DNA from: Pseudomonadota bacterium
GTDB lineage: Bacteria; Pseudomonadota; Gammaproteobacteria; Halothiobacillales; Halothiobacillaceae
DNA length: 45,633 bases
Direction: 5' to 3'
NCBI GenBank assembly: GCA_021801265.1
Contig: JAJYYE010000007.1
Span: 1 to 45,633, forward strand
The first letter of the stretch is position 1, and the number at the start of each line of letters is the position of its first letter. Below, in pieces: positions 1 through 45,633 of this stretch. The notes beneath the pieces are model-generated. The model did not search any database. It had not been told where the DNA came from and worked only from the letters and a program-made list of their open reading frames with translations. The translations under genes and the position numbers were made by a program.

Positions 1-82
1 CATCCCGAACACAGAAGTGAAACGCTGCATCGCCGATGATAGTGTGGGGTCTCCCCATGTGAAAGTAGGTCAACGCCAGGCT
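1..82 (+). rRNA. rrf: 5S ribosomal RNA, 3' part
   Basis: The first 82 bases match the 3' two thirds of bacterial 5S rRNA, including the conserved CCGAACacAGAAGTGAAAC loop and the GTGTGGGGTCTCCCCATGTG arm, and end in CGCCAGGCT. The 5' part lies left of the window. It is presumably the end of an rRNA operon, since a strong intrinsic terminator follows at once. Confidence 0.95.
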
Positions 83-92
83 CCCAATCCCT

Positions 93-125
93 AAAACCCC
101 CCACCTTCACCCCGTGGGGGGTTTT
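93..125 (+). terminator. rRNA operon intrinsic terminator
   Basis: A 12-bp perfect stem, AAAACCCCCCAC at 93-104 and GTGGGGGGTTTT at 114-125, encloses a 9-nt loop and runs into a T-rich tail. It lies 11 nt after the 5S rRNA end and closes the rRNA operon. Confidence 0.92.
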
Positions 126-214
126 TATTTGTGTTCATTTTTTGGTGGTATTTTGTTGCGCATTAACGGTTAATTTGGGCGTATGATCGGATTTCATTTT
201 TTGGAAATATTTTT

Positions 215-706
215 ATGTCGATGAATCAAGCGCGTTGGTTGATGGCCACGTTCATCATTCTGGCCGTGTTAAGTTTTGTCTGGGGCCATAATCCTGCTCA
301 ACTTCAATTGGATCATCCCGTTTCTGGTTCTTTACGCTCAATTCAGGTGCCTAAAGACTGTCAGATTAAGGGTTTTGGTTGTTTCTTAGCTATTGGTGAA
401 TTGGGAAATGTGTTTGTTCGAGCACCGACAAGCATTAAACCATTAGAAAAATTTATTCTGTCTGTGCGCCCACAAGGTGGTCTGGCCAAGGATTTAGGTT
501 CGGTGTCAGTTGACTTTCAAATGGTGGGGATGGATATGGGCATCAATCAGTATCCGCTTACTCGATTGGCGAGTAACGAATATCAACAGACCATTATTTT
601 GCCGGTGTGCACGACAACACGAACGGATTGGGTGGCAACGTTGAATTTCACCACGACTTCGGGCGTTTTTATTGCAAAAATTCCCTTTGTGGTTGATCGA
701 CGGTAA
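215..706 (+). CDS. Membrane-anchored protein of unknown function
   Basis: This gives 163 aa. Residues 7-24 form one hydrophobic segment near the N terminus, probably a signal anchor, with the rest likely periplasmic. The body is beta-rich and has a Cys pair near residues 49-56, a further Cys in a PVC motif, and a conserved-looking stretch DFQMVGMDMGINQYPL. That stretch recalls the YtkA/FixH-like beta-sandwich proteins seen near copper and cytochrome genes; this is inference only. The start is ATG with GGAAAT upstream. It is a single gene convergent with the cytochrome c gene to its right. I do not recognise it by name. Confidence 0.7.
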   Translation: MSMNQARWLMATFIILAVLSFVWGHNPAQLQLDHPVSGSLRSIQVPKDCQIKGFGCFLAIGELGNVFVRAPTSIKPLEKFILSVRPQGGLAKDLGSVSVDFQMVGMDMGINQYPLTRLASNEYQQTIILPVCTTTRTDWVATLNFTTTSGVFIAKIPFVVDRR

Positions 707-727
707 AATATTTCTCAAAACATTGGA

Positions 728-1366
728 TCACTCCAGTGCATGCGCAAGATTAATGATTTCTGCTTGGTTTAATGTTTTCGCAATGATCGCCATAGGATCC
801 CCCTCAGCAACTGGGCGGGCACGCGTTCGCCATGCATTCATTTGATCTATGAAGTACAGTGCGGGTTCTCCCGCTATGGGGGGGAAATTACTGCCGCTCC
901 CTTCGCCACGATCACCATGACAACTGAAGCAACTGGGAAGACCTCGCGCAGGATCGCCGTTCTCTAGCAATTGTGTAACCCGCACTCCTCCAAGATCTTT
1001 GGGTTTTAGATTTCTCGCCGGCAAATCTGCATAGTATGTGGTAACTGCCATTCGCTGTTGGGTCGTTAGCGCGGCGGCGTACTGTTGCATAATTGTGTTT
1101 GTTCGTTGCCCACTGGCATATAAATTCATTTGTTCCTGAAGATATTGGGCACCCACGCTGGCGAGTTTTGGGTATCCTGCTTTTAGATTGCCTTCACCTT
1201 GCGCTCCATGGCAAATTGCGCAAGCGGGGATCGCATTGCTTCCGTGTTCGGCGATTTGCTTCCCCATAGCTTCGATTTGATTTGCGCTTGCTGAGCAGGT
1301 AATCGGTATAACGATGATCAAGCTGATACATAATGCTTTTATCGTGAAATTGTTATTGGTAATCAT
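728..1366 (-). CDS. Diheme cytochrome c (c4/c553 type)
   Basis: This 212-aa periplasmic electron carrier has an N-terminal signal peptide (hydrophobic residues ~9-27) and two c-type haem motifs: CAICH at residues 49-53 and CFSCH at 146-150. Both are followed by the GEG and Y-hydrophobic-QM patterns that supply distal Met ligands in cytochrome c4-type domains. The tandem two-domain build and length fit cytochrome c4, a donor to terminal oxidases. Its ATG overlaps the TGA of the upstream mtnN remnant (ATGA), so it was the distal gene of an apt-mtnN-cytochrome transcription unit. Both haem sites look intact, unlike the two decayed genes upstream. Confidence 0.9.
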   Translation of the reverse strand: MITNNNFTIKALCISLIIVIPITCSASANQIEAMGKQIAEHGSNAIPACAICHGAQGEGNLKAGYPKLASVGAQYLQEQMNLYASGQRTNTIMQQYAAALTTQQRMAVTTYYADLPARNLKPKDLGGVRVTQLLENGDPARGLPSCFSCHGDRGEGSGSNFPPIAGEPALYFIDQMNAWRTRARPVAEGDPMAIIAKTLNQAEIINLAHALE

Positions 1367-2012
1367 GTTTCTGCCACCGTCTTGATGTATTGAGTTTGCG
1401 TTTGATTGTTACGCAGTTTATTCATTCGCATTGAGTGAAGTGTCGTTTCTAGCACGAGTTCCAGATGCAGTGCTGCCAGTGTGACCGCTTCTGTCCAATT
1501 ATCTGCGGCTTGCCCATCGGCGCCGGCAGTTATGAATTTTGGTGCGACAAATTCTGTATTTTTGTGAAGACAAGTTTTGGCTAGTGCGTAGGCTTCCCGG
1601 ACAATAACATCTAAACTCAAGGTTACATGTTGCTCAGTGACAAGGCTATCTCCTGTATATATATAACAGGTCGCTTGCTGTAAACCGGGAATGGTCATGC
1701 CGTTTTGCAGATGAATTTCTGTTTCAAATGGTGTTTGTCCTAGGGCGAATCCCAAGGCGGTCGCCTTCATGGCACGCCCAAAAAATGCGTGGCACAAATT
1801 ACGGTTCCAGCCGCAAAACGATGAGACTCGGCAGGGCCGAGGTTGATTACAGTGGAATAAGGGGGGGCGGCTTTTGTCAACGCTTCAGTTAATTGAAGCG
1901 TGGCATTTATTTTACCGACGCCTGTGTAAATAATGGGCAAGCCAAAGCAATTTAAGCGTTTGTCCACATTTTCCTGCGGGAGTGCGATGGCGATAAGGAT
2001 GTTTTTTGGCAT
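1363..2012 (-). pseudogene. mtnN: Decayed MTA/SAH nucleosidase, frameshifted
   Basis: Two overlapping reading frames make one nucleosidase of the MtnN type, which cleaves methylthioadenosine and S-adenosylhomocysteine to free adenine. The N-terminal part starts at 2012 and reads to ATHFLGVP, then stops at 1767. The C-terminal part continues in the -1 frame as GRAMKATALGFALGQTPFE and ends at 1363. The break is a run of six A on the plus strand (1780-1785). Two further changes suggest decay. The residue equivalent to E. coli Asp197 (ISD) is Ala, codon at 1525-1527 in FITAGADG. The Met of the ME pair (M173) is Arg at 1597-1599. An extra Ile-Tyr sits in a TATATATA tract. The phase of the break also fits a T TTT TTG slippery heptamer, so programmed -1 shifting cannot be excluded; a sequencing error in the homopolymer is also possible. 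Confidence 0.8.
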
Positions 2013-2029
2013 TGAACTCAGTAGACGAG

Positions 2030-2296
2030 TTAGTAACTAAGCGGGCTGTGAACCGTTAGTTCAGCCCAAGAAAATTGGTTGAGGGCGGTCAGGTTGATCA
2101 ACGTCGTGATGTCGGCAATTGTATCGATGCCCTGCCATTCCTTATGCGTGAGTTGATCGCTGACGAGAGGAATGACTTCCCGAAAGGGGTTGTTTAGTAA
2201 GGGTGAAATGTCACGAAATAGCACACCAGATTTTGGAAAATCTGCAATGTAGCGCATGGATGCTTGCAGCGGGTGATTTTCTTTTCTTCGGTACAT
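2030..2296 (-). pseudogene. apt: Adenine phosphoribosyltransferase remnant with internal deletion
   Basis: The 88-aa product keeps the N-terminal Apt signature (IADFPKSGVLFRDISPLL, residues ~17-35) up to GIDTIA, then joins directly to a C-terminal tail INLTALNQF...LTVHSPLSY that resembles the last strand of Apt. The middle of the ~175-aa enzyme is missing, including the PRPP-binding VVDDxLATGGT motif, so it cannot be active. The join keeps frame. The remnant sits 17 bp before mtnN. A functional pair would have recycled adenine from methylthioadenosine to AMP; both genes are broken here. Confidence 0.78.
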
Positions 2297-2337
2297 TAAA
2301 TTAGCCCAATTTGAAGCCTATCTGGCTGTGTCGGATT

Positions 2338-2907
2338 TTATGCTTTCTGCAATAGGACATAAACCGCTCCGGTGCCGCCATCGTGGACGGGTGTCGAGCA
2401 GAATGCAATGACGTCATCACGCTGTGGCAGCCAGTGATTCACCATGCGTTTCAATACGGGTATCTGCCCGATTGATCGATTTCCTTTGCCATGCACAATC
2501 CGCACGCAGCAGCGCACCTCACGACGTTGTTCCCGAAAGAAGGCACTCATCAGGACGCGCGCTTCATTGATGGTCATTCCATGCAGGTCTAAGCTTGAGT
2601 CGACGCTAAATTGTCCTCGCCGTAGCTTCCGCAGTAACGAAGGGGGGTTATCTGGCCGTAAATAACTTAGAGTTTCGCCGTGTTCGATGGGTTCGTATAA
2701 GGCAAAACCGTCTGAGAGATTATCATCGATAAAATCCCCCAATCGGTCTTCTCGTTGGCTGGGCCACTTGGGTGATGTCTTGGGTTGAACTGGTTCAATC
2801 TTTCCTGCATTGGCGATAGGATCGACGGCGCCAATCGTCTCTCGAAATAGGGCAATTTCATCCGCATTAAGCGTGGCGATCATCGGTTTCTTATTCGGTG
2901 GTGCCAT
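2338..2907 (-). CDS. Smr-domain protein
   Basis: This 189-aa protein has a disordered, charged N-terminal half and a C-terminal Smr (small MutS-related) domain from about residue 105. The domain carries the LDLHGMT motif, VRIVHGKG and the closing GGTGAVYVLL strand, all diagnostic of the family. Smr domains bind nucleic acid and many nick branched DNA or cleave RNA. The size and N-terminal extension match the stand-alone SmrA/YdaL/SmrB group of proteobacteria. Its role here is not shown by context. It is transcribed towards the apt remnant with a ~40-bp gap. Confidence 0.88.
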   Translation of the reverse strand: MAPPNKKPMIATLNADEIALFRETIGAVDPIANAGKIEPVQPKTSPKWPSQREDRLGDFIDDNLSDGFALYEPIEHGETLSYLRPDNPPSLLRKLRRGQFSVDSSLDLHGMTINEARVLMSAFFREQRREVRCCVRIVHGKGNRSIGQIPVLKRMVNHWLPQRDDVIAFCSTPVHDGGTGAVYVLLQKA

Positions 2908-3308
2908 GTGTTTTGTCGCCTAAGTTATGACTCGATTTATTTTGCACATGCGGAGTGTAAACCTGTCGCCGCATCGGTATCCTAGGGATACCTTTGATCA
3001 ACTTTCTGGTGAGCCGAGTTGCTGAACCAAAAGGATCAAAAACGAGGCCGCCGCCGGTCATGGTTATTTTACGATGCCAAGGCCGATAACGACGTGTTGA
3101 ACCCCCTGTTTTATCAATAAGGGGGTAGGGTCCCCCTGCGGGACGGGGCTTTGTGGGCGATCTGCGGTATTGTGAAGCAAAGTGAATAGAATAAACTATT
3201 CACCCCACTTCGCGCTTCGCAGCCCCTTCCTCTCAGTCCCGGCTCGGTTACGACGGGGTTGATCAGAGGTTCCCTAATGCACACACATTTTCATTTGGAC
3301 GTGAATTC
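2908..3308 (+). other. Divergent intergenic region smr/surE with three inverted repeats
   Basis: I see no convincing gene in these 400 bp. They hold three clear dyads: GGTATCC/GGATACC at 2976-2992 (3-nt loop), ACCCCCT/AGGGGGT at 3101-3126 (12-nt loop), and GTGAATAG/CTATTCAC at 3182-3203 (6-nt loop). The last lies inside a longer imperfect hairpin whose outer arms are CTGCG and CGCAG. None ends in a T tract pointing to intrinsic termination. The region must hold promoters for smr (minus) and surE (plus). It may also hold a degraded repeat element. Confidence 0.5.
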
Positions 3309-4064
3309 ATGAATATTTTGGTCAGTAATGACGATGGTTATCTTGCTCCGGGTGTGCGAGTACTGGCCGAACGCTTGAAAAAATTGGGTAACGTGACAAT
3401 CGTGGCGCCAGATCGAGATAGAAGTGGCGCATCAAATAGTTTGACCTTGAGCCGCCCTTTGCGCCCTCGATTGGTTGAGCCGGGTGTGTGGGCTGTCGAT
3501 GGCACGCCGACCGACTGTGTACATTTAGCTATTCAAGGATTATTGCCGATAGTGCCCGACATTGTGGTCTCTGGTATTAATCATGGCGCGAACTTAGGTG
3601 ATGACGTGCTTTATTCCGGAACAGTTGCCGCTGCAACGGAAGGCCGCTCGCTGGGCTTGCCTGCCATTGCGGTATCCAATGCGGCACATGATCCCCGGCA
3701 TTTGGCGGCCGCCGCCGAGGTGGTGGCCGATTTAGTGTGTCGCTTGGTGAATCACCCGTTGCCCGCTTTCACCCTGTTAAACGTCAATGTCCCTGATATG
3801 CCGTTTGAACTGCTAAAACCGATGATGGCGACCCGCCTGGGCCGACGGCATCCCTCGACCGGGATTGTGCGCGATCGGGATCCGCGTGATCGTGAAATTT
3901 TTTGGATTGGTGCCGCCGGTGCTGGTGCCGATGCGGGTGAGGGGACTGATTTTGCGGCATTAGCCGCCGGGCATGTATCGGTCACGCCGGTACAGTTCGA
4001 TATGACCCGACACACTGCCATTGCTGGCGTGGCCGATTGGTTGGCTGAAGTATCGGGTAAATAA
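3309..4064 (+). CDS. surE: 5'/3'-nucleotidase SurE
   Basis: The protein has 251 aa, the normal SurE length. The N terminus ILVSNDDGYLAPG carries the paired Asp metal ligands (residues 8-9). GASNSLT supplies the Ser/Asn ligand region and SGINHGANLGDDVLYSGTVAAA is the family signature. SurE is a cytoplasmic metal-dependent nucleoside monophosphate phosphatase that also acts on short polyphosphate and is linked to stationary-phase survival. It heads the surE-pcm-yqaA-nlpD run with a 14-bp gap to pcm. Confidence 0.96.
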   Translation: MNILVSNDDGYLAPGVRVLAERLKKLGNVTIVAPDRDRSGASNSLTLSRPLRPRLVEPGVWAVDGTPTDCVHLAIQGLLPIVPDIVVSGINHGANLGDDVLYSGTVAAATEGRSLGLPAIAVSNAAHDPRHLAAAAEVVADLVCRLVNHPLPAFTLLNVNVPDMPFELLKPMMATRLGRRHPSTGIVRDRDPRDREIFWIGAAGAGADAGEGTDFAALAAGHVSVTPVQFDMTRHTAIAGVADWLAEVSGK

Positions 4065-4078
4065 CGGCTAATTACCCT

Positions 4079-4822
4079 ATGAATGCCTCCGATTTCCCGC
4101 GTCTAAAAAATATCACCTCAGCCAAGGCCGCTATTCCTCCTACCAGTGAAGCGGTTCCGGCTCCTCGTGATAAACACACACCGGATTACACATGGGCACG
4201 GGTGGCAATGGTCGAGCGGTTGCGTGAGCAGGGTATCATCCATCCTAAAATTTTGGCGGCGATGAATACGCTGGCGCGAGAACAGTTTGTAGACGAAGCC
4301 TTGCGGATGCGGGTTTATGACGATTGCTCATTACCTATTGGTCAAGGCCAAACCCTGTCCCAGCCCTATATTGTCGGGCGGATGACACAGCTTCTGTTAA
4401 GTGCGGCCATTCCAGTCAAGCGTGTACTGGAAATTGGAACGGGTTCTGGTTATCAGGCGGCCGTATTGGCTCACTGTGGGTGCATGGTTTTCACGATTGA
4501 ACGTATCGAGGCCTTTTTGGCGGTGGCGAAAGCGCGTCATCGGGCGTTGGGATTACTGAATATTCGTTATTTGCATCGAGATGGTTTCAAAGGGTGGCCT
4601 TCGCAAGCCCCCTTTGATGGCATTATCGTCACTGCCGCACCTGCCATCGTACCTGCCGAATTGAAAGCACAATTGGCCATTGGCGGGCGTTTGATTGTTC
4701 CGGTGGGTGAGCAGGGCGAAACTCAGCGACTGACCGTTATTACCCGTACAGAAAATTCCTTTCACAGCCAGCAATTTGATGCGGTGAGTTTTGTGCCCAT
4801 GTTACCTGGAGAACAGTCTTGA
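4079..4822 (+). CDS. pcm: Protein-L-isoaspartate O-methyltransferase
   Basis: The product is 247 aa, about 30-40 residues longer than typical Pcm because of a charged N-terminal extension (residues 1-~38). The core starts near YTWARVAMVERLREQGI. The SAM-binding loop LEIGTGSGYQAAVLA and the substrate motif IGQGQTLSQPYIV are intact. Pcm methylates isoaspartyl residues in aged proteins so they can be repaired. The stop codon overlaps the TTG start of the next gene, which suggests coupling. An internal start that removes the extension is possible. Confidence 0.94.
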   Translation: MNASDFPRLKNITSAKAAIPPTSEAVPAPRDKHTPDYTWARVAMVERLREQGIIHPKILAAMNTLAREQFVDEALRMRVYDDCSLPIGQGQTLSQPYIVGRMTQLLLSAAIPVKRVLEIGTGSGYQAAVLAHCGCMVFTIERIEAFLAVAKARHRALGLLNIRYLHRDGFKGWPSQAPFDGIIVTAAPAIVPAELKAQLAIGGRLIVPVGEQGETQRLTVITRTENSFHSQQFDAVSFVPMLPGEQS

Positions 4823-5406
4823 GATTATTTGGTTCGTTATATGACCGTGTATTGACTTGGTCAGCACATCGCCGAGCGCCTGCTGCATTGGCGGGCTTGA
4901 GTTTTGCCGAGTCGTCATTTTTCCCGATCCCCCCCGATGTCATGCTCATGCCGATGGCGTTGGCCAAGCCGCGCTGTTGGTGGAAATTCGCCACCATTGC
5001 GACGTTATTTTCGGCCATGGGGGGGGTATTGGGTTATCTCATTGGCTGGCTCGCGATCGATTTAATGATGCCCTATTTGTTGAAATGGGGTTATGGGCCG
5101 ACCATCGAAACCGCCAAGACATGGTTCACCCAATGGGGGTTCTGGGCCATTATCGTCGCGGGGTTCTCTCCCATCCCCTACAAGGTATTCACCATTACGG
5201 CGGGTGCGCTCACCATGAATCCGTTTCTATTTTTCCTGGCCTCAGTGGTGGGGCGCGGTGGGCGGTTTTACTTGGTTGCGGGTTTAATTGCTTGGGCCGG
5301 GCCGAAAATTGCACCCAAGCTCAGACAATATATTGAATGGTTGGGATGGCTAACCGTTGCCCTTTTGATCGGAACAATCGTCACTTGGCACCTGTTGAAA
5401 TACTGA
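4819..5406 (+). CDS. yqaA: YqaA-type DedA/VTT membrane protein
   Basis: This 195-aa integral membrane protein has about four hydrophobic segments. It carries the VTT/DedA-like motifs E(S)SFFPIPPDVMLMP near residue 30 and the G(F)SPIPYKVFTITAGAL loop near 115, and ends in a transmembrane helix. The family is linked to lipid flipping and membrane homeostasis, but this member's substrate is unknown. It starts at TTG 4819 with GGAGA upstream, overlapping the pcm stop by 4 nt. In many Gammaproteobacteria this gene sits between pcm and nlpD, as here. Confidence 0.88.
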   Translation: MRLFGSLYDRVLTWSAHRRAPAALAGLSFAESSFFPIPPDVMLMPMALAKPRCWWKFATIATLFSAMGGVLGYLIGWLAIDLMMPYLLKWGYGPTIETAKTWFTQWGFWAIIVAGFSPIPYKVFTITAGALTMNPFLFFLASVVGRGGRFYLVAGLIAWAGPKIAPKLRQYIEWLGWLTVALLIGTIVTWHLLKY

Positions 5407-5434
5407 ACAAACCCTTGGTGAGTTACCCCACGCC

Positions 5435-6277
5435 GTGAACTTGTTCTTAATGATTCCTCCTCGATCCTTCCGCCAGCGGATGCGTATTGCGGTGCTTACG
5501 ACGAGCATCCTGCTGTTGGCAGGTTGCGCCAGTAGCTCCAATTTTAACCGGTGGGGCAAAAATATCCCGCCGCAAGGGGCAACCACGCCAGTGCGAGCAG
5601 GGGATACGTTGTACTCTATTGCGGTCGCTCATGATCTCGATTGGCGTAATTTGGCGCGTTGGAATGGCATCAGCGATCCACGTACCTTGCGTGCTGGGCA
5701 AAGGCTGCGGCTCACGCCCCCAGTTGGGCAAGAATCCCAGGCAAGCGTGCCCCGCATTCAGTCAACACAATCTGAAGTTGTCATACCTCAGCATCTTGTT
5801 GCGCCGAGGGATCAGGCCGCTGGAAATAAACAAGCCATCCAGCCATCAATGGCATCAACACCGCCGCAAAAATCGCAACCCGCTTCGGAAGGCAGTTTGT
5901 CCTGGCAATGGCCAGTACAAGGCAAAGTATTGAGCCGATTTATCGATGACAACAACCTGCAAAAAGGTTTGATTTTGGGCGGCCCAATTGGCGATCCTGT
6001 ACGGGCGAGTGCGGCGGGCGAAGTGGTTTACGCCGGAAATGGCTTGCCGGGGTATGGTAATTTATTGATTATTAAGCATAATTCTGAGTGGCTGTCAGCT
6101 TATGGGTACAACCAAAGTCTATTGGTTAAAGAAGGCCAAATGGTAACCGCTGGACAAACCGTGGCCACCATGGGGCGGCGTGATGGCAAAGCGCTCGATA
6201 AAACCGGCAGCTTGTTATTCCAAATACGGCGATATGGCAAACCTGTTGACCCCACCCCTCTGCTGCCGGCACGATGA
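5435..6277 (+). CDS. nlpD: NlpD-type LysM/M23 lipoprotein
   Basis: This gives 280 aa from GTG 5435; the in-frame ATG at 5450 is equally plausible. The lipobox LLLAGC puts the lipidated Cys at residue 31. A LysM domain follows (VRAGDTLYSIAVAHDLDW...GQRLRLTPP). After a Gln/Pro/Ser linker comes an M23/LytM domain (residues ~160-278). The zinc ligands of active M23 peptidases are absent: the HxGxD site reads LQKGLILG and the last His reads LLFQIRR. It is therefore a catalytically dead regulator, as NlpD/EnvC proteins are, which activate cell-wall amidases at division. rpoS, the usual next gene, is not present. Confidence 0.92.
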   Translation: MNLFLMIPPRSFRQRMRIAVLTTSILLLAGCASSSNFNRWGKNIPPQGATTPVRAGDTLYSIAVAHDLDWRNLARWNGISDPRTLRAGQRLRLTPPVGQESQASVPRIQSTQSEVVIPQHLVAPRDQAAGNKQAIQPSMASTPPQKSQPASEGSLSWQWPVQGKVLSRFIDDNNLQKGLILGGPIGDPVRASAAGEVVYAGNGLPGYGNLLIIKHNSEWLSAYGYNQSLLVKEGQMVTAGQTVATMGRRDGKALDKTGSLLFQIRRYGKPVDPTPLLPAR

Positions 6278-6409
6278 TAATCCTCCCGTTGTTAGCGTTG
6301 CAACGACCGGTTGAATCCATCACGCCTTCTTTTCGGGGGATTACTTAGCTAGAGGGATCATTAATGGGAATCATCCTTACTCGCTTGACAAAAAATCAGA
6401 TCAATTGTG

Positions 6410-6856
6410 TTAGATTCTTGGCCCGCCCCGGCGGTTTTTCACGCGGCTGAGTAACAATTTGCAGGAAATTTTGACCACATGTCGCCGGGAAAAAAGATTG
6501 CGGCGGACAAAGTCTTCGAGTCCGATGTTGTCCTCGGTCAGGGTGTGGATATGCAAACTGGTCATATCGCTCATGATATAGAGACTGACCACCTCGGGTT
6601 GTCTGGCCAGATCACCGGCCACGGTTTCAATGCCTTGGGGATCAACCTCAACATCAAGAAAGGCCGAAACCACCGTGCCGATTTTTTCAGGGTTCACGAT
6701 CACGGTGAATTTTTCAATCACGCCCTCTTCCATAAGATGTAGCACCCGATCGCGGGCATGAACACGGGAAATATCCAGTTCTCGGGCGATATTGGCAAAG
6801 CTCATTCGGCCATCGTCCACCAGCAGCGCAAGAATTTTCTGATCTAAAGCATTCAT
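6410..6856 (-). CDS. Lrp/AsnC-family transcriptional regulator
   Basis: This 148-aa protein starts with an Lrp/AsnC helix-turn-helix (LDQKILALLVDDGRMSFANIARELDISRVHARDRV, residues ~3-37) followed by a RAM/AsnC_trans_reg ligand domain with the VVSLYIMSDM strand. Such proteins bind amino acids or small ligands as dimers and octamers. It is the last gene of the minus-strand series that begins with the dipeptide-type binding protein, 22 bp after the TSUP gene. It therefore probably senses a substrate or product of that importer-amidohydrolase set. The ligand is unknown. Confidence 0.9.
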   Translation of the reverse strand: MNALDQKILALLVDDGRMSFANIARELDISRVHARDRVLHLMEEGVIEKFTVIVNPEKIGTVVSAFLDVEVDPQGIETVAGDLARQPEVVSLYIMSDMTSLHIHTLTEDNIGLEDFVRRNLFSRRHVVKISCKLLLSRVKNRRGGPRI

Positions 6857-6878
6857 CCTAACCTCATTATTCGATGGC

Positions 6879-7703
6879 TTAATTGACGATATTCCACAGC
6901 ATGAACAGTGCGATCAACACCACCAACACGCCGAAAATCTGTTTGAGTTTTTTGACTGGCAAGCTGTGCGCCAATCGAACCCCGAGTGGCGCGGTTAATA
7001 TTGAGGCACCGGCAATAGCCGCCAATGCGGGCAAGGAAACGTAACCCAGCGTTGCCGGCGGCAAAAGCGCATTGCCCCACCCAGAGAGAATGAAGCCTGC
7101 CGTGCCGAACAGCGCAATGGGCAAACCGAGTGCCGTGGACACGGCAATCGCCCGCTTGAGTTCCAGATTGCACGCGTGTAGATAGGGTACGGTGATATTG
7201 CCACCGCCAATGCCTAATAACGCCGAGAGTGACCCTATCCCGAGACCGGCGCCCCATAATCCCTTTGTACCGGGTAGATGCCAATGGGCGGCAGGCCGCC
7301 AATTCAGGATGAATTGAATCCCTACCAAAATCAGGAATAGGGCAAAAAAACCTTTAAGCAGCGTGGCCGGGATAAAACCTGCCAAGTATCCGCTGATAAA
7401 CCCCCCGATCAGGGTGGCCGGTGTGAGCAGGCGGACTAAACCCCAATCAATCGCCTGCCGCTTGTGTTGCGCCCAGATGGCCGACAGGGAGGTAAATACA
7501 ATGGCAGCCAGCGATGTGCCGATGGCGATGTGGGGAATTAGCTCAGCGGGCCAGCCAGAAAATTGAAAAATAAAGATAAGCACCGGCACGACGATCACAC
7601 CACCACCAATGCCGAGCATACCCGCGAGCAGCCCCGCGAGCAGCCCCAAAATTAAAAAAATGCTGATTAAAAGCAAGAGAAATTCCTCATGCGGTTTTTG
7701 CAA
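6879..7703 (-). CDS. TSUP-family anion exporter (TauE/SafE type)
   Basis: The 274-aa membrane protein has about eight hydrophobic helices and the duplicated TSUP motifs: LAGMLGIGGGVIVVPVL near residue 30 and LLGIGGGNITVPYL near 165. The family moves sulfite, sulfonates or small organic acids. It follows the HpxW-like gene with a 9-bp gap, so it is probably co-transcribed. One untested idea is export of an anion such as oxalate released by the amidohydrolase, but sulfur-anion transport is equally possible. Confidence 0.88.
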   Translation of the reverse strand: MQKPHEEFLLLLISIFLILGLLAGLLAGMLGIGGGVIVVPVLIFIFQFSGWPAELIPHIAIGTSLAAIVFTSLSAIWAQHKRQAIDWGLVRLLTPATLIGGFISGYLAGFIPATLLKGFFALFLILVGIQFILNWRPAAHWHLPGTKGLWGAGLGIGSLSALLGIGGGNITVPYLHACNLELKRAIAVSTALGLPIALFGTAGFILSGWGNALLPPATLGYVSLPALAAIAGASILTAPLGVRLAHSLPVKKLKQIFGVLVVLIALFMLWNIVN

Positions 7704-7712
7704 CCGATCTGT

Positions 7713-9323
7713 TCAAAAAGATGAGATACCTGCCGCCGCACCGTCGCTGCGTGGATCGGATGCCGCTTCACAGACGCCGTCGCCCAGAACGCGAATCACC
7801 CCGGCGTGGCCCATCATTTGCGCGTAGTCATCCACGCGCTCGACGTGATGCCCCCGACGCGTTAATTCAGCGAAAACCTCGGGGGCGAAACGGCCTTCCA
7901 GTTTGAGACTGTCGGTACTTTGCCCCCAGGTTCGCCCGAGCAACCAGCGCGGACTCGCCAATACCTCGGGCAGCGGGAGGTTGTAATCCAGTGCACGTGT
8001 AGCAACCGCAGTCTGAGTTTGCGGCTGCCCATCGCCGCCCATGGTGCCGAAGATCAACCGTGGACGGCCCTGCTCCAGATACATCGCCGGATTCAAGGTG
8101 TGGAACGGGCGCTTACCCGGTTTCAGTGCATTGACGTGATTGGGATTCAGGGAAAACGAGGTGCCCCGGTTTTGCCAGAGAATGCCGGTATCACCCGCGA
8201 TCACCCCGCTGCCGTATTCGTGGTAAATACTCTGGATGGCACTCACAGCGCGTCCCTGCGCATCCACTACCCCGAACCAGACCGTATCGCCCGGCCCCAC
8301 GCCCCGGCTCCACGGCGCCGCATGCTGCATATCAATCGAGCGCGCGAGCGTGGTCATGGATTCGGCAGAAAGCAGCGCCTCAACAGGGGCCGAGTGGTGG
8401 TCCGGGTCGGCTACGTACCGATCCCGTAAACGAAAGGCCTGTTTGGTGGCTTCTACAACCAGATGCACATAGTCGGCCGATAGATGCGAATAACGCGTCA
8501 GATCAAACTGATTCAGCTGTCCCAGAATCATGAGGGATGCCAAACCCTGCGTTGGTGGCGGCATATTGACCGCCATGCCGTCGCGATAGGGCACGCCGAT
8601 GGGTATCACGGTTCTGCCGCGGAAAGCGGCCAGATCGTCAAAAGTCAACAAGCTGCCCACTTCCGCCAAGCCTTGTGCGATTTGGCGACCCAGTTCACCT
8701 CGGTAAAAGCCCTCTGCCCCGTCGCGCTGGAGCAGGCGGAGCGTTTGTGCAAGCTGTGGTTGTTGGAAAATCGCCTCGGGTACAGGCGTTTGCCCCTGGG
8801 GTGCATAGATGTCGGTCAGGCATTCGAATGCGCCGAGCTCGTCCCATTTCCGGGTTAAAAAGTCCCCCTGGCTGCGGCTGCAGGAAAATCCCTTGTCGGC
8901 ATGGCCGAGGGCCGATTCCAGCAAATCAGGCCAGGAGAATCGCCCGCCCCAGTGGTTCTGGCTTAGCGCCTGAGCGGCACCCCAGACCGAAACCAGCCCC
9001 GCCACCGTATTCGCCGCATGGGCGCCTCGGCTCGGGATGGCGCTTAATCCGCGATGCAGATAAAACTCGGGCGAGTAGGCCATGCCGGCCGATCCTGCAC
9101 CGTCCAAACCGGTCAAATGCCCGTTTTCATCGGCCAGCAACCAGAATCCATCGCCGCCCAGGCTGTTCATGTGCGGATAAACCACACACAGCACCGAACC
9201 GACGGCCAAGGCGGCTTCGATGGCATTACCGCCTGCGGCGAGCACGGCTTTCCCTGCGGCCGTGGCCAAATAATGGGGCGAGGTAACAACGCCCGACCTG
9301 CCCTTGGCATATTGATTCAACAT
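7713..9323 (-). CDS. hpxW: Gamma-glutamyltransferase-family amidohydrolase, HpxW-like
   Basis: The 536-aa proenzyme belongs to the Ntn-hydrolase GGT family. The autoprocessing nucleophile is most likely Thr347 in GPGDTVWFGVVD. PPPTQGLASL (~256) and TMGGDGQPQTQ are also intact. No signal peptide is visible, unlike periplasmic GGT. The motif set (NALEAxx-like NAIEAALAVGS, VYPHMNSLGGDGFW, ASPRWLLGRTWG) matches the branch containing Klebsiella HpxW, an oxamate amidohydrolase that makes oxalate and ammonia. HpxX/Y/Z homologues lie 28 kb away in this window, which supports the idea. It overlaps the upstream DppF-like gene by 7 nt, so its substrate may be brought in by that importer. A different gamma-glutamyl or amide substrate is possible. 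Confidence 0.75.
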   Translation of the reverse strand: MLNQYAKGRSGVVTSPHYLATAAGKAVLAAGGNAIEAALAVGSVLCVVYPHMNSLGGDGFWLLADENGHLTGLDGAGSAGMAYSPEFYLHRGLSAIPSRGAHAANTVAGLVSVWGAAQALSQNHWGGRFSWPDLLESALGHADKGFSCSRSQGDFLTRKWDELGAFECLTDIYAPQGQTPVPEAIFQQPQLAQTLRLLQRDGAEGFYRGELGRQIAQGLAEVGSLLTFDDLAAFRGRTVIPIGVPYRDGMAVNMPPPTQGLASLMILGQLNQFDLTRYSHLSADYVHLVVEATKQAFRLRDRYVADPDHHSAPVEALLSAESMTTLARSIDMQHAAPWSRGVGPGDTVWFGVVDAQGRAVSAIQSIYHEYGSGVIAGDTGILWQNRGTSFSLNPNHVNALKPGKRPFHTLNPAMYLEQGRPRLIFGTMGGDGQPQTQTAVATRALDYNLPLPEVLASPRWLLGRTWGQSTDSLKLEGRFAPEVFAELTRRGHHVERVDDYAQMMGHAGVIRVLGDGVCEAASDPRSDGAAAGISSF

Positions 9324-10291
9324 GGGTTCACCACCGGAAATAAACAGGCCACTTGCCGCTCGGGCGTTAATAAGGTCAGCGGCGGATCGACCTCAAGGCA
9401 GGCCGACTGGACTTGTGCGCAACGCCCCGCAAACCGGCAGCCCTTGGGTAAATTGACCGGGCTGGGTATCTCGCCCTTCAAGGAGGCGCACAGCGGCGCA
9501 TCAAAGCGCGGGAAGGCCTGCAATAGCGCCTTGGTATATGGATGGCGCGGCGTGCTTAAAATGTCATGGGTTGGGCCTTGCTCGACAATGCGCCCCAAAT
9601 ACAGCACCGCGATTTTTTCACACAGATAACTGGCCACGCCCAGATCGTGGGTGATAAATACCAGGGTAATGCCGGATTCCCGGCAGAGATCGCGCAAAAG
9701 ATTGAGTACCTGGGCCTGCACCGAGACATCCAGCCCCGCGACCGATTCATCGGCCATGATGACGTTGGGCTCGGCCGCTAAGGCGCGCGCAATGGCGATG
9801 CGCCGAACCTGCCCGCCCGACAGCTCGCCGGGAAAGCGCTGCAACAAGCCTGCCGGCAAACCGACGCGCGCAATCAGGGCTTCCACTCGGGCGGGAATCG
9901 CCTGCTCTTCACACAAGCGATGCAAGCGAACCGGTTCGGCCAGAATATCGGCAATGCGCATCCGGGGATTCATCGACCCCCGCGCATTTTGATAAATGAA
10001 CGCCACCTCACGCGCAAAACGCTTCCGCGCTTCCGCATCCAAATGCGCGAGATCGTGTTGACCGTACAGCACGCGACCGTCGCTGGCAGGCTCAAGCCCG
10101 AGCATCAGCCGGATCAAGGTCGATTTTCCCGAGCCGCTTTCACCCACGAGGGCGAGCGTGTCACCGTGCTTCAATTCCAGACGGATCCCGTCCAGCGCCT
10201 TGAGTTGCCGCGTTTTGCGGCGGAACCACCCCGTGGTACCCAAGGTATACACGCGCTCGACATCGAGTAACGAAAAAATAGTTTCTTGCAT
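9317..10291 (-). CDS. Dipeptide-type ABC importer ATPase (DppF-like)
   Basis: The 324-aa nucleotide-binding subunit has Walker A GESGSGKST, signature LSGGQVRRIAIARAL and Walker B VIMADES. The C-terminal oligo/dipeptide extension carries the Cys-rich CRFAGRC...C element that often holds an iron-sulfur cluster in Dpp/Opp ATPases. It pairs with the DppD-like ATPase 9 bp upstream. Its stop overlaps the start of the HpxW-like gene. The transported compound is not fixed by sequence; peptides, glutathione-like amides or ureides are all imported by relatives. Confidence 0.92.
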   Translation of the reverse strand: MQETIFSLLDVERVYTLGTTGWFRRKTRQLKALDGIRLELKHGDTLALVGESGSGKSTLIRLMLGLEPASDGRVLYGQHDLAHLDAEARKRFAREVAFIYQNARGSMNPRMRIADILAEPVRLHRLCEEQAIPARVEALIARVGLPAGLLQRFPGELSGGQVRRIAIARALAAEPNVIMADESVAGLDVSVQAQVLNLLRDLCRESGITLVFITHDLGVASYLCEKIAVLYLGRIVEQGPTHDILSTPRHPYTKALLQAFPRFDAPLCASLKGEIPSPVNLPKGCRFAGRCAQVQSACLEVDPPLTLLTPERQVACLFPVVNPC

Positions 10292-10300
10292 GAGGAATTC

Positions 10301-11293
10301 CTAATCGATAAACCAACAGGCAACCTGTCGTCCGTCCCGGGTTTGCGTTTCGGGCCGCTGTTCGCCGCAAATGGCTTGTGCCTTGGGACAACGCGGTGCA
10401 AACCGGCAGCCGTTCGGCATGGCGTCCAAGGGTGGGATCTGGCCGGGAATCGGCGTCAATGTCGGCATGCCCAATTCAACCACGCAGGATTTCAACCCTT
10501 GGGTATACGGGTGCAATGGGGCATTGAGCACGCGTTCGCTCGGGCCTTCTTCGACAATCTGCCCGGCATACATCACGGCGATGCGGTCGCAAACCTGCGC
10601 GCCCAAGGCCAGGTCGTGCAGCACGAAGATGGCGCTGGAGTTGAGCGCGCGAACCCGATCCAGAATCAGCTCCATGATTTGCGCCTGAATGGTGACATCC
10701 AGCGCACTGGTGGGCTCATCGGCGAGCAGCAGTTCGGGATTGCACGCCAAAGCGATGGCGATCATGATTCGTTGCTGCATGCCACCGGAGAGCTCGTGCG
10801 GGTAGGCATCAAGGCGCAGGCGGGGCTCCGGAATGCCGACGCTCTGCATTAATTCCACGGCACGCGCCCGACAGGCCGAGGCGGACAACCCCAAATGCCG
10901 CCTCAACGGTTCGGCGATTTGCTTGCCGACCGTAAAACACGGATTCAACGCGGCTGTCGCATCCTGGAAGATCAAACCGATTTTGTTGCCGCGAAGTCGC
11001 CGAAAATCGGCCTCCTTGAGAGCGGTCAATTCCGTTCCCCGAAAACGCAGACTGCCTTCGATCTCGACTTCCGGCGCGCGCAGCAGGCCGATCAGCGCCA
11101 TCGCCAAAGTAGATTTTCCCGCGCCAGACTCGCCAATCAATCCCAATGTTTCACCGGGGCTAAGACTCAACGTGATGCGGTCGAGTACCGTGGCTTTTTT
11201 TCGCCGCAAGCTGAAATCCCGTACCTCAAGCAAGGACGCCTCGGCATGGGATTCGACGGGAATGTTTTGCGCTAATACGCTCACTTGATTCAT
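10301..11293 (-). CDS. Dipeptide-type ABC importer ATPase (DppD-like)
   Basis: I place the start at ATG 11293 (MNQVSVLAQ, 330 aa) because AAGGAT lies just upstream; a farther in-frame start at 11344 would run into the end of the permease gene. The protein has Walker [10 protein letters not shown], signature [15 protein letters not shown], Walker [12 protein letters not shown] and the C-terminal CRFAPRC...C extension of Opp/Dpp ATPases. It forms a heterodimer with the DppF-like protein. The gap to the upstream permease is 16 bp. Confidence 0.92.
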
Positions 11294-11309
11294 TGATGGA
11301 TCCTTGGCT

Positions 11310-12194
11310 TTATGCATCTTTTTGGGTATTGGGGTCGAAGGCATCGCGCAAGCCGTCGCCCAACAGGTTCAAGGCCACCAGCAAAATGGCCAGCGCCACG
11401 CCCGGAACCCCGGAAATCCAGGGGGCGATCGTAATAAACCCCCGCCCCTCGGCAATCATCAGCCCCCAGTCCGGTGTGGGCGGAACCACCCCAATGCCGA
11501 GAAATGAAAGTCCGGATTCCAGCAAGATGGCAATGCTGACCCGCATACCGGCTTGAACCAGAATGGGTGAGACCACATTGGGCAATACATGTCGCCAAAT
11601 AATGGCCAGGGTCGGCACGCCCATCAGCCGCGCTGCCTCGATAAATGGCTGGCTCTTGACCTGCAACACATCACCGCGGGTCATCCGCGCAAAAGGGCCG
11701 ACAAACGACAGCGCCAAGGCATACACCAGGTTTTCAGTTCCCAATCCCAATACGGCCATAAAAGCCATGGCTAAAATCAATTCGGGAAAAGCGAGCAGGC
11801 CGTCCACAATCCGCATCAGAACCCATTCCGTGCGCCCGCCGATCAATCCTGCGGCAAGGCCGATGGCAACACCGGCCACAAGGCCGAGCGCAACGGAAGC
11901 AAATCCGATAATCAGGGCCAATTGCGCCCCGTACAGCAATCGGGAATACAAATCCTGCCCGAAGGAATCCGTGCCCAACCAATGCGCAGCGCTCGGCCCT
12001 TGAAGCGCAGCGCCCAAATCCTGCGCGGTGGGATTGTGCGTGGCCAACCAGGGCGCGAAAACCGCGGCGAGGACATAGGCCAGAATAATGACCAAACCCA
12101 CCACGGCACTGCGTTGCCGCATCAGGGGTTGAAGAAAGCGTCGGCGCCAGGATGAGGCCTGAAAGGATGCCGACAGATCGAGTGCATGACTCAT
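11310..12194 (-). CDS. Dipeptide-type ABC importer permease (DppC-like)
   Basis: This gives 294 aa with an N-terminal cytoplasmic stretch and a first helix near residue 33, followed by the DppC-type APHNP-like motif (here LATHNPTAQDLG) and GTDSFGQDLYSRLLYG. The EAA loop for ATPase docking is EAARLMGVPTLAIIWRHVLPN. About six transmembrane helices are visible. Its ATG overlaps the stop of the DppB-like gene in a TAATG arrangement, so the two permeases are translationally coupled. Confidence 0.93.
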   Translation of the reverse strand: MSHALDLSASFQASSWRRRFLQPLMRQRSAVVGLVIILAYVLAAVFAPWLATHNPTAQDLGAALQGPSAAHWLGTDSFGQDLYSRLLYGAQLALIIGFASVALGLVAGVAIGLAAGLIGGRTEWVLMRIVDGLLAFPELILAMAFMAVLGLGTENLVYALALSFVGPFARMTRGDVLQVKSQPFIEAARLMGVPTLAIIWRHVLPNVVSPILVQAGMRVSIAILLESGLSFLGIGVVPPTPDWGLMIAEGRGFITIAPWISGVPGVALAILLVALNLLGDGLRDAFDPNTQKDA

Positions 12195-13144
12195 TATTTA
12201 CGCCTCCGCAAACGGGGATCCAGGAACTGATACGTCTGATCGACCATGAGATTCAGGACGACAAAGAGTACGCCGGTCAGCATGATGCCGGCCTGAATCA
12301 CGATGTATTCGCGGTTAAGCACCGCTGACGTAATCATCATGCCGAGACCCGGCAGGGAGAAAACCACCTCCGTCATCACCGCACCGCGCAACATGCCGCC
12401 CAGTTGCAAGCCGATCACGGTAATCAGCGGCATCAGCACATTGCGCATGCCATGCACCCAAACCACTCGCCAGCCAGGTTCGCCGCGCGCTTTCGCCGCC
12501 AGAATGTAAGGCTGCCCCATCACTTCCAGCAAACTTGAGCGGGTGATTCGGGCGATCAACCCGACGTACCATGCCCCCAACGTGATGGCCGGTAACGCCA
12601 GATGCCACATCCCTTGCCAGAAGTCGTCCCACGGCGCCACGAACCCCAGTGTGGGAAACCAGCCCAAACCCACGCCAAACACCCAGATCAAGATGATGCC
12701 GAGGTAAAAACTCGGGAACGCATTCCCCCCGATGGCAAGCGTCGTAGCCAGCACATCTACCCAGGAATTACGGTAGAGCGCCGCCATCACGCCGGTTGGA
12801 ATGCCGATGACGAGCGCAATCAGCAAAGAAAAGGCAGCCAGGGTCAAGGTGACCGGCAGGGCCTGAAATACGGCCAGTTCAAAGATATTTTGATTGGTAA
12901 TATAGGAGGTGCCCCAATCGCCCCGGACAAAATTAGCCAGCCAATGTCCATACTGGACAATGACGGGCTGATCCAGCCCCAACTCTTGCGTCAGTTGATC
13001 GTAGGATGCCTTGGAATAATCGGAGCCCAACATGATGGTGACTGGATCGCCCGGCGCCAACTTCAAAAAAGAGAAGCTGGCGACGGAAACGAGCAACAAT
13101 ACCAAGAGGGTCTGTCCCAATTTAGTGAATGTTGCCTGCCACAT
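12194..13144 (-). CDS. Dipeptide-type ABC importer permease (DppB-like)
   Basis: I use ATG 13144 (MWQATFTKL, 316 aa), whose first base overlaps the TAA of the binding-protein gene (TAATG). A TTG four codons upstream is less likely. The protein has the DppB layout: an N-terminal helix followed by the LAPGDPVTIMLG motif, about six transmembrane segments, and the EAA-type loop ILAAKARGEPGWRVVWVHGMRN. It forms the translocation channel with the DppC-like subunit. Confidence 0.93.
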   Translation of the reverse strand: MWQATFTKLGQTLLVLLLVSVASFSFLKLAPGDPVTIMLGSDYSKASYDQLTQELGLDQPVIVQYGHWLANFVRGDWGTSYITNQNIFELAVFQALPVTLTLAAFSLLIALVIGIPTGVMAALYRNSWVDVLATTLAIGGNAFPSFYLGIILIWVFGVGLGWFPTLGFVAPWDDFWQGMWHLALPAITLGAWYVGLIARITRSSLLEVMGQPYILAAKARGEPGWRVVWVHGMRNVLMPLITVIGLQLGGMLRGAVMTEVVFSLPGLGMMITSAVLNREYIVIQAGIMLTGVLFVVLNLMVDQTYQFLDPRLRRRK

Positions 13145-14784
13145 TATGCGAGCCAAACCGTGTGCAGATTGAGGAGATCCACGGGAATGTACTGAAAGCC
13201 ATGAACCCGCTGGTTCAGAATCTTGAATACTTTCATGTGCGCAAGCACGGCCAGCGGCGCATCGGCCATGAGCACATCCTCGGCCTTGTCGTACAACTGC
13301 TTGCGCTTGGCCTCATCCAGCGTGTCTTGGGCTTCGCCGACCAATTGGTCGAACGCTGCATCCTTGTAACCGACAAAATTCCACGGTTTGTCGCTATGCC
13401 ACTCGGGATACAGGGTTTCGTCCGGATCGAGATCGGCGATCCAGGCTTCGTCATACAGATCGAAATCGCCGCTGTTGCGTCGTTTGGTCCATACCGCACG
13501 ATCAAGCAATTCGATCTTCGGCTTGATCCCGATCTTTTCGAGCATCGGCAAAATGAGCTGTGAGTTGCGCGTCCCGCTCCCCCCGGATCCCGTAAACCCC
13601 TCTGCCACAATGTACACAGGATTTACTTCACCTTGATATTTGGACTGCTGGCGATATTCCATGGCCTTTTTCAAATCAAAAAACTGGCCGCGTCCGGTTT
13701 TGCCGATACTGGGGTCATAAAAATCGGTCATCGGCGGAGAAATGGGGGTGTAGGCAGGAATAGCCTCGCCGAAATAGCCTTGTTTGACAATCACCTCGCG
13801 GTCAATCGCAAAGGCCAGGGCTTTACGCATCATGGGGTCATCAAACGGCGCGCGCTTGTTGTTCATGCCTACATAGCTGTAATTGCCTTCCACTTCGCCA
13901 TACACCTTGAGTTTGGGATTGGCTTTGAGCTGAGGAATAAACTGAAACGGTGAGAGGCTCATACCGTCCACTTGCCCCGACATCATCGCCGCCACCGCGG
14001 CCGTCGGTTCCTTGATCAAGAGAATCTGCACGCCATCAAGATAAGGCAAATTAGGCTCAAAATAATCGGGGTTGCGCTTCAGGGAAATCGAATCATTCTC
14101 GCGCCAACTCTCAAACTTGAATGGCCCCGTGCCCACAGGATGGCGACCGAAGGCTTTGCCATACTGCTCAACCGCACGTTTGCTCACAATGGTGCCGGCA
14201 CGCCCGGTACTGCCCGTCAAAGCCACGGGTAAAAACGCATAAGGTTTGGAAAACCGCATCCGAACGGTTGACGCGTCCACCAGATCGACGCCAAGCAAGG
14301 CATCGAATTTCCAGGCATGCGGCGAACCCACCGCCGGGTCCTTGACCCGCTCCAGGCTCCATTTCACCGCCGCAGCGTCACAGGGATCACCGTTATGGAA
14401 TTTCACGCCCCGTCGCAATTTGAATATATGGGTTTTGTCGTTCGGCATTTCCCAGGTTTCAGCCAGATCAGGGATGAAACTCACTTTTTTACCGTCGTAA
14501 CTGACCTTGAGCAAGCCATTGAAAATGTTATTCAGGATTTTTACCGAACCCAAAGAGCTCGTGAAATGAGGATCCAGGGTGTCCACTGCATCAATCCAGG
14601 CCAGCTTGATTGTGCCGCCATGTTTGGGTTCTTCTGCCATGGCGCTGGTAATGAGTCCCCCGCCTAACACGGCATGGCCTGCGGCCAAGCCCGCCCCCAT
14701 ACCAACCAACTTCATAAAGCCACGACGGTTCATCCTTGTGGCTAAAACTTGAGCCAACTGGTCTTTGTGATCTTGCTCAGACAT
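13144..14784 (-). CDS. Dipeptide-type ABC importer binding protein (SBP family 5), Tat signal
   Basis: This 546-aa periplasmic binding protein has a twin-arginine signal peptide (NRRGFMKLVG then a hydrophobic run ending AMA at ~50), so it is exported folded. The mature part has family-5 motifs: the DTLDPHFTSS N-terminal motif, IPDLAETWEMPND..HIFKLRRGVKFHNGD, and GTGPFKFESW. AGGAG precedes the ATG. It is the first gene of the eight-gene minus-strand series and has a sigma-54-like promoter ~50 bp upstream. Ligand unknown; the downstream HpxW-like enzyme hints at an amide or gamma-glutamyl compound. Confidence 0.93.
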   Translation of the reverse strand: MSEQDHKDQLAQVLATRMNRRGFMKLVGMGAGLAAGHAVLGGGLITSAMAEEPKHGGTIKLAWIDAVDTLDPHFTSSLGSVKILNNIFNGLLKVSYDGKKVSFIPDLAETWEMPNDKTHIFKLRRGVKFHNGDPCDAAAVKWSLERVKDPAVGSPHAWKFDALLGVDLVDASTVRMRFSKPYAFLPVALTGSTGRAGTIVSKRAVEQYGKAFGRHPVGTGPFKFESWRENDSISLKRNPDYFEPNLPYLDGVQILLIKEPTAAVAAMMSGQVDGMSLSPFQFIPQLKANPKLKVYGEVEGNYSYVGMNNKRAPFDDPMMRKALAFAIDREVIVKQGYFGEAIPAYTPISPPMTDFYDPSIGKTGRGQFFDLKKAMEYRQQSKYQGEVNPVYIVAEGFTGSGGSGTRNSQLILPMLEKIGIKPKIELLDRAVWTKRRNSGDFDLYDEAWIADLDPDETLYPEWHSDKPWNFVGYKDAAFDQLVGEAQDTLDEAKRKQLYDKAEDVLMADAPLAVLAHMKVFKILNQRVHGFQYIPVDLLNLHTVWLA

Positions 14785-14835
14785 GATTTTCTCCTAACAA
14801 AAAACAAGGGTTAAATTGCTATGCAGCCTTATCAA

Positions 14836-14853
14836 AAGCACTACGCATGCCAA
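14836..14853 (-). promoter_or_regulatory. Sigma-54-type promoter for the dipeptide-type importer operon
   Basis: On the minus strand the sequence TTGGCATGCGTAGTGCTT has GG (14851-14850) and GC (14839-14838) separated by exactly 10 nt, as in the TGGCAY-N5-TTGCW consensus. The -12 part reads GTGCT, one base off. The predicted start is near 14826, ~42 nt before the ATG. I found no full NtrC-type enhancer; TGGTGC at 15122-15127 is a half-site only. Confidence 0.6.
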
Positions 14854-14859
14854 CTAATT

Positions 14860-15360
14860 TTAAAAAGATTAAAATGTTGATTATTATGAATATATATAAG
14901 AATTTCTCGGTGGAAAAGAACGCTAAACCTAAATGAGTGCACCATGGTGAGGCAGAAGATGGAAGAGTGAGGCGGTGGCTATTTGTAAAGTTTAATGTCA
15001 TTAAATACTTACAAATATATTTAATCAGGCGACAAAAGTAATAAGCCCATCGCAAAAACCAATTCGCGAGCCGTTTGTTATATTAAGGCATGGCATATCC
15101 GGTGTGATGCGGGTTCATTCGTGGTGCAAATGCGGCCTCAAGGATTGCAGGCGAGGTGAACCAAAAAGAAGGTGTCATAAGCAGTTGACCTTCGGTTGGC
15201 AACAAATGCGTGGGTCATGATCTTCAACTGCAAGGTGATGCCAGAAGGTTTCTGGGCTTTGCAAGCAAGGCAAAACGCCGAGAGAGATTCTGATTTGCTA
15301 AACAGCCTTCCTCGTTAAATTGGATAATTTTTCTGCCAAAAATCTACTTTTCTTAAAGAA
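14860..15360. other. Long intergenic stretch without a recognisable gene
   Basis: Together with its flanks, the region between the binding-protein gene and gntR is ~840 bp. 14860-15060 is AT-rich. 15061-15300 is clearly more GC-rich. Within it the minus strand stays open for about 55 codons (15302-15138), with residues such as GITLQLKIMTHAFVANRRS but no start codon near the beginning, so it could be a gene relic. A perfect TGCACCATGGTG dyad lies at about 14937-14948. I see no RNA gene or mobile element. Confidence 0.4.
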
Positions 15361-15362
15361 TA

Positions 15363-15372
15363 TTGTATACAA
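15363..15372. promoter_or_regulatory. Operator-like palindrome TTGTATACAA (copy 1)
   Basis: This is a perfect 10-bp palindrome, identical to the one at 15549-15558, 186 bp away. The form with a GTATAC core is typical of GntR-family (FCD subgroup) operators, and the gene downstream encodes such a regulator. Confidence 0.6.
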
Positions 15373-15497
15373 AAAAATATTGGATAGCTCACCCCACGAT
15401 GGGTGTCGAGTGGATTTATGTAAAATAATATATTACTTACAATAGGTTGGAATATAAATCTGTCTTTCGGTACAGGGGGTTAATGTAAATTTTTTTG

Positions 15498-15526
15498 TTC
15501 ACGCCGTGAATCAGAAAAAGTAAAAT
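15498..15526 (+). promoter_or_regulatory. Possible sigma-70 promoter for gntR
   Basis: TTCACG (15498-15503) and TAAAAT (15521-15526) are spaced by 17 bp and match the -35 and -10 consensus at 4/6 and 5/6. The -35 overlaps a TTCAC-GCC-GTGAA dyad (15498-15510). Operator copy 2 would lie about 16 bp after the start, where a bound repressor would block the polymerase. Confidence 0.4.
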
Positions 15527-15548
15527 AAATTGCATATCAACAAAAAAG

Positions 15549-15558
15549 TTGTATACAA
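15549..15558. promoter_or_regulatory. Operator-like palindrome TTGTATACAA (copy 2)
   Basis: This is the second perfect copy, 66 bp before the gntR start codon and just downstream of the candidate promoter. With the copy at 15363-15372 it suggests autoregulation by the GntR protein, possibly through looping. Confidence 0.62.
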
Positions 15559-15623
15559 TCTATTTAATAATTGCGTACCATTAGTGCCATGGGTTGAGTA
15601 CATGAAGGTGGGGGGAGAGTTGC

Positions 15624-16316
15624 GTGGAAAAATCCAAAGGGTCGAAGAGTCAAGAAGAAGTGGTGTATGAGCGACTATTCGACGTGATTATTGAGCAAAA
15701 ATTGCAACCCGGTGTCAGATTGACGGAAATTTCGCTGGCGGAAATTTTTGCCGTCAGTAGGACGGTCGTCAGGCGAGCGCTTTTGAGGCTTTCTTATGAG
15801 GGTGTGGTCGACATCAAGCCGAATATTGGGGCTATTGTGACAACGACGGAACCCAAGGATGTTCCGCAATATTTTGAAGCCAGGCGGATCGCTGAGGGGG
15901 CTTTGATTCGTCGGGTTGCTGGTAAATTAACGACTTATCAGGAAGAAACGATGAGGGCGATGGTTCGTGAAGAAAATCGATATTTTTTGAGTGGTAATCG
16001 GGCGCGTGGATTAAGAAAATCGATTGATTTTCACTTTTACCTAGCGGATATCGCGAATAACAAGCCATTGGCAGAAATGGGTAAAAAAATGATTGCGCGA
16101 ACCTCGTTAATCGTAGCGCAGTACAACTTGTCTGGCTCGGGTGGTTGTGCCTGTGTTGACCATTCAGCGTTGGTGGATGTCATGGTCAGCGGCCCAGCGG
16201 ATCGGGCAGAAAACATGATGCATGAACATCTGCAACATATTGAAGATAACCTTTACTTCGGTAAACAAAGTTTGGAAACGGATTTATATCGAATACTGGA
16301 AATTGATAAGCCGTAA
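15624..16316 (+). CDS. GntR-family (FCD) transcriptional regulator
   Basis: The product is 230 aa from GTG 15624, with a strong GGGGGGAGAG ribosome site. Residues ~12-80 form the winged helix (YERLFDVIIEQKLQPGVRLTEISLAEIFAVSRTVVRRALLRL), and the rest is an all-alpha FCD ligand domain with the RRIAEGALIRR and DFHFYLADIANN helices. It precedes the allantoinase gene on the same strand by 148 bp and probably controls the purine/ureide operon, most likely as a repressor released by a pathway intermediate. The gene is more AT-rich than the importer operon to its left. Confidence 0.9.
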   Translation: MEKSKGSKSQEEVVYERLFDVIIEQKLQPGVRLTEISLAEIFAVSRTVVRRALLRLSYEGVVDIKPNIGAIVTTTEPKDVPQYFEARRIAEGALIRRVAGKLTTYQEETMRAMVREENRYFLSGNRARGLRKSIDFHFYLADIANNKPLAEMGKKMIARTSLIVAQYNLSGSGGCACVDHSALVDVMVSGPADRAENMMHEHLQHIEDNLYFGKQSLETDLYRILEIDKP

Positions 16317-16464
16317 TTAATTTTTTCAAGACCAGCGCATTGAAGGGGTGGTAATTATTTTATGACTGCCCAATGGGATTTATTATTTGGGATTTTGAAC
16401 TAATTAAGTTAGTGACAGGATCTGTATTAGGCCAATTTTGAACCGTTTTTGAGGCTGCCTAAAG

Positions 16465-17379
16465 ATGGAAACAACAATGACCAAAAATTATCCACGGGAT
16501 TTTATTGGATATGGAAGAACACCACCCCAAGTTATTTGGCCTCATGGTGCAAAAATTGCGGTTCAATTTGTCATTAACTACGAGGAAGGTGCTGAGAACT
16601 GTATTCTTGATCAGGACGCTGCCTCTGAGTCTTTTTTGTCAGAAGTTGTTAATGCTTCACCAAGAGTAGGTTTGCGGCATAAAAGTGTTGAATCACTGTA
16701 CGAATACGGTTCGCGCGCAGGATTTTGGCGTTTGCAACGCTTGTTTGCTCAATATCAACTACCCGCCACGGTTTTTGCGGTAGCACTCGCCATAAAACGC
16801 AACCCCGATGCCGTTGAGGCCATGCTGGAGTCTGGTTGGGAGATAGCAAGTCACGGATATCGCTGGATTGATTATCAATCTGTTACGCCTGAGGTTGAAC
16901 GAGATCATATTCGACTTGCGCTTGATGTGCACAAACAGCTGATCGGTAAGGCGCCGGTTGGTTGGTATATTGGTCGAGATACGGAGTTTACGCGCTCAAT
17001 TTTGCTTGAAGAAACCGCTCCGCTGTATGACTCCGACTCTTATGCGGATGATTTGCCTTATTTTATTCACTGTAATGCCAAGCCTCATCTGATTATTCCT
17101 TATACATTGGATGTTAATGATATGCGCTATTTAACGGCTCAGGGATTTAATACGGGCGATCAGTTTTTTACCTATTTGAAGGATAGTTTTGATGCTTTGT
17201 ATGTAGAAGGAGACTATGCGCCAAAGTTTCTTTCAATCGGTTTGCATTGTCGTATTTCTGGAAAACCTGGACGAATTATCGCATTGAAGCGATTTATTGA
17301 GTATGTATTAAGCTATCAGGATGTATGGGTGTGTACACGAGAAGATATTGCGCGCCATTGGATTGATAATCATGCTTGA
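16465..17379 (+). CDS. puuE: Allantoinase PuuE (polysaccharide-deacetylase fold)
   Basis: This 304-aa protein is close to PuuE of Pseudomonas (about 308 aa), the metal-independent allantoinase that hydrolyses allantoin to allantoate. It has the family start YPRDFIGYGRTPPQ, FVINYEEGAENCIL, EIASHGYRWIDYQ, GWYIGRDTEFTRSIL and SIGLHCRISGKPGR. It is cytoplasmic, with no signal. ATG 16465 has a GAGG upstream; ATG 16477 is an alternative. uraD follows after 16 bp, so allantoin formation and opening are coupled. The gene is visibly AT-richer than flanking operons. Confidence 0.93.
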   Translation: METTMTKNYPRDFIGYGRTPPQVIWPHGAKIAVQFVINYEEGAENCILDQDAASESFLSEVVNASPRVGLRHKSVESLYEYGSRAGFWRLQRLFAQYQLPATVFAVALAIKRNPDAVEAMLESGWEIASHGYRWIDYQSVTPEVERDHIRLALDVHKQLIGKAPVGWYIGRDTEFTRSILLEETAPLYDSDSYADDLPYFIHCNAKPHLIIPYTLDVNDMRYLTAQGFNTGDQFFTYLKDSFDALYVEGDYAPKFLSIGLHCRISGKPGRIIALKRFIEYVLSYQDVWVCTREDIARHWIDNHA

Positions 17380-17395
17380 GTTTTAAGGGTTAAAT

Positions 17396-17890
17396 ATGAA
17401 TATTGTTAAGCTGAATTCACTTGCTGAAGACGATTTTGCTGATTTTTTTAAGCATCTTTTGGAGCATGCGGATTGGGTAATAAAATCCCTTGAATTAGCT
17501 CGCCCATTTTCCTGTATTGATGACTTGAAAATTAATCTTTCTTCTATTGTTCGCTCCGCAAGCGATGACCAAAAACGATCTCTGTTAATTCATCACCCAA
17601 AACTAGGTTCAAGCGTTCAAGTTCAGGGTTTTTCTGAATCTGAGCAAAACAAAGCCGGGCTTCACGCTTTGAGCGATGATGAATCCGTTTCTTTCAAGAA
17701 GATGAATGAAATTTATGAGGGGAAAATGGGTTTTCCCTTTGTGGTTGCCGTTGCTGGATTGAGTCAGCGCGAAATTTTCCAGGCTCTTGAACTCCGTTGC
17801 CACGGTAATCCGATTAACGAATTAGCTGTTGCTATTGATGAATTGATTAAAGTTGCTTTTATCCGTATTTCCAAATTAATTCCTGATTAG
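17396..17890 (+). CDS. uraD: OHCU decarboxylase UraD
   Basis: The 164-aa enzyme decarboxylates 2-oxo-4-hydroxy-4-carboxy-5-ureidoimidazoline to (S)-allantoin, the last step from urate. The catalytic His (His67 in IHHPKLG) and the SES(E)Q motif (residues 80-84, Glu83) are present. The closing K-GFPF-V-AV-G-S-EI-ALE-R pattern fits the family. No urate oxidase, HIU hydrolase or xanthine dehydrogenase gene lies in the window, so upstream steps must be encoded elsewhere or be absent. Strongly AT-rich codon use. Confidence 0.92.
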   Translation: MNIVKLNSLAEDDFADFFKHLLEHADWVIKSLELARPFSCIDDLKINLSSIVRSASDDQKRSLLIHHPKLGSSVQVQGFSESEQNKAGLHALSDDESVSFKKMNEIYEGKMGFPFVVAVAGLSQREIFQALELRCHGNPINELAVAIDELIKVAFIRISKLIPD

Positions 17891-17931
17891 ACGCTTTGTT
17901 TTTGCGTGAGTTTGCTTTAAAGGAGACTGAA

Positions 17932-19482
17932 ATGAATCCGCCTATTTCGTCAAAGTTCCCGCGATTAGAGCTGGTTGGCATTACCAAAGCGTATCCCTCT
18001 GTGATCGCGAATCAGGATGTAAACCTAATCGTTCGCCCCGGCGAAATTCATGCGGTGCTTGGGGAGAATGGGGCGGGCAAAAGCACCCTGATGAAAATCA
18101 TTTACGGGGTGACCAAACCGGATTCTGGCTCGGTACTCTGGGACAACCGTGAGGTATTGATTGAATCCCCGGCGCAGGCCAGAAAAATTGGCATTGGTAT
18201 GGTGTTTCAGCATTTCTCTTTATTTGAAACCCTGACGGTTGCCGAGAATATTTCCTTGGCGTTGGATTCCGCCGTTTCGCCCGCCAAATTGGCGCAGCGG
18301 ATCAAAGAGGTCTCTCATGAATATGGCCTGCCCATTGATCCCCATCGGCTGATTCATAGCATGTCGGTGGGTGAGCGTCAGCGGGTCGAGATTGTGCGCT
18401 GTTTGTTGAATGCCCCGCGCTTGCTCATTATGGATGAACCCACCTCCGTTCTAACGCCTCAGGCGGTTTTGAAACTCTTTGAAACCCTGAGGCGTTTGGC
18501 TTCTGAGGGGTGCAGTATTCTTTATATCAGCCATAAATTAGATGAAATCCGAACGCTGTGTGACAAGGCCACGATTTTGCGGGGTGGTCGGGTAACCGGC
18601 ACAGCCATTCCCAGTCAAGAGTCCCACGAATCGTTAGCGCAATTGATGATAGGCCGAAATCTACCTGAGTGTCAGATGGCGGCCAAAATACCTGCTGAAA
18701 CGCGGCTTAAAATTCAGCATCTCAACTTATCGACGATTGATCCGTTTGGCGTGACCTTAAAGAATATCAATCTTGAAGTCAGGGCAGGGGAAATGGTCGG
18801 TATTGCCGGAATATCCGGTAATGGCCAAAAAGAGCTGTTGGCGGCTTTATCGGGCGAGCAGCCCATGAGCAAGGGCTTAACAACGGAAATTTGCGGCACC
18901 CCTGCGGACACGCTTTCCTCATCACAGCGGCGTTCTTTGGGCCTGCGGTTTATACCCGAAGAGCGACTGGGCCGCGGTGCCGTGCCTTCAATGAGTTTGA
19001 GGCTGAACGCGTTGCTCACTTCATCCGAAGGGGATGGCCTGGTCAAACATGGCTTGATTTCATATCCCGATGTGCGTTCGTTCGCTCAGTACGTTATTGC
19101 GCAATTTAATGTTAAATGCGGCGGTGACGGGGCCTTAGCGAATAGTTTATCCGGTGGAAATTTACAAAAATTTATTGTGGGGCGGGAAATCCTGCTGGCG
19201 CCGAAAGTCATGATTGTGGCTCAACCAACCTGGGGTGTGGATGTGGGCGCAGCCCAGTTGATTCGCCAGGCACTGATTGATTTGCGCAATCAAGACGTGG
19301 CCGTATTGGTGGTATCCGAGGAACTGGAGGAGCTATTTATGATTTGCGACCGGATTGCGGTGATTGCCGATGGGCGTTTATCACCCGCTGTGCCTGCTTC
19401 ACAAACTTCAGTCGAAAAAATTGGCCTTTGGATGAGTGGTGAGTTTAATGATGTACATGCCGAGGAGGTGAGCCATGCCTAG
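17932..19482 (+). CDS. Nucleobase/nucleoside ABC importer ATPase, set 1 (YufO type)
   Basis: This gives 516 aa from ATG 17932, chosen because AAAGGAG lies 6 nt upstream. Two nucleotide-binding domains are fused in the sugar/nucleoside CUT2-like way. Domain 1 has [19 protein letters not shown] and [12 protein letters not shown]. Domain 2 is degenerate, with [11 protein letters not shown] and LSGGNLQKFIVGREI, and AQPTWGVD in the Walker B place. It overlaps the first permease by 8 nt. No binding protein accompanies this set, unlike the other two sets in the window. Neighbouring deaminases suggest purine or pyrimidine bases as cargo. Confidence 0.9.
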   Translation: MNPPISSKFPRLELVGITKAYPSVIANQDVNLIVRPGEIHAVLGENGAGKSTLMKIIYGVTKPDSGSVLWDNREVLIESPAQARKIGIGMVFQHFSLFETLTVAENISLALDSAVSPAKLAQRIKEVSHEYGLPIDPHRLIHSMSVGERQRVEIVRCLLNAPRLLIMDEPTSVLTPQAVLKLFETLRRLASEGCSILYISHKLDEIRTLCDKATILRGGRVTGTAIPSQESHESLAQLMIGRNLPECQMAAKIPAETRLKIQHLNLSTIDPFGVTLKNINLEVRAGEMVGIAGISGNGQKELLAALSGEQPMSKGLTTEICGTPADTLSSSQRRSLGLRFIPEERLGRGAVPSMSLRLNALLTSSEGDGLVKHGLISYPDVRSFAQYVIAQFNVKCGGDGALANSLSGGNLQKFIVGREILLAPKVMIVAQPTWGVDVGAAQLIRQALIDLRNQDVAVLVVSEELEELFMICDRIAVIADGRLSPAVPASQTSVEKIGLWMSGEFNDVHAEEVSHA

Positions 19483-20584
19483 GTTGGAACGAAGGGCGAA
19501 GCCTTCGCGGGTGATGATGTTTGCCTCGCCCTTGATTGCCGCCGTGATGATGCTGATCACGGGATACATTCTCTTTAGCGTGATGGGGAAAGAACCTATT
19601 CATGCGTTTGGGGTGTTTTTCATTAAGCCGCTCACCACGACTTATGGTGTTGGCGAACTTTTTTTGAAAGCGACGCCACTGATCTTGATTGGCGTAGGCC
19701 TAGCGATTGGTTTTCGTGCGCGGGTATTCAACATCGGTGCCGAGGGGCAGTTTGTGATGGGCGCCATTGCCGCCGGTGGGGTGGCCTTGTATTTCCATCA
19801 CTTGGAGGCAGTCTGGATTCTGCCTTTAATGATGTTGGCCGGCATAGGGGGGGGCATGGCTTGGGCGGCTATCCCCGCGTTTCTGCGTACCCGATTTAAT
19901 ACGAATGAAATCCTGGTCACTTTGATGCTGGTTTATGTGGCGCAATTGTTCTTGGGTTACCTCGTTCAGGGGCCATGGCGTGATCCGGAAGGGTTTAACT
20001 TTCCTCAGACCAAAATGTTTACCGATTCCGAAACTATGCCGCTATTGATTGAAGGGCTTAGAACAAATCTGGGTTTTGTGATTGCCTTGTTCCTCGTCGC
20101 CGTAGCCTGGTTTTTCTCTTTCAAGATGTTTGCAGGTTTTCGTATGGAAGTGAGCGGGTTGGCACCGGATGCCGCGCGCTACGCGGGGTTTAGCGAACAA
20201 CGCAATGTATGGTTTGCGTTGTTAATCAGTGGCGGATTGGCGGGTTTTGCTGGCATGGTTGAGGTGGCTGGCCCCATCGGACAACTGCAGCCGGTGATCT
20301 CCCCTGGTTATGGGTTCGCCGCCATCATTGTGGCCTATGTCGGGCGACTGCATCCGATTGGCGTGTTACTGGCGAGCTTGCTGCTTTCATTGCTTTATTT
20401 GGGTGGAGAAACTGCGCAAATGGATCTGAATTTACCTTCAGCTATTACGGGGTTGTTTCAGGGGATTTTGCTGTTCTACTTGCTGGCGGCCGATATTTTT
20501 ATTCATTATCGAATCAAGCCAAATCCCCATGAAGCACGTTGTACTATCACGCCGCCACCGCCCCCATCGGGAGACATGATATGA
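19475..20584 (+). CDS. Nucleobase ABC importer permease 1, set 1 (YufP type)
   Basis: The 369-aa BPD_transp_2 family permease has about eight to nine helices and the landmarks PLILIGVGLAIGFRARVFNIGAEGQFVMGA, RFNTNEILVTLMLVYVAQLFL and GYGFAAIIVAYVGRLHPIGVL. GAGGAGGTGAGCC precedes the ATG. The stop overlaps the next permease start as ATGA. Pairs of unequal permeases (about 360 and 310 aa) are typical of BMP-dependent importers for nucleosides and bases. Confidence 0.92.
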   Translation: MPRLERRAKPSRVMMFASPLIAAVMMLITGYILFSVMGKEPIHAFGVFFIKPLTTTYGVGELFLKATPLILIGVGLAIGFRARVFNIGAEGQFVMGAIAAGGVALYFHHLEAVWILPLMMLAGIGGGMAWAAIPAFLRTRFNTNEILVTLMLVYVAQLFLGYLVQGPWRDPEGFNFPQTKMFTDSETMPLLIEGLRTNLGFVIALFLVAVAWFFSFKMFAGFRMEVSGLAPDAARYAGFSEQRNVWFALLISGGLAGFAGMVEVAGPIGQLQPVISPGYGFAAIIVAYVGRLHPIGVLLASLLLSLLYLGGETAQMDLNLPSAITGLFQGILLFYLLAADIFIHYRIKPNPHEARCTITPPPPPSGDMI

Positions 20585-21507
20585 GCATTGAGCAAATGAT
20601 TCTGATTTTTGCCAGCATTGTGGCTGCGGCAACGCCCCTGGCCTTCGCGGCCTTTGGTGAATTAGTCACCGAGCGCGCCGGCGTGCTCAATTTGGGTGTT
20701 GAGGGCATGATGCTCATGGGCGCCGTGGCGGGATTTGCGGTAGCTTCACAATCGGGTAGCTTGACGTTGGGTTTTGGCGCGGGTCTGTTAGCGGGCTTGG
20801 CGATGTCATTGATTTTTGCTGTGCTCACCTTGCATCTTCAAACCAATCAAGTGGCGACGGGCTTGGCATTAACGTTGTTCGGCGCCGGTTTAAGTGCATT
20901 TATTGGCAAATCGTATGTGGGCTTGTCGTTGCAGGGATTGCAACCGATTTCTATTCCCTATTTAACGGATATTCCCTTGATCGGGCGATTGATTTTCCAT
21001 TTTGATTGGGTGGTGTACGGCTCATTCGTTTTATTATTTGGGCTAATCTGGTTTTTCAAATATTCCCGCTGGGGATTGGTGGTACGCGCCGTAGGTGAAT
21101 CGCCGGTTTCGGCCCATGCGATTGGTTATCCGGTGATTCGCATCCGCTACTTGGCTATTTTGTTTGGTGGCGCGATGAGCGGCATTGCTGGCGCCTATCT
21201 CTCTTTAGCGATTACGCCGATGTGGGTTGAAGGCATGACCTCGGGGCGCGGATGGATTGCGTTGGCGTTGGTCGTTTTTGCTACGTGGAAGCCGATACGC
21301 GTGATGGTGGGGGCGTATTTGTTTGGCGGCGTGACTATTTTGCAGTTTTATGGACAAGGCATGGGGGTGCATATTCCCTCCGAGATTTTGTCAATGCTGC
21401 CGTATCTTGTCACCATCGTCGTGTTGGTGCTGATTAGCCGAAATCCCAAAACCATTTTGCTCAATCAACCGATGTCGTTGGGCCAAAGTTTTTATCCGCG
21501 CACGTGA
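20581..21507 (+). CDS. Nucleobase ABC importer permease 2, set 1 (YufQ type)
   Basis: The start is ATG 20581, overlapping the previous stop by 4 nt, giving 308 aa. It is the shorter permease of the pair, with AAATPLAFAAFGELVTERAGVLNLGVEGMMLMGA at the N terminus and the GRGWIALALVVFATWKPIRV loop near the C terminus. About eight helices are visible. The amidohydrolase gene follows 26 bp later, so import and deamination are likely one transcript. Confidence 0.92.
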   Translation: MSIEQMILIFASIVAAATPLAFAAFGELVTERAGVLNLGVEGMMLMGAVAGFAVASQSGSLTLGFGAGLLAGLAMSLIFAVLTLHLQTNQVATGLALTLFGAGLSAFIGKSYVGLSLQGLQPISIPYLTDIPLIGRLIFHFDWVVYGSFVLLFGLIWFFKYSRWGLVVRAVGESPVSAHAIGYPVIRIRYLAILFGGAMSGIAGAYLSLAITPMWVEGMTSGRGWIALALVVFATWKPIRVMVGAYLFGGVTILQFYGQGMGVHIPSEILSMLPYLVTIVVLVLISRNPKTILLNQPMSLGQSFYPRT

Positions 21508-21533
21508 AATACGTGCCATTTTGGAGATGATTG

Positions 21534-22946
21534 ATGTCTGAACGGCTGTTAATTCGGGATGCGGACGTGGTGGTGACCATGAACGCGCAGCGGGAAGAAA
21601 TCGCGCAGGGCAGTGTGCTGATCGAAGGCGATGCAATTCTTAAGGTGGGCACCGCTGCGCGTATTGACCAATGGATTTTGGACGATCCCGCCGCCCGTCA
21701 ACCGCACCGCACCATCCGTGCGCAGGGGTGTGTGGTGTTGCCGGGGTTGGTGAATTGCCATCATCATCTGTATCAAACCCTCACGCGCGCAATTGGTACC
21801 GGGCGTGGCTATGCGCTGTTCGATTGGCTCAAATTGCTGTACCCCGTTTGGGCAGAAATGGACCCAGAGGCCATTCATGTCAGCACCCAAGTGGGTTTGG
21901 CCGAATTGATTCTTTCGGGGGCCACAACCGTTGCCGACCACCTGTATTTATTTCCGAATGGTTCGCGCTTGGATGACGAGATTATTGCGGCACAGGCGAT
22001 GGGCGTGCGGTTCCATCCCACGCGCGGCAGCATGAGTTTGGGACAAAGTCAGGGCGGCTTGCCGCCCGATCGCGTGGTACAGCGTGAATCGGATATCTTG
22101 GCCGATAGCCAGCGCGTGATTGAAACCTTCCATGATCCGGCACCCCGTTCGATGCTGCGGATTGGTCTGGCACCGTGCTCACCCTTCAGCGTCACCGGCG
22201 ACTTGATGCGCGAAAGTGCCCGATTGGCACGCTCCTATCAAAAAGTCGGTCTACATACGCATCTTGCCGAAACGTTGGACGAAGAACGGTTTTGTCTGGA
22301 AAAATTTGGCAAACGCCCGCTTGATTACGCCGAATCGGTGGAATGGGTTGGGCCGGACGTATGGTTTGCCCACATGGTGCACCCCAGTGATTCGGATATG
22401 GATCGGCTCGCGCATCATTGCAGCGGCGTGTGCCATTGCGCCAGCAGTAATATGATCCTCGCCTCAGGCATTGCGCCGGTGCGCCAGATGGTCGATCGCG
22501 GTGTGCGTGTGGGGTTGGGTGTGGATGGGTCGGCCAGTAACGATGGTAATCACCTTTTGGGTGAGGCGCGCCAAGCCATGCTGCTGCAGCGGGTGGGCTG
22601 GCCGGGTTTTGAATCCAATGCGAATCGATTTTCTGTGCGTGAAGCCTTGGAATTGGCGACGATTGGTGGTGCGCGCGTGCTGCAGCGCGACGACATTGGC
22701 AGTTTGGAGCCCGGCAAAGCTGCCGATGTGGTAGCGTTTCGCATCGACGATTTAGCGCACGCGGGCGCCTTGGGTGATTCGGTGGCCGCCTTGCTCACTT
22801 GTGCGCCGGGTACCGTCTGGTTATCGGTCATTAATGGCAAAGTTGTCGTGGAAGATCATCAGTTAGTTGGGATGGATCTCAGTGGCTTGATTAAAAAACA
22901 TAATGCCATCAGCAAGGGTATGTTGCGTCGGGCGGGTGTGTTATGA
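21534..22946 (+). CDS. 8-Oxoguanine deaminase-type amidohydrolase
   Basis: Starting at ATG 21534 (GGAG upstream) this is 470 aa. It is a COG0402 amidohydrolase with metal ligands in NCHHHLYQT (residues 74-82), the HTHLAETLDEE catalytic His/Glu strand, CHCASSNMILASGIAPV and GLGVDGSASNDGNHLL with the metal Asp. This pattern is that of the 8-oxoguanine deaminase branch (Pseudomonas PA0142 type) rather than classical guanine deaminase. Products would be urate from 8-oxoguanine or xanthine from guanine. Urate would feed the puuE/uraD route. It overlaps the next deaminase by 4 nt (ATGA). Confidence 0.82.
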   Translation: MSERLLIRDADVVVTMNAQREEIAQGSVLIEGDAILKVGTAARIDQWILDDPAARQPHRTIRAQGCVVLPGLVNCHHHLYQTLTRAIGTGRGYALFDWLKLLYPVWAEMDPEAIHVSTQVGLAELILSGATTVADHLYLFPNGSRLDDEIIAAQAMGVRFHPTRGSMSLGQSQGGLPPDRVVQRESDILADSQRVIETFHDPAPRSMLRIGLAPCSPFSVTGDLMRESARLARSYQKVGLHTHLAETLDEERFCLEKFGKRPLDYAESVEWVGPDVWFAHMVHPSDSDMDRLAHHCSGVCHCASSNMILASGIAPVRQMVDRGVRVGLGVDGSASNDGNHLLGEARQAMLLQRVGWPGFESNANRFSVREALELATIGGARVLQRDDIGSLEPGKAADVVAFRIDDLAHAGALGDSVAALLTCAPGTVWLSVINGKVVVEDHQLVGMDLSGLIKKHNAISKGMLRRAGVL

Positions 22947-23458
22947 GCTCGGATTTGAACCCGCACGCAGACATCGCGCCCAGCCGCGAGCAAATCATTC
23001 GACATCTGCGCCGATCTAACGCGATTGCGCTGCGCGCGTCGGCACTGGGGCGGCATCCTTTTGGCGCATTGTTAGTGGGGCCGGATCATGAAACGGTTCT
23101 GCTTGAACAGTGCAATATCGATACGGTGAATCATGCCGAATCTACCCTTGTACGAATCGCCTCAACCAATTATTCGCCTGAATTTTTGTGGCGTTGCACG
23201 CTCTATACGGCAGTTGAGCCTTGCTGCATGTGTGCAGGCACGGCCTACTGGGCGAATATTGGGCGAGTGGTGTACGCGATGAGCGAGGCGGAGTTACTCA
23301 AACAAACGGGTAATCACCGTGAAAATCCCACGATGAGTGTGTCTTCGCACTATGTGTTCGCCCATGGCCAGAAACCGGTTGAACTGATTGGGCCTATCGA
23401 TGAATTGTTTGAAGAAACCGTGCAAATGCATCGTGCATTTTGGAACGGGCACGATTAA
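22943..23458 (+). CDS. Cytidine-deaminase-fold base deaminase (GuaD-like)
   Basis: This 171-aa protein has the CDA zinc motifs HAE at residues 64-66, with the catalytic Glu66, and PCCMC at 93-97. The surrounding layout (HPFGALLVGPD, GTAYWANIGRVVYAMS) is that of CDA-fold guanine or nucleobase deaminases, not tRNA TadA, which is shorter and has a different C terminus. It is translationally coupled to the 8-oxoguanine deaminase-type gene. Two unrelated folds for base deamination in one operon suggests two substrates. Confidence 0.85.
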   Translation: MSSDLNPHADIAPSREQIIRHLRRSNAIALRASALGRHPFGALLVGPDHETVLLEQCNIDTVNHAESTLVRIASTNYSPEFLWRCTLYTAVEPCCMCAGTAYWANIGRVVYAMSEAELLKQTGNHRENPTMSVSSHYVFAHGQKPVELIGPIDELFEETVQMHRAFWNGHD

Positions 23459-23545
23459 GTATGCGCGGTCAGGTTATTTGCCTTGATTTTTTGCGGTATT
23501 GCCAGGGAGGCTCCCTAGGAATCCTCATCCCCATCGAGATAAAAC

Positions 23546-24169
23546 ATGTTGCACCTCGTCGAACACCCCTTAATTGGACATAAACTCACTTTGATGCGCT
23601 GCGCCGATACGTCGACCGATAGCTTTCGCCGCCTGCTACAAGAAATCAGCCAAGCGCTGGCCTACGAGGTCACGCGAGATTTGCCGGTTGATTCGATTCC
23701 CATTCGCACGCCGCTGGCCGAGATGAACGCCCCGACGATTCGCGGGAAAAAACTCTGCCTTATTTCCATTTTACGGGCGGGAAATGGCATGCTCGAAGGC
23801 ATGTTGGCTTTTCTGCCCGCTGCGCGAATTGGCCATATTGGGCTTTATCGTGATCCTGAGACATTACAAGCCATTGAATACTATTTCAAGGTGCCGGTTG
23901 ATATTGCCGATCGGTTGGTCATCGTGGTCGATCCCATGCTGGCAACGGGTCACTCGGCGATTGCCGCTGTCGATCGGCTTAAAGCCGCTGGCGCGAGGAA
24001 CCTGAAGTTTGTTTGTTTGCTTGCCGCTCCCGAGGGGGTGGCTGCGTTTACCGAAGCTCATCCGGATGTGGCCATCACCAGCGCCGCGCTCGATGAATGC
24101 CTAAACGAGCACGGATACATTATGCCGGGGCTGGGTGATGCCGGTGATCGTATGTTCGGCACCAAATAA
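23546..24169 (+). CDS. upp: Uracil phosphoribosyltransferase
   Basis: The protein has 207 aa, the normal Upp length. It has [12 protein letters not shown] at the start, the [13 protein letters not shown] loop, and the PRPP-binding motif [24 protein letters not shown]. The uracil site [17 protein letters not shown] closes it. It converts uracil and PRPP to UMP, so uracil made by the CodA-like deaminase can be salvaged rather than burnt by Rut. It lies between the base deaminases and codA, 87 bp after the former. Confidence 0.95.
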
Positions 24170-24202
24170 CCTGCCAACCTGTTCATAACGCGAGAGGTGC
24201 CC

Positions 24203-25477
24203 ATGCTGGATTTAAAGATGATTAACTGCACCCTGGCTGATGGCCGAACGGGAATGGATATCGGCATTACAGATGGCCGGATCGTGGTCTTACAACCTCA
24301 CTTGATTGCTGAGGCCGAGCAAGTCATTGATGCCGAAGGGCAATTAGTTACCCCACCGTTCGTTGATGCGCATTTTCACCTCGATTCCACTTTGTCGTTC
24401 GGCCAACCTCGAGTGAATGAATCCGGCACGCTGCTCGAAGGCATTGCCTTGTGGGGCGAACTCAAACCGCTGCTGACTCAAGAAGCCGTGATTGAGCGGG
24501 CATTGGCGTATTGCGATTGGGCGGTCGCGCGCGGATTATTGGCGATACGCTCGCATGTGGATGTGAGTGATCCTCGAATGTTAGTTGTTGAGGCGTTGCT
24601 TGAGGTGCGTGAGCGCGTCAAACCCTATATTGACCTTCAATTAGTCGCCTTCCCGCAGGATGGTTTGCTTCGCACGCCCAATGGCTTGAGTCACTTGATC
24701 CGTGCGCTGGATAGGGGGGTGGAGATTGTCGGCGGCATTCCGCATTTCGAACGCACAATGACCGAGGGCGCAGAATCGATTCGGATTTTGTGCGAACTGG
24801 CTGCAGAACGCGGGCTACAGGTGGATATGCACTGCGATGAAACCGATGATCCCTTATCACGGCATATCGAAACCCTGGCGTTTCATACCCAGCGTTTGGG
24901 CTTGCAGGGGCGGGTGGTCGGCTCACATCTCACCTCAATGCACTCGATGGATAATTACTATGTCTCGAAATTAATCCCGTTAATCAAAGAAGCGGGCGTC
25001 GCCGTGATTGCCAATCCACTGATTAACATCACCTTGCAAGGCCGCCACGATACCTATCCTAAGCGTCGTGGCATGACGCGCGTGCCCGAGTTGATGGCGG
25101 CGGGGGTCGATGTGGCGTTCGGTCAGGATTGTGTGATGGATCCCTGGTACAGCCTGGGTTCTGGCGATATGTTGGAGGTCGCACACATGGGGCTGCATGT
25201 TGCACAAATGACCAGCCAAACTGCCATGCGCGATTGTTTCCATGCGGTGACCACCAACGCGGCTAAAATCCTCGGGCTTGAGGGGTATGGGATTGCGGTT
25301 GGCGCCAAGGCAGATTTGGTGTTATTGCAGGCAAAATCCCCGATGGATGCCATTCGGCTTCGTGCGAACCGGTTAATGGTGATTCGTGCCGGGCGGGTGA
25401 TTGCCCGTTCGCCCGCTCTATTTTCTTTGTTAAATATTGAAGATAGGCCGGAAAAAATTATTTTTAATGATCGGTAA
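24203..25477 (+). CDS. codA: CodA-type cytosine deaminase with altered gate residue
   Basis: I place the start at ATG 24203 (GAGAGG upstream), giving 424 aa; GTG 24197 is possible. It aligns with E. coli CodA throughout at a constant offset of about three residues: HFH at 57-59, FPQ with Gln153, HCDET with His211 and Glu214, SHLTSMHS with His243, and metal Asp310. The next residue, E. coli Asp314 that closes over the pyrimidine ring, is Cys311 (FGQDCVMDPW), and His312 is Gln309. Cytosine deamination is the base prediction, but substitutions at this position are known to widen use of 5-substituted cytosines. Uracil produced feeds Upp or Rut. Confidence 0.86.
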   Translation: MLDLKMINCTLADGRTGMDIGITDGRIVVLQPHLIAEAEQVIDAEGQLVTPPFVDAHFHLDSTLSFGQPRVNESGTLLEGIALWGELKPLLTQEAVIERALAYCDWAVARGLLAIRSHVDVSDPRMLVVEALLEVRERVKPYIDLQLVAFPQDGLLRTPNGLSHLIRALDRGVEIVGGIPHFERTMTEGAESIRILCELAAERGLQVDMHCDETDDPLSRHIETLAFHTQRLGLQGRVVGSHLTSMHSMDNYYVSKLIPLIKEAGVAVIANPLINITLQGRHDTYPKRRGMTRVPELMAAGVDVAFGQDCVMDPWYSLGSGDMLEVAHMGLHVAQMTSQTAMRDCFHAVTTNAAKILGLEGYGIAVGAKADLVLLQAKSPMDAIRLRANRLMVIRAGRVIARSPALFSLLNIEDRPEKIIFNDR

Positions 25478-25567
25478 ATTTACGTTTGAAAAATCAACCT
25501 TAATCACGCCGGTATTAAGATTTATTAGAATAATTTATCCCAAAGTTATCATTATTTATTATTAATA

Positions 25568-26089
25568 TTACGGTAAAACTTGGCTTAAGCCATGGTAATT
25601 TCGCTGATAATAAATTAAGCATTGGCCGTTGTTATTATGGTTGATTTCTTGAACTTGGCACAATAAAACATCATGGCTTCCCGCTTGGACTTGTTCCACA
25701 ATTATGCAGTCAAAGCTTATCAGTGCATCTTTTAGTACCGGTGCCCCCGTGACAGATGTAAACCAACTCGTCGCATTAAACCGATCATCCATGCTGAATT
25801 TTCCTCCGAATAAATCTGAAAGTGATCTAAGTTCTGGGCTTAGGGTATTAACACATAAATTATCATGGGTATTAAATGTTTTATATACCGAGGCATTGCG
25901 GTTTAAACACACCAGGAGTGTGGGTGGCTCATCACTGACGCTACACACCGCTGTCGCGGTAAAGCCGGCGCGCCCCATAGGGCCATCGGTGGTTACAATG
26001 TTCACAGCGGCTGCCAATGATGACATGGCCTCTCGATAGCGCTGTTTACTCAATGGCACGCGGGTTTTGTGTGATATGAGGGTATTCAT
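25568..26089 (-). CDS. rutF: Flavin reductase RutF
   Basis: The 173-aa NAD(P)H:flavin oxidoreductase supplies reduced FMN to RutA. It has the family strands AMSSLAAAVNIVTTDG, AGFTATAVCSVSDEPPTLLVCLN and NLCVNTLS. It is the last gene of the rutABCDEF series, 16 bp after rutE, and is convergent with codA. Confidence 0.92.
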   Translation of the reverse strand: MNTLISHKTRVPLSKQRYREAMSSLAAAVNIVTTDGPMGRAGFTATAVCSVSDEPPTLLVCLNRNASVYKTFNTHDNLCVNTLSPELRSLSDLFGGKFSMDDRFNATSWFTSVTGAPVLKDALISFDCIIVEQVQAGSHDVLLCQVQEINHNNNGQCLIYYQRNYHGLSQVLP

Positions 26090-26105
26090 GTTTGGGGCGC
26101 TCCAT

Positions 26106-26699
26106 TCAAATTAATTGGCAAGCTTTGGCGAATGAAAGCCTGGGTAAACGATGGTGTAGCGTGACTTTATTTCCATAGCCTAAATTAATCAGTAAATTCG
26201 ATTTCCAAGTGCTGTTATTTAAGAACTCTTTATCGATGGCTTTGTTATCAAAACCCGACATTGGGCCAGTATCTAAACCGAGGCTCCGTGCGGCCATAAT
26301 AAAATAACCCGCTTGAAGTGTGCTATTTCTAAACGCGGTTTCAAAACTGATATCGTCGGGGCTCCCCGTAAACCAGATTTTAGCCTCTGCATAGGGGAAT
26401 AATTCGGGTAATTCGTGATAAAACTCGCTGTCATAGGCAACAATCACAGTGACGGGCGCGGATAAGGTTTTTTCAATATTACCCTTGGAGAGATAAGGCA
26501 TGAGCCGAGCTTTAGCGGCCCGGCTTTGAATAAATACAAATCGCCCGGCACTACAATTGGCCGATGTAGGCTCAAGGCGGGTAAGGTCATACAACTGATG
26601 CAGCACCACATCGCTGATGGGTTCATCTCGCCATCCACTGTAGGTTCTCGCTTGGGTAAAGAGTTGCGCTAGTGCGTTTTCATTCAATGCCGGGGTCAT
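26106..26699 (-). CDS. rutE: Malonic semialdehyde reductase RutE
   Basis: I start at ATG 26699 ([10 protein letters not shown], 197 aa), matching the E. coli RutE length of 196. It is a nitroreductase-fold enzyme with [42 protein letters not shown] and [12 protein letters not shown], near-identical landmarks to E. coli RutE. It reduces toxic malonic semialdehyde from uracil breakdown to 3-hydroxypropionate. A YdfG-like dehydrogenase with the same possible job lies at 35.7 kb. Confidence 0.95.
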
Positions 26700-26700
26700 T

Positions 26701-27516
26701 TTAATGGCTCTCAATTTCTACAGGGTGGGTCGATTGTTGGTGTGATTTAAGGTGCGTTTTGAGTAACGCATTGATGTGGGGTGCCTCTGAGATACTAGAG
26801 GCGTGGCCGCCGTGTTCCACCATTTCAAGGGTTGAATCGGGCAGGGCATCATAAAGCTGCTGTGAGCAATGCCAAGGGATGAGGTGATCATCGCGGTTGG
26901 CGATAAGTAATACGGGAACGTGAATTTGATGTAAATAATCTCGGGCATCAAATCTAAGGAGCGCATCAATACGTTTTAGTACGTTGTCTGGATTGGGGAA
27001 ATGACGCAGGGCGCGTGCATCTTCCGCAATTAAGCGGGTCTCGTTGACCGCAATCCAGTCCGGCGAATAAAGGAATAGTGACTGCGCTTCAACATAGGCC
27101 GCAGGGCCAATCAGGGTGAGTATTTTTTTTCGCACGGAAAAACAGCGAGCCGTGTGTGCATTGGGCGCTGCCCAGGCGTTGATTAAAATCATGCTTTGAA
27201 CGGTTTGCGGGAAGCGTTTGGCTAACTCAAGCGCAATCAAGCCACCAAGCGCATGGCCAATGATGTGGTAGCGTGTAATAGATAGGCTATCAAGCGCTTG
27301 GGCTAACTCATAAGCCATATCGGTAATGCTGTAATCTTCGGGGAGCACTGCCGGACTTGCCCCCATGCCCAAATGGTCGTACACCACCACACGATAATCT
27401 GAAACAAGCGCATCAAGTTGCGGTTCCCAGAAGTGAGCAAGCCCACCCAGCCCAGAGCTCAGCACCACCGTGGGTGCATTAGGTGTTTGTACACCGAGTA
27501 TTTCAATCGATAGCAT
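26701..27516 (-). CDS. rutD: Alpha/beta-hydrolase-fold protein RutD
   Basis: The 271-aa protein is the RutD subunit that speeds aminoacrylate/carbamate hydrolysis. It has [31 protein letters not shown] and [10 protein letters not shown], all matching E. coli RutD. The nucleophile elbow reads GHALGG, with Ala where true hydrolases have Ser. E. coli RutD has the same change (GHALGA), so this is a family trait and not decay. The catalytic His region HGGHASS is kept. Confidence 0.93.
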
Positions 27517-27554
27517 GAGAAAACCGCCTTCAACAGGTGTGTAGCGTGGGTGAA

Positions 27555-27944
27555 TCAGGCTTTGCTTATGTGCGCAATACTGGCAATTTCAACCAGTGCA
27601 TCGGGTTTAACAAGCCCGCACTGGATGCAATAACGCGCCGGTTTTTCGCCCGCAAAGTATTCGGCATACACAAGATTTATCGCGGCATAATCACTCCAAT
27701 CGCGCAGCATAATCATATTGAAGGTGATATCGTCTAGCGTGCCGCCAGCAGTTTTTACGACTTTTTTGATTGTTTCAAGCACATGGCGGGTTTGGGCGCT
27801 GGCATCGTTGAGGTGTACCACATTGTTGTCTTGATCGAATGGCAGGGTGCCTGACACATATAAAACGCCATCGGCCATTGATCCTGGTACATAAGGCGCG
27901 AGGGGTTTGCCGCTGCCGGCGGGAATAATTGATTGCTTAGGCAC
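27555..27944 (-). CDS. rutC: Aminoacrylate deaminase RutC (RidA family)
   Basis: I use the GTG start at 27944 ([12 protein letters not shown]) because AAGGAGACA lies just upstream and it gives 129 aa, against 128 in E. coli. The longer reading from upstream would overlap rutB far more. It has the RidA signature [19 protein letters not shown] and Gly-rich [11 protein letters not shown]. It deaminates 3-aminoacrylate. It overlaps the rutB end by 8 nt. Confidence 0.94.
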
Positions 27945-28695
27945 GAGCTGTCTCCTTGTTGAGGGTGGGGGTAAAGGCAGTACAAAATTCATCAACTGAA
28001 CTCACCCAGCCAAAAAATGTTTCGATGTTATAGAGCGCGGCTTGCTGGATGAATTCGGGGCCAGCCTGATGGGTGGCATCGGCTAACACCACGCCGAAAT
28101 ATTCCAGAAAAAAGCCATCGCGCAGGGTGGATTCAACACACACATTGGTGGCAATGCCGGTGAAAACGAGAGTACGAATGCCCCGACTGCGCAGCATGCT
28201 ATCGAGTGGCGTATTGAAAAACCCACTGTAGCGCGGTTTTGGTACGACTAAATCTTGAGGTTGGGGTACAAGGGCATCAACTAAATCGTAATCCCAAGTA
28301 CCTTTTGCCAGCAAAGTCCCCATTAATTCGGGGTTTTTGCGCATGGTTTTCATGGCATTGGATTTGTACCAATTAGGCGAACCCGGCCCGCCTGCTTCGG
28401 TGTACGCCACATCCCAGCCATTTTGTAAGAAAATGATCTGCATACCCGCCTGGCGCGCGGTGGTAATGGCTTTGTTGATGGAATCAATCACAAGGTTCGT
28501 TTGGGACACATCAAAGCCTGCACGATCCAAGTAGCCGCAGGGGGATGCGTAGGCATTTTGCATGTCCACAACAATAAGTGCCGTTTCGCTGACCTTCATT
28601 CGGAGCGGTTCTGGGCGTGCGGCTAAAAGAATGGGCGAATCGGATCGATCAAGTAAGTAGCCTGATGCGTTTTTTTCGGTAGTGCGGTTCATCAT
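27937..28695 (-). CDS. rutB: Ureidoacrylate amidohydrolase RutB
   Basis: The 252-aa isochorismatase-fold cysteine hydrolase releases carbamate and ammonia from (peroxy)ureidoacrylate. It has the catalytic Asp in VVDMQNAY, Lys in VPKPRYSGF and Cys in [11 protein letters not shown]. The long N-terminal stretch and [16 protein letters not shown] segment match RutB. ATG 28695 overlaps the rutA stop (ATGATG). It is the third isochorismatase-type hydrolase in the window, with the two near 39 and 41 kb. Confidence 0.94.
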
Positions 28696-29780
28696 GCCCG
28701 CTCTGCCGTGCCGAGAAGATGCGCGCGTGATTTCATCAAGGGTTGGATTTTTTGTCCGAAATCGTCCATCCCACGGATGAAATCATCAAATACCAGCATG
28801 ACGCCACTTGTCCCCGTCACTTCTGCGACCTCATCCAGCATTTTAGCGATGGTTGCAAAGGATCCGACCAAGGTGCCCATGTTGATGTTGACAGCTGAGG
28901 TCGGGTCAGCCATTTGACGAACATTGGTATCTGATTTGGATTTTGTATCCGCCGCCGCTTGCTCACCAAGCCAAGCGATGGCCGCTTCATCGGCGCCAGC
29001 CTTGTAATATTCCCAGCGTTCGCGCGCAGCCGCATCGGTTTGTGCGGCTATGACCATGAATAAAACACAGGCGGTGACATCCCGACCAGACTGCGCTGTC
29101 GCCTTCATGAGCCGCTCTACCGTGGGCGCGAAGGCTTGGGGGGTATTGACACCGCGACCGAAACAAAAATTGTAGTCCGCATATTGAGCGGTAAACGCCA
29201 TACCTGCTTCGCTTTGCCCTGCACAGATCAATTTCATGTCCGCTTGGGGTTTTGGGCTGACCCGACAATCTTCCATCGTGAAATAGTCGCCTTTGAGATC
29301 GCAATGACCAGTCGACCAGAGATCACGCAAAACTTGCGCGTATTCACCGAGATAATCGTAGCGGGAGGCAAAAAAATCATCACCTGGCCATAGCCCCATT
29401 TGGCTATATTCGGGTTTTTGCCAGCCGGTAACCAAATTCACGCCGAATCGGCCGTTTGAGATTGAATCGATAGTCGAGGCCATTCGCGCCACGATTGCGG
29501 GTGGGATGGTTAATGTCGCTACCGTACCAAAGAGTTGGATTCGTTCAGTTACAGCGGCAAGGCCGGCCATCAAGGTAAAAGACTCTAGGTTGTGTTCCCA
29601 GAATTCCGTTTCACCGCCAAAACCCCGCAATTTGATCATTGATAAAGCAAAATCGAAACCGTAGTGTTCTGCTTTTTGAACAATCGTTTTATTGAGTTCG
29701 AAGGTCGGCATGTATTGGGGAGCGTTTTTTGAAATGAGCCACCCGTTGTTGCCGATGGGGATAAAAACGCCGATATTCAT
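28692..29780 (-). CDS. rutA: Pyrimidine monooxygenase RutA
   Basis: The 362-aa luciferase-like flavin monooxygenase opens the uracil ring between N3 and C4 with FMNH2 and O2. Length (E. coli ~363) and motifs fit: [14 protein letters not shown] at the N terminus, [42 protein letters not shown] and [19 protein letters not shown]. It is the first gene of the rut operon. Its promoter region is described separately and includes a sigma-54 element. Confidence 0.96.
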
Positions 29781-29839
29781 GGTTTTTGCCTCGTAGTCTT
29801 GATATGAGTTGCGTAATCGAAACCCTTTGAAGTAAATAA

Positions 29840-29855
29840 TGCAATGGTTGTGCCA
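29840..29855 (-). promoter_or_regulatory. Sigma-54 promoter of rutABCDEF
   Basis: The minus strand reads TTGGCACAACCATTGCAT around 29856-29839, an almost exact match to the TGGCAC-N5-TTGCW consensus. GG (29854-29853) and GC (29842-29841) are separated by 10 nt. Transcription should start near 29829, ~50 nt before the rutA ATG. In E. coli rut transcription is also under nitrogen (NtrC) control. Confidence 0.85.
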
Positions 29856-29906
29856 ATAAATTAAATTCTATTTAATCAATGGCTTGTTTATTTTAATGGT
29901 TTTATT

Positions 29907-29922
29907 TTTACCAAATGGTCTA
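29907..29922. promoter_or_regulatory. RutR operator
   Basis: TTTACCAAATGGTCTA matches the E. coli RutR site TTGACCA-N2-TGGTCAA at 12 of 14 defined bases. It lies between the sigma-54 promoter and the NtrC-like sites, in the rutA/rutR divergent region. Bound RutR, released by uracil, could block activation loops or control its own promoter. Confidence 0.75.
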
Positions 29923-29929
29923 TATCGGA

Positions 29930-29944
29930 GCACTTAGTTTGTGC
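29930..29944. promoter_or_regulatory. NtrC-like enhancer site 1
   Basis: GCACTTAGTTTGTGC has the GCAC-N7-GTGC form of an NtrC binding site. Its centre (29937) is ~108 bp upstream of the predicted rutA start, a normal enhancer distance. Confidence 0.65.
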
Positions 29945-29949
29945 GGCTG

Positions 29950-29964
29950 GAGCCAAATTGGTGC
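29950..29964. promoter_or_regulatory. NtrC-like enhancer site 2
   Basis: GAGCCAAATTGGTGC fits the GCACCA-N3-TGGTGC consensus except at positions 2-3. Its centre is 20 bp (two helical turns) from site 1, so both dimers would face the same side of the helix. Confidence 0.6.
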
Positions 29965-30047
29965 AACTCATGGGTAAGTGACAGCAGCCTGTAAAATGCT
30001 CCATGATGAAGCCACTTCCCTGAAACTGACCTTCAATTGGAGACTGT

Positions 30048-30749
30048 GTGACCGTGAGAAAATTACGCTCTAAGCGAGATGCCACCCTTGATAGCCCGAT
30101 AAAATCACGTCGCGTCGCAACTGACGTGGCAAAAGAGCGCCGACTTCGTCAAATTGAGCTTAAACGCGGCGCGATCATGGACGCGGCTTTGGATGTTTTT
30201 TCTCGTTATGGTGTGCATGGCACGAGTTTGGATCAGGTGGCAATTCAGGCCGATGTCTCTAAAACGAATCTTCTCTATTACTTTCCTTCGAAAGAGGCGC
30301 TATATGTCAATGTATTGCGCCAACTTCTAGAGGTTTGGCTTAAACCCTTACAATCTTTTAGTGTCGAGCAAGACCCCATCGAGGCAATTGCTGAATACAT
30401 CCGAGTCAAACTCACGTTATCGCGCGATCATCCGGCAGAATCTCGATTGTTTTGTTTGGAAATCGTGCAGGGCGCACCATTGCTACTCACGGAGTTGCAG
30501 CAGCCCTTGCACGATATTGTCCAAAACAAAGTGGCCGTGATTCGGGCGTGGGTTCAGGAAGGAAAACTGGCCTCTGTTGATCCCTATCATCTGATTTTTT
30601 CACTTTGGGCTGTCACGCAGCATTACGCAGATTTTCGGGCGCAAGTTGAAGCCGTATCGGGTAAAACGCTAGACGACCCTGAATTTTTTGCTGAAACTTT
30701 ACAAAACCTACAGGATTTGATTTTAAACGGGATCCGTCCACGCAGTTGA
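30048..30749 (+). CDS. rutR: TetR-family repressor RutR
   Basis: The product is 233 aa from GTG 30048, longer than E. coli RutR by a basic N-terminal extension (residues 1-~38). The TetR DNA-binding domain follows (IMDAALDVFSRYGVHGTSLDQVAIQADVSKTNLLYYFPSKEALY), nearly identical in its recognition region to E. coli RutR. The ligand domain has AVTQHYADFRAQVEAVSGK, typical of RutR, which binds uracil and thymine. It is divergent from rutA and followed by the set-2 importer. Confidence 0.94.
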   Translation: MTVRKLRSKRDATLDSPIKSRRVATDVAKERRLRQIELKRGAIMDAALDVFSRYGVHGTSLDQVAIQADVSKTNLLYYFPSKEALYVNVLRQLLEVWLKPLQSFSVEQDPIEAIAEYIRVKLTLSRDHPAESRLFCLEIVQGAPLLLTELQQPLHDIVQNKVAVIRAWVQEGKLASVDPYHLIFSLWAVTQHYADFRAQVEAVSGKTLDDPEFFAETLQNLQDLILNGIRPRS

Positions 30750-30757
30750 ATCTGTTC

Positions 30758-30782
30758 AATTGCCCTCTTTTCGGGCTTAATT
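30758..30782 (+). terminator. Possible weak terminator after rutR
   Basis: AATTGCCC/GGGCttAATT forms an eight-pair stem with a 2-nt bulge around a 7-nt loop, followed by TTTG only. It starts 8 bp after the rutR stop. With a separate promoter downstream it may split rutR from the importer genes. Confidence 0.35.
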
Positions 30783-30871
30783 TGCGCACCAAGTGCTCTA
30801 AAACAGACCATTTAATAAAAATAAATCCCCGGTATTTTTGTAACAAATTGTTTTTTATGAATAAAATTTCA

Positions 30872-30887
30872 TGGCATGCTTGATGCT
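30872..30887 (+). promoter_or_regulatory. Sigma-54-type promoter of the set-2 importer
   Basis: TGGCATGCTTGATGCT has GG (30873-30874) and GC (30885-30886) spaced by 10 nt and matches TGGCAY-N5-wTGCW. The start would be near 30898, ~100 nt before the binding-protein ATG. No clear NtrC site is visible nearby; the two sites at rutA are ~940 bp away. Confidence 0.62.
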
Positions 30888-30999
30888 TTGTTTTTTCGTG
30901 TGAAATCTAGGCATTCGCACTGATCTCCACCTGAGTTTGCGGTTTTAACAAGTTGATACTCAATATATTTCTTAAAAAATTTTAGCGGAGATTTGCTCA

Positions 31000-32103
31000 A
31001 TGAAGACAGTCATGAAAACATTCGCGGCAGGTATGCTCGGCGTTTATGCTCTGGTTAACGTTACCCAGCCAACTTATGCCGATGACGAGGGTTTAACAAT
31101 CCAAGGACCGCCTAAAATTGCCATGCTGTATATCAGTCCGCGTAATGATGGGGGGTGGACACAAGCCTTCGATGAAGCACGTCAAAAACTGGAAGTTCAG
31201 CTTGGGCAAAAAATTCAGTTTGTAGAAAATGTGCCCGAATCGGCATCGGCAATCCGCCCAGTCGTCGAGCGCCTCATCCAGCGAGGCAGTAATATCATCA
31301 TTGGTACCGCCTTTGGATACTCCGATACGTTTAAAGACTTAGCCGCAAAATATCCGCATGTGGCTTTTTTAAATGGTTCCGGCACGACCAATTCCAAAAA
31401 TCTCCTTTCATTTTATGGCCGAACTTATGAAAGCCAGTATTTATGCGGCATGGCGGCAGGCGCGGTATCTAAAACGGGCAAGCTGGGGTTTGTCGCTGCC
31501 AATCCATTTGGCCAGGTGAATTGGACAATTAATGCCTACGAACTCGGGGCACAACAAATTAACCCGAAAGCTACCGTTACCGTGATTTATACCGGCGCCT
31601 GGAACGATCCCATCAAAGAGCGCGCCGCTACCATGGCTTTAATTGACCAAGGCGCGGACGTTATTGGTCAGCATGTCGATAGCCCTACGCCGCAAATCGT
31701 CGCGCAAGAGCGTGGGGTATATGGCACGGGTTACCACCGAGACATGCGTGAGTTTGCCCCCAAAGCGACCGTGTGCTCATCAGTTTGGGTTTGGGATCGT
31801 TTCCTAGCCGTTGAATTGAAAAAAATCATGGCCGGCCACTGGAAACCCTTACCACAAGGCGCATTATTGTCGATGCAGCAAGGTGGTACTGATATTGCTT
31901 GTTGCAGCAGTGCCGTACCCCCGGCTGATGTCACCAAAATTATGGCCATGCGAACTGAGCTAATGGAAGGTAAAAAACAGATTTACGAAGGCCCTATGTC
32001 GGATGGTAAAGGCGTTGTGCAAATTCCTGTGGGGGCGGTGTTGCCTGATGACAAACTCTGGAAAATGGAGTGGTTTGTTAAAGGCGTGATTACCCAGCAA
32101 TGA
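31000..32103 (+). CDS. BMP-family nucleobase binding protein, set 2
   Basis: The 367-aa periplasmic binding protein has a Sec signal peptide (MKTVMKTFAAGMLGVYALVNVTQPTYA). It has BMP (PF02608) motifs: KIAMLYISPRNDGGWTQAFDEA, GTAFGYSDTFKDLAAKYPHVAFLNGSG, YLCGMAAGAVSKTGKLGFVAANPFGQV and GADVIGQHVDSPTPQ. BMP proteins bind nucleosides or bases. Its place directly after rutR suggests uracil or thymine as ligand. The stop overlaps the ATPase start as ATGA. Confidence 0.93.
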   Translation: MKTVMKTFAAGMLGVYALVNVTQPTYADDEGLTIQGPPKIAMLYISPRNDGGWTQAFDEARQKLEVQLGQKIQFVENVPESASAIRPVVERLIQRGSNIIIGTAFGYSDTFKDLAAKYPHVAFLNGSGTTNSKNLLSFYGRTYESQYLCGMAAGAVSKTGKLGFVAANPFGQVNWTINAYELGAQQINPKATVTVIYTGAWNDPIKERAATMALIDQGADVIGQHVDSPTPQIVAQERGVYGTGYHRDMREFAPKATVCSSVWVWDRFLAVELKKIMAGHWKPLPQGALLSMQQGGTDIACCSSAVPPADVTKIMAMRTELMEGKKQIYEGPMSDGKGVVQIPVGAVLPDDKLWKMEWFVKGVITQQ

Positions 32104-33632
32104 GCCTCAAAAACGCGCTTCAGCTCGACCGCGTCAGCAAAAGCTTTGATGGTTTTAAAGCCCTAAGCGATGCGTCATTTACGGCGCGTTGGGGCGAGGT
32201 TCATGCCTTGCTCGGTGAAAATGGCGCAGGAAAATCATCGTTGATGAATATCGCAGCAGGACTCTATGCTCCTGAAGCGGGGGCGTTATTCATTGATGAT
32301 AATCCCGTGCGTTTGACAGGCCCGCGTGATGCTATGCGCCAAGGGATCGGCATGGTGCATCAGCATTTTAAACTTGTCAGCCCATTTACGGTTGCGCAGA
32401 ACATTCTGCTCAGCATGAATCAGAGCGCTTTGCGTGGGTTTTATGACCATAAGCTAGCAAAAGTTTCCCAAGCAATCAGCCAAAAATCTGAAGAATTAGG
32501 TTTTGGTATCGACCCCAGGACCCGTACTGACCGCTTATCGGTTGCCGAACAGCAGCGAGTAGAAATTCTCAAGGTGCTCTTGGCGGGTGCCAAGATTCTC
32601 ATCCTTGATGAGCCGACGGCGGTGCTCACCGATGATGAGTCCAATCGATTGCTAACGACGGTTAAAGCCCTCGCAACTCGGGGAGCCGCCGTCATTTTAG
32701 TTACCCACAAAATGCATGATGTGATGCGTTACGCCGATCAAGTCACGATTATGCGGGGGGGTAAAACTGTGGCGACGTTAGCGCCACAATCGGTTGATTT
32801 GTCTAAATTAGTTAAACTGACTGTCGGTGATACGGATAGTGCCCGGAGCGTTAGCGAGCCGCATATTCGAGGTGCTGCACGGTTGGTTATTACCGATTTA
32901 TCTTCTGCCCAGACAACGACTCAGGCATCGAATGGTGTGTTGCGCGGGGTTAATTTAACGCTACACAGTGGCGAGATTTATGGCATCGCTGGGGTGGGCG
33001 GCAATGGCCAAACTGAACTTGCCAATGCTTTAATGGGCTTTGGTGCCCCAACTTGTGGCGATATGTTACTTGATGGGCAAACGCAGCTTCAGAGTCTCAC
33101 CCCCACCGAGCGGCGGGCGCAAGGTATCGCCGCAATTCCCGCAGATCGCTATGGTGCCGCCTTGGCTGCGCCGCTTTCGGTGGCCGATAACTATGCGATG
33201 GGGCAAATTCATAGCGGTCGGTACGGTTCGTTCGGGTGGCTTAATTCTCGCAAGATTGCCGCTGACACCACCAAAGCCATTGAGGCGTTTGATGTGCAGG
33301 GTGTGCGTTCAATACACCAAAAAGCGGCGTTATTATCGGGGGGCAATGCCCAAAAACTGGTAATCGCGCGGGAATTTAATCATCCCCCCGCTATCGTTTT
33401 TGCGCACAGTCCAAGTCGTGGCTTGGATGTGCGCGCCATGGGCGCGATCCATGCGCGGCTCCACGCCGCCCGCGCAGCCGGTGCGGCGGTGCTGCTGATA
33501 AGTGAAGATTTGGACGAGGTATTAGCGCTGGCTGATCGCATTGGCGTGATGTCTTCAGGGCGCATTGTGGTTGAATTTAATCAACCGGCAGATCGACAGG
33601 CGATTGGCCAAGCCATGGTGCATCATGTTTAA
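32100..33632 (+). CDS. Nucleobase ABC importer ATPase, set 2
   Basis: The 510-aa protein fuses two nucleotide-binding domains. Domain 1 has [21 protein letters not shown] and LILDEPTAVLT. Domain 2 has GVGGNGQTEL and LSGGNAQKLVIAREF, with a degenerate Walker B (AHSPSRGLD). It starts 4 nt inside the binding-protein gene and ends 8 nt inside the permease gene. Confidence 0.92.
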   Translation: MSLKNALQLDRVSKSFDGFKALSDASFTARWGEVHALLGENGAGKSSLMNIAAGLYAPEAGALFIDDNPVRLTGPRDAMRQGIGMVHQHFKLVSPFTVAQNILLSMNQSALRGFYDHKLAKVSQAISQKSEELGFGIDPRTRTDRLSVAEQQRVEILKVLLAGAKILILDEPTAVLTDDESNRLLTTVKALATRGAAVILVTHKMHDVMRYADQVTIMRGGKTVATLAPQSVDLSKLVKLTVGDTDSARSVSEPHIRGAARLVITDLSSAQTTTQASNGVLRGVNLTLHSGEIYGIAGVGGNGQTELANALMGFGAPTCGDMLLDGQTQLQSLTPTERRAQGIAAIPADRYGAALAAPLSVADNYAMGQIHSGRYGSFGWLNSRKIAADTTKAIEAFDVQGVRSIHQKAALLSGGNAQKLVIAREFNHPPAIVFAHSPSRGLDVRAMGAIHARLHAARAAGAAVLLISEDLDEVLALADRIGVMSSGRIVVEFNQPADRQAIGQAMVHHV

Positions 33633-34716
33633 ACCGACTCGCTTTCAGCCTATATTTAGTCGGCGCTATGTGTTAGACGTTCGCCAGCAAATGCCCACTT
33701 GGATACAGGCGATGATTATCTCGTCGGCGCTTGTGTTTGGCCTGTTGATTTCAGCGTTAATTTTAGTTGCCGCAGGGGTTTCGGCATCTGACCTGTTCAA
33801 TGAATTTGTCTTATATACCTTATTTGATGGCCAAAGTTTACGTGCGGTTTTGTTCCAAGCCGCACCATTAATTGTTTTAGGGTTGGCTGGCGCATTGGCA
33901 TTTCGGGCGCGCTTTTGGAATCTTGGCCTTGAAGGTCAGATGATTTGGGGGGCGATTGCAGCTACTGCTGTTTCATTGTTTGAGATTGGGCCACCGTCGC
34001 TGCGCCTAGTTTTAATGTTCATCGCGGCCATTATCGGCGGGTTAATGTGGGCTTTGGTTCCGGTGCTATTAAAACTACATCTCAAGGTGAACGAGATTAT
34101 TTCGACACTAATGCTGAATTATATCGCAGTTAATTTTTTACTTTTTTTATTATATGGTAGCTGGAAAGATCCCCGCGATTCATTCCCTTATTCACCGCAA
34201 TTTAAAAGTTTTGAGCGCCTGCCGAATATTTTTGATGGGGTTAATTTAGCGATTCCTATTGCTTTAGTGATCGCATTACTGGTGCTATGGTTTACCCGTA
34301 TTTCACGAGCGGGTTTATATCTTCGCTTTGTTGACAGCAGTCCTGGAGTCGCTGCGGCTGTGGGTGTGCCTGTTCAGCGAGTCATTTTACTTACGGTCTT
34401 ATTTTCAGGCGCTTTGGCTGGGTTAGCCGGTTTTATGGTGTCGGCGGGACAAGAGGAGCGTTTAACTCATTCGTTTTATCTTGGCTATGGATTTTCGGGA
34501 ATTTTGATTGCTTTTTTAGCGCGCAATCAGCCCATTGCCGCAACGGTTGTGGCGGTATTGGTGGCGACATTGTTTGTGGGTGGCCGCAGTTTGCAGGTGT
34601 ATTACCAAATTCCTTTTTCGATGGTTCAATTGATTCAAGCCATTTTAGTGATTTGCGTTGCCTCATCCGATTTTTTTATCCGTTACCGCATTCGGCGGAT
34701 TCAAAGCGAGGCATAG
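33625..34716 (+). CDS. Nucleobase ABC importer permease 1, set 2
   Basis: I choose ATG 33625 (MFKPTRFQPIF, 363 aa), which overlaps the ATPase stop by 8 nt; a longer frame upstream is less likely. It has the BPD_transp_2 pattern PLIVLGLAGALAFRARFWNLGLEGQMIWGAI, LKVNEIISTLMLNYIAVNFLL and GYGFSGILIAFLARNQPIAA. About eight to nine helices are visible. It pairs with the next, shorter permease. Confidence 0.92.
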   Translation: MFKPTRFQPIFSRRYVLDVRQQMPTWIQAMIISSALVFGLLISALILVAAGVSASDLFNEFVLYTLFDGQSLRAVLFQAAPLIVLGLAGALAFRARFWNLGLEGQMIWGAIAATAVSLFEIGPPSLRLVLMFIAAIIGGLMWALVPVLLKLHLKVNEIISTLMLNYIAVNFLLFLLYGSWKDPRDSFPYSPQFKSFERLPNIFDGVNLAIPIALVIALLVLWFTRISRAGLYLRFVDSSPGVAAAVGVPVQRVILLTVLFSGALAGLAGFMVSAGQEERLTHSFYLGYGFSGILIAFLARNQPIAATVVAVLVATLFVGGRSLQVYYQIPFSMVQLIQAILVICVASSDFFIRYRIRRIQSEA

Positions 34717-34719
34717 GGT

Positions 34720-35661
34720 ATGGAGATCATCAGTAGTTGGGTGGGTAATATCCCCGATTTAGCCGTACCATTTGCCTTGGCTGCACTGGGGTTGATCGTC
34801 ACAGAACGTGCTGGCGTTTTGGCTTTGGGTGCCGAAGGCTTGATGCTGGTGGGCGCGCTGTTTGGGGTAGGGGGGTATCTTCTATTTGACTCAACGGGCA
34901 TTGCGCTATTACTGGCTATGCTGGCAGCAAGCGGGGTTTCGATTTTATTTGCGGTTATGGTCTTGGTTTTGCGTATTAACCAAGTCATTGCCGGTTTGGC
35001 GCTCGTGTTTTTTTGCCAAGGGTTAACCGCATTGCTCGGAATTTTATTTGGCTGGGCCAGTCACCCTGTTTCTGGTTTTGAAGCTTGGACACTCTGGCCT
35101 TTATCTGAACTGCCCATTGTCGGGCGATTGTTCATACAAAACCCTGTAGTTTATTTAACCCCCCTAATTTTTTTTGCGGTGGCCATTTATTTAAACCATT
35201 CCATGAGCGGTTTAAAATTACGCGCAGTGGGTGAAAATCCCCAAGCCGCTGATGCGGCCGGGATACCTGTTTTAACCTACCGTTTTGCGGCAATTTTGGC
35301 TGGCGCCGCTTTAATTGGTTTAGCGGGCGCGTACATTTCGGTGCTCAGTACTAAGATGTGGATTGAGGATATGACCGGTGGTCGTGGTTGGATTGCCGTG
35401 GCGCTGGTGATTTTTGCCCGCTGGTCGCCATGGCGGGCATTCGCAGGTGCGATTTTATTTGGCAGCATTGAAGCTCTCATTCCACAATTGGCCGCCGCAG
35501 GTGTTCGATTGCCGCAGTATTTTGTGTTTATGACGCCCTATGTGGTCACACTGGCTGTCATGATTTGGGTTGCATTGCCCAAGCGAGATCAAAACAAGCC
35601 CGATCAAAAGAACCAACCCGATGCCTTGGGTGAGCCCTTTATTCGTGAAGAACGGCGTTAA
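34720..35661 (+). CDS. Nucleobase ABC importer permease 2, set 2
   Basis: The 313-aa permease has the N-terminal VPFALAALGLIVTERAGVLALGAEGLMLVGA motif and the [22 protein letters not shown] loop. The C-terminal tail is unusually polar, with KRDQNKPDQKNQPDALG after the last helix. It starts 3 nt after the previous gene. Confidence 0.92.
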   Translation: MEIISSWVGNIPDLAVPFALAALGLIVTERAGVLALGAEGLMLVGALFGVGGYLLFDSTGIALLLAMLAASGVSILFAVMVLVLRINQVIAGLALVFFCQGLTALLGILFGWASHPVSGFEAWTLWPLSELPIVGRLFIQNPVVYLTPLIFFAVAIYLNHSMSGLKLRAVGENPQAADAAGIPVLTYRFAAILAGAALIGLAGAYISVLSTKMWIEDMTGGRGWIAVALVIFARWSPWRAFAGAILFGSIEALIPQLAAAGVRLPQYFVFMTPYVVTLAVMIWVALPKRDQNKPDQKNQPDALGEPFIREERR

Positions 35662-35665
35662 ATAA

Positions 35666-36469
<804 letters not shown>

Positions 36470-36471
36470 GT

Positions 36472-36541
36472 CTAGCAGCCTGTCGGAATTAACGCAGTCT
36501 GGCCTTTTCGCGACGGATGGTTAAGTCCGACAGGCTGCTAG
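36472..36541. repeat. 70-bp MITE-like inverted repeat
   Basis: CTAGCAGCCTGTCGGA (36472-36487) is perfectly inverted at 36526-36541 (TCCGACAGGCTGCTAG). The arms extend inward to 22 bp with one mismatch (AATTAAC/GTTAAG). The outer CTAG on both sides could be a 4-bp target duplication. It begins 2 bp after the ydfG stop and has no T tract, so it looks more like a small non-autonomous insertion than a terminator. Confidence 0.55.
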
Positions 36542-36601
36542 TGCTTAATTGCGTAGATTAACGATAGTATTTCGAAGTTGTGAACCGCTCACTTCATGCT
36601 T

Positions 36602-36632
36602 GCGCCAACGGGAGGGGCTCGCCGTTGGGCGC
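36602..36632. terminator. Hairpin between convergent genes
   Basis: GCGCCAACGG (36602-36611) pairs with CCGTTGGGCGC (36622-36632) with one bulged base and a 10-nt loop. On the plus strand TTTTT follows 20 nt later. It may end transcripts from ydfG or from hpxZ, but lacks an adjacent T run. Confidence 0.35.
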
Positions 36633-36662
36633 TTATGATGAACCTTTTTCCCTAGTCAATTT

Positions 36663-37049
36663 TCAACGCGCGCCAATACTCACATGGGCAGACACGATTC
36701 GCCACCCATCCGCGAATCGAACCCAAGCCTGGGTTTGTCGGCCCATGGGCTGATTGGGGCGGATGAACTCTGTGGTGGTGGTGGCAAAATCAGTGCCGAA
36801 GGTATTGATTTTGGTGTTAATCAGGCATCTTTTCAGGGCAGCGGCGGGGCGGGCGTGGCGAAAGGCGCGGATCGCATCGATACCGTAGAGATTTTCGTTT
36901 GCCCCGAAACGAACCACAAGGTCGGTGTGCCAGAAAAAACGATCTAGAATCTCCAGATCATTGTGAACCAAGGCCTGCTCGTACTCTGCGAATACGTGTC
37001 TGACCTCGTCCACAATTTCCTTTATGTTGATGATATTGGGCTCTTTCAT
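36663..37049 (-). CDS. hpxZ: HpxZ/AtzH-like protein (NTF2-fold, DUF3225)
   Basis: The start is ATG 37049 (MKEPNIINIKE, 128 aa) with AGAGG upstream, one base after the hpxY stop. The protein has the DUF3225 pattern: EYEQALVHNDLEILDRFFW, VVRFGANENLYGIDAIRAFR, ATTTTEFIRPNQPMGRQTQAWVRF and GWRIVSAHVS. Relatives are HpxZ of the Klebsiella oxalurate cluster and AtzH, which decarboxylates 1,3-dicarboxyurea to allophanate in s-triazine breakdown. It follows AtzG/AtzE homologues, so decarboxylation of their product is the best guess. It is the last gene of the operon. Confidence 0.85.
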   Translation of the reverse strand: MKEPNIINIKEIVDEVRHVFAEYEQALVHNDLEILDRFFWHTDLVVRFGANENLYGIDAIRAFRHARPAAALKRCLINTKINTFGTDFATTTTEFIRPNQPMGRQTQAWVRFADGWRIVSAHVSIGAR

Positions 37050-37050
37050 A

Positions 37051-38442
37051 TCAGCCTCTTTGGATTCTCGTATTGGCCAATCCCACTTCTTCCAGCGCGT
37101 GGGCAACCCGGAGACATAAGTCTTCACGCCACGGTGGGGCGATGATTTGCACCCCAATGGGTAAATGGGTATTTGGCCAGAGCGGTGCCACCGCAACGGG
37201 CAATCCAATGAATGAGAGGGGTTGAGTGAGTAGACCCATATTGGGACGCGTTGCAAACTCACGATCTCCGATGGTGAATGTGCTTTGCCCCAATAGCGGT
37301 GCTGTGATGGGGGTGGCAGGGGCAATCAGCACGTCGTATTGCTGAAACAAACTTAAAACCCGATCCAAATACCATCGGCGGTAACGAAGCGCCTGTTGGT
37401 ACCATGCGGCAGGTATCAAAGACCCCGCGATGAGCCGATCCCGCGATAAGGGTTCGAATAATTCGATGTGCTCTCGAAGATTATCCAGATAGAGGGCACC
37501 GCTTTCTGCAGCAGTGATTAAATAGGCGGCCGCCCTGGCTGCTGCGACGCCGGGAAGTTCTATCTCGTCGATAGCCTGTAATGCCCTCGCTGCGGTTTGG
37601 GCAGCCCAGCGTGCTTCATTGCCCGCATGCGCGTCAAAGTACCCGGTTAATCTTGCGATGCGCAGTCCATTGATGCCTTGATCGAGTTTGCCCCTTGTCG
37701 GCTCAATGTCGCGCGGTGCGCAGACTGGATCAAGCGGATCGGCACCCTGTAACGCGTCATAAGCGAGCGCGAGATCCTGCGTTGTTGCGGCCAACGGGCC
37801 GAGATGATCCAGACTTGAGACAAACGTTTGTGTGCCGGTTCGAGATAGCCGCCCAAACGTGGGCTTAAGGCCGAACACGCCGCATAATGAGGCGGGTACG
37901 CGAATAGACCCGTTGGTATCGCTGGCCAGACCCATCGGCACCAAACCGGCGGCTACGGCTGCGCCCGTACCACCCGATGAGCCGCCCGCTGAACGGGCGG
38001 TATCTCGGGGGTTATGCGTCGCGCCATAGTGCGTATTTTCTGTGGTAAATCCATACGCATAGGCATCCATGTTCAAGGTGCCCGCCAATAAGCCACCGGC
38101 TCGGTTGAGTCTTTGAATTAAATAGGCATCCTGGCTTGCTGGGGGCTGGGTGGCATAAAGCTTGGCTCCGGCCAGCGTGGTGATGCCTGAAACATCAAAC
38201 AGGTTTTTTACGGCATAAGGCACGGCGGCAAGCGCGCCAAGGGGCTGGCCTTGGTGCTTTAGTCGATCCAAATGGTCGGCTTCGCGGCGTGCGCGCTGCG
38301 CTGTTATTTCGATAAAAGCGTTTAACGCCGGATTGGTTTGCTCGATTCGAGCGAGCGTTGCCTCGGCGATTTCAATGGCGGAGCAGTCGCCACGCGAGAA
38401 CGCATCGACACATTCGGTCGCGGTAAAAGGGAGTGTGTTCAT
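37051..38442 (-). CDS. hpxY: AtzE/HpxY-like amidohydrolase (amidase signature family)
   Basis: The 463-aa cytoplasmic amidase has the Ser-cisSer-Lys triad: Lys in PYAVKNLFDVSG, and the two Ser in the Gly/Ser-rich AGGSSGGTGAAVAAG and the following SDTNGSIRVPASLCGVFGLKP. It belongs to the AtzE branch, in which AtzE with the small AtzG subunit removes an amino group from 1-carboxybiuret. HpxY is the homologue in Klebsiella oxalurate use. The AtzG-like gene directly upstream overlaps it by 4 nt, as expected for a two-subunit enzyme. Confidence 0.87.
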   Translation of the reverse strand: MNTLPFTATECVDAFSRGDCSAIEIAEATLARIEQTNPALNAFIEITAQRARREADHLDRLKHQGQPLGALAAVPYAVKNLFDVSGITTLAGAKLYATQPPASQDAYLIQRLNRAGGLLAGTLNMDAYAYGFTTENTHYGATHNPRDTARSAGGSSGGTGAAVAAGLVPMGLASDTNGSIRVPASLCGVFGLKPTFGRLSRTGTQTFVSSLDHLGPLAATTQDLALAYDALQGADPLDPVCAPRDIEPTRGKLDQGINGLRIARLTGYFDAHAGNEARWAAQTAARALQAIDEIELPGVAAARAAAYLITAAESGALYLDNLREHIELFEPLSRDRLIAGSLIPAAWYQQALRYRRWYLDRVLSLFQQYDVLIAPATPITAPLLGQSTFTIGDREFATRPNMGLLTQPLSFIGLPVAVAPLWPNTHLPIGVQIIAPPWREDLCLRVAHALEEVGLANTRIQRG

Positions 38443-38618
38443 AGGCGATAAATATTGGCAGGCTCTTCGTCGGCTGGGATTGGCTCGTGCTCCAGCGTGG
38501 CTTTCATGCCCGCCAACAGTGCAAACTGTTTGGCTACCTCGAGTCGTACGTCCGGCGTTAAGATCAAGTTATTCAGACTCAATGCGGCATCAATGTAGGC
38601 ATCATATTCAGGATCCAT
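38439..38618 (-). CDS. hpxX: AtzG/HpxX-like small subunit (DUF4089)
   Basis: A 59-aa ORF begins at ATG 38618 with GAGGAA upstream and ends ANIYRL at 38439. It is short enough to be missed by automated callers. The helical pattern ([33 protein letters not shown], then an acidic/Pro tail [13 protein letters not shown]) matches the AtzG small subunit that stabilises AtzE and builds its active site. It overlaps the upstream hydrolase by 11 nt and hpxY by 4 nt, so all three are coupled. Confidence 0.82.
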
Positions 38619-39318
38619 TTTTTGATTCCTCGTGGTGCTGCGGTGTTGCGGTCAGAATGGATTTGAGTGATGCCGTCCAGCCAACGATACCCTCTTGCGC
38701 ACGAATCATCTCCAGCGTGGCCTGTTTGAAATGGGGAAAGTAGCTTTCAGTCGCTTCTTCGATAAGCACACATTCATAACCCCGATCATTCGCTTCGCGC
38801 ATGGTGGTTTGTACGCAAACCTCAGTAGTGACACCGCCGAACAACAAATGGGTTATGCCATGATTCTTGAGTATTTGCCCGAGTTCAGTCGCATAAAAAG
38901 CCCCTTTACCGGGTTTGGTTATCACGATCTCGCCCGGTAGCGGCGTCAGTTCCTCGACAAAATCGGTGCCAAATTCTCCATTAATCAAAATCCGACCCAT
39001 GGCACCTTGATCGCCGATGCGCAGCTTCGGTGCGCCGCGATGGCGTTTGGCCAATGGGCAATCCGACAAATCCGCCGCATGGGCTTCTTTGGTGTGTACA
39101 ACGAGCATGTTTTGCGCACGACACCAGTCCAGGAGTTGATGTGCTGCCCCGACTGCAGGCAATAAATGCGCGACATCATTGCCGAGGGTATCGCCAAACC
39201 CGCCGGGTAAAATAAAGTCGCGCTGCATGTCGATCATAATCACGGCGGTGCGTGCGGGTGCAAATTGCAAGGGGTAGGGTAAAGCCTCAATGAAGCAGGT
39301 TTTGTCCATGGCGCTCAT
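38608..39318 (-). CDS. Isochorismatase-fold cysteine hydrolase, second copy
   Basis: The 236-aa cytoplasmic amidohydrolase has the triad Asp30 (IDMQRDF), Lys135 (TKPGKGAF) and Cys168 (TTEVCVQ). It shares the [24 protein letters not shown] block with biuret hydrolases and ureidoacrylate hydrolases but differs from the BiuH copy in the substrate-loop region ([18 protein letters not shown]). It lies between the ATPase and hpxX, overlapping both. The substrate is unknown; an amide intermediate of the AtzGE route is likely. Confidence 0.85.
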
Positions 39319-40886
39319 GTGACCGCCCGCTCTTCGAGGTGCCCACCGGCCATGTAGTGGCCGAGTACGCGAATATCGGCTTGATCGGCGGGTATTTCGT
39401 AAACCAGTTTGCCCTCGCTCATTACGACGATGCGATCGGCGAGTTCCAGCAGTTCGTCCAAATCTTCGCTGACCAGCAAGATGGCGGTACTGCTGGCTCG
39501 CGCGGCAAGTAAACGGGCATGGGTTTCTGCCACGGCGTTAAAATCCAAACCGAAGACGGGGTTCGCGACGATCAGCAAATTTACCGGGTGTGATAATTCG
39601 CGCGCCAAAACAGCGCGTTGCACGTTGCCGCCCGACAAGGTCTGCATTTTTGCGTTGATGCCATCCGTTTTCACACCGAAGGTTTCCACATAACGTTGCG
39701 CTTGTTGGTTGAGCGCGCGTCGGTTGAGGAGAAATCCGAATTTGGCGAGCGGAGGCCGATCGTAATTGCGCAATGCCATGTTCTCCGCAACCGATAAACT
39801 GGCCACGCAGGCATTGCGCAGTGGCTCTTCGGGCAGCATGATCACCTTATGTTGGCTGATTTCTGCGCGCGTGCCCGAGTAGGGCTCGCCCTCAACGAAA
39901 ATCTGCCCGCTGGATTTTTTCCGTTGTCCCAGCAATACCTCAACCAGCTCTTTTTGCCCGTTGCCGGATACGCCAGCGATGCCGAGGATTTCCCCAGGGC
40001 GAACTGCTAAGTCAATGCCATTTAACACGGGTTGATCAAGATCGCCACGCGCGTGCAAATGCTCAACTACCAGATATGGGCGGAGTTCGAGGTTCATGGG
40101 CACGATGGATCGAGCTATTGGTTGATGAGCCAACGGGCTGCCCACCATCATTTCAGCCATCTGATCGACGTTCAGATTTGCAACCGAACCACAGCCCGCA
40201 AATTTTCCGCGTCTTAAAACGGTGACATCGTCGGCATAAGCCGTCACTTCACGAAATTTATGGGTGATGATGAGCACGGTTAATGCCTTGGCAGTCGCAA
40301 GGTTTTTTACGAAACCCAGGACTTCGTCGGCTTCATCAGGCGTCAGCACCGATGTCGGTTCATCCAAAATCAAAAAACGACGTTGAAGGTACAGTTGCTT
40401 AATGATTTCGACTTTTTGTTTTTCACCGGCAGCCAGCGTGCCCGCGAATTTATCCAGGGGAATCTTGAATGGTAGGGTTTCAATAAAAGCCACGAGTTGC
40501 TCCCGTTCTTTGCGCCAGTTGATTAATGCGGGAAGTGATCCTTTGGACATGACCAAATTTTCTGCAACAGTCATGCCGGGAACGAGAGTAAAACTCTGGT
40601 ACACCATGCCGATACCCAACTGCGAGGCCTCGCGGGGTGAAGGGATTTTTACTTCCCGGTGATCGGCCAGCACATCGCCCGCATCGGGCGTATAAAAACC
40701 CACCAAGCATTTGACCAGGGTGGATTTCCCGGCGCCATTCTCGCCCAGCAAGGCGTGGAAGCCCCCTGAGGGGATGCGCAATGAGACATTGTCGAGAGCG
40801 ATCACATCGCCAAATCTCTTGCTCAGGCCGATGATTTCAAGATCGAGGCCATGACTTTTCCCTAAGATTTCTTTGGATGAGTTCAT
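39315..40886 (-). CDS. ABC importer ATPase, set 3 (YufO type)
   Basis: The 523-aa protein fuses two nucleotide-binding domains. Domain 1 has [21 protein letters not shown] and [11 protein letters not shown]. Domain 2 has [10 protein letters not shown] and [15 protein letters not shown], with a degenerate Walker B (ANPVFGLD). It sits between two cysteine hydrolase genes with ATGA overlaps on both sides, unusual placing for a transporter subunit and a sign of tight co-translation. It serves the permeases at 41.6-43.6 kb. Confidence 0.92.
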
Positions 40887-41566
40887 GTGGTCATTCCCAA
40901 AATAGTATCAGTGCTGTGGGCCACGGCACCGAAAACGCCGCCCTGCATTTTCACCATATGCAACGCGGCTTGATGGTTGGATACATCGGTGGCCGCGCAG
41001 GCATCCTCGACAATCAGGCACTCAAATCCGCGGTCATTGGCTTCGCGCATGGTGGTATGGACGCATACATCCGTTGTGATGCCTGTGAGGATCAAATTGC
41101 GAATCCCGCAGGTTTTTAAAATCAGTTCAAAATCAGTAGCATAAAATGAACCTTTGCCGGGTTTGTCGATAATCACCTCATGCGGCAGGGGGGCTAACTC
41201 GGGAATAATCTCCCACCCGGGTTGCCCTCGAACCAGAATTTGCCCACAGGGGCCGAAATCGCCGATGCCCGCCCCAATCTGACGGGAGCGCCAGCGTTTG
41301 TTTTCGGGTAAATCCGATAGATCAGGTCGGTGACCTTCCCGTGTGTGAATGACCTTATACCCCTTGCTTCGTGCCCTATCCAGCAGTTGGGCGATGGCCG
41401 GAATTGGGGTGCGGGTGAGTTCGATGTCGTACCCCATGGTCTCGACATAACCGCCCGAGCCGCAAAAATCGATCTGCATATCGATCACAACTAATGCCGT
41501 ATTTTCTGCCTTAAGATTGCCGTCATAAGGCCATAGGTAAGGCTCAGCCTGAATAAATCTGCTCAT
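40883..41566 (-). CDS. biuH: Biuret amidohydrolase homologue
   Basis: The 227-aa isochorismatase-fold enzyme is very similar to BiuH of Rhizobium leguminosarum as I recall it, which converts biuret to allophanate and ammonia. The triad Asp29 (IDMQIDF), Lys135 (DKPGKGSF) and Cys168 (TTDVCVH) falls at a constant offset of 7 from BiuH Asp36/Lys142/Cys175. The pyramid of matching segments includes [48 protein letters not shown] and [10 protein letters not shown]. No AtzD-type cyanurate hydrolase or allophanate hydrolase is visible in the window. Confidence 0.85.
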
Positions 41567-41597
41567 GGACAGGCTCCGGGTTTCGTCTTCATGATAA

Positions 41598-42533
41598 TCA
41601 CTGCCGCACCAAACTCAGTTCGCCTGGCGCACCTGAAATTTTGCGATTTGGGGCGGTGGTTAAAATTAAGATGACGAGTGTGAGCACATAGGGCAGTGCA
41701 TTGAGTAAATAAAACCCACTGGTTAGCCCCATTGCCTGGAAAGCAGGCCCTAGCGCACCAGCCGCACCAAAAAGCAATGAAGCCCACAAGCAGCGTAAAG
41801 GTTCCCAGCGCGCAAAAATCACCAAGGCCACGGCCATAATGCCTTGTCCCGATGAAAGTCCTTCGCTCCAGCTACCGGGGTAGTACAGCGACAGAAATGA
41901 GCCGCCGACTCCGGCTAAAAACCCACCAAACACGGTCGCCATGATTCGAGTCGGGACGACACGAAAGCCCATGGCACGCGCCGCATCTTCGCTATCACCG
42001 ACGATGCGAATCCTCAAACCCCAGCGGGTGCGCAGGAAGGCAAAGTGCAGCAGCACGGCTAATACAATGCCGAGCAAAAACAGGGGATTAATTTGTAGCG
42101 CAGATTGAATCTGCGGTGAGTCGCTCCAGAATCCGAACGGAATGGACGATAGGGTTGGAGCTTGGGGCTGAATTAAGGACTTGCCTAAGAAAAATGCCAA
42201 CCCCGTGCCCAACAGCATGAAACTAATGCCAATAGCAATATCATTAACGCGCTTTAAACTGCATAAAATACCATGGAGCAAACCAAGCGCAGCGCCCACG
42301 ACTCCCGCAGCAAGTACACCTAACCAAGCTGAGCCGGTATACAGCGAGGCACCATAACCCGCCATCGCGCCCATCATCAGCACGCCTTCCAGGCCTAGGT
42401 TAATGCGTCCAGATTTCTCGGTGATGCACTCGCCCAAGCTTACCAACAAAAAAGGCGTGCTGGCTCGAATGGCACCGGCCAGAATTGCAATGGGCAAACC
42501 CCACCAGCCTAAACTTTCCGTGACTTCTGTCAT
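41598..42533 (-). CDS. ABC importer permease 2, set 3
   Basis: The 311-aa short permease of the BMP-type pair has the N-terminal [38 protein letters not shown] and the [21 protein letters not shown] loop. About eight helices are visible. Its ATG overlaps the stop of permease 1 as ATGA. biuH follows 31 bp later. Confidence 0.92.
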
Positions 42534-43627
42534 GATTTAGCTCCTGCTGTCCCCGGCTTTGGCTCTGAGGCTGCACCGGGTTTAAAGAACCGAAAGCGGC
42601 CGAGGAAGGTATCGCTGGCAAGAATGACAACAAACAAAATGCCTTGAAAAACAATCACCGTGGCATCCGGCATATCAAGACGGCGCTGTAACAGGCTGCC
42701 AGCTGCATCAATGCCGCCAAATAAAATGGCAACAGGAATCACCGCCAACGGATTTTGGCGGGCGATGAATGCGACTAAAATCCCGGTAAACCCATAGCCA
42801 GCGACAATCGCGGAGTTGGCATCGCCGTGCACGGCCGCCACTTCGATCGCACCCGATAAACCCGCAGCGGCACCGCCCATTGCGGCCGCGCCGACGACCC
42901 AAATATTGACGCGTAAACCAGCCATTTGGGCAGCACGCGGATTGCCGCCCACCGCACGGAGCGCGAGTCCGATGGTGGTGAATTTCAGAACAAACCAGGC
43001 AATCAGCGCGCAGACGATGCCGATGATCAAGCCGTAATGCACATCCAAACCTGGAATATTGCCAATCATGTTGGCATCACCAATCGGGCGGGTGGAGGGA
43101 TTGTTCGTGCTTGCCGGATCCCTTAATGGACCTTGAATACAATAATTCAGCAAGGCGATTCCCATGTAGGAAAGCAGCAGACTACTGATCGTCTCGTTCA
43201 CGCCGCGATAATTACGCAGCCAGCCGGAAAGACCAAACCAAAGAGCGCCCGTCAAGGCGCCAACCGTGAGCATGCCGAGCTGCACGATGAAGGGAGCCGT
43301 GTCATGAAGGGCGTAGCCCGCCACGGCGGCGAGCAAGGCGCCCACAGCCAACGCGCCCTCGCCACCAATGATCACCATGCCCGCTTGCGCCGGAATAGCC
43401 ACGGCTAAGCCAGTGAGAATCAGGGGAGAAGCGAGAACTAACGTGTTCTGTAGCGAGAAACTCGAACCGAAGCCACCCTGATATAAAATCCAGAATACTT
43501 CCGGCGGAGATTGCCCGACGAGCGCAATAAAACCTGCAAAAAGCAGCATTGCCACCAAGACGGCACCCGTCGGCACCAAGACTGGTTCAGCGATAGGTAA
43601 TAAAAACCTTTTGATGCCTGCATACAT
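42530..43627 (-). CDS. ABC importer permease 1, set 3
   Basis: The 365-aa longer permease has PLILTGLAVAIPAQAGMVIIGGEGALAVGALL, YRGVNETISSLLLSYMGIALLN and GYGFTGILVAFIARQNPLAVI. It has a positively charged C terminus. GGAAG precedes the ATG. A 68-bp gap separates it from the binding-protein gene upstream, the largest gap in the operon. Confidence 0.92.
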   Translation of the reverse strand: MYAGIKRFLLPIAEPVLVPTGAVLVAMLLFAGFIALVGQSPPEVFWILYQGGFGSSFSLQNTLVLASPLILTGLAVAIPAQAGMVIIGGEGALAVGALLAAVAGYALHDTAPFIVQLGMLTVGALTGALWFGLSGWLRNYRGVNETISSLLLSYMGIALLNYCIQGPLRDPASTNNPSTRPIGDANMIGNIPGLDVHYGLIIGIVCALIAWFVLKFTTIGLALRAVGGNPRAAQMAGLRVNIWVVGAAAMGGAAAGLSGAIEVAAVHGDANSAIVAGYGFTGILVAFIARQNPLAVIPVAILFGGIDAAGSLLQRRLDMPDATVIVFQGILFVVILASDTFLGRFRFFKPGAASEPKPGTAGAKS

Positions 43628-43695
43628 GATTGATGGCTTCCAGGGGTAAGGATGGATGGTGCCATCCTCAGGGGCTCGGCACCGGATCGCGCTGC

Positions 43696-44814
43696 TTAAA
43701 TCTGACCGATGACGCCAGCGACGAGATAGTTCATCTGCTCGAGCACCACATCTCTTTGGTCTTGGCTGACGCCAGTTGCAATGACCGTTTTCCCGGTGTT
43801 GTCCTTGAGGGGGCCCTTAAAGATCGTAAAGCCCCCTTCGAGCATCTTCGCTTTAATCGCGTCGGCGGTTTGTTTTGCCTGCTCGGGTACCGCCTTGCCA
43901 TAGGGGCTCATTTTGACAAAACCTTCTTTCAAGCCACCCCGCAAGAAGTTAATCATCGGTTTGCCCTCGTGGGCAGCATCGACCAAGATTTTGTACGGCA
44001 TCGCCCATACCCACTCGGCGCCAGTTAAATAACCCCTTGGGGCCAGTGAAGATTGGTTGACATGGTAACCCGTGCAGTAAACTCCACGTTTTTCGGCGGT
44101 TTCGATAATGACCTTTGGGCTATCAACATGACAGGTGATGACATCGCAGCCTTGATCGATCAGGCTATTCGCGCTTTCGGCCTCCTTGACCGGCATTGAC
44201 CAATCACCGGTAAAAATCACATTCGTCGTAAACGAGGGATCGACCGACTGAGCGCCCAAGGTGAATGAATTGATATTGCGCAAAACTTGCGGGATAGGCT
44301 TGGCCGCGATAAACCCGAGCTTTTTGGTTTTACTCACATGCGCAGCGACCACACCGCTCAAGTATTCACATTCATCAATGTAGCCGAAGAAACTACCTGT
44401 GTTCATCGGATCCTTGGGCGTCCAAAGTCCGCCGCAGTGGGCAAATCTAATTTTGGGATATTGCTTGCCCAGTTTGATGACATAGGGATCAAAGTAGCCA
44501 AACGAGGTTGCGAAAATCAATTTGGCGTCATCTTGCTCGATCATGGCCTGCATCGTTTTTTCTACGGCGATGGTTTCCGGGACGCGTTCTTCTTCAACTA
44601 CCCGCACAAAAGGTAATTTTTTGATGGCGGCAATGGCTTCGGCATGAGATTGGTTGTACCCATAGTCATCACGCGAGCCCACATATACGGCGCCCACGGT
44701 CATTTTTTCTGCTGCGAGTCCATCGCGAAAGCCGAAGGACATTAAGGTGACTGCGGCAGCGGTGCCGCCGAGTTGCTTTAATACTTGGCGGCGGGATTGA
44801 TCAATATTGCTCAT
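43696..44814 (-). CDS. BMP-family binding protein, set 3, Tat signal
   Basis: The 372-aa periplasmic protein has a twin-arginine signal (SRRQVLKQLGG, hydrophobic to ~residue 34, cleavage after GLAA). It has BMP motifs VGAVYVGSRDDYGYNQSH, FATSFGYFDPYVIKLGKQYPKIRFAHCGG, SFFGYIDECEYLSGVVAAHVSKTKKLGFIAAKP and GCDVITCHVDSP. The Tat signal differs from the Sec signal of the set-2 protein. The ligand probably resembles biuret, a ureide or a triazine-like ring. AAAGAGAG precedes its ATG. Confidence 0.92.
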   Translation of the reverse strand: MSNIDQSRRQVLKQLGGTAAAVTLMSFGFRDGLAAEKMTVGAVYVGSRDDYGYNQSHAEAIAAIKKLPFVRVVEEERVPETIAVEKTMQAMIEQDDAKLIFATSFGYFDPYVIKLGKQYPKIRFAHCGGLWTPKDPMNTGSFFGYIDECEYLSGVVAAHVSKTKKLGFIAAKPIPQVLRNINSFTLGAQSVDPSFTTNVIFTGDWSMPVKEAESANSLIDQGCDVITCHVDSPKVIIETAEKRGVYCTGYHVNQSSLAPRGYLTGAEWVWAMPYKILVDAAHEGKPMINFLRGGLKEGFVKMSPYGKAVPEQAKQTADAIKAKMLEGGFTIFKGPLKDNTGKTVIATGVSQDQRDVVLEQMNYLVAGVIGQI

Positions 44815-44844
44815 GGTTTGCTCTCTTTAAAGTGAAATGAACGA

Positions 44845-45633
44845 TTAGAAGTGGTATTCGACGCGGACCATGGGGGTTTTGGCGAAGGCACCTGAGCCTG
44901 CGGATCCATTGGCATCGACGCCGAATTTATTTTTCCACCATTGATATTCAAGGCCGGCTTTGAACGTGCTGGCTGGGCCACCAAAGAGTTTGCCGACATC
45001 GGCCATGATTTGGGCATCGATGTTGATTTCGGTTTTGGTTTGATTACCGAATTCATCTTTGCCTTTGGGGGCGATCAAGTTGGCAAAGCCTTCGAAAGAA
45101 AATGCCGAAGAGCCAATGGGAATACCCCAGGCGGCGGTCAGCATTGGATGGGTTTTGTAGGTATAACGCGCCACGCAGGTATTGGTGTAATCACTGCACG
45201 GCGCATTGCTTTCCCAGAGGGCGAGCAGGCTGACATTCAAGAATCCTGGCACATCGAACATCATGGTTGGCCCGAGCACCAGCATGCGTTTTTTCGAGTT
45301 ATAGCCGGCATCGGATTTGGTGTTGAAGTCAAAACCGCTGGTGACGCCGAGGCCTTTAATTACTCCATATTTCAGGTTGTGGCCGGTAATTTTGCCGATA
45401 TCGAGCGTATTGCGATAAACGGCATAAACCTCTTGTGCGCCGGATTTGCCATCGGGAGCGGAAGGGTCTTTTTTATCCGAAAAGAGGGCATCGATGCTGA
45501 AGAAGTTTGTGCCGTATTTAAAACCACTGACATGGGTGAAATTGAGGATATTTTTGGAGATATCGTTGCCTTCATAGGGTTCAGCGAATTTGGTGCCATA
45601 GCGCCAGCTCAGGGAGGTGTCGCTCCAGTCGGC
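44845..45633 (-). CDS. Nucleoside-specific outer-membrane channel (Tsx/OmpK family), C-terminal part
   Basis: The frame is open to the right edge, so the N terminus and signal lie outside; 262 residues are visible. Family marks are LSWRYGTKFAEPYEGNDISKN near the left, VYRNTLDIGKI, GPTMMFDVPGFLNVSLLALWES, KTEINIDAQIMADVG and a C-terminal strand ending RVEYHF, with the terminal Phe needed for beta-barrel assembly. Such pores admit nucleosides and small polar rings. It is 30 bp before the BMP gene, which points to a dedicated outer-membrane entry for the importer's cargo. Confidence 0.9.
   Translation of the reverse strand, partial: ADWSDTSLSWRYGTKFAEPYEGNDISKNILNFTHVSGFKYGTNFFSIDALFSDKKDPSAPDGKSGAQEVYAVYRNTLDIGKITGHNLKYGVIKGLGVTSGFDFNTKSDAGYNSKKRMLVLGPTMMFDVPGFLNVSLLALWESNAPCSDYTNTCVARYTYKTHPMLTAAWGIPIGSSAFSFEGFANLIAPKGKDEFGNQTKTEINIDAQIMADVGKLFGGPASTFKAGLEYQWWKNKFGVDANGSAGSGAFAKTPMVRVEYHF

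Follow-up and report, generated by a model that had tools for sequence, protein, structure and literature searches.

The rut locus and its control region

The window, by which we mean the whole 45,633-nucleotide stretch of DNA that was analysed (contig 2 of the host genome, G000), carries a rutABCDEF operon on the minus strand and, divergent from it, a gene for the TetR-family regulator RutR. The gap of 267 bp between rutA and rutR holds a compact set of candidate regulatory sites which, read in order towards rutA, are two NtrC-type dyads, a RutR box, an IHF-type site and a sigma-54 element. The genes and sites are as follows.

25568 to 28695, minus strand: rutB, rutC, rutD, rutE and rutF, the remainder of the rut operon
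28692 to 29780, minus strand: rutA, first gene of rutABCDEF (TIGR03612, 696.5 bits; cut-off 498.3)
29840 to 29855, minus strand: sigma-54 -24/-12 promoter element of rutA, TGGCACAACCATTGCA, matching 11/11 fixed positions of TGGCAY-N5-TTGCW
29874 to 29886, plus strand: IHF-type site AATCAATGGCTTG, 9/9 of WATCAA-N4-TTR
29907 to 29922, minus strand: RutR operator TAGACCATTTGGTAAA, a 16-bp palindrome with 12/14 of TTGACCA-N2-TGGTCAA
29929 to 29945, minus strand: proximal NtrC-type dyad CGCACAAACTAAGTGCT, 9/12 fixed positions scored
29949 to 29965, minus strand: distal NtrC-type dyad TGCACCAATTTGGCTCC, 9/12, 20 bp further upstream
30048 to 30749, plus strand: rutR, divergent TetR-family regulator (NF011584, 293.3 bits; cut-off 230)

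RutB, RutC and RutD exceed their NCBIfam cut-offs, RutE does so as malonic semialdehyde reductase, and RutF falls just below its own (242.2 bits against 254.75). The next open reading frame after rutF is codA, convergent at 25477. RutR of the window lies under the cut-off of a second model, TIGR03613 (330.7 against 368), as does RutR in 6/6 other rut genomes checked. It shares 57.9% identity with E. coli RutR across 202 aa, and the HTH stretch VSKTNLLYYFPSKEALY in its DNA-binding domain is identical to that of the E. coli protein. The structures of several RutR relatives have been solved (pdb: 3loc, 4jyk, 4xk4, 4x1e and 6z1b).

A preliminary description of this DNA had placed upstream of rutA a sigma-54 promoter of the form TGGCAC-N5-TTGCA, a 12/14 RutR operator and two NtrC-like dyads with centres 20 bp apart, at about -108 and -128, the operator standing between the dyads and the promoter. 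These minus-strand sites are confirmed base for base, the ATG of rutA being at 29780. The sigma-54 element is a perfect match, with 10 bp between the GG of -24 and the GC of -12. If transcription begins 12 nt past the -12 C at 29841, the predicted rutA start is at about 29829, which leaves a leader of about 49 nt after the element and puts the NtrC dyad centres at -108 and -128, the RutR centre at about -86 and the IHF-type site at about -51. Measured start to start, the RutR operator lies 67 bp upstream of the sigma-54 element and 23 bp from the proximal dyad, and it ends about 51 bp upstream of the element. The IHF-type site, which begins 31 bp upstream of the sigma-54 element and so stands between the RutR box and the promoter, goes beyond the preliminary description, as do the spacing rule and the second module described below. 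It was scored against the IHF consensus WATCAA-N4-TTR. NtrC-type dyads were scored on the 12 fixed positions of TGCACNANNNTNGTGCA; against the full 14-position consensus (TGCACCA-N3-TGGTGCA) the two dyads of the window match 9 and 11. Two candidates were set aside. NtrC-like matches 10 bp before RutR are taken not as separate sites but as composed of the proximal dyad's right arm and the first RutR half, and a known RNA family in the control region was rejected, the search of the whole window having brought only a 5S rRNA fragment (1 to 81) to the gathering score.

Chance levels were estimated by shuffling the gap between rutA and rutR 5000 times (first-order). Four of the shuffles had a perfect sigma-54 element in the correct orientation and 8 had a RutR match of at least 12/14. 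A single NtrC dyad of at least 9/12 is weak evidence alone, being present in 666 shuffles (13%), but a pair of such dyads spaced 19-22 bp apart never appeared (0/5000), so that the pair, and not either dyad, carries the weight. A 9/9 IHF match on either strand was found in 154 shuffles. Across the genome (2.66 Mb) the sigma-54 pattern occurs 11 times, the rutA site among them, against 2 occurrences of a reversed control pattern. None of 30 shuffled windows contained, on either strand, the composite of a 10/10 relaxed sigma-54 element with a RutR match of at least 12/14 at 55-92 bp. A loose scan of the window for RutR/sigma-54 composites gave 5 matches, 2.4 composites being expected by chance at that threshold, and of the 5 only those at rutA and at the BMP operon discussed below have an IHF-like site of at least 8/9.

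The host encodes one RpoN (PF04552, 229.5 bits; cut-off 22.8; G000:C4) and one NtrC above cut-off (TIGR01818, 725.1 bits against 558.6). It also has 8 further strong matches to the NtrC model (288-416 bits), all below cut-off, and as each dyad is imperfect (9/12) one might suppose that the dyads are used by some enhancer-binding protein other than NtrC, such as another sigma-54 activator of this host. We regard this as improbable. The dyads conform to the NtrC consensus TGCACCAnnnTGGTGCA given in PMC8743547, they match in place the NtrC-type dyads of an E. coli genome, and a dyad upstream of the host's own glnA has the same form (10/12). That glnA region (L241) contains NtrC-type dyads of 11/12 at -586 and 10/12 at -303 with a sigma-54-like element of 9/11 at -139; searches over 700 bp upstream of the three amt genes of the host brought no NtrC/sigma-54 pair. 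Genetic evidence points the same way, as mutation of ntrC impairs P. stutzeri A1501 on uracil, thymine and cytosine (PMC8443478). The module itself is present in three Stutzerimonas stutzeri loci (L045, L046 and L053), strain A1501 not being among them.

RutA is scarce among the relatives of the host. None above cut-off was found in the other 114 relatives searched, 9 of which belong to the same genus, and of 369 genomes drawn evenly from the class only 3, the host included, have RutA above cut-off. The nearest RutA proteins among the matches listed, those of Oceanobacter, Halopseudomonas and kin, are 83-84% identical. Because of this scarcity among relatives and in the class draw, the rut cluster was probably acquired by the host. 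It could then be argued, from the absence of RutA above cut-off in those 114 genomes and from the degraded state of the copy of the module at the BMP operon, that the control region is a non-functional relic of the acquired cluster and perhaps unregulated in its present host. Against this, the rutA module combines a perfect sigma-54 element with a perfect IHF-type site, and rpoN, ntrC and rutR are all encoded by the host. We consider this explanation very unlikely.

Conservation and spacing of the sites

Upstream regions for comparison were assembled from a RutA scan of species genomes, which gave 80 named loci among 280 stretches encoding a relative, with the addition of one E. coli genome and 71 loci with RutA above cut-off found by searching at class and family level. 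Weaker RutA paralogues (L011-L027, L119-L139, L163-L169 and L177-L198) were left out. The resulting 153 regions, window included, were reduced to 112 by removing those at least 80% identical; for unnamed loci the group label is taken from the named genome that defined the searched family. The sites were considered in register where a sigma-54 element of at least 9/10 (relaxed motif) had a RutR box of at least 9/14 at 40-120 bp upstream.

The comparison with related genomes, which the preliminary description had proposed as a check, bears it out: a sigma-54 element and a RutR box stand in register in 91 of the 112 non-redundant regions, the window and E. coli included. The 21 that fail comprise 13 from Rhizobiaceae, 5 from Marinobacter, one from an alphaproteobacterial MAG and one each from the groups f92 and f140, and 4 of the 5 Marinobacter rows keep a RutR box of 10/14 but have a sigma-54 score of 8/10. 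NtrC dyads of at least 8/12 occur at the expected places in 73 of the 91 rows, about 2.8 being expected from shuffles. They are found in all rows of the Pseudomonas/Marinobacter type (34/34), the enterobacteria (25/25), f140 (7/7) and Vibrio (1/1), as well as in the window, and in only 5/12 Burkholderiaceae and 0/11 Rhizobiaceae. With dyads so sparse in one of the last two groups and absent from the other, the enhancer protein there may differ. IHF-type sites of at least 8/9 at 30-33 bp are present in 70 of 90 regions (one row, L210, with too short a segment being left out of this count), against 0.6 expected from shuffled segments.

The Rhizobiaceae also contain a more divergent type of RutA (549-633 bits), seen in twelve loci (L226-L237) of 11 genomes, in 6 of which it stands beside a typical RutA. 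This type accounts for 10 of the 112 regions and passes the RutR/sigma-54 test in none of them (0/10).

As the RutR box lies between two divergent genes, it might serve mainly for the autoregulation of rutR, its position between the NtrC sites and the rutA promoter being incidental. The figure legend of PMC10891134 does draw a RutR site for rutR too, and rutR is divergent from rutA in 62 of the 90 regions that could be examined for this with 1.5 kb of upstream DNA, the window among them (L056, with 260 bp upstream only, was taken out). The 28 regions lacking a divergent rutR (27 having none at E<=1e-3, and one having it co-directional) are the informative ones. The box is kept in register with the rutA sigma-54 element in 26 of them, at 67-70, 80-81 or 88-90 bp, the exceptions lying at 45 and 74 bp. 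Thus the box, to judge from its placement, is kept for the control of rutA, whatever its role at rutR, and a box serving solely for autoregulation is rejected. A RutR-like box (9/14) also occurs 68-70 bp from the sigma-54 element of the BMP operon in 17 of 42 loci, and the only sigma-70-like match on the plus strand of the rutA-rutR gap, at 29978 to 30007, does not overlap the RutR box. Even in its weaker form, with autoregulation as the main role, this explanation is therefore one to which we give very little credence.

The distances between the sites follow a rule. Within a search confined to 22-25 bp, 71 of the 91 rows have a dyad upstream of the RutR box, at 23 bp in 57 rows and 24 bp in 14, the other 20 having no site there. 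Where both dyads reach at least 8/12 (46 rows) they are 19-21 bp apart. The distance from the proximal dyad to the sigma-54 element in the same 71 rows falls into four classes, 80-81 bp (3 rows), 89-93 bp (45), 101-104 bp (14) and 112-114 bp (9), with none between, and these classes step by about one helical turn. The 23-24 bp between dyad and RutR box would put RutR on the same face of the DNA as the proximal NtrC dyad and two helical turns away from it. On the RutA tree, a quick one with many weak forks, the NtrC-to-promoter class has changed at least four times by parsimony; a count of 13 changes for the RutR-to-promoter class was rejected as inflated by tandem RutR boxes in enterobacteria. 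A permutation test of the helical periodicity gave P = 0 with related rows treated as independent, a value not usable as a probability.

The best RutR box lies 57-58, 66-70, 78-81 or 88-90 bp from the sigma-54 element, with two outliers at 45 and 74 bp. In the enterobacteria of the longest class there is mostly a second RutR box about 19 bp nearer the promoter. Tandem boxes of this kind, 19 bp or about two helical turns apart at 88-90 and 69-71 bp, are seen in L096, L099, L147, L148, L154 and L160.

The same distances bear on whether RutR represses in the simplest way, by covering the sigma-54 promoter or directly blocking the polymerase. A box at 66-70 bp is the commonest arrangement (61/91), and most enterobacteria of the longest class retain one there as their second box; the retained distance of about 69 bp fits an action at the promoter side or on the loop equally well as one at the enhancer side. 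Against promoter covering, some 51 bp separate the box of the window from the sigma-54 element, an IHF-type site lies in between, and over the whole set it is the distance from box to promoter that varies by about a helical turn while the distance from box to NtrC dyad, where a dyad is found, is constant. Repression by occlusion of the promoter is consequently improbable in our estimation, and an action of RutR at the enhancer or on the loop is preferred.

A second module and the rest of the window

Beyond rutR lies an operon for an ABC transporter of the BMP type, preceded at 30784 to 30887 by what reads as a degenerate second module.

30784 to 30798, plus strand: NtrC-dyad remnant GCGCACCAAGTGCTC before the BMP gene, recognized by eye and unscored by the site scans
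30804 to 30819, plus strand: degenerate RutR box CAGACCATTTAATAAA, 9/14, 68 bp upstream of the BMP sigma-54 element
30841 to 30853, minus strand: IHF-like site, 8/9, 31 bp upstream of the BMP sigma-54 element
30872 to 30887, plus strand: sigma-54 element TGGCATGCTTGATGCT of the BMP operon, 10/10 relaxed and 10/11 strict
31000 to 35661, plus strand: BMP-type ABC transporter operon, with Bmp binding protein (PF02608), ATPase (PF00005) and two permeases (PF02653 twice), all above cut-off

Compared with the conserved GCGCACAAACCAAGTGCTC of the relatives, the NtrC-dyad remnant lacks about 4 bp. A BMP operon often adjoins rutR-rutA, a BMP relative of at least 55% identity being present in 42 of the 80 named loci listed. 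Directly before BMP, 17 of these 42 loci have a 10/10 sigma-54 element with a RutR-like box (9/14) at 68-70 bp; all 17 are from Pseudomonas and they are not de-duplicated. An NtrC dyad stands 23 bp from the box in 14 of the 17 and at 44-45 bp in the other 3. Matches to IHF in the BMP modules of the relatives are poor (5-7 of 9), and the copy is thus incomplete there. One further locus, L072, has the sigma-54 and NtrC parts with an ambiguous RutR call, and no such module was found directly before BMP in the other 24 of the 42.

Elsewhere in the window, a run of genes for a peptide-type ABC transporter and gamma-glutamyltransferase (14784 to 7713, minus strand) begins 68 bp downstream of a sigma-54 element TGGCATGCGTAGTGCT (10/11), and some 86 bp upstream of that element stands an NtrC dyad TGCACCATGGTGAGGCA (10/12), the two falling within 14837 to 14954. 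This is possibly a third nitrogen-controlled promoter. The genes between 7713 and 44814 include those for gamma-glutamyltransferase, PuuE allantoinase, OHCU decarboxylase, 8-oxoguanine deaminase and cytosine deaminase, upp and rut, together with those for BiuH biuret amidohydrolase, an AtzE amidase, an AtzH-like protein, two BMP-type ABC systems and a third related ABC set, and the region reads as a nitrogen-scavenging island. Near the end of the contig, at 45583 to 45598 on the minus strand, a sigma-54-like element TGGCACCAAATTCGCT (10/11) precedes the second BMP gene (start 44814) by 784 bp. At the other end, the 5S rRNA match at 1 to 81 is cut by the contig edge; the assembly break is probably within an rrn operon, which would place the left end of the window near rrn.

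A probable sigma-54 switch with a built-in repressor

It is highly probable, in our judgement, that the rut control region joins a sigma-54 promoter and its enhancer to a built-in repressor and works as an AND gate, the sites and their spacing being read from the DNA and their occupancy and ligands carried over from E. coli and from knowledge of the protein families. Under nitrogen limitation NtrC~P would bind the two dyads at -128 and -108 and, aided by a bend at the IHF-type site (about -51) as the geometry suggests, would contact sigma-54 RNA polymerase and open it on the -24/-12 element. RutR free of uracil or thymine would sit at about -86 and prevent productive assembly of the enhancer or its looping; that it should act there, rather than by covering the promoter, is again suggested by the geometry. 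Pyrimidine would release RutR. As activation needs NtrC~P and release needs pyrimidine, rutABCDEF would be expressed only under nitrogen shortage with pyrimidine available. The preliminary description had proposed such dual gating, by nitrogen limitation through NtrC and by pyrimidine through RutR, and the proposed function now draws support from the conservation of the sites, the regulators of the host and the literature on E. coli.

That literature agrees with the arrangement in the window. In E. coli K-12, rutABCDEFG and rutR are likewise divergent and share a sigma-54 element, NtrC sites and a RutR box (PMC10891134, figure legend). A sigma-54 site, CTGGCATCCGCTTTGCA, was found at rutA by ChIP-seq (PMC4591121), RpoN holoenzyme binds the rutA-rutR region in gSELEX (PMC8743547), and rut expression depends on NtrC, RutR and NtrC sites being recorded there (PMC10891134). 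In the E. coli genome of our own set (L108) the order of the sites is that of the window, with 23 bp between NtrC and RutR. The module of the window is about one helical turn shorter than that of E. coli, the distances being 90 against 103 bp from NtrC to sigma-54 and 67 against 80 bp from RutR to sigma-54. The window differs from E. coli further in having no rutG after rutF and in having, beyond rutR, the BMP-type ABC operon with its second module. In E. coli, rutA was no higher without RutR during exponential phase (PMC10891134), a result compatible with a gate that requires NtrC as well but showing no direct repression.

The kind of control is therefore known from E. coli, and the window is a further, probably acquired, case of it and not a new mechanism. 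Predicted RutR and NtrC regulons have been collected in RegPrecise, the RutR ones covering 68 genomes in 13 taxonomic groups with a mosaic distribution (PMC5343134); the passages of that paper that were covered describe no joint spacing of RutR, NtrC, IHF and sigma-54 sites. An IHF box is named in the figure legend of PMC10891134, and no description of IHF at rutA was found in the portions of PMC10891134 and PMC10100776 that were covered. What may be new, as far as the open literature searched goes, are the conserved IHF-type site, the fixed spacing of NtrC and RutR with its helical-turn steps and the BMP module, any of which may be in print elsewhere.

BetI is a repressor of the TetR family. 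The gbdR promoter of P. aeruginosa, reportedly described by Sanchez et al. in 2017, is said to bring together sigma-54 with NtrC/CbrB, IHF and BetI. It thus resembles the rut promoter in having sigma-54, an activator of the NtrC type, IHF and a TetR-family repressor, and differs from it in gene, ligand and repressor.

A repressor between enhancer and promoter is found also in synthetic NtrC/sigma-54 enhancers with TetR, LacI or TraR placed in the loop (PMC4740811), the likeness being one to engineered DNA. In these constructs TetR and TraR quench most strongly at about whole helical turns. The same paper predicted helical-turn steps in the loops of sigma-54 enhancers and reported them for the natural qrr genes of Vibrio, whose loop lengths cluster about 11 bp apart. 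The qrr enhancers use LuxO, unlike rut, and RutR is not mentioned in that paper (0 occurrences). A more far-reaching reading is that the rut control region is a natural and widespread case of the quenching-like repression previously built synthetically, with a TetR-family repressor locked in phase at two turns from an NtrC enhancer, within an IHF-bent loop evolving by whole turns, and with a portable AND-gate cassette copied to the BMP operon. We offer this tentatively, at somewhat below an even chance, and it is made slightly less likely by the poor IHF matches in the BMP modules of the relatives.

If the geometry is read correctly, these promoters form a natural set in which the loops differ by whole turns while the repressor is locked to the enhancer, and such a set could be used to test the silencing of a sigma-54 enhancer by a repressor that does not touch the promoter. 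The rut switch of E. coli is an old arrangement, in register across Pseudomonas, Vibrio and the enterobacteria and partly so in Burkholderiaceae and Rhizobiaceae, and it has probably travelled into a genus that, among the genomes searched, is otherwise without rut genes.
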